Below, in pieces: positions 1 to 64,000 of a stretch of DNA of 64,000 nucleotides (positions within the stretch are counted from its first letter, which is position 1; every line of letters begins with the position of its first letter). A program made the translations under genes and the position numbers. Under the pieces are notes generated by a model, which saw only the letters and a program-made list of their open reading frames with translations, made no database searches and was not told the origin of the DNA. Source of the stretch: a bacterium (GTDB lineage Bacteria > Bacteroidota > Ignavibacteria > SZUA-365); the NCBI GenBank assembly GCA_020444325.1, contig JAHLLD010000009.1, forward strand, positions 62,001 to 126,000, given 5' to 3'.

Positions 1-1647
1 GATGCTGAGTCCCGGCGGCAGCTGGAGTGTAATATGGACGGAATCCGTCGGTATGGTGGCGGATGGATTCCTCACGATCAGCAGGGCGGTCAACGTTGAC
101 GGATTGGTGACACCGCGGCGCAGATCGATAAGAAGGGTATCGGGCAATGAGAATTCTACCTCGACAACGGATCTGTCGGGTTTCAGGCCAGTGTGCAGCG
201 CTTCCCTGCTGCAGAGTGCCGGCATGCTGAGAGCGCCAAGAAATGGATCGTTGACAGTGGTATGGGCTCCGTTCAATCCTGCCGTGGGCGGGAGTCCAAC
301 GGCAGCGTTTGAGGACCCACCGAGATACATGGTATTTCCATGAAGCGTCAGCGAAGGCAAGGGAGTCACTCTTCCGATTCGTGTGTTGTATGAAACCTCC
401 CGGGTATTGGTATTGATGACAGTGATAAAGTTCTCGCCCTCCGGCGTCAGTGGGTCAGTGAGAGGAAAATTCTTTCCGAGGGTGACGCCGCTGAGTAGGA
501 CGCTTCCACAACTGTCTACGTCCATCTCACCGCAATATGTATTCTTGTCGCTGCAGATCAGTGTACCAAACGTGATCTGCCCGCTCCGATTGAACCGCGT
601 GAGTGCGATAGCCTGGTAATTCGTCGGCAAGAGGAACAGTGTGTCGGTAACGGGATAATCGCTCGAACGCGTTTCCCCTACGAAATAGAGGTTGCCGAAT
701 TCATCAAAACGCAGCCTGCGGTGAAATGTGCCGGACGCGTTCCAGTACTCCGCCGCACTGCCTCCGAGGTAGGTCGAATAATTCACCCGCTGTCCATCAG
801 ATGACAGACAGGAAAGCACAAAATCCATACCTCCGGCAATGTTCGGCTGGGCTGCGTTGACCATGGGATAATCCCCGCTGTCCCACGCGATGCCCGCTAC
901 TGCAAGCTGATCATCCTGCACGGCGATGTGTGTGAATTCCTCATGGCCCATTCCCCCGAAACAGCTGGCATAGGCGAGCGAATAATCGGTCCCGCAGAAA
1001 ATCATGATGAAGCCATCCTCGCTTCCCTGATTCTGGGCGAACATCGCGTTGCCTGTCGTGGACGGCGGTGTATCATACGTATGCGCAATAAAGTAGAGGT
1101 CCCCGTACGCATCCGTTTCCATGTCTGCGTACTGCTGGATTTTTTCATCCGGGAGATACGATACGTACTTGACGTATCCTGTGCTGTCGAGCACCACGAT
1201 TCCCCAGTTCGACCGGCTCTTCTGCTGTGCATCGGGGGTGAGCCAGTCATCGAGCGGCTGTGATCGGAGCAGCATGATCAGATCATCATTGCTGCCAATC
1301 GCCATATCCATCAAACTCCGTCCCTGTATCGCAAGCGTACGACTGTAGATGATACTACCATCATCGCGGCATTTCAGCAGGAAGAGATCCCACTTGGCGG
1401 GAGGGGACGCAGCGGGCTGCTGCGGGAAATCCACTGATTGTGTTGTACCGGCCAGGTATGCATTCCCCTGTCGATCAACGCGCGTCATGTACGCATCATC
1501 GTTCCCGCTTCCCCCGGAATATCCCAGGAAAGAAAGGTCCACAGGGAACGGAGCTGCAGGGGGCGGCAACTGTTGCGCGTGGAGAATGGAAAGACTGAGA
1601 AGCAGGAGGAGCGGAAAATGAAAAGCTGGACGCTTGAGTATGAACAT
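1..1647 (-). CDS. Secreted SBBP-type beta-propeller protein (3' end outside window)
   Basis: The frame is open from an ATG at 1647 to the window edge, giving 549 codons and no stop, so the C-terminus is missing. The start is preceded by a GAGGTGAGG ribosome site. Residues 1-24 form a signal peptide (Lys-Arg, a run of leucines, cleavage after HA). Two clear SBBP-type motifs, D-x-x-GN-x-Y-x-x-G-T/E-T with a trailing DFP or DYP, lie at residues 58-75 and about 315-332, so a beta-propeller fold is likely. The last visible part (NPS-x-x-x-P motifs) looks like the start of an immunoglobulin-like or choice-of-anchor region. Such proteins in this phylum are usually exported surface proteins with a C-terminal sorting domain, which cannot be checked here. 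Substrate or ligand is unknown. Confidence 0.85.
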   Translation of the reverse strand, partial: MFILKRPAFHFPLLLLLSLSILHAQQLPPPAAPFPVDLSFLGYSGGSGNDDAYMTRVDRQGNAYLAGTTQSVDFPQQPAASPPAKWDLFLLKCRDDGSIIYSRTLAIQGRSLMDMAIGSNDDLIMLLRSQPLDDWLTPDAQQKSRSNWGIVVLDSTGYVKYVSYLPDEKIQQYADMETDAYGDLYFIAHTYDTPPSTTGNAMFAQNQGSEDGFIMIFCGTDYSLAYASCFGGMGHEEFTHIAVQDDQLAVAGIAWDSGDYPMVNAAQPNIAGGMDFVLSCLSSDGQRVNYSTYLGGSAAEYWNASGTFHRRLRFDEFGNLYFVGETRSSDYPVTDTLFLLPTNYQAIALTRFNRSGQITFGTLICSDKNTYCGEMDVDSCGSVLLSGVTLGKNFPLTDPLTPEGENFITVINTNTREVSYNTRIGRVTPLPSLTLHGNTMYLGGSSNAAVGLPPTAGLNGAHTTVNDPFLGALSMPALCSREALHTGLKPDRSVVEVEFSLPDTLLIDLRRGVTNPSTLTALLIVRNPSATIPTDSVHITLQLPPGLSI

Positions 1648-1945
1648 ACCTCACCTCAGATGCACATGGCGGTCCCCCCGAGGCCACCCAAACATCGGGG
1701 TAATGATATTACTTCGTCTCTATGTCATGCGGCATGCATTCGCATGCATCGATTGGTCCAGTATCTTCGCCCCATATTAATCAGGTTATTTCGCATTGTC
1801 AATACAGTCGAGCGATACACTCCACCACAAAAACCACGCCGATGGCGAAAGCCACGTTGATGTTGGCTGCTGTGTCCAACGACGCTGGACGTCACCTGCC
1901 ATGTGCCATCACCCTGAGTTCGGTCACAGGGCGTGAAAAATCCAC
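1648..1945. other. Intergenic region between divergent genes
   Basis: No gene is supported here. It holds the upstream region of the minus-strand SBBP gene. The only clear structure is a palindrome at 1734-1749 with ATGCAT arms around TCGC, which could be an operator for that gene; no partner regulator can be named. Short frames in the region lack ribosome sites and family features. Confidence 0.5.
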
Positions 1946-1974
1946 TTGACATTCTAATTAGGCTGGCCTAAGTT
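1946..1974 (+). promoter_or_regulatory. Promoter with DtxR-type operator of the iron operon
   Basis: A TTGACA -35 box (1946-1951) is followed after 17 nt by a weak -10, TAAGTT (1969-1974). Between them, overlapping the -10, lies a perfect inverted repeat TTAGGC-TG-GCCTAA (1958-1971). TTAGG...CCTAA half-sites are typical of DtxR/IdeR-family iron boxes. Its place between -35 and -10 and directly before a dtxR gene implies iron-dependent autorepression of the operon starting at 2008. The promoter and palindrome are seen; the assignment to this regulator is inferred. Confidence 0.7.
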
Positions 1975-2007
1975 ATGACTTAGCACAGCATAATTCCGGT
2001 ATGAGAT

Positions 2008-2673
2008 ATGAATGTCGCCACGGATGATTACTTGAAAACCATTTTCAACCTCACGCGCACGGGTGCGCGGGCCGGGACGAAGGAAATTGCGGGAATTCTG
2101 GCAGTCTCGCAGGCTTCCGTCACGGGATACCTGCAGCGGCTCGCGGCGGAGCAGCCCCCACTTGTGGATTATCGCAAGCGCGGTGGCGCGATGCTTACGT
2201 CCGAGGGCGAGCGCTGGGCGCTGAAAGTGATTCGACATCACCGTCTGCTGGAAACCTTTTTGCATCGCGTGCTTGGATATTCGTGGGACCGCGTGCACGA
2301 CGAAGCCTGTCGGCTCGAACACGTAATTTCGGAGGAGTTCGAGGAAAAAGTCGCGGAATTACTTGGCAATCCCACCCATGACCCGCATGGGGATCCGATT
2401 CCCGACCGCGACCTGAACATGCCGGATGCGCGATCCCTTTCGCTTGCCGAACTGCAACCTGGGGACGATGCGGTGGTCGAGCGCGTCAGCGACAGCGATG
2501 CGGAGCTTCTGCGTTTTCTCTGGGAGCGCGATGTCGTACCAGGCAAGCGCCTGACGGTGGAGGGACTCTCCCCTTTCGACCGAAACATGACCATACAGGT
2601 GCATGGCGTATGCGGCACCGTCGTGCTTGGTCCCATGGTCGCACAGCAAATCTTTGTACAGAGCGAGGGGTGA
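2008..2673 (+). CDS. Iron-type DtxR family metal-dependent repressor
   Basis: 221 aa. The N-terminal winged helix (about 5-65) is followed by the metal-binding dimerisation domain (66-135) and a C-terminal SH3/FeoA-like domain (about 145-220). The metal ligands of DtxR are all present with an offset of one: His78, Glu82 and His97 for the ancillary site, and Cys101, Glu104 and His105 for the primary site. A Cys at 101 fits the iron sensor DtxR/IdeR rather than MntR, which has Glu there. It heads the Feo operon and has a matching operator in its own promoter, so it most likely represses ferrous iron uptake when iron is replete. The ribosome site is weak, but no better start exists. Confidence 0.92.
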   Translation: MNVATDDYLKTIFNLTRTGARAGTKEIAGILAVSQASVTGYLQRLAAEQPPLVDYRKRGGAMLTSEGERWALKVIRHHRLLETFLHRVLGYSWDRVHDEACRLEHVISEEFEEKVAELLGNPTHDPHGDPIPDRDLNMPDARSLSLAELQPGDDAVVERVSDSDAELLRFLWERDVVPGKRLTVEGLSPFDRNMTIQVHGVCGTVVLGPMVAQQIFVQSEG

Positions 2674-2674
2674 C

Positions 2675-3760
2675 ATGTCACAACCATTGATAAACCTCAT
2701 CATCTTTACGCTCATCGTCGCAGTTACCTGGCTGGGTTGGCGGTATGGACGCCATTTCCTGCGTCTGCTGCGCCGTAACCGGGAATTCACGGCGCGTGTA
2801 CTGCGAGAAGACGTTCTCAAATTCCTGGTCGAACTCGGGCTCAATGACAGTGTGGCCGAAGAAAGGGATGTGCTGCGCGCATTGCAACTCGAAGAGCAGG
2901 AACTGCGTCCGGTACTCTCAGATCTCCGACAGCACGGAATGCTGGGCGAAGAACTTGAGCTCACAGAAAAGGGACGAGAATACGCGCTCCGCATCATGCG
3001 CGCGCACCGGCTGTACGAACGCTACCTGGCTGATGAAACCGGGTATGAGGAAACCGAGTGGCATCGCAGGGCGGATGAATATGAACACAGGATGACGGAC
3101 AGCGAAGTGGCAGGACTGGCCCGCCAGCTCGGGAATCCCACGCATGATCCGCATGGCGATCCAATTCCCGCGCACGACGGCTACGTCGCCTATTATAAAA
3201 ACAGCATGCCGCTCAGCGAACTGCCCGCGGGCAGGGAAGCACGTATCGTGCACGTAGAAGACGAACCGGAGGAAGCGTATGCGCAGCTTGTCGCCGCAGG
3301 CGTGGCAAGTGGACAACAGCTCCACCTGCTGCGGAATTCTGGTGGAGAGCTGACCTGTGCCTGCGAAGGACGCGAGTTGAACCTCTCATCTGCCGTCGCC
3401 GGGAATGTCACGGTCGTACCAATCGAGGAAAAGGCAGAGGAACAAACACACGCCGCAACTGTCGATGGACGCTCGTTGGCGGATCTGCGTCCCGGCGAAT
3501 TTGCCACCGTACTCAGCCTTTCAAAGCGCATCCGTGGCAGTGAGCGCAGGCGTCTGCTTGATCTCGGACTTCTGCCCGGTACACGTGTGAGTGCGGAAAT
3601 GCGCAGTGCCGGCGGTGATCCGGTCGCGTATGATATTCGCGGCTCACTCATCGCGCTGCGCCGCAAACTCGCGGAACTCATCCTTGTCCAGGCTGCGGAT
3701 GGTGCAGCGGACAATGCTCCGCCTACCATCCTTTCAACGGAATCGCACACTGAGGAATAG
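2675..3760 (+). CDS. Membrane-anchored DtxR-like protein with two FeoA-like domains
   Basis: 361 aa, starting at the ATG one base after the dtxR stop, with GAGGGG as ribosome site; an in-frame ATG 72 nt upstream lies inside dtxR and is less likely. One transmembrane segment (residues 5-21) is followed by a basic stretch, a DtxR-like winged-helix and dimerisation region (about 40-165), then two SH3/FeoA-like domains (about 175-255 and 270-348). The metal-ligand pattern is kept (His111, Glu115, His130, Glu137, His138), but the primary-site Cys is Asp134. Position between dtxR and feoB suggests it couples iron sensing to FeoB at the membrane, with the FeoA-like parts contacting FeoB. Whether it still binds DNA is unknown. 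Confidence 0.82.
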   Translation: MSQPLINLIIFTLIVAVTWLGWRYGRHFLRLLRRNREFTARVLREDVLKFLVELGLNDSVAEERDVLRALQLEEQELRPVLSDLRQHGMLGEELELTEKGREYALRIMRAHRLYERYLADETGYEETEWHRRADEYEHRMTDSEVAGLARQLGNPTHDPHGDPIPAHDGYVAYYKNSMPLSELPAGREARIVHVEDEPEEAYAQLVAAGVASGQQLHLLRNSGGELTCACEGRELNLSSAVAGNVTVVPIEEKAEEQTHAATVDGRSLADLRPGEFATVLSLSKRIRGSERRRLLDLGLLPGTRVSAEMRSAGGDPVAYDIRGSLIALRRKLAELILVQAADGAADNAPPTILSTESHTEE

Positions 3761-3769
3761 ACTGCCGTC

Positions 3770-4588
3770 ATGGAAAAAGAACTTCCCATCGCACAGAACA
3801 ATACACCCGCACGGAAACAAGCATCTGCGGATGCCTGTGCAAGTTGTCCCATGCATGACGCTGGTGCACTCAAGCGTCTTGGCGTGGATATGGAAAACTT
3901 CGATTTCGTCGTCGCCCTCGCCGGAAATCCAAACACCGGGAAGAGTACGGTATTCAATGCGCTGACCGGACTCCGACAGCATACCGGGAACTGGCCGGGC
4001 AAAACCGTAACGCGCATGGAAGGCGGCTTCTCCTACGGGGGACGGAATTACAAGCTCGTGGATCTTCCCGGCACGTACTCGCTGCTCGCAACGAGTGAAG
4101 ACGAACTCGTGGCGCGCGATTTCATCCTGTTCGGACAACCGGACGTGACGCTGGTGGTCGTGGATGCCACACGCCTCGAGCGCAACCTGAACCTGGCGTT
4201 GCAGGTTTCGCAGATTACAGAGCGCGCGGTGCTCTGCCTGAACCTCATGGATGAGGCAAAGCGCAAGGGACTCGAGATCGATGACCGGCGACTGGCGCGC
4301 GATCTCGGCATGCCCGTCGTTCCCATGACCGCGCGACAGCACAAGGGCATTCCCGAATTGCTGAACGTCATCGCCGATATGGCGGCATCCAATGTGCGTT
4401 CCAAGCCCTATCGCGTCAGCTACCGGTCACGCGAACTGCGTTCTTCGCTCGCGACGCTGACGGAGATGATACAGAACACGGTACCAGGACTCCCGAATGC
4501 CGAATGGGTGGCACTGCGGCTTCTCGACGGGGATGAGTCCATCACCCAGGCCTTCCTCAAGGGCGAACTCGGGGAGATACGCGCATGA
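3770..4588 (+). CDS. feoB (N-terminal part): FeoB N-terminal GTPase domain as a separate protein
   Basis: 272 aa, covering only the cytosolic part of FeoB. G motifs are clear: G1 GNPNTGKST (52-60), G2 Thr79 in NWPGKTV, G3 DLPG (98-101), G4 NLMD (158-161) and a G5-like TAR. A helical GDI-like region follows. Full FeoB is about 700-800 aa; here the membrane part is the next gene, which overlaps this one by four bases (ATGA), so the two products are probably made together and assemble. An N-terminal extension carries Cys23 and Cys26 (CASC), not a standard FeoB feature. The role is nucleotide-dependent gating of ferrous iron uptake. Confidence 0.93.
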
Positions 4589-6021
4589 CACCAACTGCCA
4601 ATACTACCGCGGCAGACATCGTCTCCACCGCACAGAAACTGCGCTGGGAAATCGGTGGTGAGCTGCACGATCAACTTTCGGAATCCCTCTACGCGGAAGC
4701 AGCACGCATCTCCGACCGCGTGGTCGCAAGACCCGATCGCGCTGCATCCCGCGGCTTCGACCGCACGCTCGACCGCATTCTCACCAGCCGCATCTGGGGC
4801 TTCCCTCTCATGCTGCTGCTGCTCACGCTGGTATTCTGGCTCACGATCAGTGGCGCGAATATTCCGTCCGCCATACTGGCGGGATTACTGATCGATACGG
4901 TGCATCCGTTGCTGAAAGAGGCGGCTGCATCTATCGGACTCTGGTGGTGGCTCGACGGGTTGCTTATCGACGGCATGTATCTCGCAACGGCATGGGTTGT
5001 CAGCGTCATGCTTCCTCCCATGGCGATTTTCTTCCCCCTTTTCACCCTGCTCGAGGATTTCGGGTATCTCCCGCGCGTCGCCTTCAATCTCGATTCACTA
5101 TTTCACCGTGCCGGTGCGCACGGGAAGCAGGCACTTACGATGACTATGGGCTTTGGCTGCAACGCCGCGGGAGTCATTGCGACACGTATCATTGACTCGC
5201 CACGCGAACGCCTCATCGCCATCATCACCAACAACTTCGCACTGTGTAACGGACGCTGGCCCACGCAGATTTTGCTTGCAACCATATTCATCGGTGCACT
5301 GGCACCGGCACACCTGGCGGGACTCATCTCCGCACTGGCTGTCGTCGGTATTGCAATGCTGGGCGTGCTGCTTACGTTCGTGACATCATGGAGTCTATCA
5401 CGCACCGTGCTTCGCGGTGAAGCCAGTGCCTACAGCCTCGAACTGCCCCCCTATCGTCCCCCGCGTTTCTGGCAGACGATTTACACTTCCATTATCGATC
5501 GCACCGTCATCGTACTCTGGCGCGCCGTGAAGTTTGCATTGCCCGCAGGTGCTGCTATCTGGCTTTCCGCAAATATCATGGTCGGGGATGCGAGCATTGC
5601 CGAGCACCTCATCAACTGGCTCGATCCGGTCGGAATATTTATCGGCCTCAACGGCGTCATCCTCGTCGCCTACATTCTCGCCATCCCGGCAAACGAAATC
5701 GTCATTCCTACCATTCTCATGCTCACGGTTCTCGTTGGGGGACTGGCCGGTGTCGGCGACGGTGCCGGTGTGATGTTCGAACTGCAGTCGAACAATGACA
5801 TTCTCACCGTGCTCCATGCCGGGGGATGGACGCTGCTGACCGCCATCAACCTCATGCTGTTCAGTCTGCTGCACAACCCCTGTAGCACTACGCTGTATAC
5901 GATTTACCGGGAAACCGGGAGCATGAAATGGACCGTGGTATCCGCCCTGCTGCCCATCGCGATGGGCGTAGCGACAACGTTCGTGGTAACGCAGCTCTGG
6001 TACCTGTTCGGTCTTGGCTGA
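4585..6021 (+). CDS. feoB (C-terminal part): FeoB ferrous iron permease (membrane part)
   Basis: 478 aa, inner membrane. After an N-terminal linker of about 70 residues there are some eight or more hydrophobic segments. The two FeoB gate regions are recognisable: the first carries GFGCN (189-193, Cys192), and the second, in the C-terminal half, is less conserved. [12 protein letters not shown] (Cys221) replaces the usual S/C-AR-LP motif. Its ATG overlaps the GTPase gene stop, so the protein is a natural split of FeoB rather than a frameshift. It should form the Fe(II) channel, controlled by the operon's DtxR proteins. Confidence 0.92.
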
Positions 6022-6060
6022 TCAGCACGGAAGCGGATTCTCTGCGATCGTCACGGACAC

Positions 6061-6513
6061 TCAGGCACCGTCGGGGACCTCAGCTTCGACGAGCAGCGCG
6101 AACAGTTGCAGTGACTCCTGCCATCCCAGGTAACAGGCGTCCTCAGGAATCAGGTCAGGAACGCCAGCTTGCACGATACGCAGTTCTGTCCCAACCGACA
6201 CTTCCTTGAGTGTAATCGTCACCTCCATCTCTCCCTCAAGGCCTGGATCGTCGAACACGTCGATATACACCAGCTTTTCATTCGGGATGATCTCGGTGTA
6301 GGTTCCGCCGAATGCGTGTACGGTACCGGTGCTGAAATTCGTGAACGACATCTTGTACGTCCCACCCACCTTCGCATCGATGTGATGTACCTTCCCGGTA
6401 AAGCCATGCGGCGCCATCCATTTCACCAGAGCACCCGGATCAAGAAAAGCGCGATAGACGCGTTCGGGCGGCGCATGCAGAATGCGATGCAGTTTCACGG
6501 TAAACGTTCCCAT
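6061..6513 (-). CDS. SRPBCC/AHSA1-type domain protein
   Basis: 150 aa, one SRPBCC (START-like) domain of the AHSA1 type: it opens with a beta strand and the HAPPERVYRAFLDP helix, has the WMAPHGFTGKV stretch typical of this family, and ends with the GWQESLQLFALLVE helix. These proteins bind hydrophobic ligands or act as stress or toxin-response proteins; no substrate can be deduced. It is convergent with feoB and separated from it by only 39 nt, with no obvious terminator. The ATG at 6513 fits the family start. Confidence 0.85.
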   Translation of the reverse strand: MGTFTVKLHRILHAPPERVYRAFLDPGALVKWMAPHGFTGKVHHIDAKVGGTYKMSFTNFSTGTVHAFGGTYTEIIPNEKLVYIDVFDDPGLEGEMEVTITLKEVSVGTELRIVQAGVPDLIPEDACYLGWQESLQLFALLVEAEVPDGA

Positions 6514-6543
6514 GGGATCCCTTTACTCCATGATTCTTTCGAA

Positions 6544-6560
6544 TATGCACTTTCTGCATA
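6544..6560. promoter_or_regulatory. Palindrome, possible enhancer site
   Basis: TATGCA and TGCATA arms spaced by 5 nt form a perfect palindrome. Its centre is about 280 nt before the predicted start of the sigma-54-type transcript at about 6835. The TATGCA half-site also builds the elements at 39950-39991 and 42601-42642, but in another arrangement. Enhancer function is inferred. Confidence 0.35.
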
Positions 6561-6808
6561 ATCCGCACTTCAACAATCAAATACAAGTCTGGAAATACTG
6601 ACCGGTTATCGTACAGAAGCGGCCAGATGACCAGCACCCTGTGAGTGCAGCTTTTTAGAAGGGGAAACAGTATTCCCGTGGATTACCGTGTTCGGGAATG
6701 AGACTTTTTCTCCGAAATCCTGTTCGTAATCCGAACGCAGGGACTATTTCGCATTCATAGAGTGAAGAAAACAAGCGGCATTCGCCGGTTTCTGCCGGGG
6801 AGTCCGTT

Positions 6809-6824
6809 TGGCACGGTTCATGCT
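6809..6824 (+). promoter_or_regulatory. Sigma-54 (-24/-12) promoter
   Basis: TGGCACG-GTTC-ATGCT matches the sigma-54 consensus TGGCACG-N4-TTGCW with a single mismatch, and GG and GC have the exact 12-nt register. Predicted start of transcription is about 6835. The first 15 bases are identical to the promoter at 39753-39768 on the other strand, so both probably belong to the same regulon. Confidence 0.75.
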
Positions 6825-6897
6825 TAAATATGGGCGAACCGGAAGTTCAGAAGTTTACGAGGAAGACAGGTCTCCGAACCTGGAGGAAGTGCCGCGG

Positions 6898-6919
6898 GCT
6901 CCGCCGACGGCGGCGGAGC
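6898..6919 (+). other. Strong hairpin in the leader of the gene at 6979
   Basis: Perfect 9-bp arms GCTCCGCCG and CGGCGGAGC around an ACGG loop, about 60 nt before the start codon and without a U-run, so not a classical terminator. The arms resemble the GCTCCGC/GCGGAGC hairpins of the array at 14251-14495. It could stabilise the leader RNA or be a dispersed member of the same repeat family. Confidence 0.5.
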
Positions 6920-6978
6920 TCCGCAGTTATCTCAAGTGCAAGTGCGCTTAACACCATTTTCAGCAGAGGAGATACATT

Positions 6979-7392
6979 ATGGGCACTCAACAACTACTAC
7001 TTATCGTTCTCGGCATCATTGTCGTCGGGATCGGCGTCAGCATCGGCTTTACCATCTTCGATGCGAACGCGGACCAGGCGAACAGGGATGCGATCACGGA
7101 GGACTGCCTCCACCTTGCCGCTGCGGCCCAGGGTTTCTATCACAAGCCTGCGGTGCTCGGAGGCGGTGGCCGCAGTTTTGAGAATATCTCCATTGCCGAC
7201 TGCGGCATGGCGGATACAGATGATGCGCAGACCGGACGGAACCTCAACGCGACCTACGCTGTTGCCGGCGCCGGTGATCGATTCACCATCACGGCTTCAT
7301 CCAGTGTGGGTGATGAAAAGACCGTGACACTTATATGTGACATGTCGCAGCCGGAACCAAACCGTCTCGATGTGCAGTACGCCAACTGGTAA
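6979..7392 (+). CDS. Pilin-like small membrane-anchored protein
   Basis: 137 aa with a strong GAGGAG ribosome site. A very short N-terminus (MGTQQ) leads into one hydrophobic helix (about 6-26, LLLIVLGIIVVGIGVSIGFTIF), then an acidic soluble domain with three Cys. This helix-first, globular-domain-later shape recalls type IV pilin-like proteins after processing, but no prepilin peptidase site (G-F-T-x-x-E) is present, so the class is uncertain. The gene has its own sigma-54-type promoter, a long leader and a strong terminator (7466-7503), which suggests a highly expressed monocistronic transcript. Possible roles are a surface fibre subunit or an envelope protein. Function not known. Confidence 0.75.
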   Translation: MGTQQLLLIVLGIIVVGIGVSIGFTIFDANADQANRDAITEDCLHLAAAAQGFYHKPAVLGGGGRSFENISIADCGMADTDDAQTGRNLNATYAVAGAGDRFTITASSSVGDEKTVTLICDMSQPEPNRLDVQYANW

Positions 7393-7465
7393 TTCCGTCA
7401 CCCACTGCACACCGTCAGACACACTCGAACAATACCCCCCTCGACTCATAGATCCATCACCCAGG

Positions 7466-7503
7466 CACCCTTCCCCGATTTTCGGGGAAGGGTGAGTTTT
7501 ATA
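7466..7503 (+). terminator. Rho-independent terminator
   Basis: Arms CACCCTTCCCCGA and TCGGGGAAGGGTG (13 bp, perfect) around TTT, followed by AGTTTTATA. It ends the transcript of the pilin-like gene. Confidence 0.85.
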
Positions 7504-7574
7504 ACGACCTACAATCCCTGAAAACGCACGCTTGAGATTGGCGCGCCGCAGCAGTAGTATGCATTTAAAGCAGC

Positions 7575-7799
7575 ATGAGCATGCGCGAACAGCTATATCG
7601 TTTCAGCAGGCAATTGTCGGGACACATCATCCTCCTGGCACTGTACTACTGCGTGTTTTTCCTGCTGTTCTTCTTCCTGGCGGATATGAGCATCGTACAG
7701 GTACGTGAGGACAGGCGCATGGGGCAGATATTTTCAGCCCTGCTGATGGGCGGGTTCTTTACCGCCTTGCATTACTATCTTTTCCGGAATCGACGGTAG
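7575..7799 (+). CDS. Small membrane protein with two helices
   Basis: 74 aa, not recognised. Two hydrophobic segments (about 18-38 and 52-68) are joined by a charged loop (REDRRMGQ), and the protein ends in basic residues (RNRR). The ribosome site is weak; a second ATG two codons later (7581) could be the true start. It stands between the terminator at 7466-7503 and the transporter gene at 7858 and may be cotranscribed with the latter. No function can be assigned. Confidence 0.6.
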   Translation: MSMREQLYRFSRQLSGHIILLALYYCVFFLLFFFLADMSIVQVREDRRMGQIFSALLMGGFFTALHYYLFRNRR

Positions 7800-7857
7800 C
7801 GAGGGTTCATATTCCGGGGTAGTTGCATCTGCGGGGGGAAACAGATTTATTGCGTTG

Positions 7858-9219
7858 ATGCCGCAGGAGCGATCCATACCGACGTACAAAGGGATATTCA
7901 TCTTCTGGCTGCCGCTGCTCGCGACGTGGCTGATGATGTCCGTCGAAGGACCCTTTCTCGCAGCCATCATCGCGCGCCTGACCGAGCCGAAATTCAATCT
8001 CGCCGCATATGGCGTGGCCTTCTCCTTTGCACTGATCGTGGAAGCCCCCATCATCATGATGATGAGCGCCTCCACCGCCCTGGTGAGCAATCGCACATCC
8101 TATCTCAAGCTGCGCAACTTCACGTTGCTGCTCAACGGAGGGATCACAGTGCTGATGGCCGTGCTCGTACTGCCCCCGGTCTTCCCCCTCATCGCGGAGG
8201 ATCTGATCGGTCTCCCTCCCGAGGTTTCTCATCTCACGCATCTCGCAACAGCGCTGTTGCTTCCCTGGCCTGGCGCGATCGGCTTTCGCCGCTTTTACCA
8301 GGGACTCATGATTCGGGGAAACCAGACCCGGCGCGTTGCGTACGGCACCATCATCCGCCTTTTCAGCATGGCGGCGACGGCGCTGCTGCTCTACCTGTTT
8401 ACCCATATCCCCGGTGCAGCGGTGGGTGCGATTTCCCTCTCGGTCGGTGTTTCCCTTGAAGCCATTGCCAGCCGCATCATGGCGCATGCGAAGCTGCATG
8501 AACATCTTGCCAATGACGACGCTTCCGATAATGGCATGACCTACCGTTCCATTTTCGCTTTCTATTATCCTCTTGCCCTGACCTCCCTGCTGGCGCTCGG
8601 CGTGCAGCCCATGATCACGTTTTTTCTCGGACAGTCGCGCATGGCACTCGAATCGCTCGCCGTCATGCCGGTGATCAATACGCTGGTGTTCATTTTCCGC
8701 AGCTTCGGTTTGTCGTATCAGGAAGTGGCCATCGCGAAGTACGGAGAGCATTTCGAGGGATATGTGCCCGTGCGGAATTTCGCGGCAGTGCTCGGGGTGA
8801 GTGCGGTGGTCGGACTGGCACTGATCGCATTCACGCCGGTGGCGGATTTCTGGTTTGTCACGCTTATGGGACTCACGCCTGATCTCGCGACGTTCGCCGA
8901 GCTGCCCACCATGCTGCTCGTGCTTATTCCCGGGGCGTCCGTTCTGCTATCCTATCAGCGCGCTACCCTGGTGAGTGCAAAACGGACTGGTCCGATTACC
9001 CTGGCGACCGGACTCGAAGTCGGTACCATCATCCTCGTCCTTTTCATCGGCATCGTCGCCTTCGATCTCGTGGGCGCCGTTGCCGCAGCTGTTGCGCTGT
9101 TCATCGGACGCCTGGTTGCAAACAGCTGGCTCTGGCGTCCCGTAGCCCGCGCCATCGCAGCAATGCGCAGTGACACAACCCCACTCCATCCATTGAAGGA
9201 AGAGAAAGCTCATGCGTGA
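7858..9219 (+). CDS. MATE/ANK-like (MOP superfamily) membrane transporter
   Basis: 453 aa, about 12 hydrophobic segments, inner membrane. The pattern near the N-terminus (FWLPLLATW...EGPFLAAIIARL) and in the middle (FYYPLALTSLL...) resembles the progressive ankylosis (ANKH) and MATE branches of the MOP flippase/exporter superfamily. Members export small molecules, lipids or pyrophosphate-like anions by cation coupling; the substrate here is unknown. The ATG at 7858 is chosen over a TTG directly before it; GCGGGGGG lies upstream. Its end overlaps the next gene by eight bases, starting a translationally coupled run to 14189. Confidence 0.8.
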   Translation: MPQERSIPTYKGIFIFWLPLLATWLMMSVEGPFLAAIIARLTEPKFNLAAYGVAFSFALIVEAPIIMMMSASTALVSNRTSYLKLRNFTLLLNGGITVLMAVLVLPPVFPLIAEDLIGLPPEVSHLTHLATALLLPWPGAIGFRRFYQGLMIRGNQTRRVAYGTIIRLFSMAATALLLYLFTHIPGAAVGAISLSVGVSLEAIASRIMAHAKLHEHLANDDASDNGMTYRSIFAFYYPLALTSLLALGVQPMITFFLGQSRMALESLAVMPVINTLVFIFRSFGLSYQEVAIAKYGEHFEGYVPVRNFAAVLGVSAVVGLALIAFTPVADFWFVTLMGLTPDLATFAELPTMLLVLIPGASVLLSYQRATLVSAKRTGPITLATGLEVGTIILVLFIGIVAFDLVGAVAAAVALFIGRLVANSWLWRPVARAIAAMRSDTTPLHPLKEEKAHA

Positions 9220-9712
9220 ACTCGACATCACAATCCAGACACCCTGGCAAAAGCGTCAGACGTTGCTCTTCGTCGCGGTCTGTATAGCCATCGTTGCTCT
9301 TTTCGTGTACACAATGAGTTTTGCTCACCCCTCGGACTCCATATGGTCTCTCCTCCTGCGCATTTGGTTCATCTATGTGCTGATCATTGGCGGATACCGG
9401 CGCGCGCGCTATGTCAAAGCGCAGTATGTACGTATTCATGATGGCGGGATGTCGTGGAGGCTCACACAGGGATACGATAACAATATCTATACACTGCCGC
9501 AGCTCTCAACGGGTGATTACCGCTGGGAGGAAATCGAAAACATCTGGCATTCCGCCACTGGCATGCACATTTCGATCAAAGGCATGAAGGAGGAATTCTA
9601 CGTCGCCCTCTCGGTACTCTCCTACGTCCAGCGGCAGGAAATAAAAGCCGCCCTCGCAGAACACTTTCCCGCAGGCGCGCACAGCACCGGGGAAAAAGCA
9701 GCTGAAGCATGA
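9212..9712 (+). CDS. Membrane protein with PH-like cytosolic domain, unknown function
   Basis: 166 aa. Two transmembrane helices (about 17-35 and 43-60) are followed by a beta-rich soluble region (about 65-150) with a final helix (VQRQEIKAALAEHF), an arrangement like YcxB or bacterial PH-domain membrane proteins. It overlaps the transporter upstream by 8 nt and gatB downstream by 4 nt (ATGA), so it is surely part of that operon. No catalytic motif is seen. The link to the transporter may be functional; the link to gatB is probably only transcriptional. Confidence 0.75.
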   Translation: MRELDITIQTPWQKRQTLLFVAVCIAIVALFVYTMSFAHPSDSIWSLLLRIWFIYVLIIGGYRRARYVKAQYVRIHDGGMSWRLTQGYDNNIYTLPQLSTGDYRWEEIENIWHSATGMHISIKGMKEEFYVALSVLSYVQRQEIKAALAEHFPAGAHSTGEKAAEA

Positions 9713-11154
9713 GTGTTGACGTTGTCATAGGACTGGAAATCCACGCGCAGCTGCTGACACGCAGCAAAGCGTTCTGCGGTTGCGCCGTGGATGAGGAAGC
9801 CGCGCCGAACACGCGCTGCTGTCCGGTCTGTCTCGGCCACCCGGGTGCGATGCCCGTGCTGAACGCGGCGCTCCCGCAGGCAGCCGTGATGCTGGGGAGT
9901 GCATTGCAATGCGACATCCGATCGACATCCACTTTCTCCCGCAAACATTATTTCTACCCCGACCTGGTCAAGGGCTATCAGATCACGCAGTACCGGGATC
10001 CCATCTGTGCGAACGGTGCGATGTCTTACATCAATGCCTCAGGGGAAGCGGACAATGTGCGCCTGACGCGCATACACATGGAGGAAGACGCCGCGAAGAT
10101 GAAGCATACGGAAGATGGGTCGCTTGTAGACTATAACCGCGCAGGTACGCCGCTGCTCGAGATTGTCACAGCGCCCGATTTCGACAATCCCGCCGACGCT
10201 GCCGCGTTTATGAAATCCCTGCGCCAGCTGCTGCGCTGGCTCAACCTGAGTGACGGAGATATGGAACGGGGATCGCTGCGCTGTGATGCCAACATCTCAC
10301 TTCGCAACGCGGACGGCAGTGCGGGAGAGCGCACAGAGATCAAGAACCTGAATTCTTTCCGCAGCGTCGAACGCGCACTCGCGTGGGAAATCCTTCGACA
10401 GCGCCGCATGCAAGAGAGCGGCGGCACCATCGAGGCGGCGACGCTTTTGTGGGACGAGGATGCGCAGGAGGCACGCATCATGCGTGGCAAGGAAAGCGCA
10501 GCAGAATATCACTATCTGCCTGAGCCCGATCTCCCTCCTGTCCTTGTCACATCTGAGATGCTGCAGTCTGCGCGCGACACGCTTCCCGAACTTCCCTTCG
10601 AGCGCTGGTCGCGGTATGTCGAAGATTTCGGACTGTCACCGCAGGCTGCGACCACGCTTACGAACGAAAAGACCTTCTCTTTCTACTATGAGCAGCTGAT
10701 CAAGCGGCTTCCGATTGAAAATGCACCTGTCATCGCCGCAAAGTGGATGACCGGAGAGGTCCTGCGCGACATGCACACCTTCGGTGACACCACACCTTGT
10801 ACATCGGCAACTTCGCTGGCACGTCTGATCATGCGCGTGGAGGATGGTACAATCAGTTATTCCGCTGCGAAGGAGGTGCTTCCCGCGCTGCGTACAGGTG
10901 AGGACGTTGATGCGCTTATCGATAATATGGAGCTTCGACAACTGCACAATCCCACCCTCTTGCATCAGTATATCGTAGAGATCCTGGATGATTTCCCTGA
11001 CCAACTGGCAAAATACTGCGAAGGGAAACAGCAGCTCTTCGGATTCTTCATGGGACAACTCATGCAACGCACCGATGGGAGAGCGGAACCGATCACAAGC
11101 AAATCACTGCTCACAGAGCTTCTGACAGAACGCTGCGCGAGAGGTGCATCCTGA
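9709..11154 (+). CDS. gatB: Asp-tRNA(Asn)/Glu-tRNA(Gln) amidotransferase subunit B
   Basis: 481 aa, the usual GatB length. The family signature GLEIH is at residues 8-12. Zinc-type cysteines (Cys23, Cys25, Cys38, Cys41), the RKHYFYPDLVKGYQITQY stretch (about 75-92), the cradle domain and the C-terminal helical tail domain (QLFGFFMGQLMQ near the end) are all recognisable. It phosphorylates misacylated Glu-tRNA(Gln) or Asp-tRNA(Asn) and, with GatA and GatC, amidates it. gatA and gatC are not in the window, so the subunits are encoded at separate loci. Start overlaps the previous gene by four bases. Confidence 0.97.
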   Translation: MSVDVVIGLEIHAQLLTRSKAFCGCAVDEEAAPNTRCCPVCLGHPGAMPVLNAALPQAAVMLGSALQCDIRSTSTFSRKHYFYPDLVKGYQITQYRDPICANGAMSYINASGEADNVRLTRIHMEEDAAKMKHTEDGSLVDYNRAGTPLLEIVTAPDFDNPADAAAFMKSLRQLLRWLNLSDGDMERGSLRCDANISLRNADGSAGERTEIKNLNSFRSVERALAWEILRQRRMQESGGTIEAATLLWDEDAQEARIMRGKESAAEYHYLPEPDLPPVLVTSEMLQSARDTLPELPFERWSRYVEDFGLSPQAATTLTNEKTFSFYYEQLIKRLPIENAPVIAAKWMTGEVLRDMHTFGDTTPCTSATSLARLIMRVEDGTISYSAAKEVLPALRTGEDVDALIDNMELRQLHNPTLLHQYIVEILDDFPDQLAKYCEGKQQLFGFFMGQLMQRTDGRAEPITSKSLLTELLTERCARGAS

Positions 11155-11156
11155 GC

Positions 11157-12266
11157 ATGGAGACCACTCTTTTCACCGTGTTCATCCTCAGCGCCGTGCT
11201 CACAGCACTCGGTTTCGTATTCATCTATCTCGGGTGGCGACGCGCATTGCGTATTCCGCCGCAATCGACACGGCATGAGGAAATAACCGTTGTGGTTGCA
11301 GCGCATAATGAAGCGGCGCGCATCCCTCGCCTGCTCGCGTCGCTTGCAGCACAGCGTTTCCCGAAGGAACTGCTGCATGTCCTTGTCGTCGATGATCGCA
11401 GTGAGGACGGCACGGCAGCGGTGGTGGAGCGTGCCACAGGTGCACTGCAGCTGCGGTTGCTGCGCATCGACAGCGTCCCTGACGATGTTTCTCCGAAAAA
11501 GTTTGCGCTTCATCGCGGAATCAGCGAAGCGCAGACGGACATCGTGCTCCTGACGGATGCGGATTGTGAGGCGGGGGAAGAATGGGCAGGGGCAATGCTG
11601 CGCACATTGCAGCGCGGGAATGATGTCGCAGCGGGACTCGCGCCCCTGCGATCAACACGATATGCACATTCTGCATATTCCTCATTCGATGCATGCCGTA
11701 CGCTTGCGATGATGTCCGCTGCCACGGCCTGGGGCGTCCCGTACATGGCAACGGGACGCAGCTGGGGATTTCGCCGCGAGGCGTATGAGCGGTGCGGCGG
11801 ACTCGAACCGCTGTTCGGGCAGCTCGGGGGAGACGACGACCTGCTGCTGCAGCGTATGCATGCACAGGGCGCGCGCATCGGCATGTGCATCGAACAGGAT
11901 GCGATGGTCTGGTCCTCCACTCCCGCCTCCTGGCGCGCACTGCTGCGCCAGAAACTCAGGCATTACCGTGTCGGGGCGTCGTATCAGGGACGCGGCGCAT
12001 GGCTGCTCGGGATCTTCCTCGGGGTCGAACTGCTGACGGTACTCACCGGTCTCATCCTCATCGCTGTTCTTCCCGGCATGCAAAAACTGCTCCCTCCCAT
12101 TTTCATCGTATGGACGCTCTGGTACGCGACAGGCTTTCTCGTCGCCCCGTTCAAATGGATGGACGCAGAGCGCTCGCGGATACAGCTTGTGAAATGGGAA
12201 GCGTTTCATATTTTTTACTCCGTGATCGTATCCCTTTTGTCTCACATCCGTCCTTCACGCTGGTAG
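11157..12266 (+). CDS. Membrane-bound family 2 glycosyltransferase
   Basis: 369 aa. An N-terminal helix (about 5-27) is followed by a GT-A domain with VVDDRSEDGT (77-86), the metal-binding DADC (about 133), GGDDDLLLQRM (acceptor/base region) and a QKLRHYR motif resembling Q/RXXRW, then two or three C-terminal transmembrane helices. This is the layout of processive or lipid-linked GT2 enzymes. With a methyltransferase and a radical SAM/SPASM protein directly behind (spacings of 1 nt and an overlap), it may act on a glycolipid or surface glycan. Donor and acceptor are unknown. Confidence 0.9.
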   Translation: METTLFTVFILSAVLTALGFVFIYLGWRRALRIPPQSTRHEEITVVVAAHNEAARIPRLLASLAAQRFPKELLHVLVVDDRSEDGTAAVVERATGALQLRLLRIDSVPDDVSPKKFALHRGISEAQTDIVLLTDADCEAGEEWAGAMLRTLQRGNDVAAGLAPLRSTRYAHSAYSSFDACRTLAMMSAATAWGVPYMATGRSWGFRREAYERCGGLEPLFGQLGGDDDLLLQRMHAQGARIGMCIEQDAMVWSSTPASWRALLRQKLRHYRVGASYQGRGAWLLGIFLGVELLTVLTGLILIAVLPGMQKLLPPIFIVWTLWYATGFLVAPFKWMDAERSRIQLVKWEAFHIFYSVIVSLLSHIRPSRW

Positions 12267-12267
12267 C

Positions 12268-13182
12268 ATGCAGCAGAAGACACATAGCGTCCCGCGCATT
12301 GTACCGACACCTTCACGTAAGGTCGAGTCTGCACATGATGACGAGCATCCCACAACGTCGCACCCCGCAACGTCGCACCTTGACACCGCGCATCCCGACT
12401 ATCCACGGTGGAAGCGTGCTGCCGAGAATGCCGTCCTTCGCGGATCGCTGGTCTGCCGTCTGCTCTCCGAAGCCATCCCACTTCGTGAGGCAAGGGTGCT
12501 GGATGCCGGTTGCGGTGTGGGTGGCACGAGCATTGCTCTTGCCGATGCAGGGGCGGACGTTACGGCAGTTGACAGAAATCCCGCTCGTCTCACCATGCTG
12601 CAGGAGAACCAAAGCCGTATCGAGGCAGAAGCTGGCGACCTGACTTCCCTTCGTTTTGCAGACCGCAGTTTTGATGCCGCGGTGCTGCAGGATGTTATCG
12701 AACATGTTACGGATCCACAGCTTGTGCTTCGCGAAATGGCACGCGTACTGCGTCCCTCCGGCATCCTCTATCTCAGCACGCCGAACAGGAATGCCCTGCC
12801 GAATCTCGTGGCAGACCCCCATTTCGGACTGCCGCTGGTGAGCCGAAAATCGCGTGAAGAATTGCGTCCCATCCTGCGCCGACGTCGTCCCTCGGACGCC
12901 GACCGCGATGATCTTGCACAGCTGCTCAGTGCCGAGCAGCTCAGCGCATTGCTCGGCAACGCCGGATTCAGCTGGCGTTATGTCAATCGCGCCGCCGCGA
13001 AACAACTGTTCACGCATCCCGAAACCGTGGTGTGGAGCGACATGCATCTGCGCATTGTGCGCGCACTGCGGGCGACGGGACTACAGTACCCGCTTCGCGT
13101 CCTGGTGCGTGATACCCCGGGGATATTCAATCGGTGGCTCAACCCCACCTGGTACATTCTTGCGAGAAAGGAAGGCGCATGA
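12268..13182 (+). CDS. Class I SAM-dependent methyltransferase
   Basis: 304 aa. Motif I VLDAGCGVGG (77-86), an acidic residue after the second strand (AVDRN), motif IV LQDVIEHV and the LRPSGILYLSTPN segment mark a UbiE/COQ5-like class I methyltransferase. The C-terminal 110 residues are less typical and may bind the acceptor. The N-terminal 45 residues are low in complexity (HPTTSHPATSHLDT) and come from a 15-nt tandem duplication at 12353-12379. It sits between a GT2 and a radical SAM gene, one base after the former and overlapping the latter by ATGA. Substrate unknown. Confidence 0.9.
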   Translation: MQQKTHSVPRIVPTPSRKVESAHDDEHPTTSHPATSHLDTAHPDYPRWKRAAENAVLRGSLVCRLLSEAIPLREARVLDAGCGVGGTSIALADAGADVTAVDRNPARLTMLQENQSRIEAEAGDLTSLRFADRSFDAAVLQDVIEHVTDPQLVLREMARVLRPSGILYLSTPNRNALPNLVADPHFGLPLVSRKSREELRPILRRRRPSDADRDDLAQLLSAEQLSALLGNAGFSWRYVNRAAAKQLFTHPETVVWSDMHLRIVRALRATGLQYPLRVLVRDTPGIFNRWLNPTWYILARKEGA

Positions 13183-14189
13183 CACTGCGCACTGTTCGAA
13201 ATCTTCTTCGCTGTTTCACCCTTCGCCGTGCCTGGAATTTCCTGAGGATGTCGATTTCCTATCAGCTCTCCGCGCGTACCGGACGCAGCATCGTGTGGGG
13301 GAAACCGTGGACGCTGACGATAGAGCCGACAAACCGCTGCAACCTCAGCTGTCCCGAATGTCCTTCAGGCAACGGAGCCATGGTGCGAGCGATGGGACTG
13401 ATGCCGATGGACGAATTCCGTCGCCTGGTGGATGAGGTCCGTCACGAAGTGTTTTATCTGCAGCTGTTCTTCCAGGGGGAACCCTTCATTCACAATGAAC
13501 TGCTGGACATGGTGCGGTATGCGCGCAACCGCCGCATGTACGTCTCCATCAGCACCAATGCACATTACCTTCGTTCATCAAAAGCCCGCGAGGTCATAGC
13601 GAGCGGACTCGACAGGCTCATTATCTCCATAGACGGACTCACACAGGAGGTGTACGAGCAGTACCGTGTTGGCGGCAGCCTTGCAAAAGTACATGAAGCG
13701 CTCGAGAACCTCGACGCTGCCCGACGCGAGACGAAACGCAGCTGCACCGAACTCACACTGCAGCTTCTCGTGACGAAACAAAACGAAGAACAACTGCCCA
13801 AGCTGCAAGCGCTCGCCGCGAAATATCATGCACAGGTGGCGCTCAAGACCATGCAGGTGTACTCGATTGAAGGCGCGGAGAAATTTCTCCCGAGCAACCC
13901 GAAGTATTCCCGTTACGAAAATGTCGATGGCGAGTTGCGCACGCGCAATGCGCTGCACAATCGCTGCGTGCGACTGTGGGAGCGCAGTGTCGTGACCTGG
14001 GATGGTGTCGTCGTGCCCTGCTGTTTCGACAAGGACGCCGAGTATCCCCTCGGTCAACTCAACGGCCGCAGCTTCGCGGACATCTGGCAATCAGAAGAAT
14101 ATCACGACTTCCGCCGCCGCATCCTCCATGATCGCCGCAGTATAGAGATGTGCCGCAACTGCACCGAAGGCCTCCGCATATACCGATGA
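13179..14189 (+). CDS. Radical SAM protein with SPASM domain
   Basis: 336 aa from the ATG that overlaps the methyltransferase stop (ATGA); an upstream in-frame ATG at 13134 lies deep in that gene and is rejected. The radical SAM cluster motif is C-x3-C-x2-C at Cys54, Cys58, Cys61 (NRCNLSCPECPSG). The C-terminal SPASM region has the expected cysteines (NRC near the middle, VPCCFDKD, and MCRNCTEG at the end) for one auxiliary 4Fe-4S cluster. Family members modify peptides, sugars or lipids; similar SPASM proteins occur in surface-polysaccharide loci, consistent with the preceding glycosyltransferase. The reaction cannot be predicted. Confidence 0.92.
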   Translation: MTLRTVRNLLRCFTLRRAWNFLRMSISYQLSARTGRSIVWGKPWTLTIEPTNRCNLSCPECPSGNGAMVRAMGLMPMDEFRRLVDEVRHEVFYLQLFFQGEPFIHNELLDMVRYARNRRMYVSISTNAHYLRSSKAREVIASGLDRLIISIDGLTQEVYEQYRVGGSLAKVHEALENLDAARRETKRSCTELTLQLLVTKQNEEQLPKLQALAAKYHAQVALKTMQVYSIEGAEKFLPSNPKYSRYENVDGELRTRNALHNRCVRLWERSVVTWDGVVVPCCFDKDAEYPLGQLNGRSFADIWQSEEYHDFRRRILHDRRSIEMCRNCTEGLRIYR

Positions 14190-14250
14190 GCTCTGTTGAC
14201 TCCGTCTGAAGAGGCAGAGAGCCTCGTGTCGCTCATCGGTAGTCTTTTCC

Positions 14251-14495
14251 TCCCGCTTCGCGGCAGGAGGCGTTTCTCCCCGCTCCGCGGGGAGAGTTCT
14301 TGGTCCAGCGCAGCTGGACAAACACCTGCTCCGCGCAGCGGAGCAAATAACCGCACCGCGCAAGCGGTGCGAAAAACTCTCCGCGACAGCGGAGAAACAC
14401 CTACTCCGCAAAGCGGAGCAAACGCCTGCGACGCAAAGCGGAGCAAACGCCTGCGACGCAAAGCGGAGCAAACGCCTGCGACGCAAAGCGGAGCA
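14251..14495. repeat. Array of short compensated hairpins plus 25-nt tandem repeats
   Basis: At least six successive perfect stem-loops with 3-4 nt loops: CTCCCCGC/GCGGGGAG (14276-14294), GTCCAGC/GCTGGAC (14303-14319), GCTCCGC/GCGGAGC (14328-14344), CGCACCGC/GCGGTGCG (14352-14371), TCTCCGC/GCGGAGA (14378-14395) and CTCCGC/GCGGAG (14404-14418), preceded by a weaker one at 14250-14270. They are separated by A-rich linkers. Three 25-nt direct repeats (14421-14495) end the array, carrying only the GCGGAGC arm with a broken partner. Stem sequences differ but both arms change together, which suggests selection for structure. The window's 14190-14522 gap holds nothing else. Confidence 0.8.
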
Positions 14496-14522
14496 AACAA
14501 CATTATTCATTACATTGCGATC

Positions 14523-15293
14523 ATGACGTTCGGCATAGACATAATTGGCCGGAGGACGATCGGCTTTTTCACGGAGCTGGGACAGGTCAGCAGGCTGCAG
14601 TGGAATATTCTGCGCAGCATGCATCGTCTGTTCAGGGACAGGCATCTGGTGATCGAGCAGATGGCGCATATCGGCGTAGGATCGCTGCCGCTTGTACTCA
14701 TTATCGGTCTGTTCACCGGCATGGTTTCTTCGTGGCAGGCTGCATATCAGTTCCAGGGGATGATCAGCTTTTCACTGATCGGCGGTGCGGTGAGCCGCGC
14801 AATCTTCATTGAGCTGGGTCCCGTACTCACCGCCATTGTCATCGCGGGACGCGTGGGAGCTTCGATCGCGGCAGAAATCGGAACGATGAAGGTCACCGAG
14901 CAGATCGATGCACTCGAGAGCATGGCAATCAATCCAGTGCGTTACCTGGCCATGCCACGTTTCCTCGGTGCAGTGCTCATGATGCCTGTGCTGGTCGTCT
15001 TTGCGAACGGGATTGCACTCATCGGTGCCTTTGCCGTTGCGAACTTCTTTCTGGACCTTACTCCCCAGGTTTTCTTCGGCAGCGTCGAGCGTTTTTTCCA
15101 GTCGAAGGACATTATTTCCGGTATCATCAAGTCCCTCGCCTTCGGCGGAGTCACCTCGATTCTCGGCTGCCACATCGGCTTCAAGACCGCTGGAGGCGCG
15201 GAAGGGGTCGGCCGTTCGACAATTCGTGCTTTTGTGCTTTCTTCCGCCATGATCCTGATTCTTGACTATACGCTCTGGATCATCATTTTTTAG
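14523..15293 (+). CDS. mlaE: MlaE-type ABC transporter permease
   Basis: 256 aa, inner membrane, five to six helices. The family's conserved core is present: IGLFTGMVSSWQAAYQ, ELGPVLTAIVIAGRVGASIAAEIGTM and EQIDALESMAINPVRYL. MlaE, with an MlaF ATPase and an MlaD substrate-binding protein, moves phospholipids across the envelope. No mlaF or mlaD lies next to it here. An in-frame extension back to 14196 runs through the hairpin array, whose 25-nt repeat does not keep frame, so the start at 14523 is preferred; it lacks a clear ribosome site. Confidence 0.9.
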   Translation: MTFGIDIIGRRTIGFFTELGQVSRLQWNILRSMHRLFRDRHLVIEQMAHIGVGSLPLVLIIGLFTGMVSSWQAAYQFQGMISFSLIGGAVSRAIFIELGPVLTAIVIAGRVGASIAAEIGTMKVTEQIDALESMAINPVRYLAMPRFLGAVLMMPVLVVFANGIALIGAFAVANFFLDLTPQVFFGSVERFFQSKDIISGIIKSLAFGGVTSILGCHIGFKTAGGAEGVGRSTIRAFVLSSAMILILDYTLWIIIF

Positions 15294-15337
15294 CTTCCAC
15301 GGAACACGGGGAGGTACCGGAGGGACAAAGAGTGGCC

Positions 15338-15366
15338 TTGCAAGGGGGGAACCCTAGCACTATTTT
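15338..15366 (+). promoter_or_regulatory. Possible housekeeping promoter of clpC
   Basis: TTGCAA (15338-15343) and TATTTT (15361-15366) spaced by 17 nt, about 75 nt before the clpC start. The region has no CIRCE element and no CtsR-type heptad repeat. Confidence 0.35.
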
Positions 15367-15445
15367 TATTGTAGTACATGATACATCGCGCCTCGCACGC
15401 AAAGGGGGCTTTTCAAGCACGACTTATATATCCCCGGATAGACAT

Positions 15446-18019
15446 ATGGAAGGCAATTTTTCAAACAGAGTGCAGGAGGTCATCCGGCTCAGTCGCGAAG
15501 AAGCGCTGCGGCTTGGACATGATTACATTGGCACCGAGCATCTCCTGCTTGGCATTATCCGCGAAGGGGAAGGCATCGCTGTCAAAATCCTCCGCAATCT
15601 CGGCTGCGACCTCTACCAGGTGAAGAAGAGCATCGAAGACACCGTTCGCTCATCCGGCGGTACCATTACGATCGGTAATATCCCGCTGACAAAGCAGGCC
15701 GAGAAAGTTCTCAAGATCACCTACCTCGAGGCAAAACTCTATAAGAGTGAAGTCATCGGAACGGAGCATCTTCTCCTTTCCCTGCTGAGGGACGATGACA
15801 ACATCGCTGCACAGATTCTCAACCAGTTCAATGTGCAGTACGACCTCGTGCGCAATGAACTCGACAACATTATCAGCGGCAAGCCCTCCTCACCTGCCGC
15901 TTCGCAGGAGCCGGGAAAGGCACCCGAGCGGAGTAGCGAAGGCACGCATGCACAGGCGGAGAAGCGATCCGAACGCGTGAAGACGCCGGTGCTCGATAAC
16001 TTTGGACGCGACCTGACCAAACTGGCGATCGAAGACAAGCTCGATCCCATCGTGGGACGCGAAAAAGAGATCGAACGCGTTGCCCAGGTGCTGTCTCGCC
16101 GCAAGAAAAACAATCCCGTGCTCATCGGTGAACCGGGTGTCGGTAAAACGGCGATTGCCGAGGGACTCGCCCTCCGCATTGTGCAGAAGAAAGTATCACG
16201 CGTATTGCACAACAAGCGTGTGGTGACGCTGGATCTCGCAGCCCTGGTCGCGGGCACCAAGTACCGCGGACAGTTCGAGGAACGCATGAAGGCCGTGATG
16301 AACGAGCTCGAGAAGGCACGTGACATCATTCTCTTCATCGACGAGCTGCACACCATCGTGGGTGCCGGCGGGGCCTCGGGCTCACTCGATGCATCGAACA
16401 TGTTCAAGCCCGCGCTCGCACGCGGTGACATTCAGTGCATCGGCGCGACGACGCTTGACGAGTACCGCCAGAACATCGAAAAGGATGGCGCGCTCGATCG
16501 CCGTTTCCAGAAAATCATGGTCGACGCCACAACAGTGGAAGAAACCATTCAGATTCTCGATAACATCAAGCACAAGTACGAAGAGCATCACAACGTACTC
16601 TACGCCAAACGTGCAATCGACGATTGCGTGCGTCTGAGCGACCGCTATATCACCGACCGCTTCCTGCCGGACAAAGCCATCGACGTGATGGACGAAGCAG
16701 GCGCCCGCGTGCATCTCGAGAACATCGTCGTTCCGAAAAACATCGTCACGCTGGAAGAAGAAATCGAGAAGATCAAAAGCGAGAAGAACCAGGTCGTGCG
16801 CAACCAGAACTTCGAAGAAGCCGCACGGCTGCGCGACATTGAGAAAAAGCTTCTGAACGAACTTGATGAAGCAAAGCGTGAGTGGGAAACCCAGTCACAG
16901 AGTATCGTCCATGACGTGGATGAAGAGGTGATCGCCGACGTCGTTTCGATGATGACCGGTATCCCGGTCAACCGCATCGCACAGTCGGAGTCCCAGAAAC
17001 TGCTCAAAATGGGCGACGAGCTGAAGACCGAGATTATCGGACAGGATGAAGCGATCGACAAACTGGTGCGTGCCATCAGGCGAACACGTGCAGGACTCAA
17101 AGATCCCATGCGTCCCATTGGTTCCTTCGTTTTCCTCGGTCCCACAGGCGTCGGAAAAACTGAACTCGCCAAGGTGCTCGCCCGCTACCTCTTTGATTCC
17201 GAAGATGCGCTGGTGCGCATCGATATGAGTGAGTACATGGAGAAATTCTCCGTTTCCCGCCTGGTCGGTGCTCCTCCAGGATACGTCGGGTATGAAGAAG
17301 GCGGCCAGCTGACCGAAAAAATCCGTCGCAAACCGTATTCCGTCGTGCTGCTCGATGAAATCGAGAAAGCGCATCCGGACGTGTTCAATATTCTGCTGCA
17401 GGTGCTCGATGATGGTATTATCACCGACGGACTGGGCCGCAGGGTGGATTTCAAGAACACCATTCTCATCATGACCTCGAACATCGGGGCACGAGAGATT
17501 CGCCAGGAAGGTGTATTCGGTTTCGGTGAGGAACCGGAAGAGAAGCATCAGTATCGAGATATGAAGAAGACGCTTGAAGACTCAATGAAGAAGCTCTTCA
17601 ATCCAGAATTCATCAATCGTATTGACGAAAGCATCGTGTTCCATTCCCTCACCAAAGAGCATATCAAGGAAATCATCGACATTTCCACAAAGAAGCTCTT
17701 CGATCGTCTCGGACATATGGGGCTTGCGCTCGAGTTTACGGCAGATGCCAAAGACTTTCTCGCCGAAAAGGGCTTCGATCCTAATTACGGAGCACGTCCC
17801 CTGCGCCGTGCGCTGCAGAATTACATCGAAGATCCCCTCGCCGAAGAGATTCTCAGGGGACGCTTCCCCGAAGGCAGTACCATTCTGGTTACCCTGGCCG
17901 AGGACAAGCATGGCTTCGAATTCTCGAATACGACAGACGATGGAAGCGGCAATTCTCCGGCGGAAGAGACATCCATTGTCGACGAAAGCGATGACAAGAG
18001 TGATGATTCCACCGAATAA
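15446..18019 (+). CDS. clpC: ATP-dependent Clp protease ATP-binding subunit ClpC
   Basis: 857 aa starting [13 protein letters not shown], the family's standard N-terminus; an in-frame start at 15332 would add 38 unrelated residues. Domains: double Clp N repeat (1-145), AAA+ D1 with GEPGVGKT at about 228, a UVR-containing middle segment (about 420-485) typical of ClpC rather than ClpA/ClpB, AAA+ D2 with GPTGVGKT at about 565, and the C-terminal D2-small domain. It unfolds substrates for ClpP. clpP and mcsB are not nearby. A long bidirectional hairpin terminator follows immediately. Confidence 0.96.
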
Positions 18020-18031
18020 GCTCCCCTGAAA

Positions 18032-18100
18032 TATGCAGAATGTGCATAAAAAAAATGATCCTCCATCTGGAGGATCGTTTTTTTATGCAGTTTCTGCATA
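18032..18100. terminator. Bidirectional terminator in a long inverted repeat
   Basis: Core stem GATCCTCC/GGAGGATC with an ATCT loop (18057-18076), T7 behind it and A8 in front, so it can end both clpC (+) and apaG (-) transcripts. The outer flanks, each a TATGCA-N5-TGCATA palindrome (18032-18048 and 18084-18100), are also complementary to each other with few mismatches, so the whole segment can fold into a single stem of over 30 bp. Confidence 0.85.
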
Positions 18101-18136
18101 TCACATTCTGATCTTATCCACCCCTGACAATTCCCG

Positions 18137-18520
18137 TCAATTCAGCCGTGCTTTCAGATGAAAACGCGGGATATTCACCTCAAAGCTGCTGCCATCTTCC
18201 CGCTGCATGGAATATGTCCCCTCCATAGCGCCGGCGAACGATTTCAGCACGCAAAAACTGTTGTAATGATACGTGCCGCCGGGCTTGATCTGCGGCTGCT
18301 CGCCCACGACACCCTCGCCCTCTACCTCATAATCCGGCGCGTCTGAATCGTGAATGTTCCAGTGCCGCCTGAGCAGCTTTACCGGCTGGTCTGAATGGTT
18401 TTCAAGCGTAATGAAGTAGACAAAGAAGAAATTCCGCTTCATCACATCGGACCGTTCCTCAAGAAAATAGCTCTGGACGGTGACGGTCACGCCCTCGGTG
18501 GTTTTTGTATAGGCAAGCAT
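18137..18520 (-). CDS. apaG: ApaG family protein
   Basis: 127 aa, the usual ApaG length, consisting of one immunoglobulin-like ApaG domain: YFLEERSD near the start, YFITLENHSDQPVKLLRRHW, the GEGVVGEQPQIKPG loop and the closing GSFEV-type strand (SSFEVNIPRFHL). The start at 18520 (MLAYTKTTEGVTV) gives the typical N-terminus. ApaG is linked to cobalt resistance and magnesium efflux in enterobacteria, but its molecular role is unsettled. It lies downstream of lptB on the same strand, 112 nt apart. Confidence 0.9.
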   Translation of the reverse strand: MLAYTKTTEGVTVTVQSYFLEERSDVMKRNFFFVYFITLENHSDQPVKLLRRHWNIHDSDAPDYEVEGEGVVGEQPQIKPGGTYHYNSFCVLKSFAGAMEGTYSMQREDGSSFEVNIPRFHLKARLN

Positions 18521-18632
18521 GGGATATGCGTCAGCTGCACTGTGGTGGAATGTGTACAGCAATGAAACGCAGAGATGGGGGTGAATAGTTCGGACCCGGG
18601 CGGGTTTCAGAAAAAAAATCTCTTTCGGATTT

Positions 18633-19448
18633 TTAGTACCGGTCGAGCTTGAAGCTCTCGCCGAGATAAATTTTTCTCGCTTCCTCATCATTGGCCAGTT
18701 TCTCACTGTCCCCTTCCATGAGAATATTGCCATCGAACAGCAGATATGCCCGGTCAACGATGGAAAGTGTCTCGTGTACGTTGTGGTCTGTGATAAGGAC
18801 GCCGATATTCCGCTGCTTGAGTTCCTCGACAATACGCATGATATCTTCCACGGCGATGGGATCCACTCCGGCGAATGGCTCATCCAGGAGAATAAAACTG
18901 GGGTTCGTGGTGAGGGCACGGGCGATTTCCGTTCTTCTCCGCTCTCCGCCCGAAAGCATGTATCCCTTGCTGTCGCGGATATGGGCAATGTTGAAATCTT
19001 CGAGCAGCTGATTCGCCCGTTCTTTCCGCTCCTTGCGATTGAGTCCCATCGCCTCCAGTGTCGCAAGCAGATTATCTTCTACCGTCAGCTGCCGGAACAC
19101 CGACGCTTCCTGCGGGAGATAACCGATTCCAAGGCGGGACCGTTTGTACATGGGCAGACGCGTAATTTCCCGGTCGTCGATGAACACTTTGCCGCTGGTG
19201 GGACGAATCATTCCCGTGATCATGTAGAATGTTGTTGTCTTACCTGCCCCATTGGGACCGAGCAGCCCGACGATCTCACCCTGGCGTACGGATACGCTGG
19301 CGCCCTTGACCACGAAGCGTTTTTTGTAGCGCTTTTTCAGTTCTTCCGAACGCAGTACGCGATCTCCCTCCCGGACCTCGAGCGGTGATATTTCCTTGTC
19401 CCGCTGCTCCAATGCCTTGTCCCGCTGCTCCAATGCTTCGCTGCTCAT
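18633..19448 (-). CDS. lptB: LPS export ABC transporter ATPase LptB
   Basis: 271 aa. Walker A GPNGAGKT (64-71), Q-loop LPQEASVF, signature LSGGERRR (about 165), Walker B ILLDEPFAGVDP and the H-loop ITDHNVHE are all present, and the sequence matches LptB (MITGMIRPTSGKV, the LTVEDNLLA segment). With LptFG it drives LPS transport from the inner membrane. An N-terminal extension of about 30 residues contains a perfect duplicate ALEQRDK, encoded by a 21-nt tandem repeat (19394-19435). ATGA overlap with tatD upstream. No lptA or lptC here. Confidence 0.93.
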   Translation of the reverse strand: MSSEALEQRDKALEQRDKEISPLEVREGDRVLRSEELKKRYKKRFVVKGASVSVRQGEIVGLLGPNGAGKTTTFYMITGMIRPTSGKVFIDDREITRLPMYKRSRLGIGYLPQEASVFRQLTVEDNLLATLEAMGLNRKERKERANQLLEDFNIAHIRDSKGYMLSGGERRRTEIARALTTNPSFILLDEPFAGVDPIAVEDIMRIVEELKQRNIGVLITDHNVHETLSIVDRAYLLFDGNILMEGDSEKLANDEEARKIYLGESFKLDRY

Positions 19449-20260
19449 ACCTGTGCCCGCTCCTCTGCTGCTGAAAATGAGTAGAGCCGCTCGGCATTTT
19501 GTGTCGTGACAGCGGCAATGTGAAAAATCGACTGATGTCGTGCCTGTGCGTATCGCTCAGCAATGCGGGGGATGTATGACGGCTCGTTGCGCTTGCCTCG
19601 ATCCGGCACCGGCGTCATGAAAGGCGCATCCGTTTCAATGAGAAGGCGGTCATCCGGGACAAATGAAAGCACCGGATCCAGCACGCTTTTCTTGAAGGTG
19701 ACATTGCCGGTAAACGAGAGATGGAACCCTGCGTCCAGTACCTGACGCGCATACGCGGGACCTGAAGAAAAGCAGTGAAACTGTCCCTCGAGACTTCCGT
19801 CCTGATGCTCACGAAGAACGGCGAGCAAATCGTCATCCGATTCCCTGTTATGCAGGATGACGGGGAGCTGTAGCGCAATCGCGGCTTCAATCTGCGCATG
19901 AAGTGCTTTCTGCTGCACCGCGGGAGTGGAAAAATCGTAGTAATAATCCAGTCCGATCTCGCCGATCGCCACCACTTTCGGATGCGCAGCCAGGCTGCGC
20001 AGCGTTTGCACAAAATCAGGTGACGCCTCACCGACATCATGTGGATGAATGCCCACGGCGAGATACACGCCGTCAAATCGCTCCGCGATGATGCGTGCTT
20101 CCTCGAACGTTTCGAAATCCGTCGCCGGGATGAGCATGCGGTCCACACCCGCGGCACGTGCGCGCGCGATCACCTCGTCGAGATCCTTTTGAAAAGTATC
20201 CCAGAACAGGTGGCAGTGGGTATCTATGAAGCGAGGGGAACGCTGATCACGATTATACAT
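19445..20260 (-). CDS. tatD: TatD family metal-dependent hydrolase (DNase)
   Basis: 271 aa TIM-barrel hydrolase. Metal ligands are visible: DTHCH (His15, His17), GEIGLDYYYD (Glu), ILHNR (His), HCFSSG (His) and ETDAPF (Asp). TatD proteins are Mg-dependent 3'-5' exonucleases involved in DNA repair and turnover. Start codon overlaps the stop of the MEMO gene by one base (TAATG), and its own stop overlaps lptB, so the three are translationally coupled. Confidence 0.93.
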   Translation of the reverse strand: MYNRDQRSPRFIDTHCHLFWDTFQKDLDEVIARARAAGVDRMLIPATDFETFEEARIIAERFDGVYLAVGIHPHDVGEASPDFVQTLRSLAAHPKVVAIGEIGLDYYYDFSTPAVQQKALHAQIEAAIALQLPVILHNRESDDDLLAVLREHQDGSLEGQFHCFSSGPAYARQVLDAGFHLSFTGNVTFKKSVLDPVLSFVPDDRLLIETDAPFMTPVPDRGKRNEPSYIPRIAERYAQARHQSIFHIAAVTTQNAERLYSFSAAEERAQV

Positions 20261-21501
20261 TACGATGCATCTCCTTCCCCGGCAAAGAATGCCATGCTTG
20301 CGAAGCTGACCATGGACGCGCGCTCCTCTTCATGCCATTGCTGATAATCGAACAGGCTGCCACGCGCAGGTTTCATCAGATCAAAAAACGTGGTGATGCA
20401 GGCGAACCCGTCGATGTTGGTAGCATTCCTGTTTTCACGGAGTACGTTGTAGAATTCGTCATAGTCGCATTTCTCGAGCAGTTGCAGCTGCTGTGAATCA
20501 CTCTCCCGCACCGTGGAGAGCAGCTCCGCGGCGTCGGTTTCGCCGCCGAACTTTCGTCCCACATGCGACCAGTCGACGCTCAGGACGAATACAGGTTTCC
20601 GCCCGAGTTCCGAGACCGCCTGGTGAAACGCATTGATGAACGCGTTGTATTTGGCGTCCGCCGAGGCCCGCGTCCCTTCGACAAGGAACTCCTCAAAAGC
20701 CGTGCACAGCACGGGAAGAATGCGAACATCCCTCCCGCGAAAGGCATGCTGAAGGAAAAGCACAGGGAATTCGATGGAGTGTTCCTGCTTATGCGCCACA
20801 TCCCTCCGTGTAAAGACATCGCCGCTGGCGGCATGGATACTGCGCACCAACTCGCTGTCCGTTTTCATCGTGCCGAGCGGTGTGGCAAAATCCTTCTCGG
20901 TCAGGAGGAACAGATCCTCGTACGAGTAGTGGCTGGTGCCGAGAATGACCACGGTATCGAAATCCGCCGACTGCAGCTGTTTGAACGCAGGCACGTAGAC
21001 CTGGGGTCCGATTTTCAGATCGATATGCGGGGCGAGCACACCGAGCAGCTTTCCTTCTTCCGGCGAGAAACCATCGGCATCGAAGAGCTCCTGCAGAAAA
21101 TCCGTAAGTTCTTCGGCGTCCTCGGGATAGGATTGCCCGGCATAGGCCGGATGCCGTACGTCCTGCGCCATGTAATTGGCATCCATTTCCACCCGCAAAG
21201 CAACGAAACGATCATTCTCGAGAAAGTAGCATTCATCCAGTGCCTGGATGATCTGCAGCAGAGGCGCGGGATCTATCCCCATGCCGGTTTCCGATTTGAT
21301 CTCCTGTTGCAGTTCACTGATGCTTTTGCTTCCGTCAAAAAGCGCCAGAAGCAGACGCGCCTCGGGATGCAGCGAGAGCGACTTGTTCGAGTAGCCTGCG
21401 GGATCATGAAGTACGAGGATATCCTCACCTTCCTGCTGTGCAGGCAGAAGTTCGAGATCCCTGCGGAGAGGCGGAATACGTTCCGTGAGAGAATTAAACA
21501 T
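20260..21501 (-). CDS. MEMO1 (AmmeMemoRadiSam B) protein with N-terminal extra domain
   Basis: 413 aa from the ATG at 21501; the longer frame to 21663 overlaps the ABC gene and is not used. The C-terminal 270 residues are a MEMO1 domain: HPAYAGQSYP, APHIDLKIG, ILGTSHYS, QEHSIEFPVLFLQ and SVDWSHVG. The N-terminal 130 residues (hydrophobic strands, then LLALFDGSKSISELQQEI and a helix pair) look like a PqqD/winged-helix module, not found in simple MEMO proteins. The usual partners (AMMECR1 and a radical SAM protein) are absent. Possible role: metal- or redox-linked dioxygenase-like enzyme; not known. Confidence 0.85.
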   Translation of the reverse strand: MFNSLTERIPPLRRDLELLPAQQEGEDILVLHDPAGYSNKSLSLHPEARLLLALFDGSKSISELQQEIKSETGMGIDPAPLLQIIQALDECYFLENDRFVALRVEMDANYMAQDVRHPAYAGQSYPEDAEELTDFLQELFDADGFSPEEGKLLGVLAPHIDLKIGPQVYVPAFKQLQSADFDTVVILGTSHYSYEDLFLLTEKDFATPLGTMKTDSELVRSIHAASGDVFTRRDVAHKQEHSIEFPVLFLQHAFRGRDVRILPVLCTAFEEFLVEGTRASADAKYNAFINAFHQAVSELGRKPVFVLSVDWSHVGRKFGGETDAAELLSTVRESDSQQLQLLEKCDYDEFYNVLRENRNATNIDGFACITTFFDLMKPARGSLFDYQQWHEEERASMVSFASMAFFAGEGDAS

Positions 21502-21512
21502 GCGGGTATAGA

Positions 21513-22547
21513 TCAGGTTGTTGATATCTCGTTTGCGGATGCAGCATGGGCAGTGGCCGATGGACGGGAACAGGCGTATTTGAGACAGGCTACGCGCTGA
21601 CCGCCGGGCAGGTTCCCGAGCTGCGGTACCGTATGTCGGCAATCGTCGAACACCTCGGGACAACGGGTGTGGAAGGGACAGCCGGAGGGCATGTTGATCG
21701 GACTCGGTACATCCGAACCGATCAGCGGTGTGCGCCGATGGTAATCCGGGTCCGGATGCGGCGCGGCCGAAAGCAGCGCCTCGGTGTACGGGTGTTTCGA
21801 ATGATGCAGCACATCCTCAACATTGCCGATTTCCACAAGGCGTCCCAGGTACATCACTGCGATACGGTCGGCAATGTGCCGCACCACCGCAAGGTCATGC
21901 GATATGAACAGGTACGTCAGGTTGAGCGCGTCCTTCAAATCCTGCAACAGGTTCAGAATCTGAGCCTGGATAGAGACGTCCAGCGCAGAGACCGGTTCAT
22001 CACAGACAAGGAACTGCGGCTCAACGGCAAGCGCCCGGGCAATACCGATGCGCTGACGCTGTCCACTGCTGAATTCATGCGGATACCTGCGCGCATGGAA
22101 ACTGTTGAGTCCGACCATTTCCAGCAGAGCGTCAATGCGTGCCGGCATTTCCTCACGATCGGCGAGTTCATGCACATGCAGCACCTCGCGCAGTACCGAG
22201 CCCACCGTCATTCTCGGGTTCAGCGAAGAATATGGGTCCTGAAACACCATCTGCATGTTTTTTCGCAGCTGGCGCAGATTCTTGCGCCGCAGGGCGCTAA
22301 CCTCCTGACCGTCAAACATTACACTCCCGGAGGTGGGAAGCAGCAGATGCAGCAGTATGCGTCCCAGGGTGCTTTTCCCGCAGCCGGATTCTCCAACGAG
22401 ACCGAGAACTTCACCTTTCTCAATGCAGAACGTCACGCCATCGACGGCGTGCACATGTTCTACGGAACTGCGCAGCAAGCCGCGCCGTACGGGGAACCAT
22501 TTTTTTACGTCCTTGACCTCGACAAGAGGCTTGGGCATCTGCTGCAT
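21513..22547 (-). CDS. Oligopeptide/dipeptide ABC transporter ATPase (DppF/OppF type)
   Basis: 344 aa from ATG 22547 (a second ATG at 22538 is possible); the frame runs further upstream but without family similarity. Walker [11 protein letters not shown]-loop [15 protein letters not shown], signature SSGQRQR (one variant of LSGGQ), Walker [13 protein letters not shown] and the C-terminal Opp/Dpp tail with cysteines ([10 protein letters not shown]) are clear. It energises peptide or nickel import. No permease or binding protein is adjacent; the gene is followed after 11 nt by the MEMO gene, so the rest of the transporter lies elsewhere. Confidence 0.92.
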
Positions 22548-22783
22548 CCGATGCTCTGACACAATACGGTAAAATAGCAAAGAAGTGGACGCGCCGCCAT
22601 TGCACGTCATGCTCTTCCGTATCTTTGGCACCTCTCGATCAGCTTCCTTCGGTAGCTGTGCCAGCAATCCTGCACTTCTGTGTGGTGTGGTGAAATCGTA
22701 TATTGATGCAACCCGGAAAGAGCTTTTACGTAAGGAGAAGTATGTCCCGAAACTGAGGACTTCCGGGAATTGCAAGCAGCCTG

Positions 22784-24940
22784 ATGAAACTCAAACAGCG
22801 CATATTTTTTCTGACCGCCGCCATCGCGTTTGTACTGGACTTTATCTACATCATTGTCCAGCGCACGCTGTCGTCCGGTGGAGCCCCGGAAGGTGATATT
22901 TTCCACACCTTCCTTGTGCTCATCATGCTGCTTTCACTCGGATATGCGTATTTCCGGCTCAGCAGCGATCATGAAAACTCCGCTGTGCAGTTGATCGGAC
23001 GCACTGTTATTGCGATTACCATCTACCTGCTGATTATAGGGATCGTGCAGCTTTCGGCAATGACGGATTTCCAGTCAATTCGCGGCGTTGTGCAACCCGC
23101 ATCGTACAGCACGCTGGTCGTTGCGGCAGTAATTTCGGGTATCGGAGCCATTGCGTCGGTTATCGTCTTCGCCTCGCTGACAAGGCTGATCTTCGTCAAG
23201 CGCCGGCAGAAGACGAAACGGAACTTCATCATCCTGCTCGTGCTCGGCGGACTTACCATCATTTTCGAGTTCCTCGGGAGTCCGAACGGTGTCGGACTGG
23301 GCGGTATTTCAGCGCTCAGCGGCATTCTCCTCGCCATCACCATCATGATGATGATCGTCAACGCCTTCCGTTTCTCGTGGATACTGTCCCTTACGCGGCG
23401 GGAAAAGATCATCAATCTTCTGCTTTCCCTCGTTGGATTTGTCTTTTTCATCATCCTTTCGATATATGCGAGCGGCAATGAAGCGCTGAACAAATCCCTG
23501 CTCTATTATCACCCCATGCTGCAGCAGTTCGTCGAACTCTGCTTCATTTTCGGGGCGATTTACATGGGAATCGGCTTCACCAGCACCTTGCTGCATCTGC
23601 CGACGGCGAAGGAATTCGACCGCAAACAGGTTGAGCTCTCCTCCCTGCAGAACATGAGCCGGCTGATTACGCAGGTATTCGACTTCGACGAACTCGTCGC
23701 CACCACGACGCATCTGGCACTGGAAGTGAGCGAAGGTGATGCCGCGTGGCTGGAGCTGCTGTCAGACGAAGCACTTACCCGTCCCCTTGCCGGAAATGCA
23801 AAAAGCGGGACAACGGGTGACGCCGTGCGCAGCCGGGAAACCACCATTCTGCGGAATTCCCTTAAAAACATCGATCCGGAATCCATCGCAAAACTGCGGC
23901 GCAACGACGGCAGCCCGCTGCAGTCCCTGGCCTTCGAAACCGCCAATCCCGTGCTGATTCAGGACTTTCACGGGGACCGGCGCGTCAGCGCGGAAGCGCG
24001 CAGCCTGCGTGACATCGGTACGCTTCTGATTGCGCCGCTGAGCAGACATGGCGAGATCATCGGACTGCTCTGCGTGACAAAGCGCAAGGCATACGAATTC
24101 GATCGCGACATCATGAATGTGCTCTATGCCTTTGCTGATATGGTATCGGTTGCGCTGGAGAACAGCTCACTCATACGGGAATCCATTCAGAAGGAGCGTA
24201 TGGTGCGTGAGCTGCAGGTGGCGCATGAAATGCAGCGCAGTCTCCTTCCGCAGGATCTGCCTTCCTCCCCGCGATTTGAAATCGCGGCGCACTCGATTCC
24301 TGCCTATGAAGTTGGCGGTGATTACTATGATGTGCTGTCATTCGACGACAATCGGCTCGGACTCCTGGTCGGGGACGTCTCCGGCAAAGGCGTGTCTGCC
24401 GCCTTGTACATGGCACAGGTAAAGGGTATATTTCAATCACTTAGCGGCGTCAGTGCTTCAACCAGGGACATCCTCATTCGTATGAATGGGCCTCTGTGCA
24501 ATGGCATGGAGCGGAAATCGTTCATCAGTCTTCTCTATGCGGTACTGCATACCGAAGAAGGACTCCTGACGTTTGCACGTGCTGGACACTGTCCGTTGCT
24601 GCATGTCCGTGACAACCGCGCTGCCTACCTTCGTCCCGAAGGTATGGCCCTGGGATTGGATCCCACACCGCGGTTTGCGGAGTCGCTCGAGGAAGAGACA
24701 CTGCGCCTCGCCGCCAACGACATCGTTGTCATGTATTCAGACGGTGTGACGGAAACGCGTGACCGCAACGACGAGGAATTCGAGTATCAGCGGCTTGCGG
24801 ACTGTGTGCTCGAGCATCGCGATCATTCGGCACAGGAGATTCTGACCTCTATTCTCGAGCGCGTCCAGAATTTCAGCGGGAAACAGGAAGCCGACGACGA
24901 CGTCACGGTTCTTGTACTTCGCTGGAAAAACACACTTTGA
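22784..24940 (+). CDS. Membrane PP2C-type phosphatase with GAF domain (RsbU/SpoIIE type)
   Basis: 718 aa. Seven or eight hydrophobic helices (1-270) form a membrane sensor; a GAF domain follows (about 300-460), then a coiled linker (VRELQVAHEMQRSLLP) and the phosphatase domain (about 490-715) with GGDYYDVL, GDVSGKGVSAALYMA and a C-terminal DDVTVL, which carry the metal-binding aspartates. It should dephosphorylate the STAS antagonist encoded next. First gene of a partner-switching group at 22784-27694. No clear ribosome site; start is the first ATG before the first helix. Confidence 0.92.
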   Translation: MKLKQRIFFLTAAIAFVLDFIYIIVQRTLSSGGAPEGDIFHTFLVLIMLLSLGYAYFRLSSDHENSAVQLIGRTVIAITIYLLIIGIVQLSAMTDFQSIRGVVQPASYSTLVVAAVISGIGAIASVIVFASLTRLIFVKRRQKTKRNFIILLVLGGLTIIFEFLGSPNGVGLGGISALSGILLAITIMMMIVNAFRFSWILSLTRREKIINLLLSLVGFVFFIILSIYASGNEALNKSLLYYHPMLQQFVELCFIFGAIYMGIGFTSTLLHLPTAKEFDRKQVELSSLQNMSRLITQVFDFDELVATTTHLALEVSEGDAAWLELLSDEALTRPLAGNAKSGTTGDAVRSRETTILRNSLKNIDPESIAKLRRNDGSPLQSLAFETANPVLIQDFHGDRRVSAEARSLRDIGTLLIAPLSRHGEIIGLLCVTKRKAYEFDRDIMNVLYAFADMVSVALENSSLIRESIQKERMVRELQVAHEMQRSLLPQDLPSSPRFEIAAHSIPAYEVGGDYYDVLSFDDNRLGLLVGDVSGKGVSAALYMAQVKGIFQSLSGVSASTRDILIRMNGPLCNGMERKSFISLLYAVLHTEEGLLTFARAGHCPLLHVRDNRAAYLRPEGMALGLDPTPRFAESLEEETLRLAANDIVVMYSDGVTETRDRNDEEFEYQRLADCVLEHRDHSAQEILTSILERVQNFSGKQEADDDVTVLVLRWKNTL

Positions 24941-24996
24941 TTGGCAGGAAAAAAATTTAAATTGAAAAAGATTTATCCGGAATTGAGGAGCAAGGT

Positions 24997-25362
24997 ATGA
25001 GTGAATTCTCGGTAGGTGTCCGTCAACGGGATACCATCTCCGTTCTCGATCTGCGAGGGTATCTCGATGCCCACACTGCTCCGGAGCTGGAAAAAGCCTT
25101 CCAAACGGAACTGGAAGGTGACCGTTACAACATCGTGGTCAATTTTTCCGAGCTGTCATACATCAGCAGTGCAGGACTCGGTGTACTCATGCAGTTCATC
25201 GAAGACGTGAGAAGCAACGATGGCGACATAAAGCTCTCGAATATGTCCAGCAGGGTCTACAACGTGTTTGATCTCCTCGGATTTCCGATGCTGTACGAAA
25301 TCTTCGATCAGGAAGATGACGCTGTGAAGAAATTTCTGAACAAATCGGAAAATCTTTCGTAA
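24997..25362 (+). CDS. STAS-domain anti-sigma factor antagonist (RsbV type)
   Basis: 121 aa, one STAS domain. The phosphorylation loop YISSAGLGVL has Ser57 and Ser58; Ser58 is the likely target of the downstream kinase. A strong GAGGAGCAAGGT precedes the ATG. When unphosphorylated it should bind the RsbW-like kinase at 25406 and free its partner; the two PP2C enzymes on either side would control its phosphorylation. No sigma factor is in the cluster. Confidence 0.92.
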   Translation: MSEFSVGVRQRDTISVLDLRGYLDAHTAPELEKAFQTELEGDRYNIVVNFSELSYISSAGLGVLMQFIEDVRSNDGDIKLSNMSSRVYNVFDLLGFPMLYEIFDQEDDAVKKFLNKSENLS

Positions 25363-25405
25363 TACGTCACAGAGGGAAACGTCATTACAGGAATCATGTA
25401 ACCGC

Positions 25406-25855
25406 TTGACATCCACGAACAAACATAGTGTAGAATCGCTGCGCATTCAGAGCCGAACCGAACTACTGGCGGACATGCGCACATTCGTCTCCGATGCCGC
25501 GCTGCGCCTCGGCTTCCAGGACGATGAAGTCGGCCAGATTGAACTGGCCATCGACGAAGCCTGCACCAACATCATCAAGCACGCCTACAAGTACAATCCC
25601 GACGGTATCATCGAAATTCGACTGAGCACACTCAAAACTGACGGGAAAACCAAGTTTATCGTGGATATTTTTGACAGCGGTATTTCCTTCGACAGCAGCC
25701 GCTACACCGCCCCCGACATGAAAGAATACTTCAAGAAGCTGCGGCACGGTGGATTGGGCATCGTACTGATGAAAAAGCTGATGGACGAAGTTGAATACGG
25801 TCAGATGGTCGGGGAAAAGAATTCCATACGTCTGGTAAAGTATCTTCCCTCCTGA
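25406..25855 (+). CDS. Anti-sigma factor-type serine kinase (RsbW type)
   Basis: 149 aa, HATPase_c domain of the RsbW/SpoIIAB group. N-box IDEACTNIIKHAY (Glu51, Asn55), G1 DSGISFD and G2 GGLGIVLMKKLMDEV are present. The best start is a TTG at 25406 because the family's first strand (ESLRIQSRTEL) begins ten codons later; the first in-frame ATG would remove it. AGGA lies about 14 nt before the TTG. It should phosphorylate the STAS protein encoded 43 nt upstream. Its sequestered partner is not in this window. Confidence 0.88.
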   Translation: MTSTNKHSVESLRIQSRTELLADMRTFVSDAALRLGFQDDEVGQIELAIDEACTNIIKHAYKYNPDGIIEIRLSTLKTDGKTKFIVDIFDSGISFDSSRYTAPDMKEYFKKLRHGGLGIVLMKKLMDEVEYGQMVGEKNSIRLVKYLPS

Positions 25856-25886
25856 CCGCATCGTGCGGCAGTGAGAACGTGGAAAC

Positions 25887-25908
25887 GCCCGATGATCGGG
25901 CTTTTTTT
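25887..25908 (+). terminator. Rho-independent terminator after the kinase gene
   Basis: Arms GCCCGA and TCGGGC around TGA, followed by seven T. It separates the 22784-25855 genes from the next phosphatase gene, which begins only 43 nt later. A TATATT at 25910-25915 could be the -10 of that gene. Confidence 0.75.
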
Positions 25909-25951
25909 GTATATTCCACCTGTCTCAACCTTCAAAGATGAACCTCCGCGA

Positions 25952-27694
25952 ATGGCACCGGAAAACACCCATACTGCACAGGATATCATTTCCGACAGCG
26001 CAGCTCTTCTTGAACTCAGTACCATACTGAATGCAGCGACGGATCTCGATTTCATTCTCGGCAATATCCTTCTCTCATGCATGGGAAAGCTGCTCGTATC
26101 CCGCGGGATGATATTCGTCGAAAAGGGCGAACAGGAATACCATCTTCGCTCCGTCAAGGGAATCGGGAAGCGGGAGGGACGTGATCATTTCACGCTCCCT
26201 GTCGCTTGGGATCATGTGCAGCATGTTGGAGAGCTGCAATCCTCTTCCAACGCCGCAATACGGGATTTCGCCGCATTCGCAGAGGATTCCGGGCTCGAGC
26301 TGCTTATTCCCATGCTGCTGGAGGAACATATGGTGGGAATTGTCGGACTGGGGAAAAAAATCACGGGACAGGAACTGCTCTCCGCCGACATCACTTTTCT
26401 CGAATCCGTTGCCGCGGTGGCCGCGACAGCGGTAAAAAGCGCCCTGACCATCGAGGAACTGCGTGTGGTGAATCGCCGCCTCGACAGCAAAGTGCAGGAA
26501 ATGAACACGCTGTTTGAGATCAGCCGGGAGATGAACACCACCTTCGATCCTGACGCCATCCTCCGTATCATGAGTTATGCGCTTATGGGCCAGCTTCGCG
26601 TGATGCGCTACATCGTCTACACATCCGATGGCGAGAAGCTGCAACCGGTGCTCACCAAAATGCCGGACTTCGACTGCGACGGCGAACGCATCGCAGAGCT
26701 TTCGGACCTGCGTGAGACCGTTGTTTTCTCGGAACGCCGTCACCCGGAGAACTCCGCTGAACAACTGCTGGCGGATGTCGGCGTGCATACGATCATCCCG
26801 ATGCTTTCCCAGAACACCCCGCGTGGCATGCTCTGCCTGGGTGAACGCGTCGGCGGAGGACGTTTCGACACACTCGAACTCGAGTATCTGCACGCACTGG
26901 CAAATATTACCATCTCGGCTCTCGAAAACGCGAGGCTCGTGAAGGATACGATTGAAAAGCAGCGTCTCGAGAAGGAATTAAGCGTCGCGAAGTCCATTCA
27001 GAAAGGCCTTCTCCCGAAGGAAATTCCCACACTCGCCGGATATCAGCTCGCAGCCATCAATGAATCATCGCAGCAGGTCGGCGGTGATTACTACGATGTG
27101 CTCGCAGTTTCAGACCATGAATATGTGCTCGCCATCGGTGATGTCGCCGGCAAGGGCGTTCCCGCCTCCCTGCTCATGGCGAACGTGCAGGCAGCCCTGC
27201 GCACCATCGCCCCCCTGCGCCTCCCGCTTCCGGAAGCGACGGCACGTATCAACAGCCTGATCTATTCAAATACCAGTGCGGATAAATTCATCACGTTTTT
27301 CTGGGGCATACTCGATACGAATGCACATACATTCGAGTATGTGAATGCCGGACATAATCCCCCCTACTTTCTGACCGGCGAAGCGCAATGTGATGAACTG
27401 AATGAAGGTGGACTCATCCTCGGCATCATGGGGACCACGCCACCGTATGAATCCAACAAGCTCTCCCTGCAGGGTGATGACATGATCGTCACTTTTACCG
27501 ATGGCGTCAACGAAGCGATGTCACGTGAGATGGAAGAATTCAGTGATGAACGGTTGAAAGCGCTTGTGCAGGACTGCCGCAGCCTGTCCGCCAAAGACAC
27601 GTTGCATCGCATCCGTGATGAAGTGCTCGCATTTACTGAAGGCGCCGCGCAATCCGACGACATTACGATGCTTATCCTGAAACGATCGGATTGA
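25952..27694 (+). CDS. Cytosolic GAF-domain PP2C-type phosphatase (RsbU/SpoIIE type)
   Basis: 580 aa from ATG 25952, which lies after the terminator; the frame from 25871 would cross it. Two GAF-like domains (about 20-175 and 195-350), then a linker (LEKELSVAKSIQKGLLP) and the PP2C domain (about 370-580) with GGDYYDVL, GDVAGKGVPASLLMA, NAGHNPPYFL and SDDITML. It has no transmembrane segment, unlike its relative at 22784, so the two may feed different signals (membrane or soluble) into the same STAS/kinase switch. Ends before a repeat-bearing intergenic region. Confidence 0.92.
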   Translation: MAPENTHTAQDIISDSAALLELSTILNAATDLDFILGNILLSCMGKLLVSRGMIFVEKGEQEYHLRSVKGIGKREGRDHFTLPVAWDHVQHVGELQSSSNAAIRDFAAFAEDSGLELLIPMLLEEHMVGIVGLGKKITGQELLSADITFLESVAAVAATAVKSALTIEELRVVNRRLDSKVQEMNTLFEISREMNTTFDPDAILRIMSYALMGQLRVMRYIVYTSDGEKLQPVLTKMPDFDCDGERIAELSDLRETVVFSERRHPENSAEQLLADVGVHTIIPMLSQNTPRGMLCLGERVGGGRFDTLELEYLHALANITISALENARLVKDTIEKQRLEKELSVAKSIQKGLLPKEIPTLAGYQLAAINESSQQVGGDYYDVLAVSDHEYVLAIGDVAGKGVPASLLMANVQAALRTIAPLRLPLPEATARINSLIYSNTSADKFITFFWGILDTNAHTFEYVNAGHNPPYFLTGEAQCDELNEGGLILGIMGTTPPYESNKLSLQGDDMIVTFTDGVNEAMSREMEEFSDERLKALVQDCRSLSAKDTLHRIRDEVLAFTEGAAQSDDITMLILKRSD

Positions 27695-27756
27695 TACTCC
27701 GTTTGCAGACATCCCCCGCATAAAAGATTTCCTCAGAAAACAGGCGGCGCGAGTAT

Positions 27757-27939
27757 AACGGATTGTTCCGTTACACTGACGGCCCGAATACAACGGATTG
27801 TTTTCCCGTTTGGGAGAGAAGCGTCGTTTCTGCCCCCTCCTCATTTCAGATGATCAAATACGGGATCAGCAACCGGAAACAATCCGTTCTCCTGGGGGAC
27901 GGAACGATTTCGTGGGTGCGTGCGCGAAAACAATCCGTT
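27757..27939. repeat. Four copies of an 11-bp motif in inverted pairs
   Basis: AACGGATTGTT occurs at 27757-27767 and 27792-27802, and its complement AACAATCCGTT at 27878-27888 and 27929-27939. The second and fourth copies extend to a 14-bp perfect inverted repeat (27792-27805 with 27926-27939). They fill the gap between the convergent phosphatase and MFS genes. Small frames here (for example 27763-27957) merely translate the repeats and are not credible genes. Confidence 0.7.
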
Positions 27940-27953
27940 CTCCGTGAATGGTG

Positions 27954-29315
27954 CTAGCGCGTGGTTCCGAGTTCGAGGCCGAAGCCTTTTGAGCCAGCGT
28001 CCTCGCGTTTGAGAAGCCATGCGAAGAGGAGACCGACAACGCCGAGGATTGCGAACATGAGGACGGTCCACGTGTAGTCATACGTCGCGCCCTGGGCGAT
28101 CATGTCTTCGGTGATGCCGGGATTGGTTTTGTCGAGGATGTAGCCGGCGAGAATCGGGAAGGCCCAGAGGCCGAGATTCTGCAGCGAGGCCATGATGCCG
28201 TAGGCGGTACCGATGCGGCGTTCATCGACAATGAGAGCGACGGAAGGCCACATGGCAGCAGGGACGAGTGAGAACGCGATACCGAGAACGAACATCGGAA
28301 TATACGGGGTCACAGAGGTCAGGGAGAGTGTGAGGTGTACGATGACAAGCAGGAAGGAACCGAGCAGCATGAGGCTGGCACGTTTCCCGCGTTTATCGAC
28401 AAACATGCCGAACAGCGGTGTGAAGACGATGGTACCCCAGATGATGAGGCTTGTCAGCGTACCGCTGGTATCGATGCTCAGACCGAACTTGTTGTGCAGG
28501 AGGTCAGGACAGTATGCCTGGAACGGGAAGACGGCCGAGTAGAATGTGACGCAAAGGAGGATGACATAGATGTAGGATCTGTTTTTCAACAGTGCGGTGA
28601 TATCGCGCACGTGGAACTCTTCATCCGCATCGATCAGTGACTGTTTTTCCTCGCCCTTGCTTATGCTGCTGTCGAACACCATGTAGATGATAAAGAAGAC
28701 GAGTCCGACACCCATCAGCACCGCTGCAATCCACAGTGCGAAGGTCCAGCCGTATTCCGAATCGATAAGCACCGGGGAGAGGATGAGGGCGAATGCCGTG
28801 CCGAGCCGTGCGATGGCAACGTTTACGGCGAATGCCGTAGCGAGTTCCTTGCCCTTGAACCACTTCACCATGATCTTGTTGATCACGACAATGCTCGTTT
28901 CCGCCCCGAGTCCGAACAGCAGCCGGCCGAACATCATCATTTTCAGCTGCGGAGAGTATGAAGGGAGAAATGCGTCCATCACGCCAAAGCCGATGCCGCC
29001 GTTCTGAAAATGCTCTGTCGCGCCGTAGGCGGTCACCACCGCACCGATGGCGCAGAATGCAACGAACAGGAAACCGGTTTTTCGTATCCCCCATTTGTCG
29101 AGGATGATACCACCGAAAATGGCCATCAGCAGGAAGGTGTTCGGAAAGGAATAGAAGGAAACGATCAGGCCGTAGTCGACATTCGAAAATCCGAGTTCCG
29201 CCTGCATGACGGATTTGATCGACGACATGGCATCGTACACGTAATAATTCGCGGCGATGACGATGCTGACCAGAATAAGAACGATCCAGCGCGTCGAAGG
29301 TGATATCTGCTTCAT
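27954..29315 (-). CDS. MFS transporter, MFSD1-like
   Basis: 453 aa, 12 predicted helices, inner membrane. Start at 29315 has AGGAAAG upstream and gives MKQISPSTRW followed by helix 1; the longer frame to 29378 adds no helix. The pattern YSFPN...GGIILDKWGIR...FGRLLFGLGAE...WFKGKELATAF...ARLGT follows the animal MFSD1 carriers, whose members move dipeptides, more closely than sugar porters. The neighbouring OPT peptide transporter fits a peptide-uptake role. Substrate assignment is inference only. Confidence 0.85.
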   Translation of the reverse strand: MKQISPSTRWIVLILVSIVIAANYYVYDAMSSIKSVMQAELGFSNVDYGLIVSFYSFPNTFLLMAIFGGIILDKWGIRKTGFLFVAFCAIGAVVTAYGATEHFQNGGIGFGVMDAFLPSYSPQLKMMMFGRLLFGLGAETSIVVINKIMVKWFKGKELATAFAVNVAIARLGTAFALILSPVLIDSEYGWTFALWIAAVLMGVGLVFFIIYMVFDSSISKGEEKQSLIDADEEFHVRDITALLKNRSYIYVILLCVTFYSAVFPFQAYCPDLLHNKFGLSIDTSGTLTSLIIWGTIVFTPLFGMFVDKRGKRASLMLLGSFLLVIVHLTLSLTSVTPYIPMFVLGIAFSLVPAAMWPSVALIVDERRIGTAYGIMASLQNLGLWAFPILAGYILDKTNPGITEDMIAQGATYDYTWTVLMFAILGVVGLLFAWLLKREDAGSKGFGLELGTTR

Positions 29316-29349
29316 ACCGGGTTCTTTCCTGCTGAGAAATGATGGAAGG

Positions 29350-29724
29350 CTATTTACGAACGGGTGTTCCGTCCGCATGCTGCATGACGATGAAACCGCG
29401 ATGCGTCAGCTGTTGAATAAAGAGCTTGAGGCGATCATGCACGGGTTCGATTTCTTCTCCGAAGGCCTGCAGCAGACTTTCAGAAATAGTATGAACATTG
29501 GAATTGCCGTCACAGGCGAGCCAGACATGGGATCCAAACGCATCAAGCTTTGTGTGGATATATGCGCTTTTGCGCTTCGGAAGGAAGGCCACGGCCATCC
29601 AGTCGTATTTGAAGCGCTTGACACGAACGGTGACCATGCCCTCATCGTCCACATCGAATTCCTGCACACGGCGTGGAACGAGTTCAAGAAGGTTGAGCTG
29701 CGGCTTTTTGGAATTAAAAAACAT
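29350..29724 (-). CDS. PqqD-like small protein
   Basis: 124 aa from ATG 29724 (MFFNSKKPQLNLLEL); a start at 29790 would add 22 residues and cannot be excluded. After LLELVPRR come beta strands (FDVDDEGMVTVRVKRF), a GSHVWLACDG turn and a long C-terminal helical part (VHDRLKLFIQQLTHRGFIVMQ), the layout of PqqD-type proteins. PqqD proteins serve as peptide chaperones for radical SAM enzymes, but stand-alone relatives such as this have no known role. It lies between an OPT terminator and the MFS gene, probably cotranscribed with the latter. Confidence 0.75.
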   Translation of the reverse strand: MFFNSKKPQLNLLELVPRRVQEFDVDDEGMVTVRVKRFKYDWMAVAFLPKRKSAYIHTKLDAFGSHVWLACDGNSNVHTISESLLQAFGEEIEPVHDRLKLFIQQLTHRGFIVMQHADGTPVRK

Positions 29725-29800
29725 CGATGGAACAAACCCTGCTTCGGTGAAGTGCTGCCGTGAGACGACAGGAAAATAAAAGGTAGTCATCCGTCGGCAA

Positions 29801-29838
29801 AACAAAAAGAGGCCGGCCCTCGCAAGAAGGCCGGCCTC
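29801..29838 (-). terminator. Rho-independent terminator of the OPT gene
   Basis: Perfect 10-bp arms GAGGCCGGCC and GGCCGGCCTC around a 10-nt loop, followed on the minus strand by TTTTTGTTTT. It lies 43 nt beyond the OPT stop codon. Confidence 0.88.
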
Positions 29839-29880
29839 ATGAGCGTTGCCGTCAGTGACGGTTCGCGTCATTCATCGCGA

Positions 29881-31935
29881 TCACTGTGCTGCGGGAGGTG
29901 CAGGTTCGTCAGGTGATCCGGCATTTTTCAGCGGCAGGCGCACAAGCACCCAGCCAATGATGGCCATGATCACGAGGCTTACGATGAAGGACGGGTTGTC
30001 GAACACGGCACCCGGGAACATTTCGAACGCGGCGAAGCCGGCAAAGACGAGACCGATAAGGGCCTCACCGGCAATAAGACCGGACGCCAACAGAACACCG
30101 ACATTGTCGATGCGGGCCTCCTGTCCCGAAGTCGCCTTCATTTTCTTCTTACCCATGTCGACGAGTCCCTTGATGAGACCGCCAAGGAAGATGGCGAATG
30201 TGGTTTCGAGCGGGAGGTACATACCGACGCTGACGAGCATCGGGCTCTTCACCTGCATGAGGATGAAGGCGACGCCCATGAGCATACCGACGATAATCAG
30301 CGGCCAGGCCATCTGCTGCTCCACGATACCGCGGGAGAGAATTGCCATGAGGCTTGCCTGCGGAGCGGGAAGCTCGCGGCTGCCGAAGCCACCGGTGTAT
30401 CCTTCACGGAGACCATTTGCGATATCGCCGTTGTTGAGGAACACCAGGACGCCAAACATGACGATACCGGCAAGCACGACACCGATGATATCACCGATCT
30501 GCATCTTCCAGGGGGTACCACCGAGGATATGACCGGCCTTGAGATCCTGAAGCATCTCACCCGCAACGGCTGCTGCGACGCAGACAATGGCTGCGACACC
30601 GAGCACGGCGGCGACGCCCTGCGTCTCTTCGGCACCGAGGATGACCATGATGAGTGCAGTCACAACCAGGGCTGTCAGCGTGAGTCCGCTGATCGGGTTG
30701 TTACTCGAACCCATGATACCGACAAGGTAACCGGATACTGCAGCGAAGAAGAAGGCCAGGATGATCATGACCGTCGCTGCGACAAAGGCGATGATGAACG
30801 TGGTGTTGAACAGGTAGAACGCAATCAGGAAGGTCGCAACGGCAACGCCGGCGATTCCGATCAGCGTCCAGGTAAACGGAATATCTTTCTCCGTGCGTTC
30901 GATATCGACAACGTGGCCTGCTGCGGCTTTCTTGACGTCGCTGATCGAACGCGCGATACCGGCGGTCAGGCTCTTGCGCATCATAAAGAGCGTGTAGCCT
31001 GCACCGACGAGCATACCACCGATGGCGATGGGACGCACGATGAATTTCCAGACATCATACGCGGTGTTGATCCATGCCTTGTCCATGGCCGCCGACTGCG
31101 AGAGTGACGGATCAGCGGACATCATGGCCGTTGCCATACCGGCGATGTCGAGATAAGGGGCAATGAAATAAAGAATGATGGGCGTCAACAGTCCCCATGC
31201 CATGATACCGCCTGAAAAGTTCAGGGAGGCGAGGCGCGGACCGATGATATACCCGACACCGACGTAGGCGGGACTGATCTTGAATGAGGTCAGGACCATT
31301 CCACCCTGTCCGGTGAATTTGGTACCTGTAATTGTCTGCTTGGCAAAGCCGATGAAGCGTTCCCACAGGGGCAGGAACAGCTTGAATTCGCCGGCGGCCT
31401 TTACGAGTCCACCACCGATCATGGCGCCGAAGAGGAACTTCGAGCCACCGCCGCCACCGCGGCCGGCCTTGTGGATTTCGGCTGCAGCGACGGACTCAGG
31501 ATACGGCAGCTCCGGATCCTCAACCATCACGCGGCGCAGCAATGCGACAAACATGATACCCAGCACGCCGCCTGCGATCAGAATCAGCGTGGAGGTGATG
31601 TAGTTCGACGTCGTGAAAAATTCCGGCCAGATGCCGGCGACGAAGAATGCAGGAAGCGTGAAAATCGCACCTGCGGCGACGGACTCACCGATGGAACCGA
31701 CGGTACGTGCGATATTCTCTTCGAGAATCGTCCCTTTCATGGCTTTGAGTATTGCCATGCCGATAACCGCCGCAGGGTACGTTGCTGCAATGGTCATACC
31801 GGCCTTGAGGCCGAGATAGGCATTGGCAGCACCCAGAACGACGGCGAGGACGAGACCGATGAGCAACGCGCGTAGCGTAAACTCCTTCATATCCGTGTCC
31901 GCGGGGACGAACGGAACATGTTTCGTCTCAGCCAT
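29881..31935 (-). CDS. OPT family oligopeptide transporter
   Basis: 684 aa with about 15-16 hydrophobic helices. Family marks are the N-terminal ANAYLGLKAGMTIAATYPAA, LPYPESVAAAEIH, the GPRLASLNFSGGIMAWGLL stretch, and a second-half repeat of the fold (LKAGHILGGTPWKMQIGDIIG). OPT proteins import peptides or metal-chelates with protons. Strong TAGGAGAC ribosome site; its own terminator at 29801-29838. Next to an MFSD1-like carrier and, more distantly, a Dpp-type ATPase, so this stretch is rich in peptide uptake. Confidence 0.93.
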   Translation of the reverse strand: MAETKHVPFVPADTDMKEFTLRALLIGLVLAVVLGAANAYLGLKAGMTIAATYPAAVIGMAILKAMKGTILEENIARTVGSIGESVAAGAIFTLPAFFVAGIWPEFFTTSNYITSTLILIAGGVLGIMFVALLRRVMVEDPELPYPESVAAAEIHKAGRGGGGGSKFLFGAMIGGGLVKAAGEFKLFLPLWERFIGFAKQTITGTKFTGQGGMVLTSFKISPAYVGVGYIIGPRLASLNFSGGIMAWGLLTPIILYFIAPYLDIAGMATAMMSADPSLSQSAAMDKAWINTAYDVWKFIVRPIAIGGMLVGAGYTLFMMRKSLTAGIARSISDVKKAAAGHVVDIERTEKDIPFTWTLIGIAGVAVATFLIAFYLFNTTFIIAFVAATVMIILAFFFAAVSGYLVGIMGSSNNPISGLTLTALVVTALIMVILGAEETQGVAAVLGVAAIVCVAAAVAGEMLQDLKAGHILGGTPWKMQIGDIIGVVLAGIVMFGVLVFLNNGDIANGLREGYTGGFGSRELPAPQASLMAILSRGIVEQQMAWPLIIVGMLMGVAFILMQVKSPMLVSVGMYLPLETTFAIFLGGLIKGLVDMGKKKMKATSGQEARIDNVGVLLASGLIAGEALIGLVFAGFAAFEMFPGAVFDNPSFIVSLVIMAIIGWVLVRLPLKNAGSPDEPAPPAAQ

Positions 31936-32106
31936 ACAAGTCTCCTAAATGAACAAACGATGGAAATATGATAACGAGCTGATTGATTGCGCTCCTGTGA
32001 TGGGCAGTCTCGGGGATTGACTCAGAGGTATCGTTTCCGACGCATCGGACCGATTACATGAAATTACACATGCATGGCCTCAAACACAAGGAAGGAACGG
32101 GCCGGA

Positions 32107-32125
32107 ATGCTGTTGTCAACAGCAT
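32107..32125. other. Hairpin downstream of the thioredoxin-like gene
   Basis: Perfect 9-bp arms ATGCTGTTG and CAACAGCAT around a single base, 10 nt beyond the stop at 32136. It has no U-run on either strand. It could be a weak transcription or decay boundary, or an operator for the OPT gene 170 nt further on. The rest of 31936-32135 shows no gene. Confidence 0.45.
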
Positions 32126-32135
32126 GGTGACGGGC

Positions 32136-32645
32136 TTATTCGCCGTTCTGGCTCACCATGAGAATTCCCATCATATCCCTCTCCAGCGTCGCCAGCGGCT
32201 CTTCGACGATGCGTCCTATTTCTTTCCCGTCTCGCAGAAATACGAACGTCGGTACATGCGTGATATGGTATGGCGCTGCTTCCCCGCCCGGACTTTTCTT
32301 TTCCCTGTCCACCCCGATCATCTGCAGCTTTTCAGGTGTGATGCCGGCGACCTGCAGGATGCGGAGAAGACGCGGCACTTCACGTTTGCTGTCCGAGCAC
32401 CATGTGCCCAGGACGCATATGATCGATACATCCGTCATATAGTTGGAAAGCTCTCCGGTATACTGCGGATCCGGTGTGTAGGAAACAAAATCATCACCGA
32501 ACCATCCGGGGAGTTCGAGCAGATCCGGGATCTCCAACGGGCCGGTCAGCACCGGCTCCTCGTCCTGCGCAAATATGGGAGCAGCGAGCAGCACGCCCAG
32601 AACCCCCGTGATGAACATAGCGCGGAAAAAACTTGCCTTCTTCAT
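32136..32645 (-). CDS. Exported thioredoxin-fold protein
   Basis: 169 aa. Residues 1-26 form a signal peptide (KK, hydrophobic core, cleavage after FAQ). The rest is a thioredoxin fold with VLGTWCSDSKREVPRL as active-site region and the cis-Pro motif HVPTFVFLRDGKE. The active site is WCSDS, so only the first Cys of CxxC is kept; this is typical of a family of periplasmic thioredoxin-like proteins that may not be redox-active in the classical way. ATGA overlap with nadK; last gene of the Mrp-Nfu-NadK run. Confidence 0.87.
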   Translation of the reverse strand: MKKASFFRAMFITGVLGVLLAAPIFAQDEEPVLTGPLEIPDLLELPGWFGDDFVSYTPDPQYTGELSNYMTDVSIICVLGTWCSDSKREVPRLLRILQVAGITPEKLQMIGVDREKKSPGGEAAPYHITHVPTFVFLRDGKEIGRIVEEPLATLERDMMGILMVSQNGE

Positions 32646-33580
32646 CGTTGCGGTTCCTCTGGATGATGTGTGGCCGATGACATACCGTTGAATCTGCCGT
32701 CCTGCGCCCAGCTGAGTTTCCTGCGCAGGGTCTCGAAATACTGTGGTCCCATTCCCTTTACCAGAGCGACGGCATGGTCCCCGCGTGAAATATCGACCTC
32801 GACCGAAGGAATATCTTCACGCTGATAGCGTCCGTCAGCCATCACCATGACGCTGCCGTCCTCCGACCAGGCATGCACATGAATATGGCTGTCGCCGGAG
32901 ACAATCACGGGACGCGCCGTCAGCGTATGGGCGCTGATGGGACTGATGATAATGACACCGCTTGAGGGCACGACGACGGGTCCCCCGGTCGCCAGCGAAT
33001 ACGCCGTCGACCCGGTGGGTGTTGAGACAATGAGTCCATCAGCGATAAACGTCGCAAGCAGATCGCCATCCACCACCGCTTCGACGGTGATAACCTTGGT
33101 GGAGCCGCTTTTCGCCAGAACAATATCATTCAGGGCATGGAAGCGCGTATCACCATCAGCGATATATCCGGTGATGGTCATGCGTTCTTCGATACTGTAT
33201 TTGCCTTCGAGAATCTGTTCGATGGCCCAGAAGACCTCGTCGACACCGAGGTCGGAAAGGAAGCCGAGCTTCCCGAGATTGACGCCGAGCACGGGTGTTT
33301 CCGGGATCAGCGTATGCTGCACGGTTGCCAGCAGCGTCCCGTCTCCGCCGAAATTGATGACAATATCCGCCTGCTCCGCCACGGCATCCCTGTCGGCCAC
33401 GCTCCAGAGGGCGCTGTCCCCTCCCTGCGGGGAGGGACGCACAGGTATCCCCTCTTCGATGATGAAGGGAATACTGCGCTCGAGAAGGAAAGCTGTGACG
33501 CGTTCGATGGCCTCGACGGCATGCGTTTTGGAGATATTCCCCATGATGCCAAATACGAGTGATGTGCGACTCGCCGACAT
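32642..33580 (-). CDS. nadK: NAD kinase
   Basis: 312 aa from ATG 33580 (MSASRTSLVFGIMGN); the longer frame to 33652 has no ribosome site. GGDGTLL (78-84), the NLGKLGFLSD segment, NDIVL and DGLIVSTPTGSTAYSLATGG are diagnostic. It makes NADP from NAD and ATP or polyphosphate. It overlaps the thioredoxin-like gene by four bases and lies 105 nt after nfu. Confidence 0.96.
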   Translation of the reverse strand: MSASRTSLVFGIMGNISKTHAVEAIERVTAFLLERSIPFIIEEGIPVRPSPQGGDSALWSVADRDAVAEQADIVINFGGDGTLLATVQHTLIPETPVLGVNLGKLGFLSDLGVDEVFWAIEQILEGKYSIEERMTITGYIADGDTRFHALNDIVLAKSGSTKVITVEAVVDGDLLATFIADGLIVSTPTGSTAYSLATGGPVVVPSSGVIIISPISAHTLTARPVIVSGDSHIHVHAWSEDGSVMVMADGRYQREDIPSVEVDISRGDHAVALVKGMGPQYFETLRRKLSWAQDGRFNGMSSATHHPEEPQR

Positions 33581-33685
33581 AATGAACCTGTTGGAGAAAG
33601 CGACGTGGTAATGAGCTGCCAGATGCGCAGCATGCTGCCACGTAAATTGCAAAAGAAATATGCAGGGGGCAAGAACAGAAAGGAA

Positions 33686-33937
33686 TCAGGCGAGTTCTAT
33701 GCGCCGGATTTCCGGGAGGGCCAGCATCAATGCGCGCTCGACACCGGCGCGCAGGGTCATGATCGCCAGAGAGCAGGTTGCGCATTCGCCGAGGAAGCGC
33801 ACTTCCACGATACCGTCAGGATGGACGGAGACGAGTTCGATATCGCCTCCGTCCTCCTGCAAATAGGGGCGAACGCTTTCCAGCGCCTTGAGGATGACGC
33901 TGCGGGCATCGTCGATATTCGGGATAATCGGTTCCAT
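33686..33937 (-). CDS. NifU-like (Nfu) iron-sulfur scaffold protein
   Basis: 83 aa, a single Nfu domain with the cluster-binding CATC motif (Cys52, Cys55) and the family's LRPYLQEDGGDIELV-type start (RPYLQEDGGDIELV, 23-36). Start at 33937 is chosen because it lies one base after the mrp stop; a longer frame to 33970 overlaps mrp. Nfu proteins carry 4Fe-4S clusters to target proteins. The direct coupling to mrp supports a joint role in cluster assembly. Confidence 0.93.
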   Translation of the reverse strand: MEPIIPNIDDARSVILKALESVRPYLQEDGGDIELVSVHPDGIVEVRFLGECATCSLAIMTLRAGVERALMLALPEIRRIELA

Positions 33938-33938
33938 C

Positions 33939-35042
33939 CTAGCCAAGGGAAATGTCGATGGATGGAGCACCGGGCGAGGAAAGATTCTTCTGGGAAATCC
34001 CGCCCGCGAGCGTCAACGCTACATCGATGAAACTGTTGGTGACATCGGATTCCGGTTCGAGTTCGACGATGGGGACACCTTCGTCGCCACCCACGCGGAC
34101 CTTCGTGGTGATGGGGATTTCCCCGAGGAAGGGGACGCCGAGTTCGGTTGCGGTGCGTTTACCACCTCCATTGGCGAAAATCTCTTCGCGTTCACCGCAG
34201 TGCGAGCAGATGTAATAGCTCATGTTCTCGACGATACCGAGGATGGGAACGGACACTTTGTCGAACATGCGGAAACCCTTGCGCGCATCGGCCAGTGCAA
34301 TATCCTGCGGCGTCGTGACGATGACCGCGCCTGACAGTGGAAGCGACTGCGAAAGCGTGAGCTGAATATCCCCCGTTCCGGGAGGCATGTCGAACAGCAG
34401 GTAGTCGAGCTCACCCCAATCGACGTCGGTGAGGAACTGCTTGAGCGCGCCGCTGGCCATGGGGCCACGCCAGATAAGTGCGTCTTCCTGATCAATGAGG
34501 AAGCCGATGGACATCAGCTGCACACCGTACGCCTCTGTCGGCAGCAAACGAGTTTTCCCGTTGTCCTTGTACGCACGGGGCTGTGTTTTTGCGTTCATCA
34601 TGAGCGGAATGCTGGGACCGTAGATATCTGCATCGATGAGTCCCACGCGTGCTCCGGATTTTGCCAGGGCGACCGCGAGGTTCACAGCGACAGTCGATTT
34701 TCCAACACCGCCCTTTCCACTTGAAACAGCGATGGTATTTTTCACACCGGGGAGCACGCTGTTTTTCATGGCATCTCCGGAATCCGGGATGGTCACGGTC
34801 GTGTCCATCGTCACCTTCGCTGCTGGGAGAGCCTCTGCGAGGGTTTTTCGTACCTCCTCTTCGAGCCCGGGACGCGCAAAACGGGGCGGGATTTTCATAT
34901 CAAGTGTAAAACGAAGTTCTTCACCGCTGATGGTAAGATCACGAATCATGTCTGCCGCAACGACATCCATGCTCATGTACGGAGCAGTCACCGTGCGCAA
35001 CGCGTCGAGAACGTCCTGCTCATTAAAATTCGCCTGTGCCAT
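33939..35042 (-). CDS. apbC: Mrp/NBP35-type iron-sulfur carrier ATPase
   Basis: 367 aa. N-terminal DUF59/MIP18-like domain (1-85), then the deviant Walker A SSGKGGVGKST (107-117), the DIYGPSIP segment, and CSHCGERE with the CxxC that holds a shared cluster at the dimer interface. Strong AAGGAGA before ATG 35042; a frame to 35102 is disregarded. Together with Nfu downstream it forms an Fe-S assembly pair. Confidence 0.94.
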   Translation of the reverse strand: MAQANFNEQDVLDALRTVTAPYMSMDVVAADMIRDLTISGEELRFTLDMKIPPRFARPGLEEEVRKTLAEALPAAKVTMDTTVTIPDSGDAMKNSVLPGVKNTIAVSSGKGGVGKSTVAVNLAVALAKSGARVGLIDADIYGPSIPLMMNAKTQPRAYKDNGKTRLLPTEAYGVQLMSIGFLIDQEDALIWRGPMASGALKQFLTDVDWGELDYLLFDMPPGTGDIQLTLSQSLPLSGAVIVTTPQDIALADARKGFRMFDKVSVPILGIVENMSYYICSHCGEREEIFANGGGKRTATELGVPFLGEIPITTKVRVGGDEGVPIVELEPESDVTNSFIDVALTLAGGISQKNLSSPGAPSIDISLG

Positions 35043-35149
35043 TATTTCTCCTTTGTCACAAAATGCAAACTGCAAGATCAGCAAGGATGGCAAGGAATGC
35101 AAAATCCTGCCATCGTATGGACTGTAAACACCTTATACTGCAAATGGGT

Positions 35150-35857
35150 TCAGGATTCGGGAGGGTTTGAGCCGGATTGCTGTGCTTTCCCCAGAGACAG
35201 CAAGTCATCAACGATACGGCCCGCCCTGTGCAGTCCGGTTGAAATCGTCTGCACGCACTGCGCCCTGACATCATCCGCGATACGGGGATCTTCGAGCAGC
35301 TGCGCGGCCGAGACCGCATAGGAGAGCGGATCGCGTAAACGGTGCGCCAAGCCTTCACTGCGTTCGCCAATGCGCGCCATGCTGCGTTCCTGCCGGAGTT
35401 CCTCCTCCAGCAGGCGCTGTTGGGTGATATCCTGTTCCATCACCAGCCAGTGTGCATCGAAGGGGAGTCCGTCACGCCGCAGCCATACGGCATGGACTAC
35501 CCGCAGGTCGCCCTTCGGGAACATGCGCTCGCTGTCACCTTCCCAGCTCACCTGCTCACGGAGCCGCTGCAGCATGGGAATGCGGAAGGCTTCAGGGAAT
35601 ACGGGCAGCGAAAGGAGTTCCTGGTCAATCAGCACCGAAGCTTCGCGCTGACAAAGCGCACACGCTGCAGGATTTATGTACTGCACCGTTCCTTTCATGG
35701 AGAGCAGCAGAATCGCCTGCGGCAGAAGATCGAGCACCGTCGCGGCGGCGTTGGAGCTGTCGAAATAGCTGGTATGTTCAATGTGTGAAGGCATGCAACA
35801 GGACAATGGCAGACGCCGTTTTTCATGCGATGGAAGGATATCAGAGATAGCGCTCAT
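35150..35857 (-). CDS. Truncated histidine kinase: PAS and HisKA only
   Basis: 235 aa. A PAS domain (about 35-145) is followed by a dimerisation helix pair with the H-box EGLAHRLRDPLSY (His172). The kinase HATPase domain is missing: the protein stops after LSLGKAQQ, and none is seen in the other frames before mrp. In the H-box the residue after His is Arg, where active kinases have Glu. The helix pair closely follows that of the 10-PAS kinase at 42673 (EGIAHELRNPLGY). Overlaps the response regulator upstream by 17 nt; an alternative ATG at 35794 would avoid this. It may receive phosphate from another kinase or act as a decoy. Confidence 0.82.
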   Translation of the reverse strand: MSAISDILPSHEKRRLPLSCCMPSHIEHTSYFDSSNAAATVLDLLPQAILLLSMKGTVQYINPAACALCQREASVLIDQELLSLPVFPEAFRIPMLQRLREQVSWEGDSERMFPKGDLRVVHAVWLRRDGLPFDAHWLVMEQDITQQRLLEEELRQERSMARIGERSEGLAHRLRDPLSYAVSAAQLLEDPRIADDVRAQCVQTISTGLHRAGRIVDDLLSLGKAQQSGSNPPES

Positions 35858-37208
35858 CGAGATGATATTCGCTTACCTTTTTCAGCATGGTTTTATAGGT
35901 GATGCCCAGGATACGTGAGGCTCTTGCCTTGTTCCAGTCCGTGCGTTTGAGGATATCGAGTATCATATCCCTCTCGACGCGGGCAACATGTTCCCGGACC
36001 TGATTTCTGAGAGGCGTGCGTTTGACCGTGATCGGCGGCATGTTCAGGGCCGGCATCACATCCCGGAGCGACCGGATCTCGACATGCCTGGCCTCGATAC
36101 TTTCGGCCGCGATGAGCACGGCCCGTCGTATTGTGGCCTTCAGCTGATGCACATTTCCCTGCCATTCTTCCTTGCGCAGCGCGTCGAGGGCCGCCTCCGT
36201 GATTTCAGGTGCAGGTCTGTCGAATTCCCTGGCAGACTCCTCAATGAACTCCTGAGCGAGTACAGGGATATCCACCAGGCGTTCACGCAGAGGTGGCAAA
36301 TGAAGTACGCGTGCTTCGAAAATGGCGAGGAGCTCCGGGACGAGTCCATCATGCACTTCCTCAATAGGCTGTGACGAACTGCAGATCACGGCTGCGCCGA
36401 GCTTCAGCCAGGCACCCGTGGCCGGATGGGCGTATCCATCGCGTTCAATGTCGCGTGCGAGCCGTTCCTGCAGGGATTGCGGCATTTCCAGGATTTCATC
36501 GAAAAACAGTGTCCCATCCCGCAATCGCTCAAATTTCCCTGCACGTGACGGTCCCGTCGCGCGTCCCCCACCATACAACTCCGCCTGCAGCAGGGATTCC
36601 GTCGCTCCGGCACATTCAACGACCAGCATCTCACCCTGACGCTCACTGACCTCGTGCATCAGACGTGCAAGACGGCGTTTTCCGCAACCCAGTTCACCTG
36701 TCAGCAGGCAGGGCTCACCTGCGCGCGCGATGCGCTGCACCGATCGGGCAAGCGCCTGTAGCTCCTCCGCCTGTGAAAGGTCCGCCAGGAGCGGATGCAG
36801 TTCTTCCTCGACCTCTTTCTCGGGAAGCGGCATTCCTGCTGCATAGGCGAGAGCCCTGCGAATCGTTTTCACCATTTCGTCGTTATCGAATGGCTTAGCG
36901 ACATAGTCGAACGCACCGGCCTTGATACCATCGACAGCATCGCGCACACTGGAAAGTGCTGTCATGAGGATGACCGGTAGTGAAGCATCCACCTCATGAA
37001 GGCGTTTGAGCACTTCAAAGCCATCGATCCCCGGCATGCGAATATCGAGTATGACAAGGTCGGGCCGCCTCGAGGCGACCATATCGATGGCCTCCTCCCC
37101 ACGCGTCGCTGTGTGAACAGTAAACCCGTGGACTTTCAGCAGGTGTTTGAGGACGAAGAGAATCAGTTCTTCATCGTCGACGACAAGGATATCGGCGGAA
37201 TCGGTCAT
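35841..37208 (-). CDS. NtrC-like response regulator with degenerate AAA+ domain
   Basis: 455 aa. Receiver domain with an intact acidic pocket (Asp11, Asp12), phospho-acceptor Asp55, and KPF; central AAA+ domain; Fis-type HTH at the C-terminus (DWNKARASRILGITYKTMLK). The AAA+ part is damaged: Walker A is GELGCGKR (171-178), the GAFTGA sigma-54-contacting loop is replaced by GGGRATGPS (213-221), and sensor I reads CSSSQ. Walker B FFDEI is kept. It should be phosphorylated and bind DNA, but is unlikely to activate sigma-54. Its HTH resembles that of the regulator at 47730. Coupled to the truncated kinase downstream. Confidence 0.88.
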   Translation of the reverse strand: MTDSADILVVDDEELILFVLKHLLKVHGFTVHTATRGEEAIDMVASRRPDLVILDIRMPGIDGFEVLKRLHEVDASLPVILMTALSSVRDAVDGIKAGAFDYVAKPFDNDEMVKTIRRALAYAAGMPLPEKEVEEELHPLLADLSQAEELQALARSVQRIARAGEPCLLTGELGCGKRRLARLMHEVSERQGEMLVVECAGATESLLQAELYGGGRATGPSRAGKFERLRDGTLFFDEILEMPQSLQERLARDIERDGYAHPATGAWLKLGAAVICSSSQPIEEVHDGLVPELLAIFEARVLHLPPLRERLVDIPVLAQEFIEESAREFDRPAPEITEAALDALRKEEWQGNVHQLKATIRRAVLIAAESIEARHVEIRSLRDVMPALNMPPITVKRTPLRNQVREHVARVERDMILDILKRTDWNKARASRILGITYKTMLKKVSEYHLDERYL

Positions 37209-37221
37209 GGATACACCCTAT

Positions 37222-37257
37222 TTGGCAGGAAAAGCCGTGGTCCCTGCCAATAATATA
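37222..37257 (-). promoter_or_regulatory. Inverted repeat and -10 element upstream of the regulator at 35841
   Basis: TTGGCAGG (37222-37229) and CCTGCCAA (37243-37250) are perfect 8-bp arms spaced by 13 nt, in the region between a possible -10 (TATATT on the minus strand, 37252-37257) and the start codon at 37208. Its position is that of an operator near the start of transcription. The regulator is unknown. Confidence 0.45.
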
Positions 37258-37288
37258 ACAATCTCTCATTCCCCGAAAAGTGCAGCTA

Positions 37289-37320
37289 CAAAAAAACCCT
37301 TCCGCTGCTTAGCGGAAGGG
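37289..37320 (-). terminator. Rho-independent terminator of cassette 1
   Basis: Arms CCCTTCCGCT and AGCGGAAGGG around a 4-nt loop; on the minus strand a run of seven T follows. It lies about 45 nt after the stop of the small gene at 37365 and before the regulator promoter. Confidence 0.88.
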
Positions 37321-37364
37321 CTTCTCTCCTCGTACGTATCTCTTGTACCGTACGTTTCTCTTTC

Positions 37365-37694
37365 CTAGCCCACCATTGAGCTGTCTGAGTCCGTATTCAT
37401 CACCAGCGTTCTCTGTTGTACGCCATGCTTCGTGTGCAGGCGGGCGTAGCATCCCCCTGAGGGGAAGGTTTCGCCATAGAGTTTCAACTCGTGATAGCCT
37501 GGCTTCATCATTTTATGATCATAGATCGTATGGATGACCTGGCCGTAGTTGTTGTAGATTTTCAGTGACACTTCCTGCGCTTCCTCCAACGTGAACGTCA
37601 ATGTCGCACTCGGATTCAGCGGGTAGGCGTACTGTGAAAATGAAAAAGGGATTTCCATTGCTGCTTCACTGCTCCGTTCCAGGCTGTTTCGCAT
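37365..37694 (-). CDS. Stand-alone T9SS sorting-domain-like protein (cassette 1)
   Basis: 109 aa. Start at 37694 is fixed by GAGGA about 10 nt upstream and by alignment with its duplicate at 40048, which begins at the same residue. Almost the whole chain (about 17-100) looks like a C-terminal sorting domain: YAYPLNPSATLTFTLEEA, a SLKIYNNYGQVI strand, and GGCYARL where sorting domains have SGVYIAVL, with a distinctive Cys. There is no signal peptide or carrier domain, so it should stay in the cytosol. The copies differ mostly at third codon positions, which implies purifying selection. Possible roles: decoy, chaperone or regulator for sorting; unproven. Confidence 0.8.
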   Translation of the reverse strand: MRNSLERSSEAAMEIPFSFSQYAYPLNPSATLTFTLEEAQEVSLKIYNNYGQVIHTIYDHKMMKPGYHELKLYGETFPSGGCYARLHTKHGVQQRTLVMNTDSDSSMVG

Positions 37695-37717
37695 GAGCTG
37701 TGTTCCTCGAAAAAGTT

Positions 37718-37751
37718 CACTGTGGGCGGAGACGGCGCTCCGCCCACAGTG
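37718..37751 (-). other. Intercistronic hairpin, cassette 1
   Basis: Perfect 14-bp arms CACTGTGGGCGGAG and CTCCGCCCACAGTG around ACGGCG, between the stop of the large gene (37807) and the ribosome site of the 109-aa gene. The same hairpin, shorter and with one mismatch, is found at 40410-40440. No U-run follows, so it likely stabilises RNA or attenuates the second gene. Confidence 0.7.
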
Positions 37752-37806
37752 CTGCATTTGTGCTCTACTCTCTCCACTCTCACGTGTATAGAGCACATAT
37801 ATGATC

Positions 37807-39696
37807 TTACTTGTTGAGGACGAGTTTCTGCTGCTGGACGGTACCGGCTGCTTCGAGGACGGCGATATACACGCCGCTTGGCAAGGCTGATCCTTCAAAT
37901 TCCACCGTGTGGAAGCCGGCATCGAATTCGCCGTCGACCACGGTTGCCACAACCTGACCGAAGGTGTTGTAGACCTTCAGCGATGCGTGGGCAGCTTCCT
38001 GAAGCGAGAAGCTCAGCTTCGTGCTGGGATTAAAGGGATTCGGATACGCTTCGTAAAGCTCGACGCGGTCGGCCTGTGCGCCGGTGAAAGCGTACACGAT
38101 GCCAGAGTAGTCGATCGTACCGTCACGGTCTTCCTGGCGAAGACGATAGGCGATCTGCGGCACCTCCAGGAGTCCACGATCCAGGATATCAGTGTAGTTG
38201 TAATCGAGCGGCACATTCGACGTACCCGCGCCATCAACGAAGCCAATATCTTCCCAGCTCTCGCCATCGAGCGAACGCTCGACGTAGAAGCCGTGATTGT
38301 TCAGCTCAGTCGCGGTCTGCCACTTCAGGTTAACGTTGCCGTCATAGTAACGCGCTGAGAACGAGGTCAACTCGACGGGGGGCACACCAGTGCCCTGACC
38401 AACGGAGAGGTCTCCGTAACCGGGCATGCAGGCTGCATTCGGATTGGTGTAGAGCGACTGAGGTGCCGGTGCATTCACATCAGGGTAAGGCCCGAAATTC
38501 ACGAACCAAGTACTCGCGATCTTGTAGCCATCGAACGATCCACTGATGTCCCAATAGCCACTGGAGGGTGAATCCTCAACATTCGGTCGATAGATTGCCG
38601 AATAAATCCGAGGGTCATTGCTCCGATATTTGCTATGGAAAGCGATCTGGCCCATCAATCCCGGCTCGTATGGGCCATTCGGGATTCCGGCCCCCTTTAC
38701 GGACCAGTAATACCACATTGTTGCGGCGACATTAGCCTCGGGATGCTGTGAATTATGGTTGAACACAGCGCGGACGGAAAGATAGCTGAACGGGAACGCT
38801 GAAGGTGTCGAGATGGGCCATGCCTGGCCCGGGCAGAGTCCAAGCCGGAGAATCGTGATGCCTTCTGTCGTTGACGCTCCTGTCACCGTACCAATCGGGA
38901 AATCCCAGGTACTGCCAACATTTGTGGAGGTAAACTCCTTGCAGACACGGCCCTGCGCAGGTGTGCTGATGTAGTCTCCGTTGACACAATAAAACGCGCC
39001 AGGGTCATTCGAGCCGTTGCTCGGAGATGTCGCAGCACCGATAAGATCCGCATCAATACCCAGGTACAGATTGTTGTATCCCAGCCGTACCGGGACGGCG
39101 GAGATATCGATGTCGCCAAGGAAGCACACAGGACCGGCCATAAAGTTGCCGTTCTGAATGTCTGTGACGACACCGGAACCGATATAGGTCGTGTTGGTCG
39201 TTTCGCATGCGGGCATGGAAAGCGTACCGTGCATCTCAATACCAGCTGTGCCGGTGACATTTGCATCCTCATCAACAAACATTGCACAATGCTGACCCAC
39301 GATCAGTAACCCACCCAAATCGAGGATTTGGAAGGGGGCCGGAGTCAATCCATCGCCTACGGTGATTGCTCCTGTCACGGTCAGATCTCCCCATAACGAG
39401 AGTTTCTGTACCGGCTGGACACCACCGGTGACCTGAAGTTCCGTAATGGTTACACCTGCCGACGGTGTCTGGGGAATGCGCGCAGCGGATGCATCAAGAA
39501 CAGCAATATCCGTGACGTTATTACCCGGCCACTGTCCACCCAGGGAATCGCAGGTCCAGTTGCCGGCATTATCCCATTCGTTATTGACCGTTCCGGTCCA
39601 CGTGAACGTGGCCTGTGCATTCATCTGCATTCCCAGAAAGAGAACTCCCACTATTGTGAGTGCAGAGATACGTGAAATCAGTTTCAAGGTCGACAT
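37807..39696 (-). CDS. T9SS-type surface protein, cassette 1
   Basis: 629 aa. Start at 39696 with GAGGAG. Signal peptide 1-28 (ends MNAQA). Then TFTWTGTVNNEWDNAGNW, an opening seen in many repetitive surface proteins, and a strand-rich, probably beta-helical region to about 450. Next comes a fibronectin-like segment common in this phylum (VELTSFSARYYDGNVNLKWQ, about 465-555), and a final sorting domain (YEAYPNPFNPSTKLSFSL...KLVLNK). It is predicted to be exported and attached to the surface by the type IX pathway. A sigma-54-type promoter lies upstream. No enzymatic motif was found; structural or adhesive role is likely. Confidence 0.88.
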   Translation of the reverse strand: MSTLKLISRISALTIVGVLFLGMQMNAQATFTWTGTVNNEWDNAGNWTCDSLGGQWPGNNVTDIAVLDASAARIPQTPSAGVTITELQVTGGVQPVQKLSLWGDLTVTGAITVGDGLTPAPFQILDLGGLLIVGQHCAMFVDEDANVTGTAGIEMHGTLSMPACETTNTTYIGSGVVTDIQNGNFMAGPVCFLGDIDISAVPVRLGYNNLYLGIDADLIGAATSPSNGSNDPGAFYCVNGDYISTPAQGRVCKEFTSTNVGSTWDFPIGTVTGASTTEGITILRLGLCPGQAWPISTPSAFPFSYLSVRAVFNHNSQHPEANVAATMWYYWSVKGAGIPNGPYEPGLMGQIAFHSKYRSNDPRIYSAIYRPNVEDSPSSGYWDISGSFDGYKIASTWFVNFGPYPDVNAPAPQSLYTNPNAACMPGYGDLSVGQGTGVPPVELTSFSARYYDGNVNLKWQTATELNNHGFYVERSLDGESWEDIGFVDGAGTSNVPLDYNYTDILDRGLLEVPQIAYRLRQEDRDGTIDYSGIVYAFTGAQADRVELYEAYPNPFNPSTKLSFSLQEAAHASLKVYNTFGQVVATVVDGEFDAGFHTVEFEGSALPSGVYIAVLEAAGTVQQQKLVLNK

Positions 39697-39752
39697 ATAT
39701 ACTCCTCAGCTGGACTTTCAAGTGATGTATTAATTCGCACTGCTGATATACA

Positions 39753-39768
39753 TGCATGAACCGTGCCA
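39753..39768 (-). promoter_or_regulatory. Sigma-54 (-24/-12) promoter, cassette 1
   Basis: On the minus strand TGGCACG-GTTC-ATGCA matches the consensus TGGCACG-N4-TTGCW with one mismatch and exact spacing. Start of transcription would be about 39742, giving a 46-nt leader to the ATG at 39696. Fifteen bases are identical to the promoter at 6809. Confidence 0.8.
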
Positions 39769-39949
39769 GTATTTGGAGTATTTGTACAATCATTGTCCGT
39801 ATTAAGCCGGCGAGAAACAGGGCTCGGCCTAAACGGCTAATTCTCAATGCCTTAGGTGTTTTTTTTGAAGGGTAATGCTACCGTGATCGGGAAGCAGGGA
39901 GAAAATGGAATGCAGGTGATAAGAATTCTGGGATCGATGTCACGACAAT

Positions 39950-39991
39950 ATGTATACATCGGATTGCATAGGTATGCAATCCATTGCATAC
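39950..39991. promoter_or_regulatory. Palindromic enhancer-like element, cassette 1
   Basis: ATGTATACAT (39950-39959) is followed by a perfect palindrome with 10-bp arms GGATTGCATA and TATGCAATCC around GG (39961-39982), then a third half-site ATTGCATA (39983-39990). The centre lies about 230 nt upstream of the predicted sigma-54 start. A closely similar element stands at the same place in cassette 2. Binding by a nearby NtrC-type regulator is inferred. Confidence 0.7.
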
Positions 39992-40026
39992 AAAAAAAGC
40001 CCGGTCCTCTTTTTTAAGACCGGGCT
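39992..40026 (-). terminator. Rho-independent terminator of cassette 2
   Basis: Arms AGCCCGGTC and GACCGGGCT around an 11-nt A/T-rich loop; seven T follow on the minus strand. It ends the 40048 transcript and abuts the enhancer-like element of cassette 1. Confidence 0.87.
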
Positions 40027-40047
40027 TCTCTCCTCTCTTGCTCGTTC

Positions 40048-40377
40048 CTACCCTGCAGTTGGGTCAGGATGCTCAGTGTGCATGACGAGTGTGCGCTGAA
40101 GGACACCGTGTTTTGTCTGAAGCCGGGCGTAACAGCCTCCAGCAGGGAACGTTTCGCCATACAGTTTGAGTTCGTGATAACCAGGTTTCATCATCTTCTG
40201 ATCGTATATCGTATGGATGACCTGGCCGTAATTATTGTAAATCTTCAGTGAAACTTCCTGGGCTTCTTCCAGGGTGAACGTCAAAGTTGCACTGGGATTC
40301 AGCGGATACGAGTATTGTGCGAATGAGAATGGGATTTCCATGGCTGCTTCACTGCTCCATTCGCCGGGTTCAATCAT
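40048..40377 (-). CDS. Stand-alone T9SS sorting-domain-like protein (cassette 2)
   Basis: 109 aa, the same length as its duplicate at 37365. Start at 40377 has AAGGAAA upstream. The two proteins are alike from SSEAAMEIP (8-16) to about residue 99 with roughly seven substitutions, while their DNA shows many silent changes. YSYPLNPSATLTFTLEEA, SLKIYNNYGQVI and GGCYARL are kept. The short N-terminus and last ten residues are the variable parts. No signal peptide. A single-domain, non-exported copy of a sorting domain is unusual; function unknown. Confidence 0.8.
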   Translation of the reverse strand: MIEPGEWSSEAAMEIPFSFAQYSYPLNPSATLTFTLEEAQEVSLKIYNNYGQVIHTIYDQKMMKPGYHELKLYGETFPAGGCYARLQTKHGVLQRTLVMHTEHPDPTAG

Positions 40378-40409
40378 GAAGTCTGTTTCCTTGGGTCGCG
40401 AAAAAATCT

Positions 40410-40440
40410 GCTGTGGGCGAAGCTGCCCTCCGCCCACAGC
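40410..40440 (-). other. Intercistronic hairpin, cassette 2
   Basis: Arms GCTGTGGGC and GCCCACAGC, extended inward with one mismatch, between the large gene stop (40467) and the ribosome site of the 109-aa gene. It is the counterpart of 37718-37751. Confidence 0.65.
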
Positions 40441-40466
40441 ATGTGAATTGTGCTCTCTCTCCACTC

Positions 40467-42332
40467 TCACTTATTGAGCACAAGTTTCTGTTGTTGCACA
40501 GTACCGGCTGCATCGAGCACTGCGATATACACACCGCTCGGCAGAGTCGATCCTTCAAATTCAACCGTGTGGAAACCAGCTTCAAACTCGCCGTCGACGA
40601 CGGTGGCAACCAGCTGTCCGAACGTATTGTAGACCTGCAGTGTTGCGTGCGAGGACTCCTGCAGCGAGAAGCTCAGCTTCGTGCTGGGATTGAAAGGATT
40701 CGGATACGCTTCGTAAAGCTCGACGCGGTCAGCCTGTGCGCCGGTGAACGCGTACACGATGCCAGAGTAGTCGATTGTACCGTCACGGTCTTCCTGACGA
40801 AGGCGGTATGCAATCTGGGGCAATCCTTTAAGGCTCCGGTCCAGAATATCCGTGTAGTTGTAATCGATAGGTGCATTCGACGTCCCAGCGCCGTCGACAA
40901 AGTCAATATCTTCCCAGCTCTCGCCATCAATCGAACGCTCGACATGGAAGCCGTGGTTGTTCAGCTCGGTCTCCGTCCGCCACTTGAGCTGGACATTCCC
41001 ATCATAGTAACGGGCGCTGAACGAAGTCAGCTCGACCGGGGGAACCCCAGTTCCCTGGCCAACGGAGATGTCTCCATATCCTGGCATACAGCTTGCGCTT
41101 GGGTCGTAGTAGCCCACTTTCTTGTTGGGATCTTCATATGGTCCGAAATTCACGTACCATGTATCCGAAATTTTGTACCCATCGAATGATCCGTTAATAT
41201 CCCAGTAAGCGGGATCAGGCTGATCTTCGACATTCGGCCGGTAAATGGCTGTATATATGCGGGGATCGTTGCTTCGATACTTCGCATGAAATGCCACCTG
41301 TCCCATCAAACCTGGGTCCACAGGCACTCCAGCGCCTTTCACTGACCAATAATACCACATAGTTGCGGCAACATTTGCGGCGGGATGTTGGGAGTTGTGG
41401 TTGAAGACTGCGCGAACTGAGAGATAATTGAAGGGGAACGCAGACGGAGAATCGAATGTCCCATATTCATACGTGCAAATTCCGAGCGTGAGGAGCGTGA
41501 TGCCCTCTGTCGTTGTCGCACTCGTCACTGTTCCAATCGGGAACGTGAAGACTTGATCTGCCTGGGTAAATTCCTTGCAGATCCGTCCTTGAGGCGGGTT
41601 GCTAATGTAGTCGCCATTTTCGCAGTAGATAGCACCAGGAGCGTCTGAACCATTGCCAGCGTCGCTGGCGGCTCCAAGCAAATGCGCATTTACGCCTAGA
41701 TACATATTATTATATCCAAGTCGAACTGGCACTGTAGAAATGTCGATATCGCCAAGGAAGCACACAGGACCGACCATAAAGTTGCCGTTCTGAATGTCTG
41801 TGACGACACCGGAACCGATATACGTCGTGTTGGTCGTTTCGCATGCGGGCATGGAAAGCGTACCGTGCATCTCAATACCAGCTGTGCCGGTGACATTTGC
41901 ATCCTCATCAACAAACATTGCACAATGCTGACCCACGATCAGTAACCCACCCAAATCGAGGATTTGGAAGGGGGCCGGAGTCAATCCATCGCCTACGGTG
42001 ATTGCTCCTGTCACGGTCAGATTTCCCCATAACGTGAGTTTCTGTACCGGCTGGACACCACCGGTGACCTGGAGTTCCGTAATGGTTACACCTGCCGACG
42101 GTGTCTGGGGAGTGCGCCCCACAGATGCGTCAAGAACAGCAATATCCGTGACGTTATTACCCGGCCACTGCCCACCCAGGGAATCGCATTTCCAGTTGCC
42201 GGCATTATCCCATTCGTTATTGGCCGTTCCGGTCCACGTGAACGTAGCCTGCGCATTCATCTGCATTCCAAGAAGGATGACTCCCACAAGAATGAGCGCG
42301 GACATTCGGGAAATCAGTTTCAACGTTGACAT
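40467..42332 (-). CDS. T9SS-type surface protein, cassette 2
   Basis: 621 aa from ATG 42332 with GAGGAGA; a frame to 42461 crosses the promoter and is rejected. Same architecture as the protein at 37807: signal peptide (ends MNAQA), TFTWTGTANNEWDNAGNW, beta-rich body, fibronectin-like segment (VELTSFSARYYDGNVQLKW) and sorting domain (YPNPFNPSTKLSFSLQE...KLVLNK). Residues about 20-190 are nearly identical to the other copy; residues about 200-420 vary in sequence and length. The variable middle with constant ends suggests diversifying exposed parts on a conserved export frame. Confidence 0.88.
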   Translation of the reverse strand: MSTLKLISRMSALILVGVILLGMQMNAQATFTWTGTANNEWDNAGNWKCDSLGGQWPGNNVTDIAVLDASVGRTPQTPSAGVTITELQVTGGVQPVQKLTLWGNLTVTGAITVGDGLTPAPFQILDLGGLLIVGQHCAMFVDEDANVTGTAGIEMHGTLSMPACETTNTTYIGSGVVTDIQNGNFMVGPVCFLGDIDISTVPVRLGYNNMYLGVNAHLLGAASDAGNGSDAPGAIYCENGDYISNPPQGRICKEFTQADQVFTFPIGTVTSATTTEGITLLTLGICTYEYGTFDSPSAFPFNYLSVRAVFNHNSQHPAANVAATMWYYWSVKGAGVPVDPGLMGQVAFHAKYRSNDPRIYTAIYRPNVEDQPDPAYWDINGSFDGYKISDTWYVNFGPYEDPNKKVGYYDPSASCMPGYGDISVGQGTGVPPVELTSFSARYYDGNVQLKWRTETELNNHGFHVERSIDGESWEDIDFVDGAGTSNAPIDYNYTDILDRSLKGLPQIAYRLRQEDRDGTIDYSGIVYAFTGAQADRVELYEAYPNPFNPSTKLSFSLQESSHATLQVYNTFGQLVATVVDGEFEAGFHTVEFEGSTLPSGVYIAVLDAAGTVQQQKLVLNK

Positions 42333-42389
42333 AATGTTCTCCTCAGCTTTAGCTATCAAGCAACGGTTGTTTCCAATCGCTACAGATGA

Positions 42390-42405
42390 TGCACAATCCG
42401 TGCCA
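42390..42405 (-). promoter_or_regulatory. Sigma-54 (-24/-12) promoter, cassette 2
   Basis: On the minus strand TGGCACG-GATT-GTGCA has the exact sigma-54 register, with one mismatch to TGGCACG-N4-TTGCW. Predicted start about 42379, 47 nt before the ATG, matching cassette 1. Confidence 0.78.
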
Positions 42406-42600
42406 AAAAGCTGACGAAGCGGGGTTATTGCCGATTTAGGGTTGGAATTAAAGAAACACATGAAGGGGCGGGGAGGATGAACCCCATATAAATCAAATGT
42501 GATCTACAGCCTGCTTCATGCTGAGGATGAAGTGAAGTGCAGAATTGCTGCATTCGAGATAAGCAGATTAGAAGGACCGTTTATCTGAACTCACAACGAA

Positions 42601-42642
42601 ATGTATACAACGTATTGCATAACTATGCAATTCGTTGAATAG
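42601..42642. promoter_or_regulatory. Palindromic enhancer-like element, cassette 2
   Basis: ATGTATACA, then an inverted repeat (42608-42637) with core arms ATTGCATA and TATGCAAT around AC and outer arms CAACG and CGTTG, then GTTGAATA as a degenerate third half-site. It aligns over 42 positions with 39950-39991; both outer arms differ from cassette 1 yet keep pairing. Centre about 243 nt upstream of the predicted start. Confidence 0.7.
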
Positions 42643-42672
42643 GTGCAGAATATCTGGAACTCAGCGTTCGGG

Positions 42673-45600
42673 TTACTGTGTGGCCGACGTATCTACGGGG
42701 AAGGAAAGCAGGAAGGCCGCTCCTTCGTCGGTGTCGGTATCGAGTTCGATACGTCCGTCGTGGTCTTCCATGATGAAGTAGCAGAGGGTGAGTCCGAGTC
42801 CCACGCCCTTGTCGCCTTTTTCTCCCTTGGCGGTCGTGAAGAATGGATCGAAGATGTGTTCGATGTATTCCGAGGGAATGCCTGGACCGCTGTCGCACAC
42901 GCGAACAAGATTCTTTTCGTCGCTGCGCTCACCTTCCACCTGGATGCGCCCCTGCCCGTTCATGGCGTGGACGGCATTGGTGAAGAGGTTGTAGAATAAC
43001 TGCACAACCATTTCCCTGTTGCCGTTGATCAGCAGCGGTTTGTCGTGGAAGGCGGTCTGTATGGTCACTCCCTTGCCGAGGTCGTGTTCGTGCAGCAGCT
43101 CAACGGCTTCTTCGATGATATCGATGATGTCGACCTGCTTTTTCATCAGCTGTCCCTTCGGCTTGCCGATGAGCAGCAGGTTTTCGACGATCTTGTTCGC
43201 CTTGTCAACCCCGGTGTGAATCGCGGTGCTGAACTTGTCGAGTTCTTCGGGTGTGGGATTCTGCTTTCTCCTCAGCAGCTGCGCAGCAGAACTTGCGTAC
43301 CCGAGGGGATTGCGCAATTCGTGGGCGATTCCCTCGGAGAGTATGCCCAGGGACGCGAGTTTCTGCGATTGCAGCAGTTCGCGCTCGAGTTTCTTGCGCT
43401 CGCTCAGGTCGATGCCGATACCGACATAGCCGGTGACCTTGTTCTCATGGACGATGGCGTTCCAGACCGCGTAAATCGCAAGTGGAGCGCTGTCACGACG
43501 GCGTCGGTCGACCTCGCCCTCCCACTGTCCCCGCTGATGCAATACAGGAAGCAGCTGCTCACGGAATTCCTCGCCAAAGCTGGGGATTTCGCTGAGCTTT
43601 CGGCCCTCGACTTCGGAAGCCGGCCAACCATAGAGAATCTCAGCATACCGGTTCCAGTAGGTGACGCGTCCCGTCAGATCGATGGCAATCACGGAGTTGC
43701 GTACGATGCTCAGCAGGGATGCCTGGAAACGGATGTAATGTTCCGCGTTCTTTCGCGCTGTGACATCATTGAAGAAGTTCAGGGTTGCGGGTTCGCCTTC
43801 CCAGGTGATGAGCACGTCGCGGACTTCCATCCACTTGATGGTGCCGTTGCTGTCGAACATGCGTACGTCGTAACTGTCGGGGAGATGCTGCCCCGCGATA
43901 CGTTTTTCGTACTGCAGCTTGACGGATTGATGGTCTTCGGGATGTACAAACTCCAGAATTGAGATATTCACCAGTTCTCGCTCAGCGAGTCCCGTAAGTT
44001 CAAGTACCTTGTAATTGAAGAATTTCAGCAGGTTGTCCTGCAGCACGATGATGGCTTCGTTTGCGTTCTCGAGGACGTTCCGGTATTTGGACTCACTGTC
44101 CTTAAGCGCCATCTCCACCTGCTTACGCCGCGTGATGTCGCGTGCGGTGGCGACGAGAAGCTGACCACTGACGATTTCGAAGGAACGGACGAATACTTCG
44201 ACAGGGAAGTCGCTGCCGTTCTGCCGCCGATGCCGCGTTTCGAACATGCCGACTTCAGTCTTGCCCTGACGGACGTCCTGATACATCTGCAGGTAGTCTT
44301 CACTCTGTCCGCTCGATTGGATATCGGCAGGACCCATGTTCATGAGGTCTTCGCGTGAATACCCCAGTGCCCGTACGGCACTTTCATTCAGATCCACGAA
44401 TTTCATCGTCTCCGGGTCGACGATGTAAATATTGTCCGCCGCACTGTCGAGCGCAAACCGGAAACGCTTGAGGCGCTCATTGGCGCGCTCCAGTTCGAGC
44501 GTACGTGCTTCGACAAGCTCCTCGAGATGATCGCGGTAACGGCGAAGCTCATGATCAGCGCGAATGCGCCCGGTGATATCGACAGCCACGCCGATGACCT
44601 GTGTGAGTTTTCCGCGATCGTTTTTCAGTGGCGTGTACCAGGTCTCGTAATAGTGTTCGCCAACATTACTGACCTCGGTGAAACTGTCTCCCTCAAGACT
44701 GCGCCGCACTGCGTCGAGCACGGAAGGATTGTCCCCGTAAATATCGAACACCGACTGTCCCACGACCTGGGACGACTCGAGTCCGAGAGACTCCAGCCCT
44801 TTCCCTTCGGAAAGCAGGAAAATCCCATCCGTGTCATAGGTAAACAGGATGACAGGAAGATTTGAGATGACACTGCGGAGCCGCTTTTCACTCTCTATCA
44901 GCGCCAGCTCTGCCATCTTACGCTCGGTGACATCACGTCCCACACCAATAATGGCCGAGACCTCCCCGTTTTCGTCCATCACTGCCGTATCCACCCACGC
45001 GAGCCATCGCCATCCATCCCTCGTCAGGGCACGCTGTTCGATATGTGCGATGTACGGTGGCTCGAACAGCCCCTTCATCGCTTCAAGCGTTGCATTCCGG
45101 TCGTCCTCATGCACGAGCGGGAAGAACGTCTCACCGAGCAGTTCATCTTCCGTCTTTTTGAAGAGTTCGCAATATGAGGGACTCACGAAGTGGAAACGTC
45201 CATCCAGGTCGACCTTGACGACAAGGTCGGTCTGGTTCTCGACGAGAAGCCGGAATTTCTCTTCACTCTCCTTGAGTGCCAGCTGTGCGAGTTTTCGTTT
45301 ATGGATATCGCGCGTATTGCCATGAACGGTAACCACCTTGCCGCTGTGATCGAGCACAGGTGTGGCCACGATTTCAACCCAGAGCAACGAACCGTCATTT
45401 TTCCGGAGCTGTGCTTCGGTGCGCAGGCTTCGCTGCGAGATATCTCCGTCCTTTCCTTCCCGGACCCGCTGCTCCATGAGCGCGATCACATCCTCTCGCT
45501 GAAAATCATGCACCAGCTTTTCAAAACCCAGCTTCATGACCTGGTCCGGGGTATACCCGAGAATGAATTCGCTGGAAGGGCTGACGAAGGTAAGATTCAG

Positions 45601-47673
45601 TTCCGCGTCCGCTGTCCAGATGATATCCGTTGAATTTTCTGCCAGCAGCCGGAACTTCCGCTCACTGTCCTCGAGAGCGACTTCCGCATACTTGCGCTCG
45701 GTGAGATCGAGATAGGTTCCGGAGACGCGCAGGGGACGACCGGAGGAGTCATACTCGACGGTTTTCCCTCGCTCGAGTATCCACTTCCAATCTCCCTTTG
45801 CAGAAATCATCCAGGTCTCCGCCTGGTAGAAATCCGTCACGCCGTCAAGATGGTCGCGAAGCAATTCCTCCAACCGTCCCTGGTCCTCCTCCGGCAGGGT
45901 TTTCTTACGGAACTCCTCGAACACGGGCAGATCGGTTTCGTCGTACCCGAGCATCTCCGCAGCACGGCGGTTAAGCGACATCCTTCCGGTATCGAGTGAA
46001 AACTCCCATGCGCCGAGATTCGCACCCCAGAGCGCGAGGTCGAGCAGTTCGCGGGATCCCCGTACTTCCTTCTCGATTCTACGCCGCTCGGTGATATCTT
46101 CCCCACTGCTGAGAATGCCGACGAGCCTGCCCTTGCTGTTGTGCAGCAGGGCGTTGTGCCAGCGAAGCAAGCGCTCCTCTTTCTCCCTGTTCAGCACAAC
46201 ATTCTCGTGGGTCTCCGGCTGGTCAACTTCCCCATCTACAATTCTGTGGAAATATCGACGGAGCTGTTCCCTGTCGCGCTCGGGAATGCAGAGTTCGAAC
46301 CAGTCCTTCCCCACCAGCTCATGCTCCTGATAGCCCAGCAGCTCACAGCCTTTGCGGTTGATAATGCTGATCCGGCCTTCGAGATCAAGAGAGAGCAGCA
46401 TGACACCGGCGATGTCGAGATACTGCTGCGTCTCCGTACGCACATCGCGCAGCGCATCCTCGGTCCCGCGTTTTTCCGTCACATCGGAAATCACGCCACT
46501 GAGTCCGACCAGGTAATCTGCCTGCATGCGCCGGCGTCCACTGAAGTGGAGGATATACTCGCTGCCGTTTTTTGCATGCACCGGGTATTCGCAATCGGAC
46601 AAGCGACCCTGGAGCATGGACAGCAAACTCTCCGCCCACTCCGCTCTTCTGTCCGGAAGCAGAATATCAGCCACGGGCATGCCTGTGAGTTCATCGGCGC
46701 TGTACCCGATAATGCGTGAAATGCCGGGACTCAGGAAGGTAAAGCGCCCGTTGATATCAATCTCATACAGCGCTTCGTCGATGTTTTCGAGTATGGTCTC
46801 AAAGCGCCGCTGCGTATCCTGCAGACGGTTTTCCGCCCGCTTCCTCCCGCTGATATCTACGATGTATGCCGTGTGTGAAACAGGGACATCATCCCCGGCC
46901 CGCTGCAGACGCGTTGTCTCATGCACCCAGACAGTTTCCTGTTTCTGGTCGAGCATGCGATAGTCGATCTCCAGTACTTCGGTCCCCTCCGCAATCTGTC
47001 GTTCCCATTTTTCCACGACACTGTCACGGTCTTCCGGATGCAACAGGGCCAGCCCCCCCTCTTCGTCCTCCCTGAGTGCGACAGGCTGATAGCCGAGTCG
47101 CACAATATTCCGCGAAACGTAAAGAATGCCGAACGGTGGCTGTGCGAGACGCTGAATGACGATGGTCGGACCCGCGACAAACATATCACGCTCGGCCTGC
47201 AGCTGCTCTCGTGCTACCTGCAGCGCGCTGTTCCGCTCAGCCAGTTCCTCCTGCGTGTGACGCAATTCCGATGTAATGCGCTTGCGTTCGATCGCGTAGC
47301 GGATGCTGCGTGACAGCAGAGGTTCGCGCGCATCGCCCTTGATGATATAATCCTGCGCACCGAGACGCACCGCTTCGACAGCAATGTCTTCGTCAGTATT
47401 GCCACTGAAGATGATGATGGGAATTTCCTGCACCGCGGCGTTCATGCGCCGGAACGTGTCCAGTCCGTCGCTGTCCGGCAGGTTCAGATCGAGCAGGATA
47501 CAATCGGGCTCCCATTCGAGCGCGATCTCTATCCCCGCTTCCAGCGCTTCGGCCGCCCGCAATTCCTGCACACTGCTTGCGTCCTGCCCCAGGATGGTGC
47601 TGATAAACTGTATTTGATCCCGATCATCTTCGATCAGAAGGACAGCATAGCGATCTTGGTCGGATGAGGTCAT
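42673..47673 (-). CDS. Soluble REC / ten-PAS sensor histidine kinase
   Basis: 1666 aa. An N-terminal receiver domain (about 8-125, Asp62) is followed by ten successive PAS/PAC units (about 150-1430), each ending in a D-I/V-T-x-R/K-K-type linker such as DVTERKMAELAL. Then come HisKA with EGIAHELRNPLGY (His at about 1451) and a complete HATPase domain (NLFTNAVHAM, DSGPGIPSEYIEHIFDPF, GVGLGLTL). No transmembrane segment, so it senses internal signals such as redox state, gases or ligands; no heme or flavin motif was identified. It lies 56 nt after the response regulator gene at 47730, the likely partner. Confidence 0.93.
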   Translation of the reverse strand: MTSSDQDRYAVLLIEDDRDQIQFISTILGQDASSVQELRAAEALEAGIEIALEWEPDCILLDLNLPDSDGLDTFRRMNAAVQEIPIIIFSGNTDEDIAVEAVRLGAQDYIIKGDAREPLLSRSIRYAIERKRITSELRHTQEELAERNSALQVAREQLQAERDMFVAGPTIVIQRLAQPPFGILYVSRNIVRLGYQPVALREDEEGGLALLHPEDRDSVVEKWERQIAEGTEVLEIDYRMLDQKQETVWVHETTRLQRAGDDVPVSHTAYIVDISGRKRAENRLQDTQRRFETILENIDEALYEIDINGRFTFLSPGISRIIGYSADELTGMPVADILLPDRRAEWAESLLSMLQGRLSDCEYPVHAKNGSEYILHFSGRRRMQADYLVGLSGVISDVTEKRGTEDALRDVRTETQQYLDIAGVMLLSLDLEGRISIINRKGCELLGYQEHELVGKDWFELCIPERDREQLRRYFHRIVDGEVDQPETHENVVLNREKEERLLRWHNALLHNSKGRLVGILSSGEDITERRRIEKEVRGSRELLDLALWGANLGAWEFSLDTGRMSLNRRAAEMLGYDETDLPVFEEFRKKTLPEEDQGRLEELLRDHLDGVTDFYQAETWMISAKGDWKWILERGKTVEYDSSGRPLRVSGTYLDLTERKYAEVALEDSERKFRLLAENSTDIIWTADAELNLTFVSPSSEFILGYTPDQVMKLGFEKLVHDFQREDVIALMEQRVREGKDGDISQRSLRTEAQLRKNDGSLLWVEIVATPVLDHSGKVVTVHGNTRDIHKRKLAQLALKESEEKFRLLVENQTDLVVKVDLDGRFHFVSPSYCELFKKTEDELLGETFFPLVHEDDRNATLEAMKGLFEPPYIAHIEQRALTRDGWRWLAWVDTAVMDENGEVSAIIGVGRDVTERKMAELALIESEKRLRSVISNLPVILFTYDTDGIFLLSEGKGLESLGLESSQVVGQSVFDIYGDNPSVLDAVRRSLEGDSFTEVSNVGEHYYETWYTPLKNDRGKLTQVIGVAVDITGRIRADHELRRYRDHLEELVEARTLELERANERLKRFRFALDSAADNIYIVDPETMKFVDLNESAVRALGYSREDLMNMGPADIQSSGQSEDYLQMYQDVRQGKTEVGMFETRHRRQNGSDFPVEVFVRSFEIVSGQLLVATARDITRRKQVEMALKDSESKYRNVLENANEAIIVLQDNLLKFFNYKVLELTGLAERELVNISILEFVHPEDHQSVKLQYEKRIAGQHLPDSYDVRMFDSNGTIKWMEVRDVLITWEGEPATLNFFNDVTARKNAEHYIRFQASLLSIVRNSVIAIDLTGRVTYWNRYAEILYGWPASEVEGRKLSEIPSFGEEFREQLLPVLHQRGQWEGEVDRRRRDSAPLAIYAVWNAIVHENKVTGYVGIGIDLSERKKLERELLQSQKLASLGILSEGIAHELRNPLGYASSAAQLLRRKQNPTPEELDKFSTAIHTGVDKANKIVENLLLIGKPKGQLMKKQVDIIDIIEEAVELLHEHDLGKGVTIQTAFHDKPLLINGNREMVVQLFYNLFTNAVHAMNGQGRIQVEGERSDEKNLVRVCDSGPGIPSEYIEHIFDPFFTTAKGEKGDKGVGLGLTLCYFIMEDHDGRIELDTDTDEGAAFLLSFPVDTSATQ

Positions 47674-47729
47674 GGAAGACGCAACGGCGCAGTGAAACAG
47701 ACATAACGCTGTGATGTTCGGACTGAGTA

Positions 47730-49142
47730 TCAGCCGTTCGGATTCTGCAAATCGTATTCGTTGATTTTCGACAGCAGCGTGTTGTACGCAACCTGCAGGA
47801 CACGTGCGGTCTTCGCTTTGTTCCAGTTCGTGGTGTTCAGGGTTTCCAGAATGATCTGGCGTTCGACCTGGGCGATGTGCTTTTTGACATGGTCCTTCAG
47901 TGCCGCGCCCTCTTCGAGCCGCGGTATGGGAGCACTGCCCGGGTTTGGAGTGCCTGGGACGGTTCCATCCATGAATTCGAGGTGTTCGAGTTCCACGACC
48001 TCCGATGCCTGCAGCACGCTCGAGCGAACAGTGGAGCGGAGCTGACGCACATTACCCGGCCACTCGAACATGATAAGAGCATCCATTGCAGCTGCCGAGC
48101 ATCCCTTCACCTGCTTACCGAGTTCCTTGTTCGTCTGTTCGATGAACTTATCAACCAGGAACGGGATGTCACCTTTCCTCTCACGCAGCGCAGGGACATG
48201 GATGGAAAATTCCTTCAACCGGTAGTAGAGGTCCGCGCGGAAATCTTTCTTTTCAATCAGCGATTGCAACTCCGTATTGCTTGCTGCGATGACACGGACA
48301 TCGATACTGATGGACGTTCCCCCGCCGACACGGAAAATGGCACGATCCTGCAGCGCACGCAGCAGCTTGGCCTGCGAAGCCCAGGACATATTTGGCACCT
48401 CATCGAGAAATATCGTCCCACCCTGCGCGAGTTCGAATTTTCCTTTTTTCTGATTCTTCGCGTCGGTAAACGCCCCCTCTTCGTGACCGAAAAGCTCACT
48501 TTCGAGCAGAGCCTCGGGGATTGCACCACAGTCGACAGGAATGAACGGCTTGTCAGCTCTCCCGCTCATGCTATGGATGGCGCGTGCAATAAGCTCTTTT
48601 CCCGTTCCTGTTTCTCCCGTAATCAGCACGTCGAAATTGCTCTTCGCCACTTTCCTTGTGCGCGCGGCAAGTTCTGTGATGACCTCACTGGTCCCCATGT
48701 CATGCAGAATGGGATCCTGCTGGGAATCACCACCTCCATTGTTCTGTACGTTGAAAAGGTCAGTGCGCGGCTTGTTCCGCTTTACCGCCTCCCCGACGAC
48801 GCGGAGAAGTTCATCATTGTGAAAAGGCTTGGCGATGTAGTCGAAGGCGCCATCACGCATAGCGTCTACAGCGCCCGTGACACCGGCCATGGCGGTCATG
48901 AGAATGACGGGGAAGGTATCGTCTATCGTTTTTACACGACGAAGGACCTCCATCCCTGTCAGTCCGGGCATGATGATATCCATGAGCAACACGTCCGGGA
49001 GGCGGTCACTTATCAGTTTCAGCGCCTGCTCGCCATTGGAGGCCGTTCGTACCGCGTAGCCCGCGTCCTCGAACACGCCCCCCAGCACCAGGCACATCAT
49101 TTCTTCATCGTCGACGATCAGTATTTCGTCCTTTGGAGGCAT
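47730..49142 (-). CDS. NtrC-family sigma-54-dependent response regulator
   Basis: 470 aa. Receiver (1-120; phospho-acceptor Asp55, KPF at 106-108), AAA+ domain with Walker A GETGTGKE (176-183), loop GAFTDA (223-228) in place of GAFTGA, Walker B IFLDEV, sensor I AASN, and a Fis-type HTH (NWNKAKTARVLQVAYNTLLSKINEY). All ATPase elements are intact. The G-to-D change in the loop is unusual. Strong GAGGG at the start. Together with the 10-PAS kinase it is the best candidate to activate the sigma-54-type promoters of the neighbouring cassettes. Confidence 0.94.
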   Translation of the reverse strand: MPPKDEILIVDDEEMMCLVLGGVFEDAGYAVRTASNGEQALKLISDRLPDVLLMDIIMPGLTGMEVLRRVKTIDDTFPVILMTAMAGVTGAVDAMRDGAFDYIAKPFHNDELLRVVGEAVKRNKPRTDLFNVQNNGGGDSQQDPILHDMGTSEVITELAARTRKVAKSNFDVLITGETGTGKELIARAIHSMSGRADKPFIPVDCGAIPEALLESELFGHEEGAFTDAKNQKKGKFELAQGGTIFLDEVPNMSWASQAKLLRALQDRAIFRVGGGTSISIDVRVIAASNTELQSLIEKKDFRADLYYRLKEFSIHVPALRERKGDIPFLVDKFIEQTNKELGKQVKGCSAAAMDALIMFEWPGNVRQLRSTVRSSVLQASEVVELEHLEFMDGTVPGTPNPGSAPIPRLEEGAALKDHVKKHIAQVERQIILETLNTTNWNKAKTARVLQVAYNTLLSKINEYDLQNPNG

Positions 49143-49193
49143 AGTCCCTCAATAGCCGAATGCAGCGTAATGAACGATGTTTTTCAGGTGATT

Positions 49194-49222
49194 TTGACAA
49201 TTATTCGTTCGCTCAGTTTATT
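49194..49222 (+). promoter_or_regulatory. Possible promoter of the SDR/HAD genes and nearby palindrome
   Basis: TTGACA (49194-49199) and TTTATT (49217-49222) spaced by 17 nt. Downstream, in the leader, a perfect 14-bp palindrome GAAATGATCATTTC (49272-49285) ends 12 nt before the SDR start and may be an operator. The same gap must also hold the promoter of the divergent regulator gene. Confidence 0.45.
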
Positions 49223-49297
49223 CATTTCAAGGATGAATCGCAAGTTTGCGTGTTGTATACTTGAAGGAATGGAAATGATCATTTCAATCGGCTGTAC

Positions 49298-50092
49298 ATG
49301 CGTTTAAACCGCTCAACCGTGCTCATTACCGGTGCGTCCGAAGGCATCGGACGCGCAACGGCGAAGCTCTTTGCCACAAGGGGCTGCCATGTGATCGCCG
49401 CCGCGCGAACCGGCACGAGACTTGAGAGTCTCGCCGAGGAGATTCATGCGGAAGGAACCGGCAGCTGCGAACCCCTGCTTATTGACGTTTCCGACGCGGA
49501 AGGTACGGTAGACAAACTTGGCAGCATCGCGGAGGAGAAGGATATCTCCATCGCAATTATCAACGCCGGGGTGGGCCAATACGGACCTTTCGCACAGACA
49601 CCATGGAGCGACGTCGCTCCACTGCTTCGTGTAAACATCGATGGTGCCATGGCTGCAACACGTGCAGTCATTCCCTCAATGATCGCGAAGCGCAGGGGAA
49701 GCGTCGTCCTTATCTCCTCCACCATCGGAAAACGTGCAGTGCCGTATAATGCCGCGTACTGTGCGTCCAAATACGCGTTACAGGGATTCAGTGAAGCGCT
49801 TCGGCTCGAACTTCGTCCCTTCGGCGTACACCTTGGCGTTGTGTGTCCGGCCCGCACGGATACGGCCTTTTTCAACAGCATGACCTTCTCTGTGCCGCAA
49901 CGCAGCAGCCGGAAGGTGCCCACGAGCGATCCCCTGCGCGTCGCCCGCGCCATTCTGCGCTGTGTCGAACGCCGGAGGAGGGAAATCGTGGTCAGTCCTG
50001 AAGGAAAGCTCTACACGTTCGTTGGCACGCATTTCCCGCGCCTGACCGACGCCATTCTGTATCACAGTGTCCCACGTCCCACAGAACCATGA
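49298..50092 (+). CDS. Short-chain dehydrogenase/reductase
   Basis: 264 aa, classical SDR. Cofactor motif TGASEGIG (11-18), NAG in INAGVGQYGPF, the catalytic Ser in VLISSTIGK and YCASK (about 152-156). The RxR-like residues after the second strand (AARTGTRL) favour NADP(H). Family members reduce or oxidise varied alcohols and ketones; substrate unknown. No ribosome site is seen; the transcript start predicted from TTGACA/TTTATT leaves a leader of about 70 nt. Overlaps the HAD gene by ATGA. Confidence 0.92.
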   Translation: MRLNRSTVLITGASEGIGRATAKLFATRGCHVIAAARTGTRLESLAEEIHAEGTGSCEPLLIDVSDAEGTVDKLGSIAEEKDISIAIINAGVGQYGPFAQTPWSDVAPLLRVNIDGAMAATRAVIPSMIAKRRGSVVLISSTIGKRAVPYNAAYCASKYALQGFSEALRLELRPFGVHLGVVCPARTDTAFFNSMTFSVPQRSSRKVPTSDPLRVARAILRCVERRRREIVVSPEGKLYTFVGTHFPRLTDAILYHSVPRPTEP

Positions 50093-50790
50093 AAACGCAA
50101 CAGTATCTCCGCCTCATTCTTTTCGATATTGATGGTACGCTGATCTCGACAAACGGCATCGCCCGCACGACTTTCGCCGAAGCATTGGACGAAGCGCTGC
50201 AGCGTACAAGCGCTGCGAAGGAATATGATCTCGCGGGAAAAACTGATCAGCAGATTTATACGGACATCATGCGGGCATCGGGTGCGGATGACACGCAGAT
50301 CAGCGAGCTTCGCGAAAAAACGTTCGATACCTTCTTCAGACTGCTCGAACAGCGTCTCAACCGTGACAACGTGACCGTACTCCCCGGCGTTCGGGAGCTC
50401 CTCGCCGCTCTCGCCGTTGAACAGGTCGCCACCGTTGCACTGCTGACAGGCAACATGCTGCAGGGAGCGCGTATCAAGCTTACGCCGCCGGAACTGCTGC
50501 AGCATTTCACTTTCGGCGCCTTTGGCAACGACGCGTTTCACCGGCATGAACTGCCGGCAATCGCCGCAGCGCGCGCATATGACCGAACCGGTGCCACCTT
50601 CAAGGCAAAAGACATTGTGATTATCGGCGACACCCCGCATGACATCGATTGCGGACGGCATCTGAACGTGCGGAGCATCGGCGTCGCCTCCGGAGGTTAC
50701 AGTTATGATGAACTCGCAAAACACAAACCGGATCACTGTTTCGAGGATCTCACCGACATCGACAGGCTGTTCAGCGCGATCTTCGATTAA
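50089..50790 (+). CDS. HAD-superfamily phosphatase (phosphoglycolate phosphatase-like)
   Basis: 233 aa. Motif I DIDGT (13-17), a helical cap (about 22-90), motif II LLTGN, motif III Lys in the FKAKDIVIIGDTPHDIDCG segment that also provides the motif IV aspartates. Layout fits Gph/PGMB-type HAD hydrolases. Substrate is not predictable. Its last 86 nt are overlapped by the start of the lectin-like gene in another frame, and its codons include that gene's GGAGG ribosome site. Confidence 0.92.
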   Translation: MKTQQYLRLILFDIDGTLISTNGIARTTFAEALDEALQRTSAAKEYDLAGKTDQQIYTDIMRASGADDTQISELREKTFDTFFRLLEQRLNRDNVTVLPGVRELLAALAVEQVATVALLTGNMLQGARIKLTPPELLQHFTFGAFGNDAFHRHELPAIAAARAYDRTGATFKAKDIVIIGDTPHDIDCGRHLNVRSIGVASGGYSYDELAKHKPDHCFEDLTDIDRLFSAIFD

Positions 50791-52843
50791 CCTGCTGCAG
50801 CTGCCCGCTCCGCTGCTCCTGCTCGCTCTGCTGTTGTTCCTGCCAGGGGTGACCGCAGCTCAGGCCCCGCTCCCATGGAGAAGCAACATCTGGGAGGAGG
50901 ATTTCAGCAGCTTCGACGCCGGCAGCTATTTCCTCGGCACCAACAGCCGTCATGATGCGGCAAACGGGAATTTCATCCTCACCCCGGAGGAGCCCGCGCA
51001 GGCAGGACGCCTCTACCTCTTGCGGCGGCTTCCCATCAATACATTCGATTTGAGCTTCCGTGCGCGCTTCGGCGTCAACACGCCGGCGAATCAGAGCGGT
51101 GCCGACGGCATCGCCTTCGTCATGGGCGCTGTGTACGATTATCCTTCCGCGGGAGGAGGGACGCTGAACTTCGACGGCTGTGTGGGATTCGGAATGGAGT
51201 TCGACACATACGAAAATTCGGGGCAGAACGATCCGTCGCAGGAACATATCGCCCTGTTGCGGGATCGCGCCGATAATCACCTTCAATACGAAACGCTCGT
51301 ACCGGGCACGCTTGAAGACGGCAATTGGCACACATTGCAGGTGCGTTTCCACGACGGCTACATCGAAGGCTGGATCGATGGTGTCCGTCGCCTCAATACG
51401 TCAATTCTTAATTTCTTCCCTTACGATGGATACTTCGGCTTCACCGCTGCTACCGGCTCCGCGTTCAACGAACACCGGATCGATGACATCAGCCTCTCCG
51501 CGCCGACGCGGATTTCAATGAATGCCGGGACACACAACGTCTGTGAACCTGTCATCATTGACACGTCGCTTCTGCTGCTCAACAATCACCCGTCGAACGA
51601 AGTCCTGACGATCACCGATGTATCGCTTGACGGCGATGTGGACGTCTTCAATCTCGCACCGGTTTCGCTGCCCCTGAATGTGGGACCCGGTCTAACCCAC
51701 GAACTTCCGCTTCAGATTCAACTTGACCGCGAAGGATTGTTTTCCGCCATACTCACCTGTGTCTCCCAGCGCGGGGAACGGATTTATGACACGTTGCGCA
51801 TTCGCGGCACCTTGCCGCGCCTCACGTTCAATCCCTCGTCGTACGCCTTCGCAACCACTGCAACGGGAAGCAGCCGTACTGCTACGGTTTCACTACGCAA
51901 TACCGGCGCGGTAGCTGTCGATCTCGAAGGATTGTCACTTCCCACCGGAATGTTCTCTGTGCTATCCCCGGTGAGCTTTCCCGTGCACATCGCTCCCGGC
52001 GCACAGCTGCAGGTGCAACTGCAGTTTTTACCATCACGCAGCGGAACGTTCACCGATACACTGCACATCGTCAACAGCTGCGGTGCGTTCAATACACTGC
52101 TGCTTCTCGGCGAAGCTGAGGATGATCGTATCGCTTTTTCATTTCAGCCACGCACCCTGCTGCTTCAGCCCGGTGGCAATGATGAGATTTACCTCCACAT
52201 CGACAGTCTGCCACGCTTCACCGGAATTCGGCAGCTGGAACTGTACATCAGCTTCCCGAATGCGCATACCAACCTGGGCGGTTCAGGAAAGGTGGACGGC
52301 ACCCTGCCGCCGGGCAGCGACACACAGCAGCTGGCGGTGGAATGGGGCAGCCCGGGATTCGTACATACGAGGTTGACGCTCCCCAGCGTCCTGGACGATA
52401 CCGGCGCCGTGTTTTCCCTGCTATTCCTTGGCGCAATGGCGAGTCCTCCCTGCGACAGTATCACGCTCGACAGCGTCCGTATCAATGATGGAATGATGCT
52501 GTATCCCGGAACAGCGCTCCTTGTGCAGAACGGCCGTATCTGCGTAAACGGGTCCTGCAGACACCCGGAAGGACTTGTGGCACTTCCCCTCCCCGAAATG
52601 CTTGTCTCCCCGCATCCGCTCGCATCGGGCAGCACGGTACACATCACGCTGCCGGACCAGGGGATGGTTCGTCTGCGGCTCAGGGACCTACTCGGCCGCT
52701 CACGAGCAAACATCCTGCATACGACCCTGCCCGGTGGAGAACATGTCGCCACCCTGCCGGTCGATGATCTCCCTGCGGGGTGCTACATGCTGGAGCTGCA
52801 GTGGAATGAGCATACAGTTCTGCAGCCGGTACTGATGCCCTAG
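50705..52843 (+). CDS. Secreted L-type lectin-like protein with Ig-like domains
   Basis: 712 aa. Although it overlaps the HAD gene by 86 nt, the start at 50705 (or 50708) has GGAGG at ideal spacing and no other start precedes the signal helix (LLLLALLLFLPGVTAA, about 37-52). Residues about 60-275 form a bacterial legume-lectin-type domain (GADGIAFVM, GFGMEFDTYEN, HTLQVRF, GYFGFTAATG). Two choice-of-anchor/ASPM-like beta domains follow (280-480), then a cohesin-like region (490-630) and a sorting-like C-terminus (VRLRLRDLLGRSRANIL). Likely binds glycans at the cell surface. Confidence 0.87.
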   Translation: MMNSQNTNRITVSRISPTSTGCSARSSINLLQLPAPLLLLALLLFLPGVTAAQAPLPWRSNIWEEDFSSFDAGSYFLGTNSRHDAANGNFILTPEEPAQAGRLYLLRRLPINTFDLSFRARFGVNTPANQSGADGIAFVMGAVYDYPSAGGGTLNFDGCVGFGMEFDTYENSGQNDPSQEHIALLRDRADNHLQYETLVPGTLEDGNWHTLQVRFHDGYIEGWIDGVRRLNTSILNFFPYDGYFGFTAATGSAFNEHRIDDISLSAPTRISMNAGTHNVCEPVIIDTSLLLLNNHPSNEVLTITDVSLDGDVDVFNLAPVSLPLNVGPGLTHELPLQIQLDREGLFSAILTCVSQRGERIYDTLRIRGTLPRLTFNPSSYAFATTATGSSRTATVSLRNTGAVAVDLEGLSLPTGMFSVLSPVSFPVHIAPGAQLQVQLQFLPSRSGTFTDTLHIVNSCGAFNTLLLLGEAEDDRIAFSFQPRTLLLQPGGNDEIYLHIDSLPRFTGIRQLELYISFPNAHTNLGGSGKVDGTLPPGSDTQQLAVEWGSPGFVHTRLTLPSVLDDTGAVFSLLFLGAMASPPCDSITLDSVRINDGMMLYPGTALLVQNGRICVNGSCRHPEGLVALPLPEMLVSPHPLASGSTVHITLPDQGMVRLRLRDLLGRSRANILHTTLPGGEHVATLPVDDLPAGCYMLELQWNEHTVLQPVLMP

Positions 52844-52870
52844 CGGTGCGAGGCCCTCCACTCGCTTCCC

Positions 52871-52975
52871 TCAGTCACCGATCAACAGCAATCAGTCACC
52901 GATCAACAGCAATCAGCCACCGATCAACAGCAATCAGCCACCGATCAACAGCAATCAGCCACCGATCAACAGCAA
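52871..52975. repeat. Five tandem 21-nt repeats carrying a stop codon
   Basis: Five in-phase copies of TCAGYCACCGATCAACAGCAA. On the minus strand each reads TTG CTG TTG ATC GGT GGC TGA, that is Leu-Leu-Leu-Ile-Gly-Gly-stop, the exact end of the carboxypeptidase gene at 52955. Only the innermost copy (52955-52975) is translated; the four others lie behind the stop. Copies 1-2 have T and copies 3-5 have C at the variable base. Confidence 0.95.
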
Positions 52976-54190
52976 TCGGCGCTGCATGCCGGCGGGGGAA
53001 TGCAAGACGAGATGATAACTCCCTGCCGCAAGTCCGGAAAGCGGGATCTGCAGGCTGCGCGTCTCTGCGGTCATTCTTCCCTCCCAGATGCGGCGAACCA
53101 TTCTTCCCAGCTCATCATACAGTGCAATATGCACCGATGACCCGCCTGCTGCACCGCCCAGCTGCAGCGTAAAGCTGCCATCGACATGTGCTGGTTGCGG
53201 AAATAATCCTTCGATCTCGGGAGCCTGTGCTGCTGCCATCGGATGCGCATCCAGCGGTCCATCAATCCCCAGATACGCAAGCGATCCCTCTAACAGGGCC
53301 CGGGCGGTGCGATCGAAGTCACCAGCTGCGGTGCAGTTCATATCTTCATACGTCAGGGCCATGACCGACTCGCCGTAATTGCGCCAGAACCAGCTTTCGG
53401 GATAACGGTCGGGGGTACCGCCTGTCCAGCTCACAAAATAATCATATGGCTCGATTCCCCCGGGAAACGCTGTGCGCACGGCATTGATGAACTGCTGCTG
53501 CAGCTGTGTAAAAAGTATGGAACTCCCCTCGGCGGCATGATAGACGAAATACCGTTTGCAGTCGTACGCGGAATGAAGATTCAGCGCAATCTCGATCGGC
53601 ATGTCTGATTGCATCAAGCTGCGCAGCCGGTTGCGAAGCGCATTCACTTCCGCCTCGGGTGTGGACGAGCCCCAGTTGCTCTCGAGGTCAACTCCATTTG
53701 CATTTTCCCGCGGGTAACGCAGCACGACTCCATCCGGATTGACCATGGGAAGGATGTCGATAACACAATGGTCCAGCACCCGCTCCGCGAGCGGCGAATC
53801 CGACAGCAGCTCGTCTATGAGCGCGCGAAGTACTTCAGACGATTCACTCTCGATGGGATGCGTGCGAGCATGAAGCCAGATTCGGCGTTTCGGGATGTGA
53901 GATGCGGGATTCGTGATCTGCAGATGGAACAGAGGACGACGCTGCACGCTGTACCCGAGCAGCTGCGCATCCACTGACGGATGCAGGTTCCACGCCTGCA
54001 CATTCGCCAGCATATCCGCAAAATCATACCCCCAGCGCTGAGCCTCACTTTTACGACCGAGCCCCTGTTCACTGGCAAAACCACACGGGTCCCGTTCCTG
54101 CGCCTGGAGTCCTAGCATCGGAAACAGGTAGGAAAGCCCCACAAATAAGAGGAAAGCAGGTATTGTTTTGTACGGATACTGATGTTTCAT
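52955..54190 (-). CDS. Exported M14 family zinc carboxypeptidase
   Basis: 411 aa. Signal peptide 1-30. Zinc motif H-x-x-E at His111/Glu114 (ARTHPIES), substrate-binding NPDGVVLRYPRENANGVDLESNW (Asn-Arg pair), third ligand in LNLHSAYD, and the general-base Glu in ALTYEDMN. The last 80 residues form a small beta domain like a sorting domain (VHIALYDELGRMVRRIWEG...YHLVLHSPAG). It should trim peptides or peptidoglycan outside the cytosol. The gene ends in the first unit of a 21-nt tandem repeat. Confidence 0.9.
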   Translation of the reverse strand: MKHQYPYKTIPAFLLFVGLSYLFPMLGLQAQERDPCGFASEQGLGRKSEAQRWGYDFADMLANVQAWNLHPSVDAQLLGYSVQRRPLFHLQITNPASHIPKRRIWLHARTHPIESESSEVLRALIDELLSDSPLAERVLDHCVIDILPMVNPDGVVLRYPRENANGVDLESNWGSSTPEAEVNALRNRLRSLMQSDMPIEIALNLHSAYDCKRYFVYHAAEGSSILFTQLQQQFINAVRTAFPGGIEPYDYFVSWTGGTPDRYPESWFWRNYGESVMALTYEDMNCTAAGDFDRTARALLEGSLAYLGIDGPLDAHPMAAAQAPEIEGLFPQPAHVDGSFTLQLGGAAGGSSVHIALYDELGRMVRRIWEGRMTAETRSLQIPLSGLAAGSYHLVLHSPAGMQRRLLLIGG

Positions 54191-54370
54191 GTGTATTAGA
54201 TTACAAAATTTTCATGATAATCAGGGATGAAAAGCGCGTCTATTTTTTGATCCACGTACAGGAATACGCTACTTTTTCTGAGACCGCTGCAGGAACAACT
54301 CATCTCTACCCTTCCGCCTGAATACCCTGTTGCGGCATTCCACTTCGCCAGCCATATTTGGAGCGTCGTT

Positions 54371-56341
54371 ATGAAGTTGCTGCGTCTGCTTTTCCTCGTC
54401 AGCCTGCTGCCCATCACTGTTTTCGCCCAGGCCCCTGTCAACTATGACGATGTGGGACTGATAATCAACACGAACGATACGAATTCAGTTGCGATCGGTG
54501 AATATTTCATGCTCAGACGGGATATTCCACAGCGCAACGTGATCTATATCGATGCGCCGGCGACGGAAACCATCACAGGGGAGAAATTCACCGATGTGCG
54601 CGCACAGATTGAGGACTATCTTGCATCGAGCGGACTGGTCGACACACTGAATTACCTGGTGACGACGAAAGGCGTTCCCCTGCGCGTGACATACGGTGGA
54701 GACCTTTACAAACCGGATCCGCGGAATGCAGCGTTTGACGCTGAAATCATGTTGGTGCTTGGATATTTCTCGGCGCATATAGGACGTAATACGCTCATCA
54801 TCCCTCCCGGCTCGATCCGCACGCAGGCCTATTTCATGAAGGACGAACACTACAACCGGAAATCCATTATCCCGGGCAGCAGTCCCGCCCAGCCGTATGA
54901 CATGTTCCTCACCACCAGGCTGACGGGATTGACGAAGGAGGATGTGTTCAGCATGATTGATCGCAGCGGACCGTTTACGTTCGTGAACAAAGACAGTGCG
55001 CTGTTCGTTTTCGACCGGGATCCGATTCCCATCACGCTCGATCCGTATGACAACAATCTCGGCGAGGCGGGAACAGTCGTTGAAGGATTCGGCTGGAATG
55101 CACTGGTCAACACAGACTCCGTCTATGTAACCGAACAGCGGAATGTCATGGGCTATGCGAGCTGGGGATCCAACGACCATTTTGATCATTATTTCACCAG
55201 CCACGCCCGCCCCCAGAACACCTGGCTCCCCGGTTCACTCGCGGAAACCTATGTATCGACGTCCGCTCGTAATTTTACTCCCGGACAAACCGGGGGACAA
55301 TCCCGCATCGCCGACCTCTTCGCGGAAGGCTGCACCGGGGCGAGCGGGTACGTGTTTGAGCCATATGACATCGCACTGACATGGGTGAACGTGCTGTTCA
55401 ATCGCTATCTGCGCGGGTACAATCTCGCGGAGAGCTATTATATGACCAATCCGACGATTTCCTGGATGGCCACCATCGTCGGGGACCCGAAAACTTCCAT
55501 CATTACGGAATATCCTCCCCTCCCCTCTCCCACCGTCAGTGGTCCGGATGTAATTTGCGAGGGCAGTAATCTCTCCCTTACCGCAGCCGATTCTGAAGAG
55601 GGCTGGATGAACTGGTTCGAGGGTGATTCGGTCTCAGTGAAAGCAGCAGGACCTCCCTTTGACGACACGCACCCGCTCTGGGTCGCAGAGGGAAGCGACT
55701 GCCTGCTGCAGGCGGGCGATGCCGGGACAAAAACCTGGACTTTCGTCAACGAAAATTTTGTCGGCAGAGGCTTTGCCGAGTTCACGGCCGAGGTGCTTCC
55801 CGGACTCCAGGCTGAGATTACGTCTTCCGCTGATACCGTCTATCTCGATACCGATCCTGAAGTGCATTTTTCCGTCTCTGCACAGGGAGTCTACTCCTGG
55901 GACTGGGATTTCGGTGACGGTGGAAATAGCAGTGATCCCTCTCCGTTGCATCGCTATACGGCAACCGGTGAATACACGGTGACGGTGGAAGTCTCGAACG
56001 GAACCTGCACTGCAACAGCACAGACCACCGTGGTCGTTCTCAACAGCACGGGCACAGAGAATTCGCGACCGCTGGCAGGTCGTATCCAGCTGCTGCAGAA
56101 CTATCCGAATCCCGTCGCACCCACAACGGCAATTCCCTTTTTCCTGCCATCCCGCATGCAGGCGCGCATCACGGTCACCGATCTGCTCGGGCGTGTCGTG
56201 GCGACAGTCTTGGATGCGGAAATGGATGGCGGGCAGCACACCGTGCTGTGGGAGAGCGATGGACTGGAGCCCGGGACCTATCACTGCGTTCTTGAAGCTG
56301 ACGGCCAGCGGAGCATCCGGCGCCTGCAGATTCTGCGCTGA
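54371..56341 (+). CDS. TIGR03790-type secreted protein with PKD and sorting domains
   Basis: 656 aa. GGAG precedes the ATG. Signal peptide 1-19 (VFAQ). Residues about 25-375 match the TIGR03790 pattern: VGLIINTNDTNSVAIGEYF, RDIPQRNVIYID, NYLVTTKGVPLRV, the LTTRLTGLTKEDV segment, and a terminal GDPKTS. Next come an Ig-like region, a PKD domain (YSWDWDFGDGG...YTVTVEVSNG, about 505-555) and a sorting domain (LLQNYPNPVAPTTAIPF). The family is of unknown function, often found in exported proteins with enzymatic appearance. Probably surface-attached through T9SS. Confidence 0.9.
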   Translation: MKLLRLLFLVSLLPITVFAQAPVNYDDVGLIINTNDTNSVAIGEYFMLRRDIPQRNVIYIDAPATETITGEKFTDVRAQIEDYLASSGLVDTLNYLVTTKGVPLRVTYGGDLYKPDPRNAAFDAEIMLVLGYFSAHIGRNTLIIPPGSIRTQAYFMKDEHYNRKSIIPGSSPAQPYDMFLTTRLTGLTKEDVFSMIDRSGPFTFVNKDSALFVFDRDPIPITLDPYDNNLGEAGTVVEGFGWNALVNTDSVYVTEQRNVMGYASWGSNDHFDHYFTSHARPQNTWLPGSLAETYVSTSARNFTPGQTGGQSRIADLFAEGCTGASGYVFEPYDIALTWVNVLFNRYLRGYNLAESYYMTNPTISWMATIVGDPKTSIITEYPPLPSPTVSGPDVICEGSNLSLTAADSEEGWMNWFEGDSVSVKAAGPPFDDTHPLWVAEGSDCLLQAGDAGTKTWTFVNENFVGRGFAEFTAEVLPGLQAEITSSADTVYLDTDPEVHFSVSAQGVYSWDWDFGDGGNSSDPSPLHRYTATGEYTVTVEVSNGTCTATAQTTVVVLNSTGTENSRPLAGRIQLLQNYPNPVAPTTAIPFFLPSRMQARITVTDLLGRVVATVLDAEMDGGQHTVLWESDGLEPGTYHCVLEADGQRSIRRLQILR

Positions 56342-56345
56342 GGCA

Positions 56346-56382
56346 GCTGCTACTTCCCGACGCTGCTGCTACTTCCCAACGC
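56346..56382. repeat. Two 19-nt tandem repeats across a stop codon
   Basis: GCTGCTACTTCCC-R-ACGC occurs at 56346-56363 and 56365-56382 with a period of 19 nt. On the minus strand the unit includes the last codons and the TAG stop of the gene at 56369, so the stop region has been duplicated beyond the gene, as at 52871-52975. Confidence 0.75.
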
Positions 56383-56965
56383 GCTTCATCATCCCAAAAC
56401 GGGATGAACGGCGACCTACACGCTGTGTCGGGAATGTCGCCTGACTGACGGAGCGGACATCTTCGACAGTGTAGAACGCGTCATGGTCAATTTTCCGTAT
56501 GACAGTGGTGATGTTTCGCACGTCCTTGCGCTTGACAACAGCGAAAACGATAACGCCCGGTCCCTTTTCCCCATGCGCTTCCACATATGTCGTTCCGTAT
56601 CCCATGCTCTGAATGGCGATTACGATTTCCATGAAATTGTTCTGCGTGATGATACGCAGAATGGCGAGTCCCATCGCCAGGCGATTTTCAATCCAGATCC
56701 CGACATAATTTCCGACGGCGAATCCGCTCGCATATGCGATGTAATTGATCGGATCCGTAAGACGCTGCATGATCTGTCCCAGCGCAATAAGCCAGACGAG
56801 GATTTCAAAAAATCCCATGATGGAGGCGACGAGCTTGAGTCCGCGGGAGATCAGGATAATCCGTATGGTCTCAAGCGTCACGTCGATCACGCGCGCCAGA
56901 AAAATCAGCAGCGGAAATACAATGTATTGCAGTACCGAGTCGGACTGCAGGAAACCAAATTCCAT
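56369..56965 (-). CDS. UPF0316/DUF2179-type membrane protein
   Basis: 198 aa. Three or four N-terminal helices (about 12-100) of the DUF5698 type (VIDVTLETIRIILISRG, GFFEILVWLIALGQI, NYIAYASGFAVGNYVG), then a cytosolic DUF2179 domain (about 105-185, GYGTTYVEAHGEKGPGVIVFAVVKR...DAFYTVEDV). Family function is not known; DUF2179 domains may bind small ligands. It is convergent with the TIGR03790 gene. The last codons lie in a short tandem duplication. Confidence 0.9.
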   Translation of the reverse strand: MEFGFLQSDSVLQYIVFPLLIFLARVIDVTLETIRIILISRGLKLVASIMGFFEILVWLIALGQIMQRLTDPINYIAYASGFAVGNYVGIWIENRLAMGLAILRIITQNNFMEIVIAIQSMGYGTTYVEAHGEKGPGVIVFAVVKRKDVRNITTVIRKIDHDAFYTVEDVRSVSQATFPTQRVGRRSSRFGMMKRVGK

Positions 56966-57120
56966 AATTCGTGTCTAGTCAATAACCCACATGCCGTCAA
57001 AATAGAGCAATCGGCGTTATGGACCAATGTTCCGTCGTCAGAAGATCACACAATGTTTGTAAGCGTACGGTTTATCGTGTAGATTCCGGCATGATGCCTG
57101 CATCACATCATAGGGCATTC

Positions 57121-59349
57121 ATGGGGCTGAGGATTTTTGGGCTCACGCTGTTTCTCCTCTGCACTGTTCCCCCGCTGTTCGCACAGAGCATCCTGCTCGA
57201 GGGAACGGTGAGAGACAGGAACTCGTATCGACCCATCCCCGATGTCGCAATCACCGTTACGGGGAAGAACATTGGAACGACGACGGATATCTCCGGGAGG
57301 TTCTCCCTGCGCCTTGAAGACCTCCCGCTCAATACTGATCTGATGTTCCGGCATGTCTCTTACGATGAATTGCATATCACACTCAAGGACCTTCGCGGGA
57401 AGAAGGAGGTGCTGCTCCAGCCGCGTATCATTCCCCTTCAGAGCGCAGAAATCACCGGGGAACGCCGTGAGGATCTCGCGCATCGCGAGCTGCCGCAGCG
57501 CGTGGAGACCATTGAAGCACGCGAATTTGAAATCCGCGGGTATGTGGATGCAGGGGATTTGCTCCGTACCGATCACAGCGTGCAGGTCGATGAAGAGATC
57601 AGCGGCACGAAGCGTATCTCCATCCGCGGTGGCAACACCGACGAGGTCATCATCCTCTACGACGGCATCCGCCTCAACAGCAACTACTCCAATACCTTCG
57701 ATATGTCGCTGATCGATCTGGCCGACATCGAGCGCTTCGAGATCATCAAAGGAAGCAATACGGTGCTCTTCGGTTCGGAAGCTTTTTCCGGGGTGATCAA
57801 CATCGTGCCGAAAGAGGATCGGGATTATTCGCTGCGGGCAACGCAGCAGATCGGCAGCTACGATTCCGGAATCTGGGGATTGCAGCTGTTCCAACGCTAC
57901 GGCCATATGACCGGGAGCTACAGCGTGCGCAATGGTGGACAGAAGCGCGCCTTTTCGGACATGCCTGAGTACAAGCTGACGAACAACAGTCTGCACCACA
58001 GCGCAAATGTGGGATGGACCTTCGGCGGCAGTGATGGAACGAAGAATGAACTGCGTGCACAGTGGCGCTACTCCTCCGTTGAATATGTCAACGAACGCGA
58101 TGTCGAAAACCTCGACGACCTGGATCAACTTGCCGGATTACAGTACAACGGAAGCATCGGGGGCGTTGACGACCTGACACTGGCACTCTCGTGGAATAAC
58201 CTGTCGCAGGATATCACCATTCGCGATCAGGCAGTCGCGCTTGCGCGCAGTACTGCGGAAGATGCGTTCAACGTTCGCCTCGAAAAGGGGTGGGACACGG
58301 GATTGCTCGACTTGCGCTTTTCCTATCAGTTCAGTTCAGCGGACCTCGATCTGGAGGATCAACTCCTGGCGTACAACATGGAACCGGTCGGCGTCGCGGC
58401 TGCACGCCTTCAGCGGGAACGACATGGTTTCGTCGGCATTGGCAAGATGCATGGCGAAACGGGTTCGGATTTCTTCCAGACATTCAATGTGGATATGAGC
58501 CTGCGCCAGGATATCGTCACCGATGCGCGTGTCGATGCGACACTTCGCGAAGACTCCCGTCTCGATGGACTATTCGACAATCATGATTGGAGCCACACGC
58601 TTTTCAAATTCGCCGTGAACCTGCGTGGACTGAAAGAGGATTTCTTGCTGGACGTCTTTCTCACCTACGGCAATAATATCAAGTATCCGACCCTGCAGCA
58701 GCAGATTCTTACACCCGCACTCCTGTACGACAATCAGGAGTACAGCAGCCTCGACCCGGAACGCAACCGCAGCGTGGAACTCGGGGCGACACTCGCACGC
58801 GAGATATCCTCGGGCGCCGTCAGCGGCTGGGAAATTACCGGCAGCTTCTTCCAGAACAGCTACGTGAACAAGTTTCGTCCGATCGCCTCCCCGGGCATTC
58901 CCCTCATGATTTATGACAATGTGGACGACGCCCAGATTTCCGGACTGGAGGGCAGCATAGGTGTGTATTTCTTCGGGAAAAAACTGCTGGCAGAATTCGG
59001 GAATTCCCGCTATTTCATTTCCGAACAGGCGGCGTTTCCGTTCAAGAGCGACAGTAAACAGACACTGAGCCTGTCAGTCGACCATGAAGGATATTCCCTG
59101 CAGCTGTTTCACTTCAGTGAGAGCGAACAGATCGGCTTGCTCCGCAGCACCGATGGAGGATGGACGGAAGTGACCCTGCCTTCATTTTCCAACCTGGATA
59201 TCCATGCCAGCAAGCATTTTCCGATCGGCAGGCTGCGCTTTTTCCTGAACGTGAGCCTGCGCAATATTCTCAATGACAGCGAAACGACACTCTCCGGTCT
59301 CGCCATTCGCGATAGAAGATACTATGTCACGGGAGGCGTGCAGTTCTGA
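57121..59349 (+). CDS. TonB-dependent outer membrane receptor
   Basis: 742 aa. Start 57121 (MGLRIFGLTLF) with AGGG upstream is preferred; ATGs at 57091/57094 are possible. Signal peptide 1-22 (LFAQ). Carboxypeptidase-like beta-sandwich domain (about 25-110, GTVRDRNSYRPIPDVAITV), plug domain (about 120-230, RISIRGGNTDEVIILYDGIRLN, IEIIKGSNTVLFGSEAFSGVINI-like), then a 22-strand barrel ending in YYVTGGVQF. It imports a scarce ligand, possibly a metal chelate or peptide, across the outer membrane. One-base overlap (TGATG) with the lipoprotein gene that follows, a likely partner. Confidence 0.92.
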   Translation: MGLRIFGLTLFLLCTVPPLFAQSILLEGTVRDRNSYRPIPDVAITVTGKNIGTTTDISGRFSLRLEDLPLNTDLMFRHVSYDELHITLKDLRGKKEVLLQPRIIPLQSAEITGERREDLAHRELPQRVETIEAREFEIRGYVDAGDLLRTDHSVQVDEEISGTKRISIRGGNTDEVIILYDGIRLNSNYSNTFDMSLIDLADIERFEIIKGSNTVLFGSEAFSGVINIVPKEDRDYSLRATQQIGSYDSGIWGLQLFQRYGHMTGSYSVRNGGQKRAFSDMPEYKLTNNSLHHSANVGWTFGGSDGTKNELRAQWRYSSVEYVNERDVENLDDLDQLAGLQYNGSIGGVDDLTLALSWNNLSQDITIRDQAVALARSTAEDAFNVRLEKGWDTGLLDLRFSYQFSSADLDLEDQLLAYNMEPVGVAAARLQRERHGFVGIGKMHGETGSDFFQTFNVDMSLRQDIVTDARVDATLREDSRLDGLFDNHDWSHTLFKFAVNLRGLKEDFLLDVFLTYGNNIKYPTLQQQILTPALLYDNQEYSSLDPERNRSVELGATLAREISSGAVSGWEITGSFFQNSYVNKFRPIASPGIPLMIYDNVDDAQISGLEGSIGVYFFGKKLLAEFGNSRYFISEQAAFPFKSDSKQTLSLSVDHEGYSLQLFHFSESEQIGLLRSTDGGWTEVTLPSFSNLDIHASKHFPIGRLRFFLNVSLRNILNDSETTLSGLAIRDRRYYVTGGVQF

Positions 59350-60230
59350 TGGAAAACATGAAAACAAGACGTGCACCCGCGCCACATCGCCTGATACTTC
59401 TCGTCCTTCTACCCATGTTTCTCGTGGCATGCACGGACAATCCCTTCGAGAGCGAAGCAGAAATCGCACCCACGCAGCGCACGATCAAAGGCAAGGTTCA
59501 GCTCAGTGACGGCAATGACAACAGCGGCGTATACCTCTGGCTGTCGGGATTCAACCTTTCGACGTATTCCGACGCGGATGGCGCGTTCAGCTTCACGCTG
59601 CCTCCGGCAGCAGTACAGGGGGGAAATGGCGGCCTGAGCGGCATCTTCACCCTGTACGCATTCCTCGGAAATTACTCGCTGCGCTCGGTTTCACTCGCCG
59701 TGCGTGATGGACTCTTCGTTTTCGACAACGATGTCGTTGACAGGGACGGCGCACTTCGACAGAACCTTTACTTGCAACAGCAGTTTTCCATCACCACGAC
59801 GCTGAGCAGAACCGTCATCGAAGCAGACAGTCCGCGCGTGCTCACAGTGGTCGTCGAGCTCCAGGCCCCCGGCGCACCGACGGAAGTGTATTTTCCCCGC
59901 ATGCTCGACGGGGTGGAAGGTCCCATGTTTCTGCACAACATCGATACGGACGGGGTGGAGTTGTTCTCCACGACAGTCACCGGGATTGAGCTGAGAGATT
60001 TCGTGCAAATCGGTCAGATTCCACATACACGATCGTTCATACTCAACATCCCCCAGTATAAGCTCAAAGCAGGTCGATACGAACTCATCCCCTATATTCT
60101 TCCTCACGGCGTTACCATCCCCCTGCCACTGCTTCGCAGCCTGGGAAATGAAGTATCCGGACTGAACGCCGAGTATGTCCGGTACCCATTCCGTCGCCGG
60201 GGAGGACGTCTCGACGTAATTCCAAATTGA
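59349..60230 (+). CDS. Lipoprotein partner of the TonB receptor
   Basis: 293 aa. Signal peptide with lipobox LVAC; Cys28 is the lipidation site. An Asp-rich residue pair follows the Cys (TDN). A first beta domain (about 45-110, KGKVQLSDGNDNSGVYLWLSG) resembles a carboxypeptidase-regulatory-like fold; the remainder is beta-rich without a named family. It begins at the stop of the TonB-dependent receptor, so it probably forms a complex with it at the outer membrane and helps capture the ligand. ATG 59349 has GGGAGG upstream; ATG 59358 is an alternative. Confidence 0.85.
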   Translation: MENMKTRRAPAPHRLILLVLLPMFLVACTDNPFESEAEIAPTQRTIKGKVQLSDGNDNSGVYLWLSGFNLSTYSDADGAFSFTLPPAAVQGGNGGLSGIFTLYAFLGNYSLRSVSLAVRDGLFVFDNDVVDRDGALRQNLYLQQQFSITTTLSRTVIEADSPRVLTVVVELQAPGAPTEVYFPRMLDGVEGPMFLHNIDTDGVELFSTTVTGIELRDFVQIGQIPHTRSFILNIPQYKLKAGRYELIPYILPHGVTIPLPLLRSLGNEVSGLNAEYVRYPFRRRGGRLDVIPN

Positions 60231-60358
60231 GCGGTCCCAACCTGATACGTTCAGCGTTTCAGTGCCTTGAAAAGATTCGAACCGCCTGATAAACCTTGCC
60301 GCCACCGCGGTGTCTATGTACCAGAAGTGCATCCCCATCGAACATTCACAGAGACGCC

Positions 60359-62296
60359 ATGCGATATAGATACATCTGGATCCTTCTCGTTATTCTCTTT
60401 TCCACAGGACAGCTTTCCGCGCAGCTCCCCTATGTCGAAACCGCTGTCACCATGCGTGACGGGAAAGAAATTGCCACGGACATCTACCATAACGGTGGAA
60501 TAGCAGCAAAACCTGTGATCCTGGTGCAGACACCGTACAACAAGCGGTTGTACAGGGTGTCGCTGAATCTCCCGAAAACTGTTTTCCCCCTCGATACCAG
60601 TGCGTATCACTATGTTTTCGCGGACTGGAGAGGATTCTACGGTTCAAAAGACGCGGCGGCTGGTACGTATGATCGTGGGCTCGACGGCTATGATCTCGTT
60701 GAATGGATAGCCGCGCAGCCGTGGTGCAATGGGAAGGTCGGCACCTATGGGGGATCGGCACTGGGAATGATTCAGTTCCAGACCGCCAGCCACCATCCAC
60801 CGCATCTCGTCTGCGCGATGCCGATGATTATCGATTACCGTACCGACTACAACGATTACTACTACGGCGGTGTGCTGCGGCGTGAGCATGTCGAGAGCCT
60901 GTCCGGGCTCGGTTTCGTCACCGTGGGCATCATCACCTCGCAGCCGGTGGAAAACGCGGTCTGGGATATCATCCGGGAGCAGAATGACTATCCTGACGAG
61001 ATCGCCGTTCCTCTGCTCATGGTCAGCGGCTGGTACGACCACTACCCGACCGATGTGCTTCGGGCCTTTCACGATCTCAGGGAGCGCAGTGATGTGAATG
61101 TGCGCTCTCAGCACAAACTTATCATGGGACCCTGGCTGCACAGTACTGTCGATCACGAAAACCAGGGAGAAATGACGTACCCGGAGAGCGCAAACGTGGC
61201 AAAGGAAGCAGCCCTGCAATTCTTTGCCTATCACCTGCTGGGTGCGAAGAATGGATGGCCGCTGCAACCTGTGCTTCGATATTATCAGATGGGCGACAAT
61301 ACCTGGCAGACAGCTGACAGCTGGCCTGACGTCGCGTCAGCAGAGCAGTCGTGGTATCTGCACGACGATGGCAGCCTCACACCTGCTGCTCCTGCTGCCT
61401 CCGAACAATCACGTACTTTCAGTTACGACCCCCGCGATCCCTCTCCATCCCACGGCGGTGCCAGGTTCAACCCCTTCGACAACACCGTTGATCCCGGTCC
61501 TATCGACATCCGCACACTCGTTGAGCAGCGTGATGACGTCCTTCTCTACACCTCGGCAGAGCTCACGCAGGCTGTCCGTGTTCAGGGCGGCATGCAGGTA
61601 GATTTACACGTGCAGTCGGATCGAACAGACACCGATTTCAGCGTACGGCTCTGTGATGTGCAGCCTGACGGACGCTCCATCATCCTCACTGATGGCATCA
61701 TACGTGCCCGGTTTCGCGAGGGCACGGACAAGGAGATTCTGCTCACCCCCGGTGAAACGGTGGGAGTGACGATCACGTTGCAGGAAATGGCGCACACGTT
61801 TCTCCCCGGACACCGTATTCGTCTCATAATCGGCAGTGCAGACTACCCCCGTTTCGACATCAATCTCAATGACGGCGGAGAGCTGTACACCGACGGGGAT
61901 ACATTGGTTGCCACGAACAGCATCATGCACGCGCTGTCCACTCCTTCACGTCTGCTGCTCGAAACCGCCTCCCCCGTCTCCTCTGCATCGGGTATCGCGC
62001 AACCCACGGAGCTCCGCATCAAAGCCATCGCCCCGCAGCCGTGGACAGGCAATTCGCCTCTCACCATTGTGTGTTCAGGACGCGAGTTGCTGTCCGGCGG
62101 GGAAGTTCGCATATACGATCTGCTCGGACGCGTGCGGCAGCGCATCGCCGTCCCTCCTTCCAATGGCAACGTGACGCTTCAATGGAATGGATTGAATGCC
62201 GATGGCACCCCCGCGTCTGCAGGGATATATCTGCTGCAGCTGCATACCAGATCCTCATCCCGTTCCCGGCAAATTCTGAGGCTTTCAGCACACTGA
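60359..62296 (+). CDS. Exported CocE/NonD-type (S15) hydrolase with sorting-like domain
   Basis: 645 aa. Start 60359 directly precedes the signal peptide (1-22, LSAQ); the frame to 60296 adds an unlikely N-terminus. Alpha/beta hydrolase: nucleophile Ser133 in GTYGGSALG, DWRGFYGS before it, Asp in GWYDHYPTDV and His in GPWLHST. The C-terminal jelly-roll X-Pro peptidase domain (about 365-535) follows, then a short sorting-like domain (VRIYDLLGRVRQRIAV...GIYLLQLHT). Relatives cleave X-Pro dipeptides, cocaine-like esters or beta-lactams. Substrate unknown; cell-surface or secreted location. Confidence 0.9.
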   Translation: MRYRYIWILLVILFSTGQLSAQLPYVETAVTMRDGKEIATDIYHNGGIAAKPVILVQTPYNKRLYRVSLNLPKTVFPLDTSAYHYVFADWRGFYGSKDAAAGTYDRGLDGYDLVEWIAAQPWCNGKVGTYGGSALGMIQFQTASHHPPHLVCAMPMIIDYRTDYNDYYYGGVLRREHVESLSGLGFVTVGIITSQPVENAVWDIIREQNDYPDEIAVPLLMVSGWYDHYPTDVLRAFHDLRERSDVNVRSQHKLIMGPWLHSTVDHENQGEMTYPESANVAKEAALQFFAYHLLGAKNGWPLQPVLRYYQMGDNTWQTADSWPDVASAEQSWYLHDDGSLTPAAPAASEQSRTFSYDPRDPSPSHGGARFNPFDNTVDPGPIDIRTLVEQRDDVLLYTSAELTQAVRVQGGMQVDLHVQSDRTDTDFSVRLCDVQPDGRSIILTDGIIRARFREGTDKEILLTPGETVGVTITLQEMAHTFLPGHRIRLIIGSADYPRFDINLNDGGELYTDGDTLVATNSIMHALSTPSRLLLETASPVSSASGIAQPTELRIKAIAPQPWTGNSPLTIVCSGRELLSGGEVRIYDLLGRVRQRIAVPPSNGNVTLQWNGLNADGTPASAGIYLLQLHTRSSSRSRQILRLSAH

Positions 62297-62345
62297 CAGC
62301 CGAAACACATGGAATTTTCCCAGTAGACTGGATGTTGTATTGCGT

Positions 62346-62954
62346 ATGAAAAACGCGCAAGCCGTCTCCGAAATAGATCATCACGATCCGCTGATAGCGA
62401 ATCCTCCTGAAAACACCGAAGGTCCTTTCACCACCGTTGTACGTCGTACCGTGCGCAAGGGGAAAGAGGAAGACTTCGAATCCTGGCTGAAGGGCATCAT
62501 GAACGATGCTCTCGGTTTCGAGGGACATCTCGGAACCGGCATCATCCGTCCATCGAAAAAATCACGGCCGGAATACATCATTGTGTTCCGCTTCGATACC
62601 TACGAGCATCTCATGGCGTGGGAAACGTCCGACGTGCGACGCCAGTGGGTGCAGCGCGTGCAATCGCTTATCACCGGGGAAACCAAGGTGCAGCGCCATA
62701 CCGGGCTCGAATACTGGTTTACCGTTCCGGATCATCCCGGCAGTGCACCGCCCCCACGCATCAAAATGGCTTTCGTCACCTGGCTGGCCCTCTTCCCGCT
62801 CGTCCTCATCGTCCCCCCCCTCCTCCTGAATATTGTCGGTGCCTTGCCGAACTGGGGCCAGGTCATGATCATTGCTGCCGTCATGGTTCTGCTCATGACA
62901 TATGTCGTCATGCCACAGATGACCCGGCTGTTCTCCCGATGGCTGTATAAGTAG
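62346..62954 (+). CDS. ABM-domain protein with two C-terminal membrane helices
   Basis: 202 aa from ATG 62346 (a TTG two codons before is weaker). The central part (about 28-125) is an antibiotic biosynthesis monooxygenase-like ferredoxin fold (VVRRTVRKGKEEDFESWLKGI, GTGIIRPS, EYIIVFRFDTYEHLMAWETS). Two transmembrane helices follow (about 140-160 and 170-190). Such fusions are widespread proteins of unknown role. The preceding gene is 49 nt away on the same strand, so cotranscription is possible. Confidence 0.87.
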   Translation: MKNAQAVSEIDHHDPLIANPPENTEGPFTTVVRRTVRKGKEEDFESWLKGIMNDALGFEGHLGTGIIRPSKKSRPEYIIVFRFDTYEHLMAWETSDVRRQWVQRVQSLITGETKVQRHTGLEYWFTVPDHPGSAPPPRIKMAFVTWLALFPLVLIVPPLLLNIVGALPNWGQVMIIAAVMVLLMTYVVMPQMTRLFSRWLYK

Positions 62955-63160
62955 TGCCATTGCATCCCGCTCCACGCGAAGGTGCGGAATGCTGGCACCC
63001 CATCGTTCCCGGGGACGTAGGCGTCTCTGACTCCTTCATAGGCGTATGAGTTCGGCTATGTCCTCTTGCATTCGACGCCGCGGCGCGAGTGCACGTACTG
63101 GTGAAACAATAGTGTATTATGGCTATGTTCAGATATCCCTTCACAGAGTACGGAAGATAC
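62955..63160. other. Intergenic region, nothing recognised
   Basis: About 200 nt between the ABM-domain gene and the amidohydrolase gene. No terminator, palindrome or promoter pair stands out. Confidence 0.4.
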
Positions 63161-64000
63161 ATGCGTCTTGTCACCGTCACGATATTTCTTCTTGCCTTTT
63201 CCACCTCAACTGCATCCAGTCAGACATCCAATACCGCGCGTGAGGTGGTTGCCATCACGAATGTGCGGGTTGTGCATACGCATGAAAAACGGGTCGTGGA
63301 AGATGCGACGGTGCTGCTGCGGGAGGGTAAAATCGCATGGGTGGGAAAGGCGGAGGAAGCGCAGCTTCCGGGTGAGGGCAAGGTTATAGATGGGACGGGA
63401 AAATACCTGATACCGGGGCTTGTTGATGGACATATCCACTTTTTTCAGTCCGGCGGACTGTACACACGACCTGACGCCCTTGATCTCCGCTCCAGGGTAC
63501 CTTACGACGAGGAGCTCGATTCCATACGTGCGAATTTCAGGGATGTGTTTCGCCGCTACCTGCGGTGTGGAATAACAACTGTGGCTGATGCAGGCGGTCC
63601 GATGTGGAATTTCGATGTGCGAGCTCTCGCACGAAGCATGCGCGTTGCACCCAGGGTTTTTCTGACAGGACCGCTGATTGCATCCTATCAACCGGACGCC
63701 CTGACCACGGATGATCCGCCAATCATCAAGGTCACTTCCCCCGAAGAGGCGCGTGCGCTGGTTCGCAGGGAAGTAGAAAAGCAACCGGATTTCATCAAAG
63801 TCTGGTACGTTGTATCGGAAAAGCTCGGCCTCGATGTCGAACAGTTTCGACCCACCTGCGAGGCCATCGTTGACGAAAGCCGGAAGGCTGGACTTCCCGT
63901 CTGGGCGCATGCAACGCAGCTGGAAACTGCACGCGCGGCGGTTGAAGCAGGGGCGGATGTCCTGGTACACGATATCACCGACGAAGAAGTCGACAAACAG
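63161..64000 (+). CDS. Exported amidohydrolase (imidazolonepropionase/prolidase-like), 3' end outside window
   Basis: 280 codons are visible with no stop. ATG 63161 has GGAAG upstream; in-frame ATGs at 63119 and 63125 would put 12-14 polar residues before the signal peptide (1-20, TASSQ). The amidohydrolase core starts with ITNVRVV, then KYLIPGLVDGHIHFF with the metal-binding His91 and His93. A later DFIKVWY offers the lysine that is carboxylated in this superfamily, and VWAHATQ a third histidine. Relatives hydrolyse cyclic amides or dipeptides such as Xaa-Pro. The C-terminus is missing, so the exact family cannot be set. Confidence 0.88.
   Translation, partial: MRLVTVTIFLLAFSTSTASSQTSNTAREVVAITNVRVVHTHEKRVVEDATVLLREGKIAWVGKAEEAQLPGEGKVIDGTGKYLIPGLVDGHIHFFQSGGLYTRPDALDLRSRVPYDEELDSIRANFRDVFRRYLRCGITTVADAGGPMWNFDVRALARSMRVAPRVFLTGPLIASYQPDALTTDDPPIIKVTSPEEARALVRREVEKQPDFIKVWYVVSEKLGLDVEQFRPTCEAIVDESRKAGLPVWAHATQLETARAAVEAGADVLVHDITDEEVDKQ

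Follow-up and report, generated by a model that had tools for sequence, protein, structure and literature searches.

An ATPase-dead NtrC-type response regulator is conserved beside sigma-54-linked T9SS cassettes and may modulate them as a non-activating sister of the intact regulator

An NtrC-type response regulator that has lost its sigma-54 contact and ATPase motifs, here called degRR, is encoded in the same island as its intact paralog, intRR, and beside cassettes of T9SS-tail proteins. The losses are shared by its orthologs in one bacterial family. We analyzed a window of 64,000 nucleotides (contig JAHLLD010000009.1, positions 62,001 to 126,000), and the features discussed are listed in Table 1. 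From their arrangement we tentatively propose that degRR modulates the T9SS cassettes in the island where it lies, as a non-activating, phosphorylation-controlled DNA-binding sister of intRR.

Table 1. Features of the island, with positions in the window
Feature	Position	Strand	Basis and details
mrp/ApbC-type gene, fixed right-hand island border	33939..35042	-	Pfam, relatives
Kinase stub, PAS + HisKA	35150..35857	-	Pfam; full-length orthologs compared
degRR, response regulator, 455 aa	35841..37208	-	Pfam; alignment with orthologs and intact paralogs
Cassette 2 small stand-alone CTD-like gene	37365..37952	-	Comparison with relatives
Cassette 2 T9SS-tail protein	37807..39696	-	Por_Secre_tail (Pfam)
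Sigma-54 -24/-12 element TGGCACGGTTCATGCA, before cassette 2	39753..39768	-	Sequence
Predicted UAS, cassette 2	39948..40009	-	Dyads 39991-39972 GTATGCAATGGATTGCATAC, 39971-39952 CTATGCAATCCGATGTATAC
Cassette 1 small stand-alone CTD-like gene, conserved core 40051-40341	40048..40470	-	Comparison with relatives
Cassette 1 T9SS-tail protein, start MSTLKL at 42332	40467..42332	-	Por_Secre_tail (Pfam)
Sigma-54 -24/-12 element TGGCACGGATTGTGCA, before cassette 1	42390..42405	-	Sequence; orthologous sites in relatives
Predicted UAS, cassette 1	42599..42660	-	Dyads 42642-42623 CTATTCAACGAATTGCATAG, 42622-42603 TTATGCAATACGTTGTATAC
intRR kinase: receiver, ~8 PAS, HisKA (HELRNP), HATPase	42673..47673	-	Pfam, alignment
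intRR, intact NtrC-type regulator, GAFTDA loop, all ATPase motifs	47730..49142	-	Pfam, alignment
SDR gene, fixed left-hand island border	49298..50092	+	Relatives

The original prediction described a regulator with an intact receiver and HTH that lacks GAFTGA and sensor I and has an altered Walker A, and Pfam and the alignment bore out each of these points. Response_reg was matched over its full length (7e-34), with the key residues D55 and K105 present, and the additional matches to AAA_lid and HTH_8 (a Fis-type HTH) complete the order receiver, AAA+ and Fis-type HTH of NtrC-type bEBPs. The Sigma54_activat match was weak, with 82 bits over profile positions 4-147 of 168 versus 226 bits for intRR. 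The alignment located the defects. Walker A reads GELGCGKR versus GETGTGKE, with GK retained; the GAFTGA loop is missing, with YGGGRATGP in its place; sensor I reads CSSSQ versus AASNT (Asn to Ser); both Arg fingers (RxDLYYR) are absent; and sensor II reads WQGNVHQL versus WPGNVRQL (Arg to His). Loss of the L1 loop together with an intact receiver and HTH is the combination that defines GAFTGA-less NtrC proteins, and degRR shows it in the alignment. The two paralogs are 37% identical, with the same domain order and the same HTH subfamily. Judged by these motifs, the AAA+ domain of degRR cannot be that of an ordinary sigma-54 activator, in agreement with the predicted non-activating character. 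A single-sequence AlphaFold2 model of degRR (pLDDT 42.8) was set aside.

The ortholog search covered 80 related genomes, in which degRR orthologs scored 390-450 bits at 45-62% identity, a clear step above the other NtrC-type proteins (at most 317 bits). Orthologs were present in G001, G002, G006, G008, G009 and G010, and contig-end fragments in G003 and G004; with the window's genome (G000), nine genomes of one family carry degRR. In the alignment, which comprised the six orthologs and eight intact paralogs, with the G003 and G004 orthologs partial, the GAFTGA loop was missing from the window's degRR and from all six orthologs covering that stretch. The sensor I Asn and the Arg fingers were gone in every ortholog covering the AAA+ domain, and the Arg fingers likewise from the two fragments. 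Sensor II was His in 9/9 sequences, GK was retained in 7/7 sequences covering Walker A, and Walker B was mostly retained. In a midpoint-rooted tree with long branches, the degRR group formed a single clade on a long stem (support 100/100), and degRR, intRR and a third paralog grouped in a subfamily separate from the genome's other regulators (100/99). Mean identity among degRR orthologs was 71% in the receiver, 65% in the HTH and 42% in the AAA+ domain, the last compared with 86% among intRR orthologs. The dN/dS of the dead AAA+ domain was 0.05 (G006/G009) and 0.19 (G000/G002), rough values with dS near saturation, which indicates that the domain is still under purifying selection. Taken together, the shared losses, the single clade and the purifying selection indicate that the defects are ancestral, stemming from one early loss before the family diversified, and that the protein has been maintained since. 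Random decay was rejected as the cause of the degRR defects, since the same losses recur in 9/9 genomes as far as these are covered. The close relatives returned by a database-wide scan were intact activators (GAFTGA, GAFTSA or GAFTDA), so that this family is the only one in which we saw complete degeneracy.

The other regulator of the island had been described as intact, which holds for its ATPase motifs, but its loop reads GAFTDA rather than GAFTGA, as it does in 8/8 sequences of the intRR ortholog group. The large kinase preceding the cassettes carries its receiver at the N terminus, and its DHp is paralogous to that of the small kinase. The window's genome encodes one RpoN; the sigma-54 activator domain is strongly matched at 13 loci, to which the degenerate degRR and a few weak matches add. 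The third paralog (G000:C2:464449-465979; locus L126 9450-10979) reads GAFPEA, is without the sensor I Asn and the sensor II Arg, and possibly represents a half-way stage of the degRR-type loss. It adjoins conserved TGTTGAAN4TCAACA dyads and, in several genomes, also a divergent sigma-54 site beside a transporter gene. This motif, defined on the same sequences, had 17 matches in nine genomes versus 0.06 in block-shuffled sequence, and from its position the third paralog appears to use it. The third paralog also bears on the recognition helix, which had been taken to tie degRR to intRR. The likeness is real, but the third paralog, elsewhere in the genome, has it too (DYKTMQTKVKEY); the other NtrC-type loci read in the window's genome have clearly different HTHs. 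The likeness is thus a subfamily trait that denotes no special link between degRR and intRR, and for this reason we rejected it as evidence for common sites.

The island consists of intRR with its 8-PAS kinase, the T9SS-tail cassettes, and degRR with its kinase, inserted in this order between the SDR gene and mrp. The complete block lies between these borders in the window and in G009, and in G010 the order was followed from the SDR gene up to a contig end within the degRR/kinase pair. In the island-less genomes G005, G007, G013 and G014, mrp and the SDR gene directly adjoin and are divergent. The halves of the island are ~480 kb apart in G008, each with its own cassettes beside it. In 7/7 assembled loci, G008 included, degRR stands behind the small CTD-like gene of a cassette. 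This position and the island itself tie the pair genetically to the sigma-54 cassettes. A terminator-like hairpin separates degRR from the small gene of cassette 2, and the degRR promoter that follows it has a conserved TATATT-like element; an inverted repeat at this promoter (TTGGCAGG..CCTGCCAA, roughly 37250-37220) was dropped because it is not conserved in relatives. The small genes, one after each cassette, resemble a T9SS/FlgD-type C-terminal domain and show 59-93% identity between species, a higher conservation than that of the large T9SS-tail proteins; their close orthologs (at least 59% identity) are confined to island-bearing genomes.

Both cassettes have a sigma-54 element and, 237 bp (cassette 1) and 223 bp (cassette 2) upstream of it, a predicted enhancer (UAS). 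The UAS often opens with a leading half-site, followed by two abutting 20-bp dyads, the first being CTATkCAAt..ATTGcATAG and the second less symmetric. We made a profile from 11 aligned copies from seven genomes; in the 4.65-Mb window genome it matched only the two cassette sites at E <0.1 (about 2e-11), and the palindrome core TTGCATANNTATGCAA occurs there exactly twice. Outside the training set, the profile also matched the expected contig end in G006 (3e-9), a third G008 cassette (5e-10) and three sites in another T9SS-tail cluster of G009, and it had no match in the island-less genomes G005, G007, G013 and G014. In eight genomes, T9SS-tail cassettes are marked by a UAS of 56-62 bp ahead of sigma-54 promoters. 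The UAS and the sigma-54 site were the only conserved elements that we found there; when we looked for another one that might be private to degRR, nothing rose above shuffled sequence. A literature search on sigma-54 control of type IX cargo found no report. Away from the island, G009 has a locus (L166, G009:C132:22000-37000) with five tandem T9SS-tail genes, sigma-54 sites and three more enhancer copies. Elsewhere in the window, a sigma-54 -24/-12 element very like the cassette promoters (TGGCACGGTTCATGCT, 6809-6824, plus strand) lies just before an ORF at 6830; a second full match, at 12522, falls within an ORF.

The sigma-54 promoters and the UAS fit degRR as a regulator of these cassettes. 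Conservation indicates that degRR, an ancient paralog of the neighboring sigma-54 activator, gave up contact with sigma-54 and the ATPase cycle in a single event and was kept, probably as a phosphorylation-controlled DNA-binding protein. In the role that we propose, its receiver-driven dimers would bind the cassette UAS, or one of the two non-equivalent dyads, beside or instead of intRR, and degRR bound there would lower or gate sigma-54 activation because it would be unable to remodel the polymerase. Since the UAS is the only conserved cassette element besides the sigma-54 site, degRR, if it acts at the cassettes, probably does so through the UAS. In favor of this role, degRR stands behind a cassette even in G008, where the active pair is ~480 kb off, both strong UAS copies in the window's genome are at cassettes, and the island-less genomes G005 and G007 lack the UAS. 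Against a shared UAS count the recognition helices, which are fixed differently in the two groups (AYNTLL[ST]KI versus TYKT[MLI]LKK[VI]; A/T, N/K, and S or T/K), and the helix of the third paralog, DYKTMQTKV, which shares YKTM with degRR and yet apparently serves a different dyad. In addition, a sequence search found no UAS copy at degRR's own promoter. Both regulators are present in all UAS-bearing genomes, so that presence or absence cannot separate degRR from intRR, and degRR may sit by the cassettes simply because the inserted block was passed on as a whole.

The main rival reading arises because the known GAFTGA-less NtrC proteins, namely R. capsulatus and Caulobacter NtrC, HupR and VpsR, act with sigma-70 (PMC10274813, PMC3162934). 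On that model degRR would be a sigma-70-type activator or repressor of other promoters and the cassettes mere neighbors, which we regard as a serious possibility, if a somewhat doubtful one. It is the mode of every well-studied GAFTGA-less relative (PMC10274813, PMC3162934), the recognition helix of degRR is fixed differently from that of the active paralog, and Walker A is kept as in R. capsulatus NtrC, for which ATP binding matters and hydrolysis does not (PMC10274813). However, the strict position behind a cassette (7/7 assembled loci) does not suit mere neighbors, and no candidate target motif for degRR was found, its own promoter included. The Rhodobacter capsulatus and Caulobacter proteins share with degRR the receiver, an AAA+ domain with a deleted L1/GAFTGA loop, the Fis-type HTH and the phosphoacceptor Asp. 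Unlike them, degRR also lacks the Arg fingers and both sensors while Walker A stays, and its island, in which it lies next to sigma-54 T9SS cassettes, encodes an intact sigma-54 paralog as well. HupR, VpsR, TyrR, DhaR and YplP likewise once were sigma-54 activators, and their GAFTGA element is broken (PMC3162934). This break is common to them and degRR, whereas genes and targets differ; NtrC-type sigma-54 activators such as intRR, in contrast, have the sigma-54 contact and ATPase machinery that degRR is missing. For none of HupR, VpsR, TyrR, DhaR and YplP do we know an active sister that lies at the same locus and shares the enhancer. The GAFTGA-less NtrC proteins known so far are individual cases, most of them sigma-70 regulators that stand alone.

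The gene of the partner kinase overlaps that of degRR by 17 bp. As predicted, HATPase_c was not found in it by Pfam or alignment, and its H-box reads AHRLRDP versus AHELRNP in the large paralogous kinase, with His kept and Glu and Asn lost. The relatives do have HATPase_c: a complete PAS-HisKA-HATPase kinase with HELRNP follows degRR in G001, G003, G004, G006, G008, G009 and G010, and the closest relative, G002, has an intact HATPase end directly before mrp, as does G011 at a contig end. HRLRD is private to the window species, and HELRN is found in every relative with the H-box covered. The HATPase domain was lost through an in-frame internal deletion, and the stop codon and following bases (CTGAACCCAT) agree with G002; the in-frame join and the conserved flank argue against an assembly error as the source of the truncation. 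Among the species sampled, these alignments place both the truncation and the H-R change in one species, and we accept ordinary lineage-specific loss by random decay for the kinase. The comparison of orthologs thus upheld the original prediction as to the defects of the regulator (losses kept in 9/9 genomes, within coverage), but the kinase defects are confined to the window species and not part of an antagonist design, every covered relative having a complete kinase.

An improbable rival reading puts both genes of the window species in decay, without function there since the kinase lost its catalytic domain. Besides the truncation and H-box change found in this species only, the DHp of the stub is 61-67% identical to its orthologs versus 76-91% among the others, the fastest-evolving DHp of the group; pairwise comparisons that include G000 degRR lie under the group mean for the receiver, the AAA+ domain and the lid; and a P to Q change in WPGN is unique to G000 degRR. 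Nevertheless, both genes have open frames, all key receiver and HTH residues are kept, and dN/dS in the AAA+ domain against the closest relative is still 0.19 (dS near saturation). Very improbable is a working stub that passes phosphate on or, as in the original prediction, drains it, acting either as a histidine phosphotransferase like Spo0B or in a dimer with the large kinase: the in-frame deletion left, as in Spo0B-type phosphotransferases, dimerization/phosphoacceptor helices and His without a catalytic domain, and the DHp domains of both kinases are paralogous (55-64% identity in relatives), but unlike those phosphotransferases the stub derives from an ordinary kinase by deletion in one species only, its fast-evolving DHp is the least similar to the large kinase (43%), and the H-box Glu and Asn are both gone.

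In most species, the phosphorylation of degRR would be set by the dedicated full-length PAS kinase. In the window species, where that kinase has lost its catalytic domain, degRR is probably unphosphorylated, or is fed by the large paralogous kinase or by small-molecule phosphodonors. We consider rather unlikely, although worth stating, the more specific version in which the ATPase-dead sister shares the UAS of intRR as a built-in brake whose own kinase sets the balance; the window species would then have a brake without a private kinase, either fixed in one state or under the command of the large kinase.

What is new here is the retention of an ATPase-dead form across one family, in an inserted island that also encodes the intact sigma-54 sister, and next to T9SS cargo cassettes with a well-defined enhancer. 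The degRR island makes it testable whether a dead enhancer-binding protein can act as a built-in antagonist of a live one, and the window species, with its broken kinase, provides a natural partial knock-out.

Follow-up and report, generated by a model that had tools for sequence, protein, structure and literature searches.

Why should a bacterium retain a secretion sorting domain that has no evident means of reaching the sorting machinery on its own? This question is raised by two small genes located in the window, by which we refer to the entire stretch of 64,000 nucleotides analysed here. An initial annotation had described their products as 109-residue proteins which consist almost only of a T9SS sorting-domain-like fold and lack a signal peptide, and had suggested that they might mimic or shield the sorting domain of the cargo, control translation or act as a fold-specific chaperone. 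How cargo production is coupled to export in the T9SS is poorly understood; PorXY-SigP is known and the PorA link is unexplained.

Reading frames and selection

The two genes belong to two cassettes, a and b, in each of which the unit of cargo gene, hairpin and small gene is preceded by a palindrome and a sigma54-type promoter:

37365 to 37694, minus strand: small gene copy a, sorting-domain-like, stand-alone, 109 codons, or fewer if translation begins at 37658 (MEIPF)
40048 to 40377, minus strand: small gene copy b, sorting-domain-like, stand-alone, 109 codons, or fewer if translation begins at 40341
37807 to 39696, minus strand: cargo a, 629 aa, with N-terminal signal-peptide-like segment and C-terminal T9SS sorting domain (residues 551-627)
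40467 to 42356, minus strand: cargo b, start MSTLK (42356); a longer frame to 42461 would include the promoter
37718 to 37751, minus strand: GC-rich hairpin with T-run between cargo a and small gene a, terminator-like or attenuator
40409 to 40441, minus strand: hairpin of the same type between cargo b and small gene b, from folding

Both frames of 109 codons are present on the minus strand as had been described, each of them behind a T9SS cargo gene, although the true start is possibly Met13 (MEIPF), in which case the proteins would be shorter than claimed. In genome G006 and in copy G009b MEIPF is the only possible start because a stop codon is found 1 to 5 codons upstream. Hence, in these two cases the small protein starts with the domain itself, and a hidden leader or a frameshift fusion is impossible. 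The small gene of G008 necessarily starts further upstream than MEIPF, and the other copies bear a hydrophilic, variable extension of up to about 20 residues ahead of it. In cassette b the small frame closes 3 nt inside the cargo stop and in cassette a it overlaps the 3' end of the cargo gene. The possibility, raised along with the initial description, that the small frame is a frameshifted part of the cargo was checked and did not hold, as the upstream frames are closed by stop codons in cassette b, G006 and G009b; the small protein is thereby ruled out as a product of frameshifting or readthrough from the cargo gene.

The cores of the small proteins a and b are 91% identical, the amino-acid differences being concentrated in the first seven and the last eight residues, and the changes within the core are nearly all silent. 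Counting according to NG86 yields 53.9 synonymous differences over 70.7 sites, which is saturated, and 29.1 nonsynonymous differences over 256.3 sites (dN 0.12; 0.096 from Met13 onward). These counts, together with a pairwise codon model, bear out that the two genes differ mainly at silent positions and are subject to purifying selection; the Ka/Ks ratio, whose calculation had been proposed as a check, is far from neutral and neutrality is strongly rejected. Across the family, omega = 1 is rejected in all eight small-gene pairs tested (pairwise codon model, 2dlnL 43 to 143), and omega ranges from 0.004 to 0.127 in those pairs whose dS is unsaturated. A neutral relic is ruled out by these selection tests.

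Homology and fold

The likeness of the small proteins to sorting domains turned out to be real, though remote. Single-sequence scans of Pfam and NCBIfam match FlgD_ig, CHU_C and Por_Secre_tail at 13 to 16 bits, below the curated cut-offs. Against TIGR04183 (cut-off 23) the small proteins score 14.9 to 15.2 bits, compared with 35.5 bits for the sorting domain of cargo a, and against PF18962 (Por_Secre_tail, cut-off 27) the small protein reaches 12.9 bits. When a profile of the 13 small copies found in relatives and in the window (see below) was aligned to ten sorting domains from adjacent cargos, hhalign gave a probability of 99.4% and 39% identity, which makes the homology to the sorting domain of the adjacent cargo certain. 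When a tree was built from the small copies together with the domains of the adjacent cargos and 23 further sorting domains encoded in the genome, all 13 small copies grouped in a single clade with full support (100/100), separate from the rest, indicating a single origin followed by a long stem of change. The best reading of these sequence comparisons is that the small protein would represent a sorting domain copied once from the cargo.

The predicted structure of the small protein is a seven-stranded Ig-like sandwich (pLDDT 81.6, pTM 0.71). Regarding the structural comparison with T9SS C-terminal domains (CTDs) proposed initially, the expected CTD-type Ig-like fold of seven strands is thus predicted, whereas the fold search is unspecific. 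The hits returned by Foldseek are generic beta-sandwiches whose scores are tied; among them, the CTD of RemZ (chain 8gl8_D, F. johnsoniae translocon) is a weak match at rank 21, and no T9SS CTD is found among the top 50 of a second fold comparison. Since the matches are generic and their scores tied, the fold search says little about function. No solved structure is related to the small protein by sequence at E<=1.

Loss of export features and an invariant cysteine

With the T9SS type A CTD (TIGR04183/PF18962) the small protein shares the seven-stranded Ig-like fold and the homology expressed in 39% identity to the adjacent cargo domain. It differs in that it stands alone, with neither leader nor cargo, stays below the curated scores, lacks PNPF as well as both terminal lysines and contains an invariant cysteine. 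As had been claimed, a signal peptide is absent; no hydrophobic segment was found (maximum KD19 0.19), and none of the upstream extensions of the small copies is hydrophobic. Both lysines of the cargo motif K-LVLN-K are replaced in 13 of 13 small copies, the first one by T, S or N and the last one by T, S or A, and the PNPF motif of the cargo domains is lost from every copy. In P. gingivalis the C-terminal strand is required for sorting, yet tails are tolerated (PMC11285876). From the missing leader we infer that the small protein is likely cytoplasmic and cut off from the sorting machinery. The cysteine within CYARL, whose retention had been pointed out for the two copies of the window, is present in all 13 small copies, while it is lacking from all 25 further sorting domains of this genome that could be read at that position. 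No partner cysteine is conserved in the small proteins. Taken as sequence evidence, these data support the view that the small gene encodes a paralogue of the sorting domain which is leaderless, conserved and subject to strong purifying selection.

Distribution

The small gene occurs in 13 copies in seven genomes of the same family-level lineage, the named relatives of which are uncultured Ignavibacteria/Bacteroidetes MAGs. The search for it behind T9SS cargo genes elsewhere, which had been proposed initially, found it in these seven genomes of the family and in no others among the 391 genomes of the class searched (E<=1e-15), where only much weaker matches to cargo domains were obtained. All 13 copies sit behind a cargo gene, which in one case is a cargo remnant. 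Viral contigs contain no relative of the small gene, and a viral origin is unsupported. The genome carries SprA, PorU and RpoN as well as at least 150 T9SS sorting domains, all of which reside in frames of at least 179 codons, so that the stand-alone form is exceptional in this T9SS-rich genome. Among open-licence papers we found no leaderless stand-alone T9SS CTD. While the fold is known, its deployment as a leaderless stand-alone sorting domain is new.

Genomic neighbourhood and control region

The cassettes are flanked by genes of two-component systems, sitting between RR2-HK1 and RR1-HK2, a setting which the initial annotation had overlooked:

47730 to 49142, minus strand: RR2, NtrC-type regulator with GAFTDA loop
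42673 to 47673, minus strand: HK1, 1666 aa, receiver, multi-PAS, HisKA and HATPase, no membrane segment
35841 to 37208, minus strand: RR1, NtrC-type regulator without GAFTGA loop, Fis-type HTH kept
35150 to 35857, minus strand: HK2, PAS-HisKA, truncated (235 aa), without HATPase

The order RR2, HK1, one or two pairs of cargo and small gene, RR1, HK2 and Mrp is found wholly or partly in the relatives, where the HK2 in the corresponding position comprises 354 to 361 aa and includes HATPase. G008 has a split locus, in which two cassettes stay by HK1 and one by RR1. Orthologues of RR1 (E<1e-115) occur only in genomes which carry the small gene, and in G004, G005 and G007 HK1, the small gene and RR1 are all absent. 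In G003 and G011, which possess HK1, the contig with this gene breaks off within the cassette or ahead of it, and an assembly gap is the probable reason for the missing small gene. Neither HK1 nor HK2 has a membrane segment and, hence, their input is probably cytoplasmic. RR1 is devoid of the GAFTGA loop in all seven genomes, and its Fis-type HTH is present wherever that end has been assembled. Regulators lacking the GAFTGA loop can act independently of sigma54 (PMC10274813).

Mean identities between genera amount to 74% for Mrp, 68% for the small protein, 58% for the cargo sorting domain, 50% for HK2, 48% for RR1 and 40% for the cargo, and that of HK1 ranges from 56 to 67% (tblastn). The small protein accordingly evolves almost at a housekeeping rate and more slowly than the cargo sorting domain (68% vs 58%).

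Upstream of the cargo genes the following elements were recognised:

39753 to 39768, minus strand: sigma54-type promoter TGGCACGGTTCATGCA, 72 nt before the start of cargo a
42390 to 42405, minus strand: sigma54-type promoter TGGCACGGATTGTGCA, before cargo b
39964 to 39979, no strand assigned: palindrome TTGCATANNTATGCAA, possible binding site of an activator, some 200-210 nt ahead of the promoter
42615 to 42630, no strand assigned: the same palindrome as an exact repeat, upstream of cassette b

In most cassettes a sigma54-type box is located 70-76 nt ahead of the cargo start, and it is also found in G003; that of cargo b lies at -49 from a slightly different start. The best boxes read TGGCA(C/T)G-N5-TGC. 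The exact palindrome is present only at the two cassettes in the genome of 4.65 Mb. Its position is kept in relatives, exactly in G002 and G008c and degenerately in others, and it is not recognisable above background in G009a and G008a. With a -24/-12 box, a palindrome, rpoN and an NtrC-type activator containing a GAFTGA-like loop, the cassette has the sequence features of a sigma54 enhancer-controlled operon. Cargo and small gene are separated by a GC-rich hairpin in every cassette, the T-run being confined to the source genus; owing to this hairpin the small gene may be expressed below the level of the cargo. A second hairpin, GTGCTC...GAGCAC, whose loop is rich in GA (GTGAGAGTGGAGAGAG), lies across or behind the stop codon of the cargo gene in the cassettes of G000, G001, G002, G006, G009 and G010, and is kept though its 5' arm shifts relative to that codon. 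In the second cassette of G009 (L049 5600-6340) the cargo is deleted to its last 43 residues with the small gene being intact; this deletion may be recent, and another cargo remains in the genome.

Discussion

The small protein is probably an internal, i.e. cytoplasmic, partner or sensor and not a secretion tag. Because its neighbourhood of soluble kinases, NtrC-type regulators and a private sigma54 control region is conserved, a regulatory role is at least as likely as the mimicry or shielding, translation control or chaperone function envisaged initially, all of which are possible. Tentatively, we regard it as an exapted sorting domain which would serve as cytoplasmic partner of the two-component system, most likely reporting the status of the cargo. 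Sharing a sigma54-driven transcript with the cargo, behind the hairpin, the small protein would stand for the amount of cargo made. Its presumed partner would be either unexported cargo, contacted through the cargo domain to which it is homologous, or the soluble kinase with its regulator; such binding could couple transcription of the cassette to cargo export, with a direction of effect that is likewise presumed, as free T3SS chaperone-coactivators do. In the latter, e.g. IpgC-MxiE, transcription is controlled by a protein which also partners exported proteins in the cytoplasm; the likeness would concern the proposed logic only, fold and secretion system being unrelated. The binding steps are plausible since the isolated RgpB CTD dimerises via swapping of its C-terminal strand (PMC4804311) and PorA (PGN_0123), a CTD protein of Porphyromonas gingivalis, acts upstream of PorXY-SigP (PMC7712824), neither of which is the same system. 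It is conceivable, if doubtful, that a leaderless cytoplasmic signalling protein tells a soluble kinase/sigma54 system of cargo export in this manner, which would be a feedback device so far undescribed for the T9SS.

A role as partner of the two-component system is favoured by the linkage and co-occurrence of the small gene with HK1 and RR1, by the split locus of G008 which keeps cassettes at both the HK1 and the RR1 end, by kinases without membrane segment, and by the private palindrome and the sigma54-type box around -70 in most copies. It is also consistent with the small protein being better conserved than the cargo, the cargo domain and RR1, and with G009 having kept its gene despite the deletion of the adjacent cargo. 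The kinase linkage, however, could reflect mere control of the cassette, the deletion in G009 may be recent, and the small gene follows the cargo rather than the kinase, which a role as cargo partner fits equally well. PorA is a loose precedent. As PorA does, the small protein would feed into a two-component system, to the genes of which its own is linked and with which it co-occurs, but PorA contains a signal peptide and a FimH-like domain, resides at the surface and acts on PorXY-SigP. The small protein of about 92-109 aa has a single domain, with neither signal peptide nor additional Ig/FimH-like domain, and PorA has no linkage to NtrC/sigma54 genes. Locked to a private two-component/sigma54 module, the small gene offers a compact, testable system for the coupling of production and export, and its product would be an instance of a secretion signal domain acquiring a second role.

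The main rival to this partner role is a cytoplasmic chaperone or decoy for the cargo sorting domain which would pair with the domain of newly made cargo by strand swapping, prevent it from folding or keep it in solution up to Sec export, and take no part in transcription. We consider it somewhat unlikely. Such a function would agree with the small gene always being placed directly behind the gene of a cargo to whose sorting domain it is homologous, and with the strand swapping of isolated CTDs, for which heterodimers with other Ig-like domains are conceivable according to the authors (PMC4804311). Yet, only one cargo family has a small partner in a genome with at least 150 sorting domains, the small protein has changed far less than the domain presumed to be its client (68% vs 58% identity), and the small gene survives in G009 despite the deleted adjacent cargo, though other cargo remains there.

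Export without a classical leader, or via lysis or vesicles, and action outside the cell, e.g. as accessory subunit of the surface cargo, appears quite unlikely. Fjoh_0547 of Flavobacterium johnsoniae, by description a protein of similar size (112 aa) consisting mostly of a CTD, is secreted without SprA/PorV, and PorA is surface-located without the translocation machinery (PMC7712824). In contrast to the small protein, however, Fjoh_0547 is released into the medium and, for this reason, presumably has a leader, as PorA does have a signal peptide. Moreover, no copy of the small protein has a hydrophobic N-terminus, two begin directly with the domain, and the K-LVLN-K lysines are replaced in all 13 of them.

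Improbable, too, is a cysteine-based cytoplasmic role, in which a thiol/redox switch or a disulfide-linked dimer would inform the kinases or some other partner of the redox state. The occurrence of the CYARL cysteine in 13 of 13 copies versus 0 of 25 other sorting domains would suit it, but this invariance may be structural, and a conserved partner cysteine is lacking. That the small gene is a functionless decaying duplicate of the cargo domain, or a cargo part made by frameshifting, is extremely improbable despite its clear descent from a sorting domain and the overlap with the cargo 3' end in cassette a, given that every pair is under strong purifying selection, that 13 copies are intact in different genera and that the frames are closed upstream in cassette b, G006 and G009b.

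Two further observations concern other genes of the window. A frame of 712 aa (50705-52843), of normal length for a sorting-domain protein, ends in a sorting-like domain with GCYMLEL, whose cysteine is placed as in the small proteins. The cargo genes a and b, with an omega of 0.12 overall, are near-identical in codons 60-180 (~39135-39500 and ~41780-42150), where dS amounts to 0.02-0.08, while in the rest of these genes it is around 1 or saturated, a pattern suggestive of recent gene conversion.
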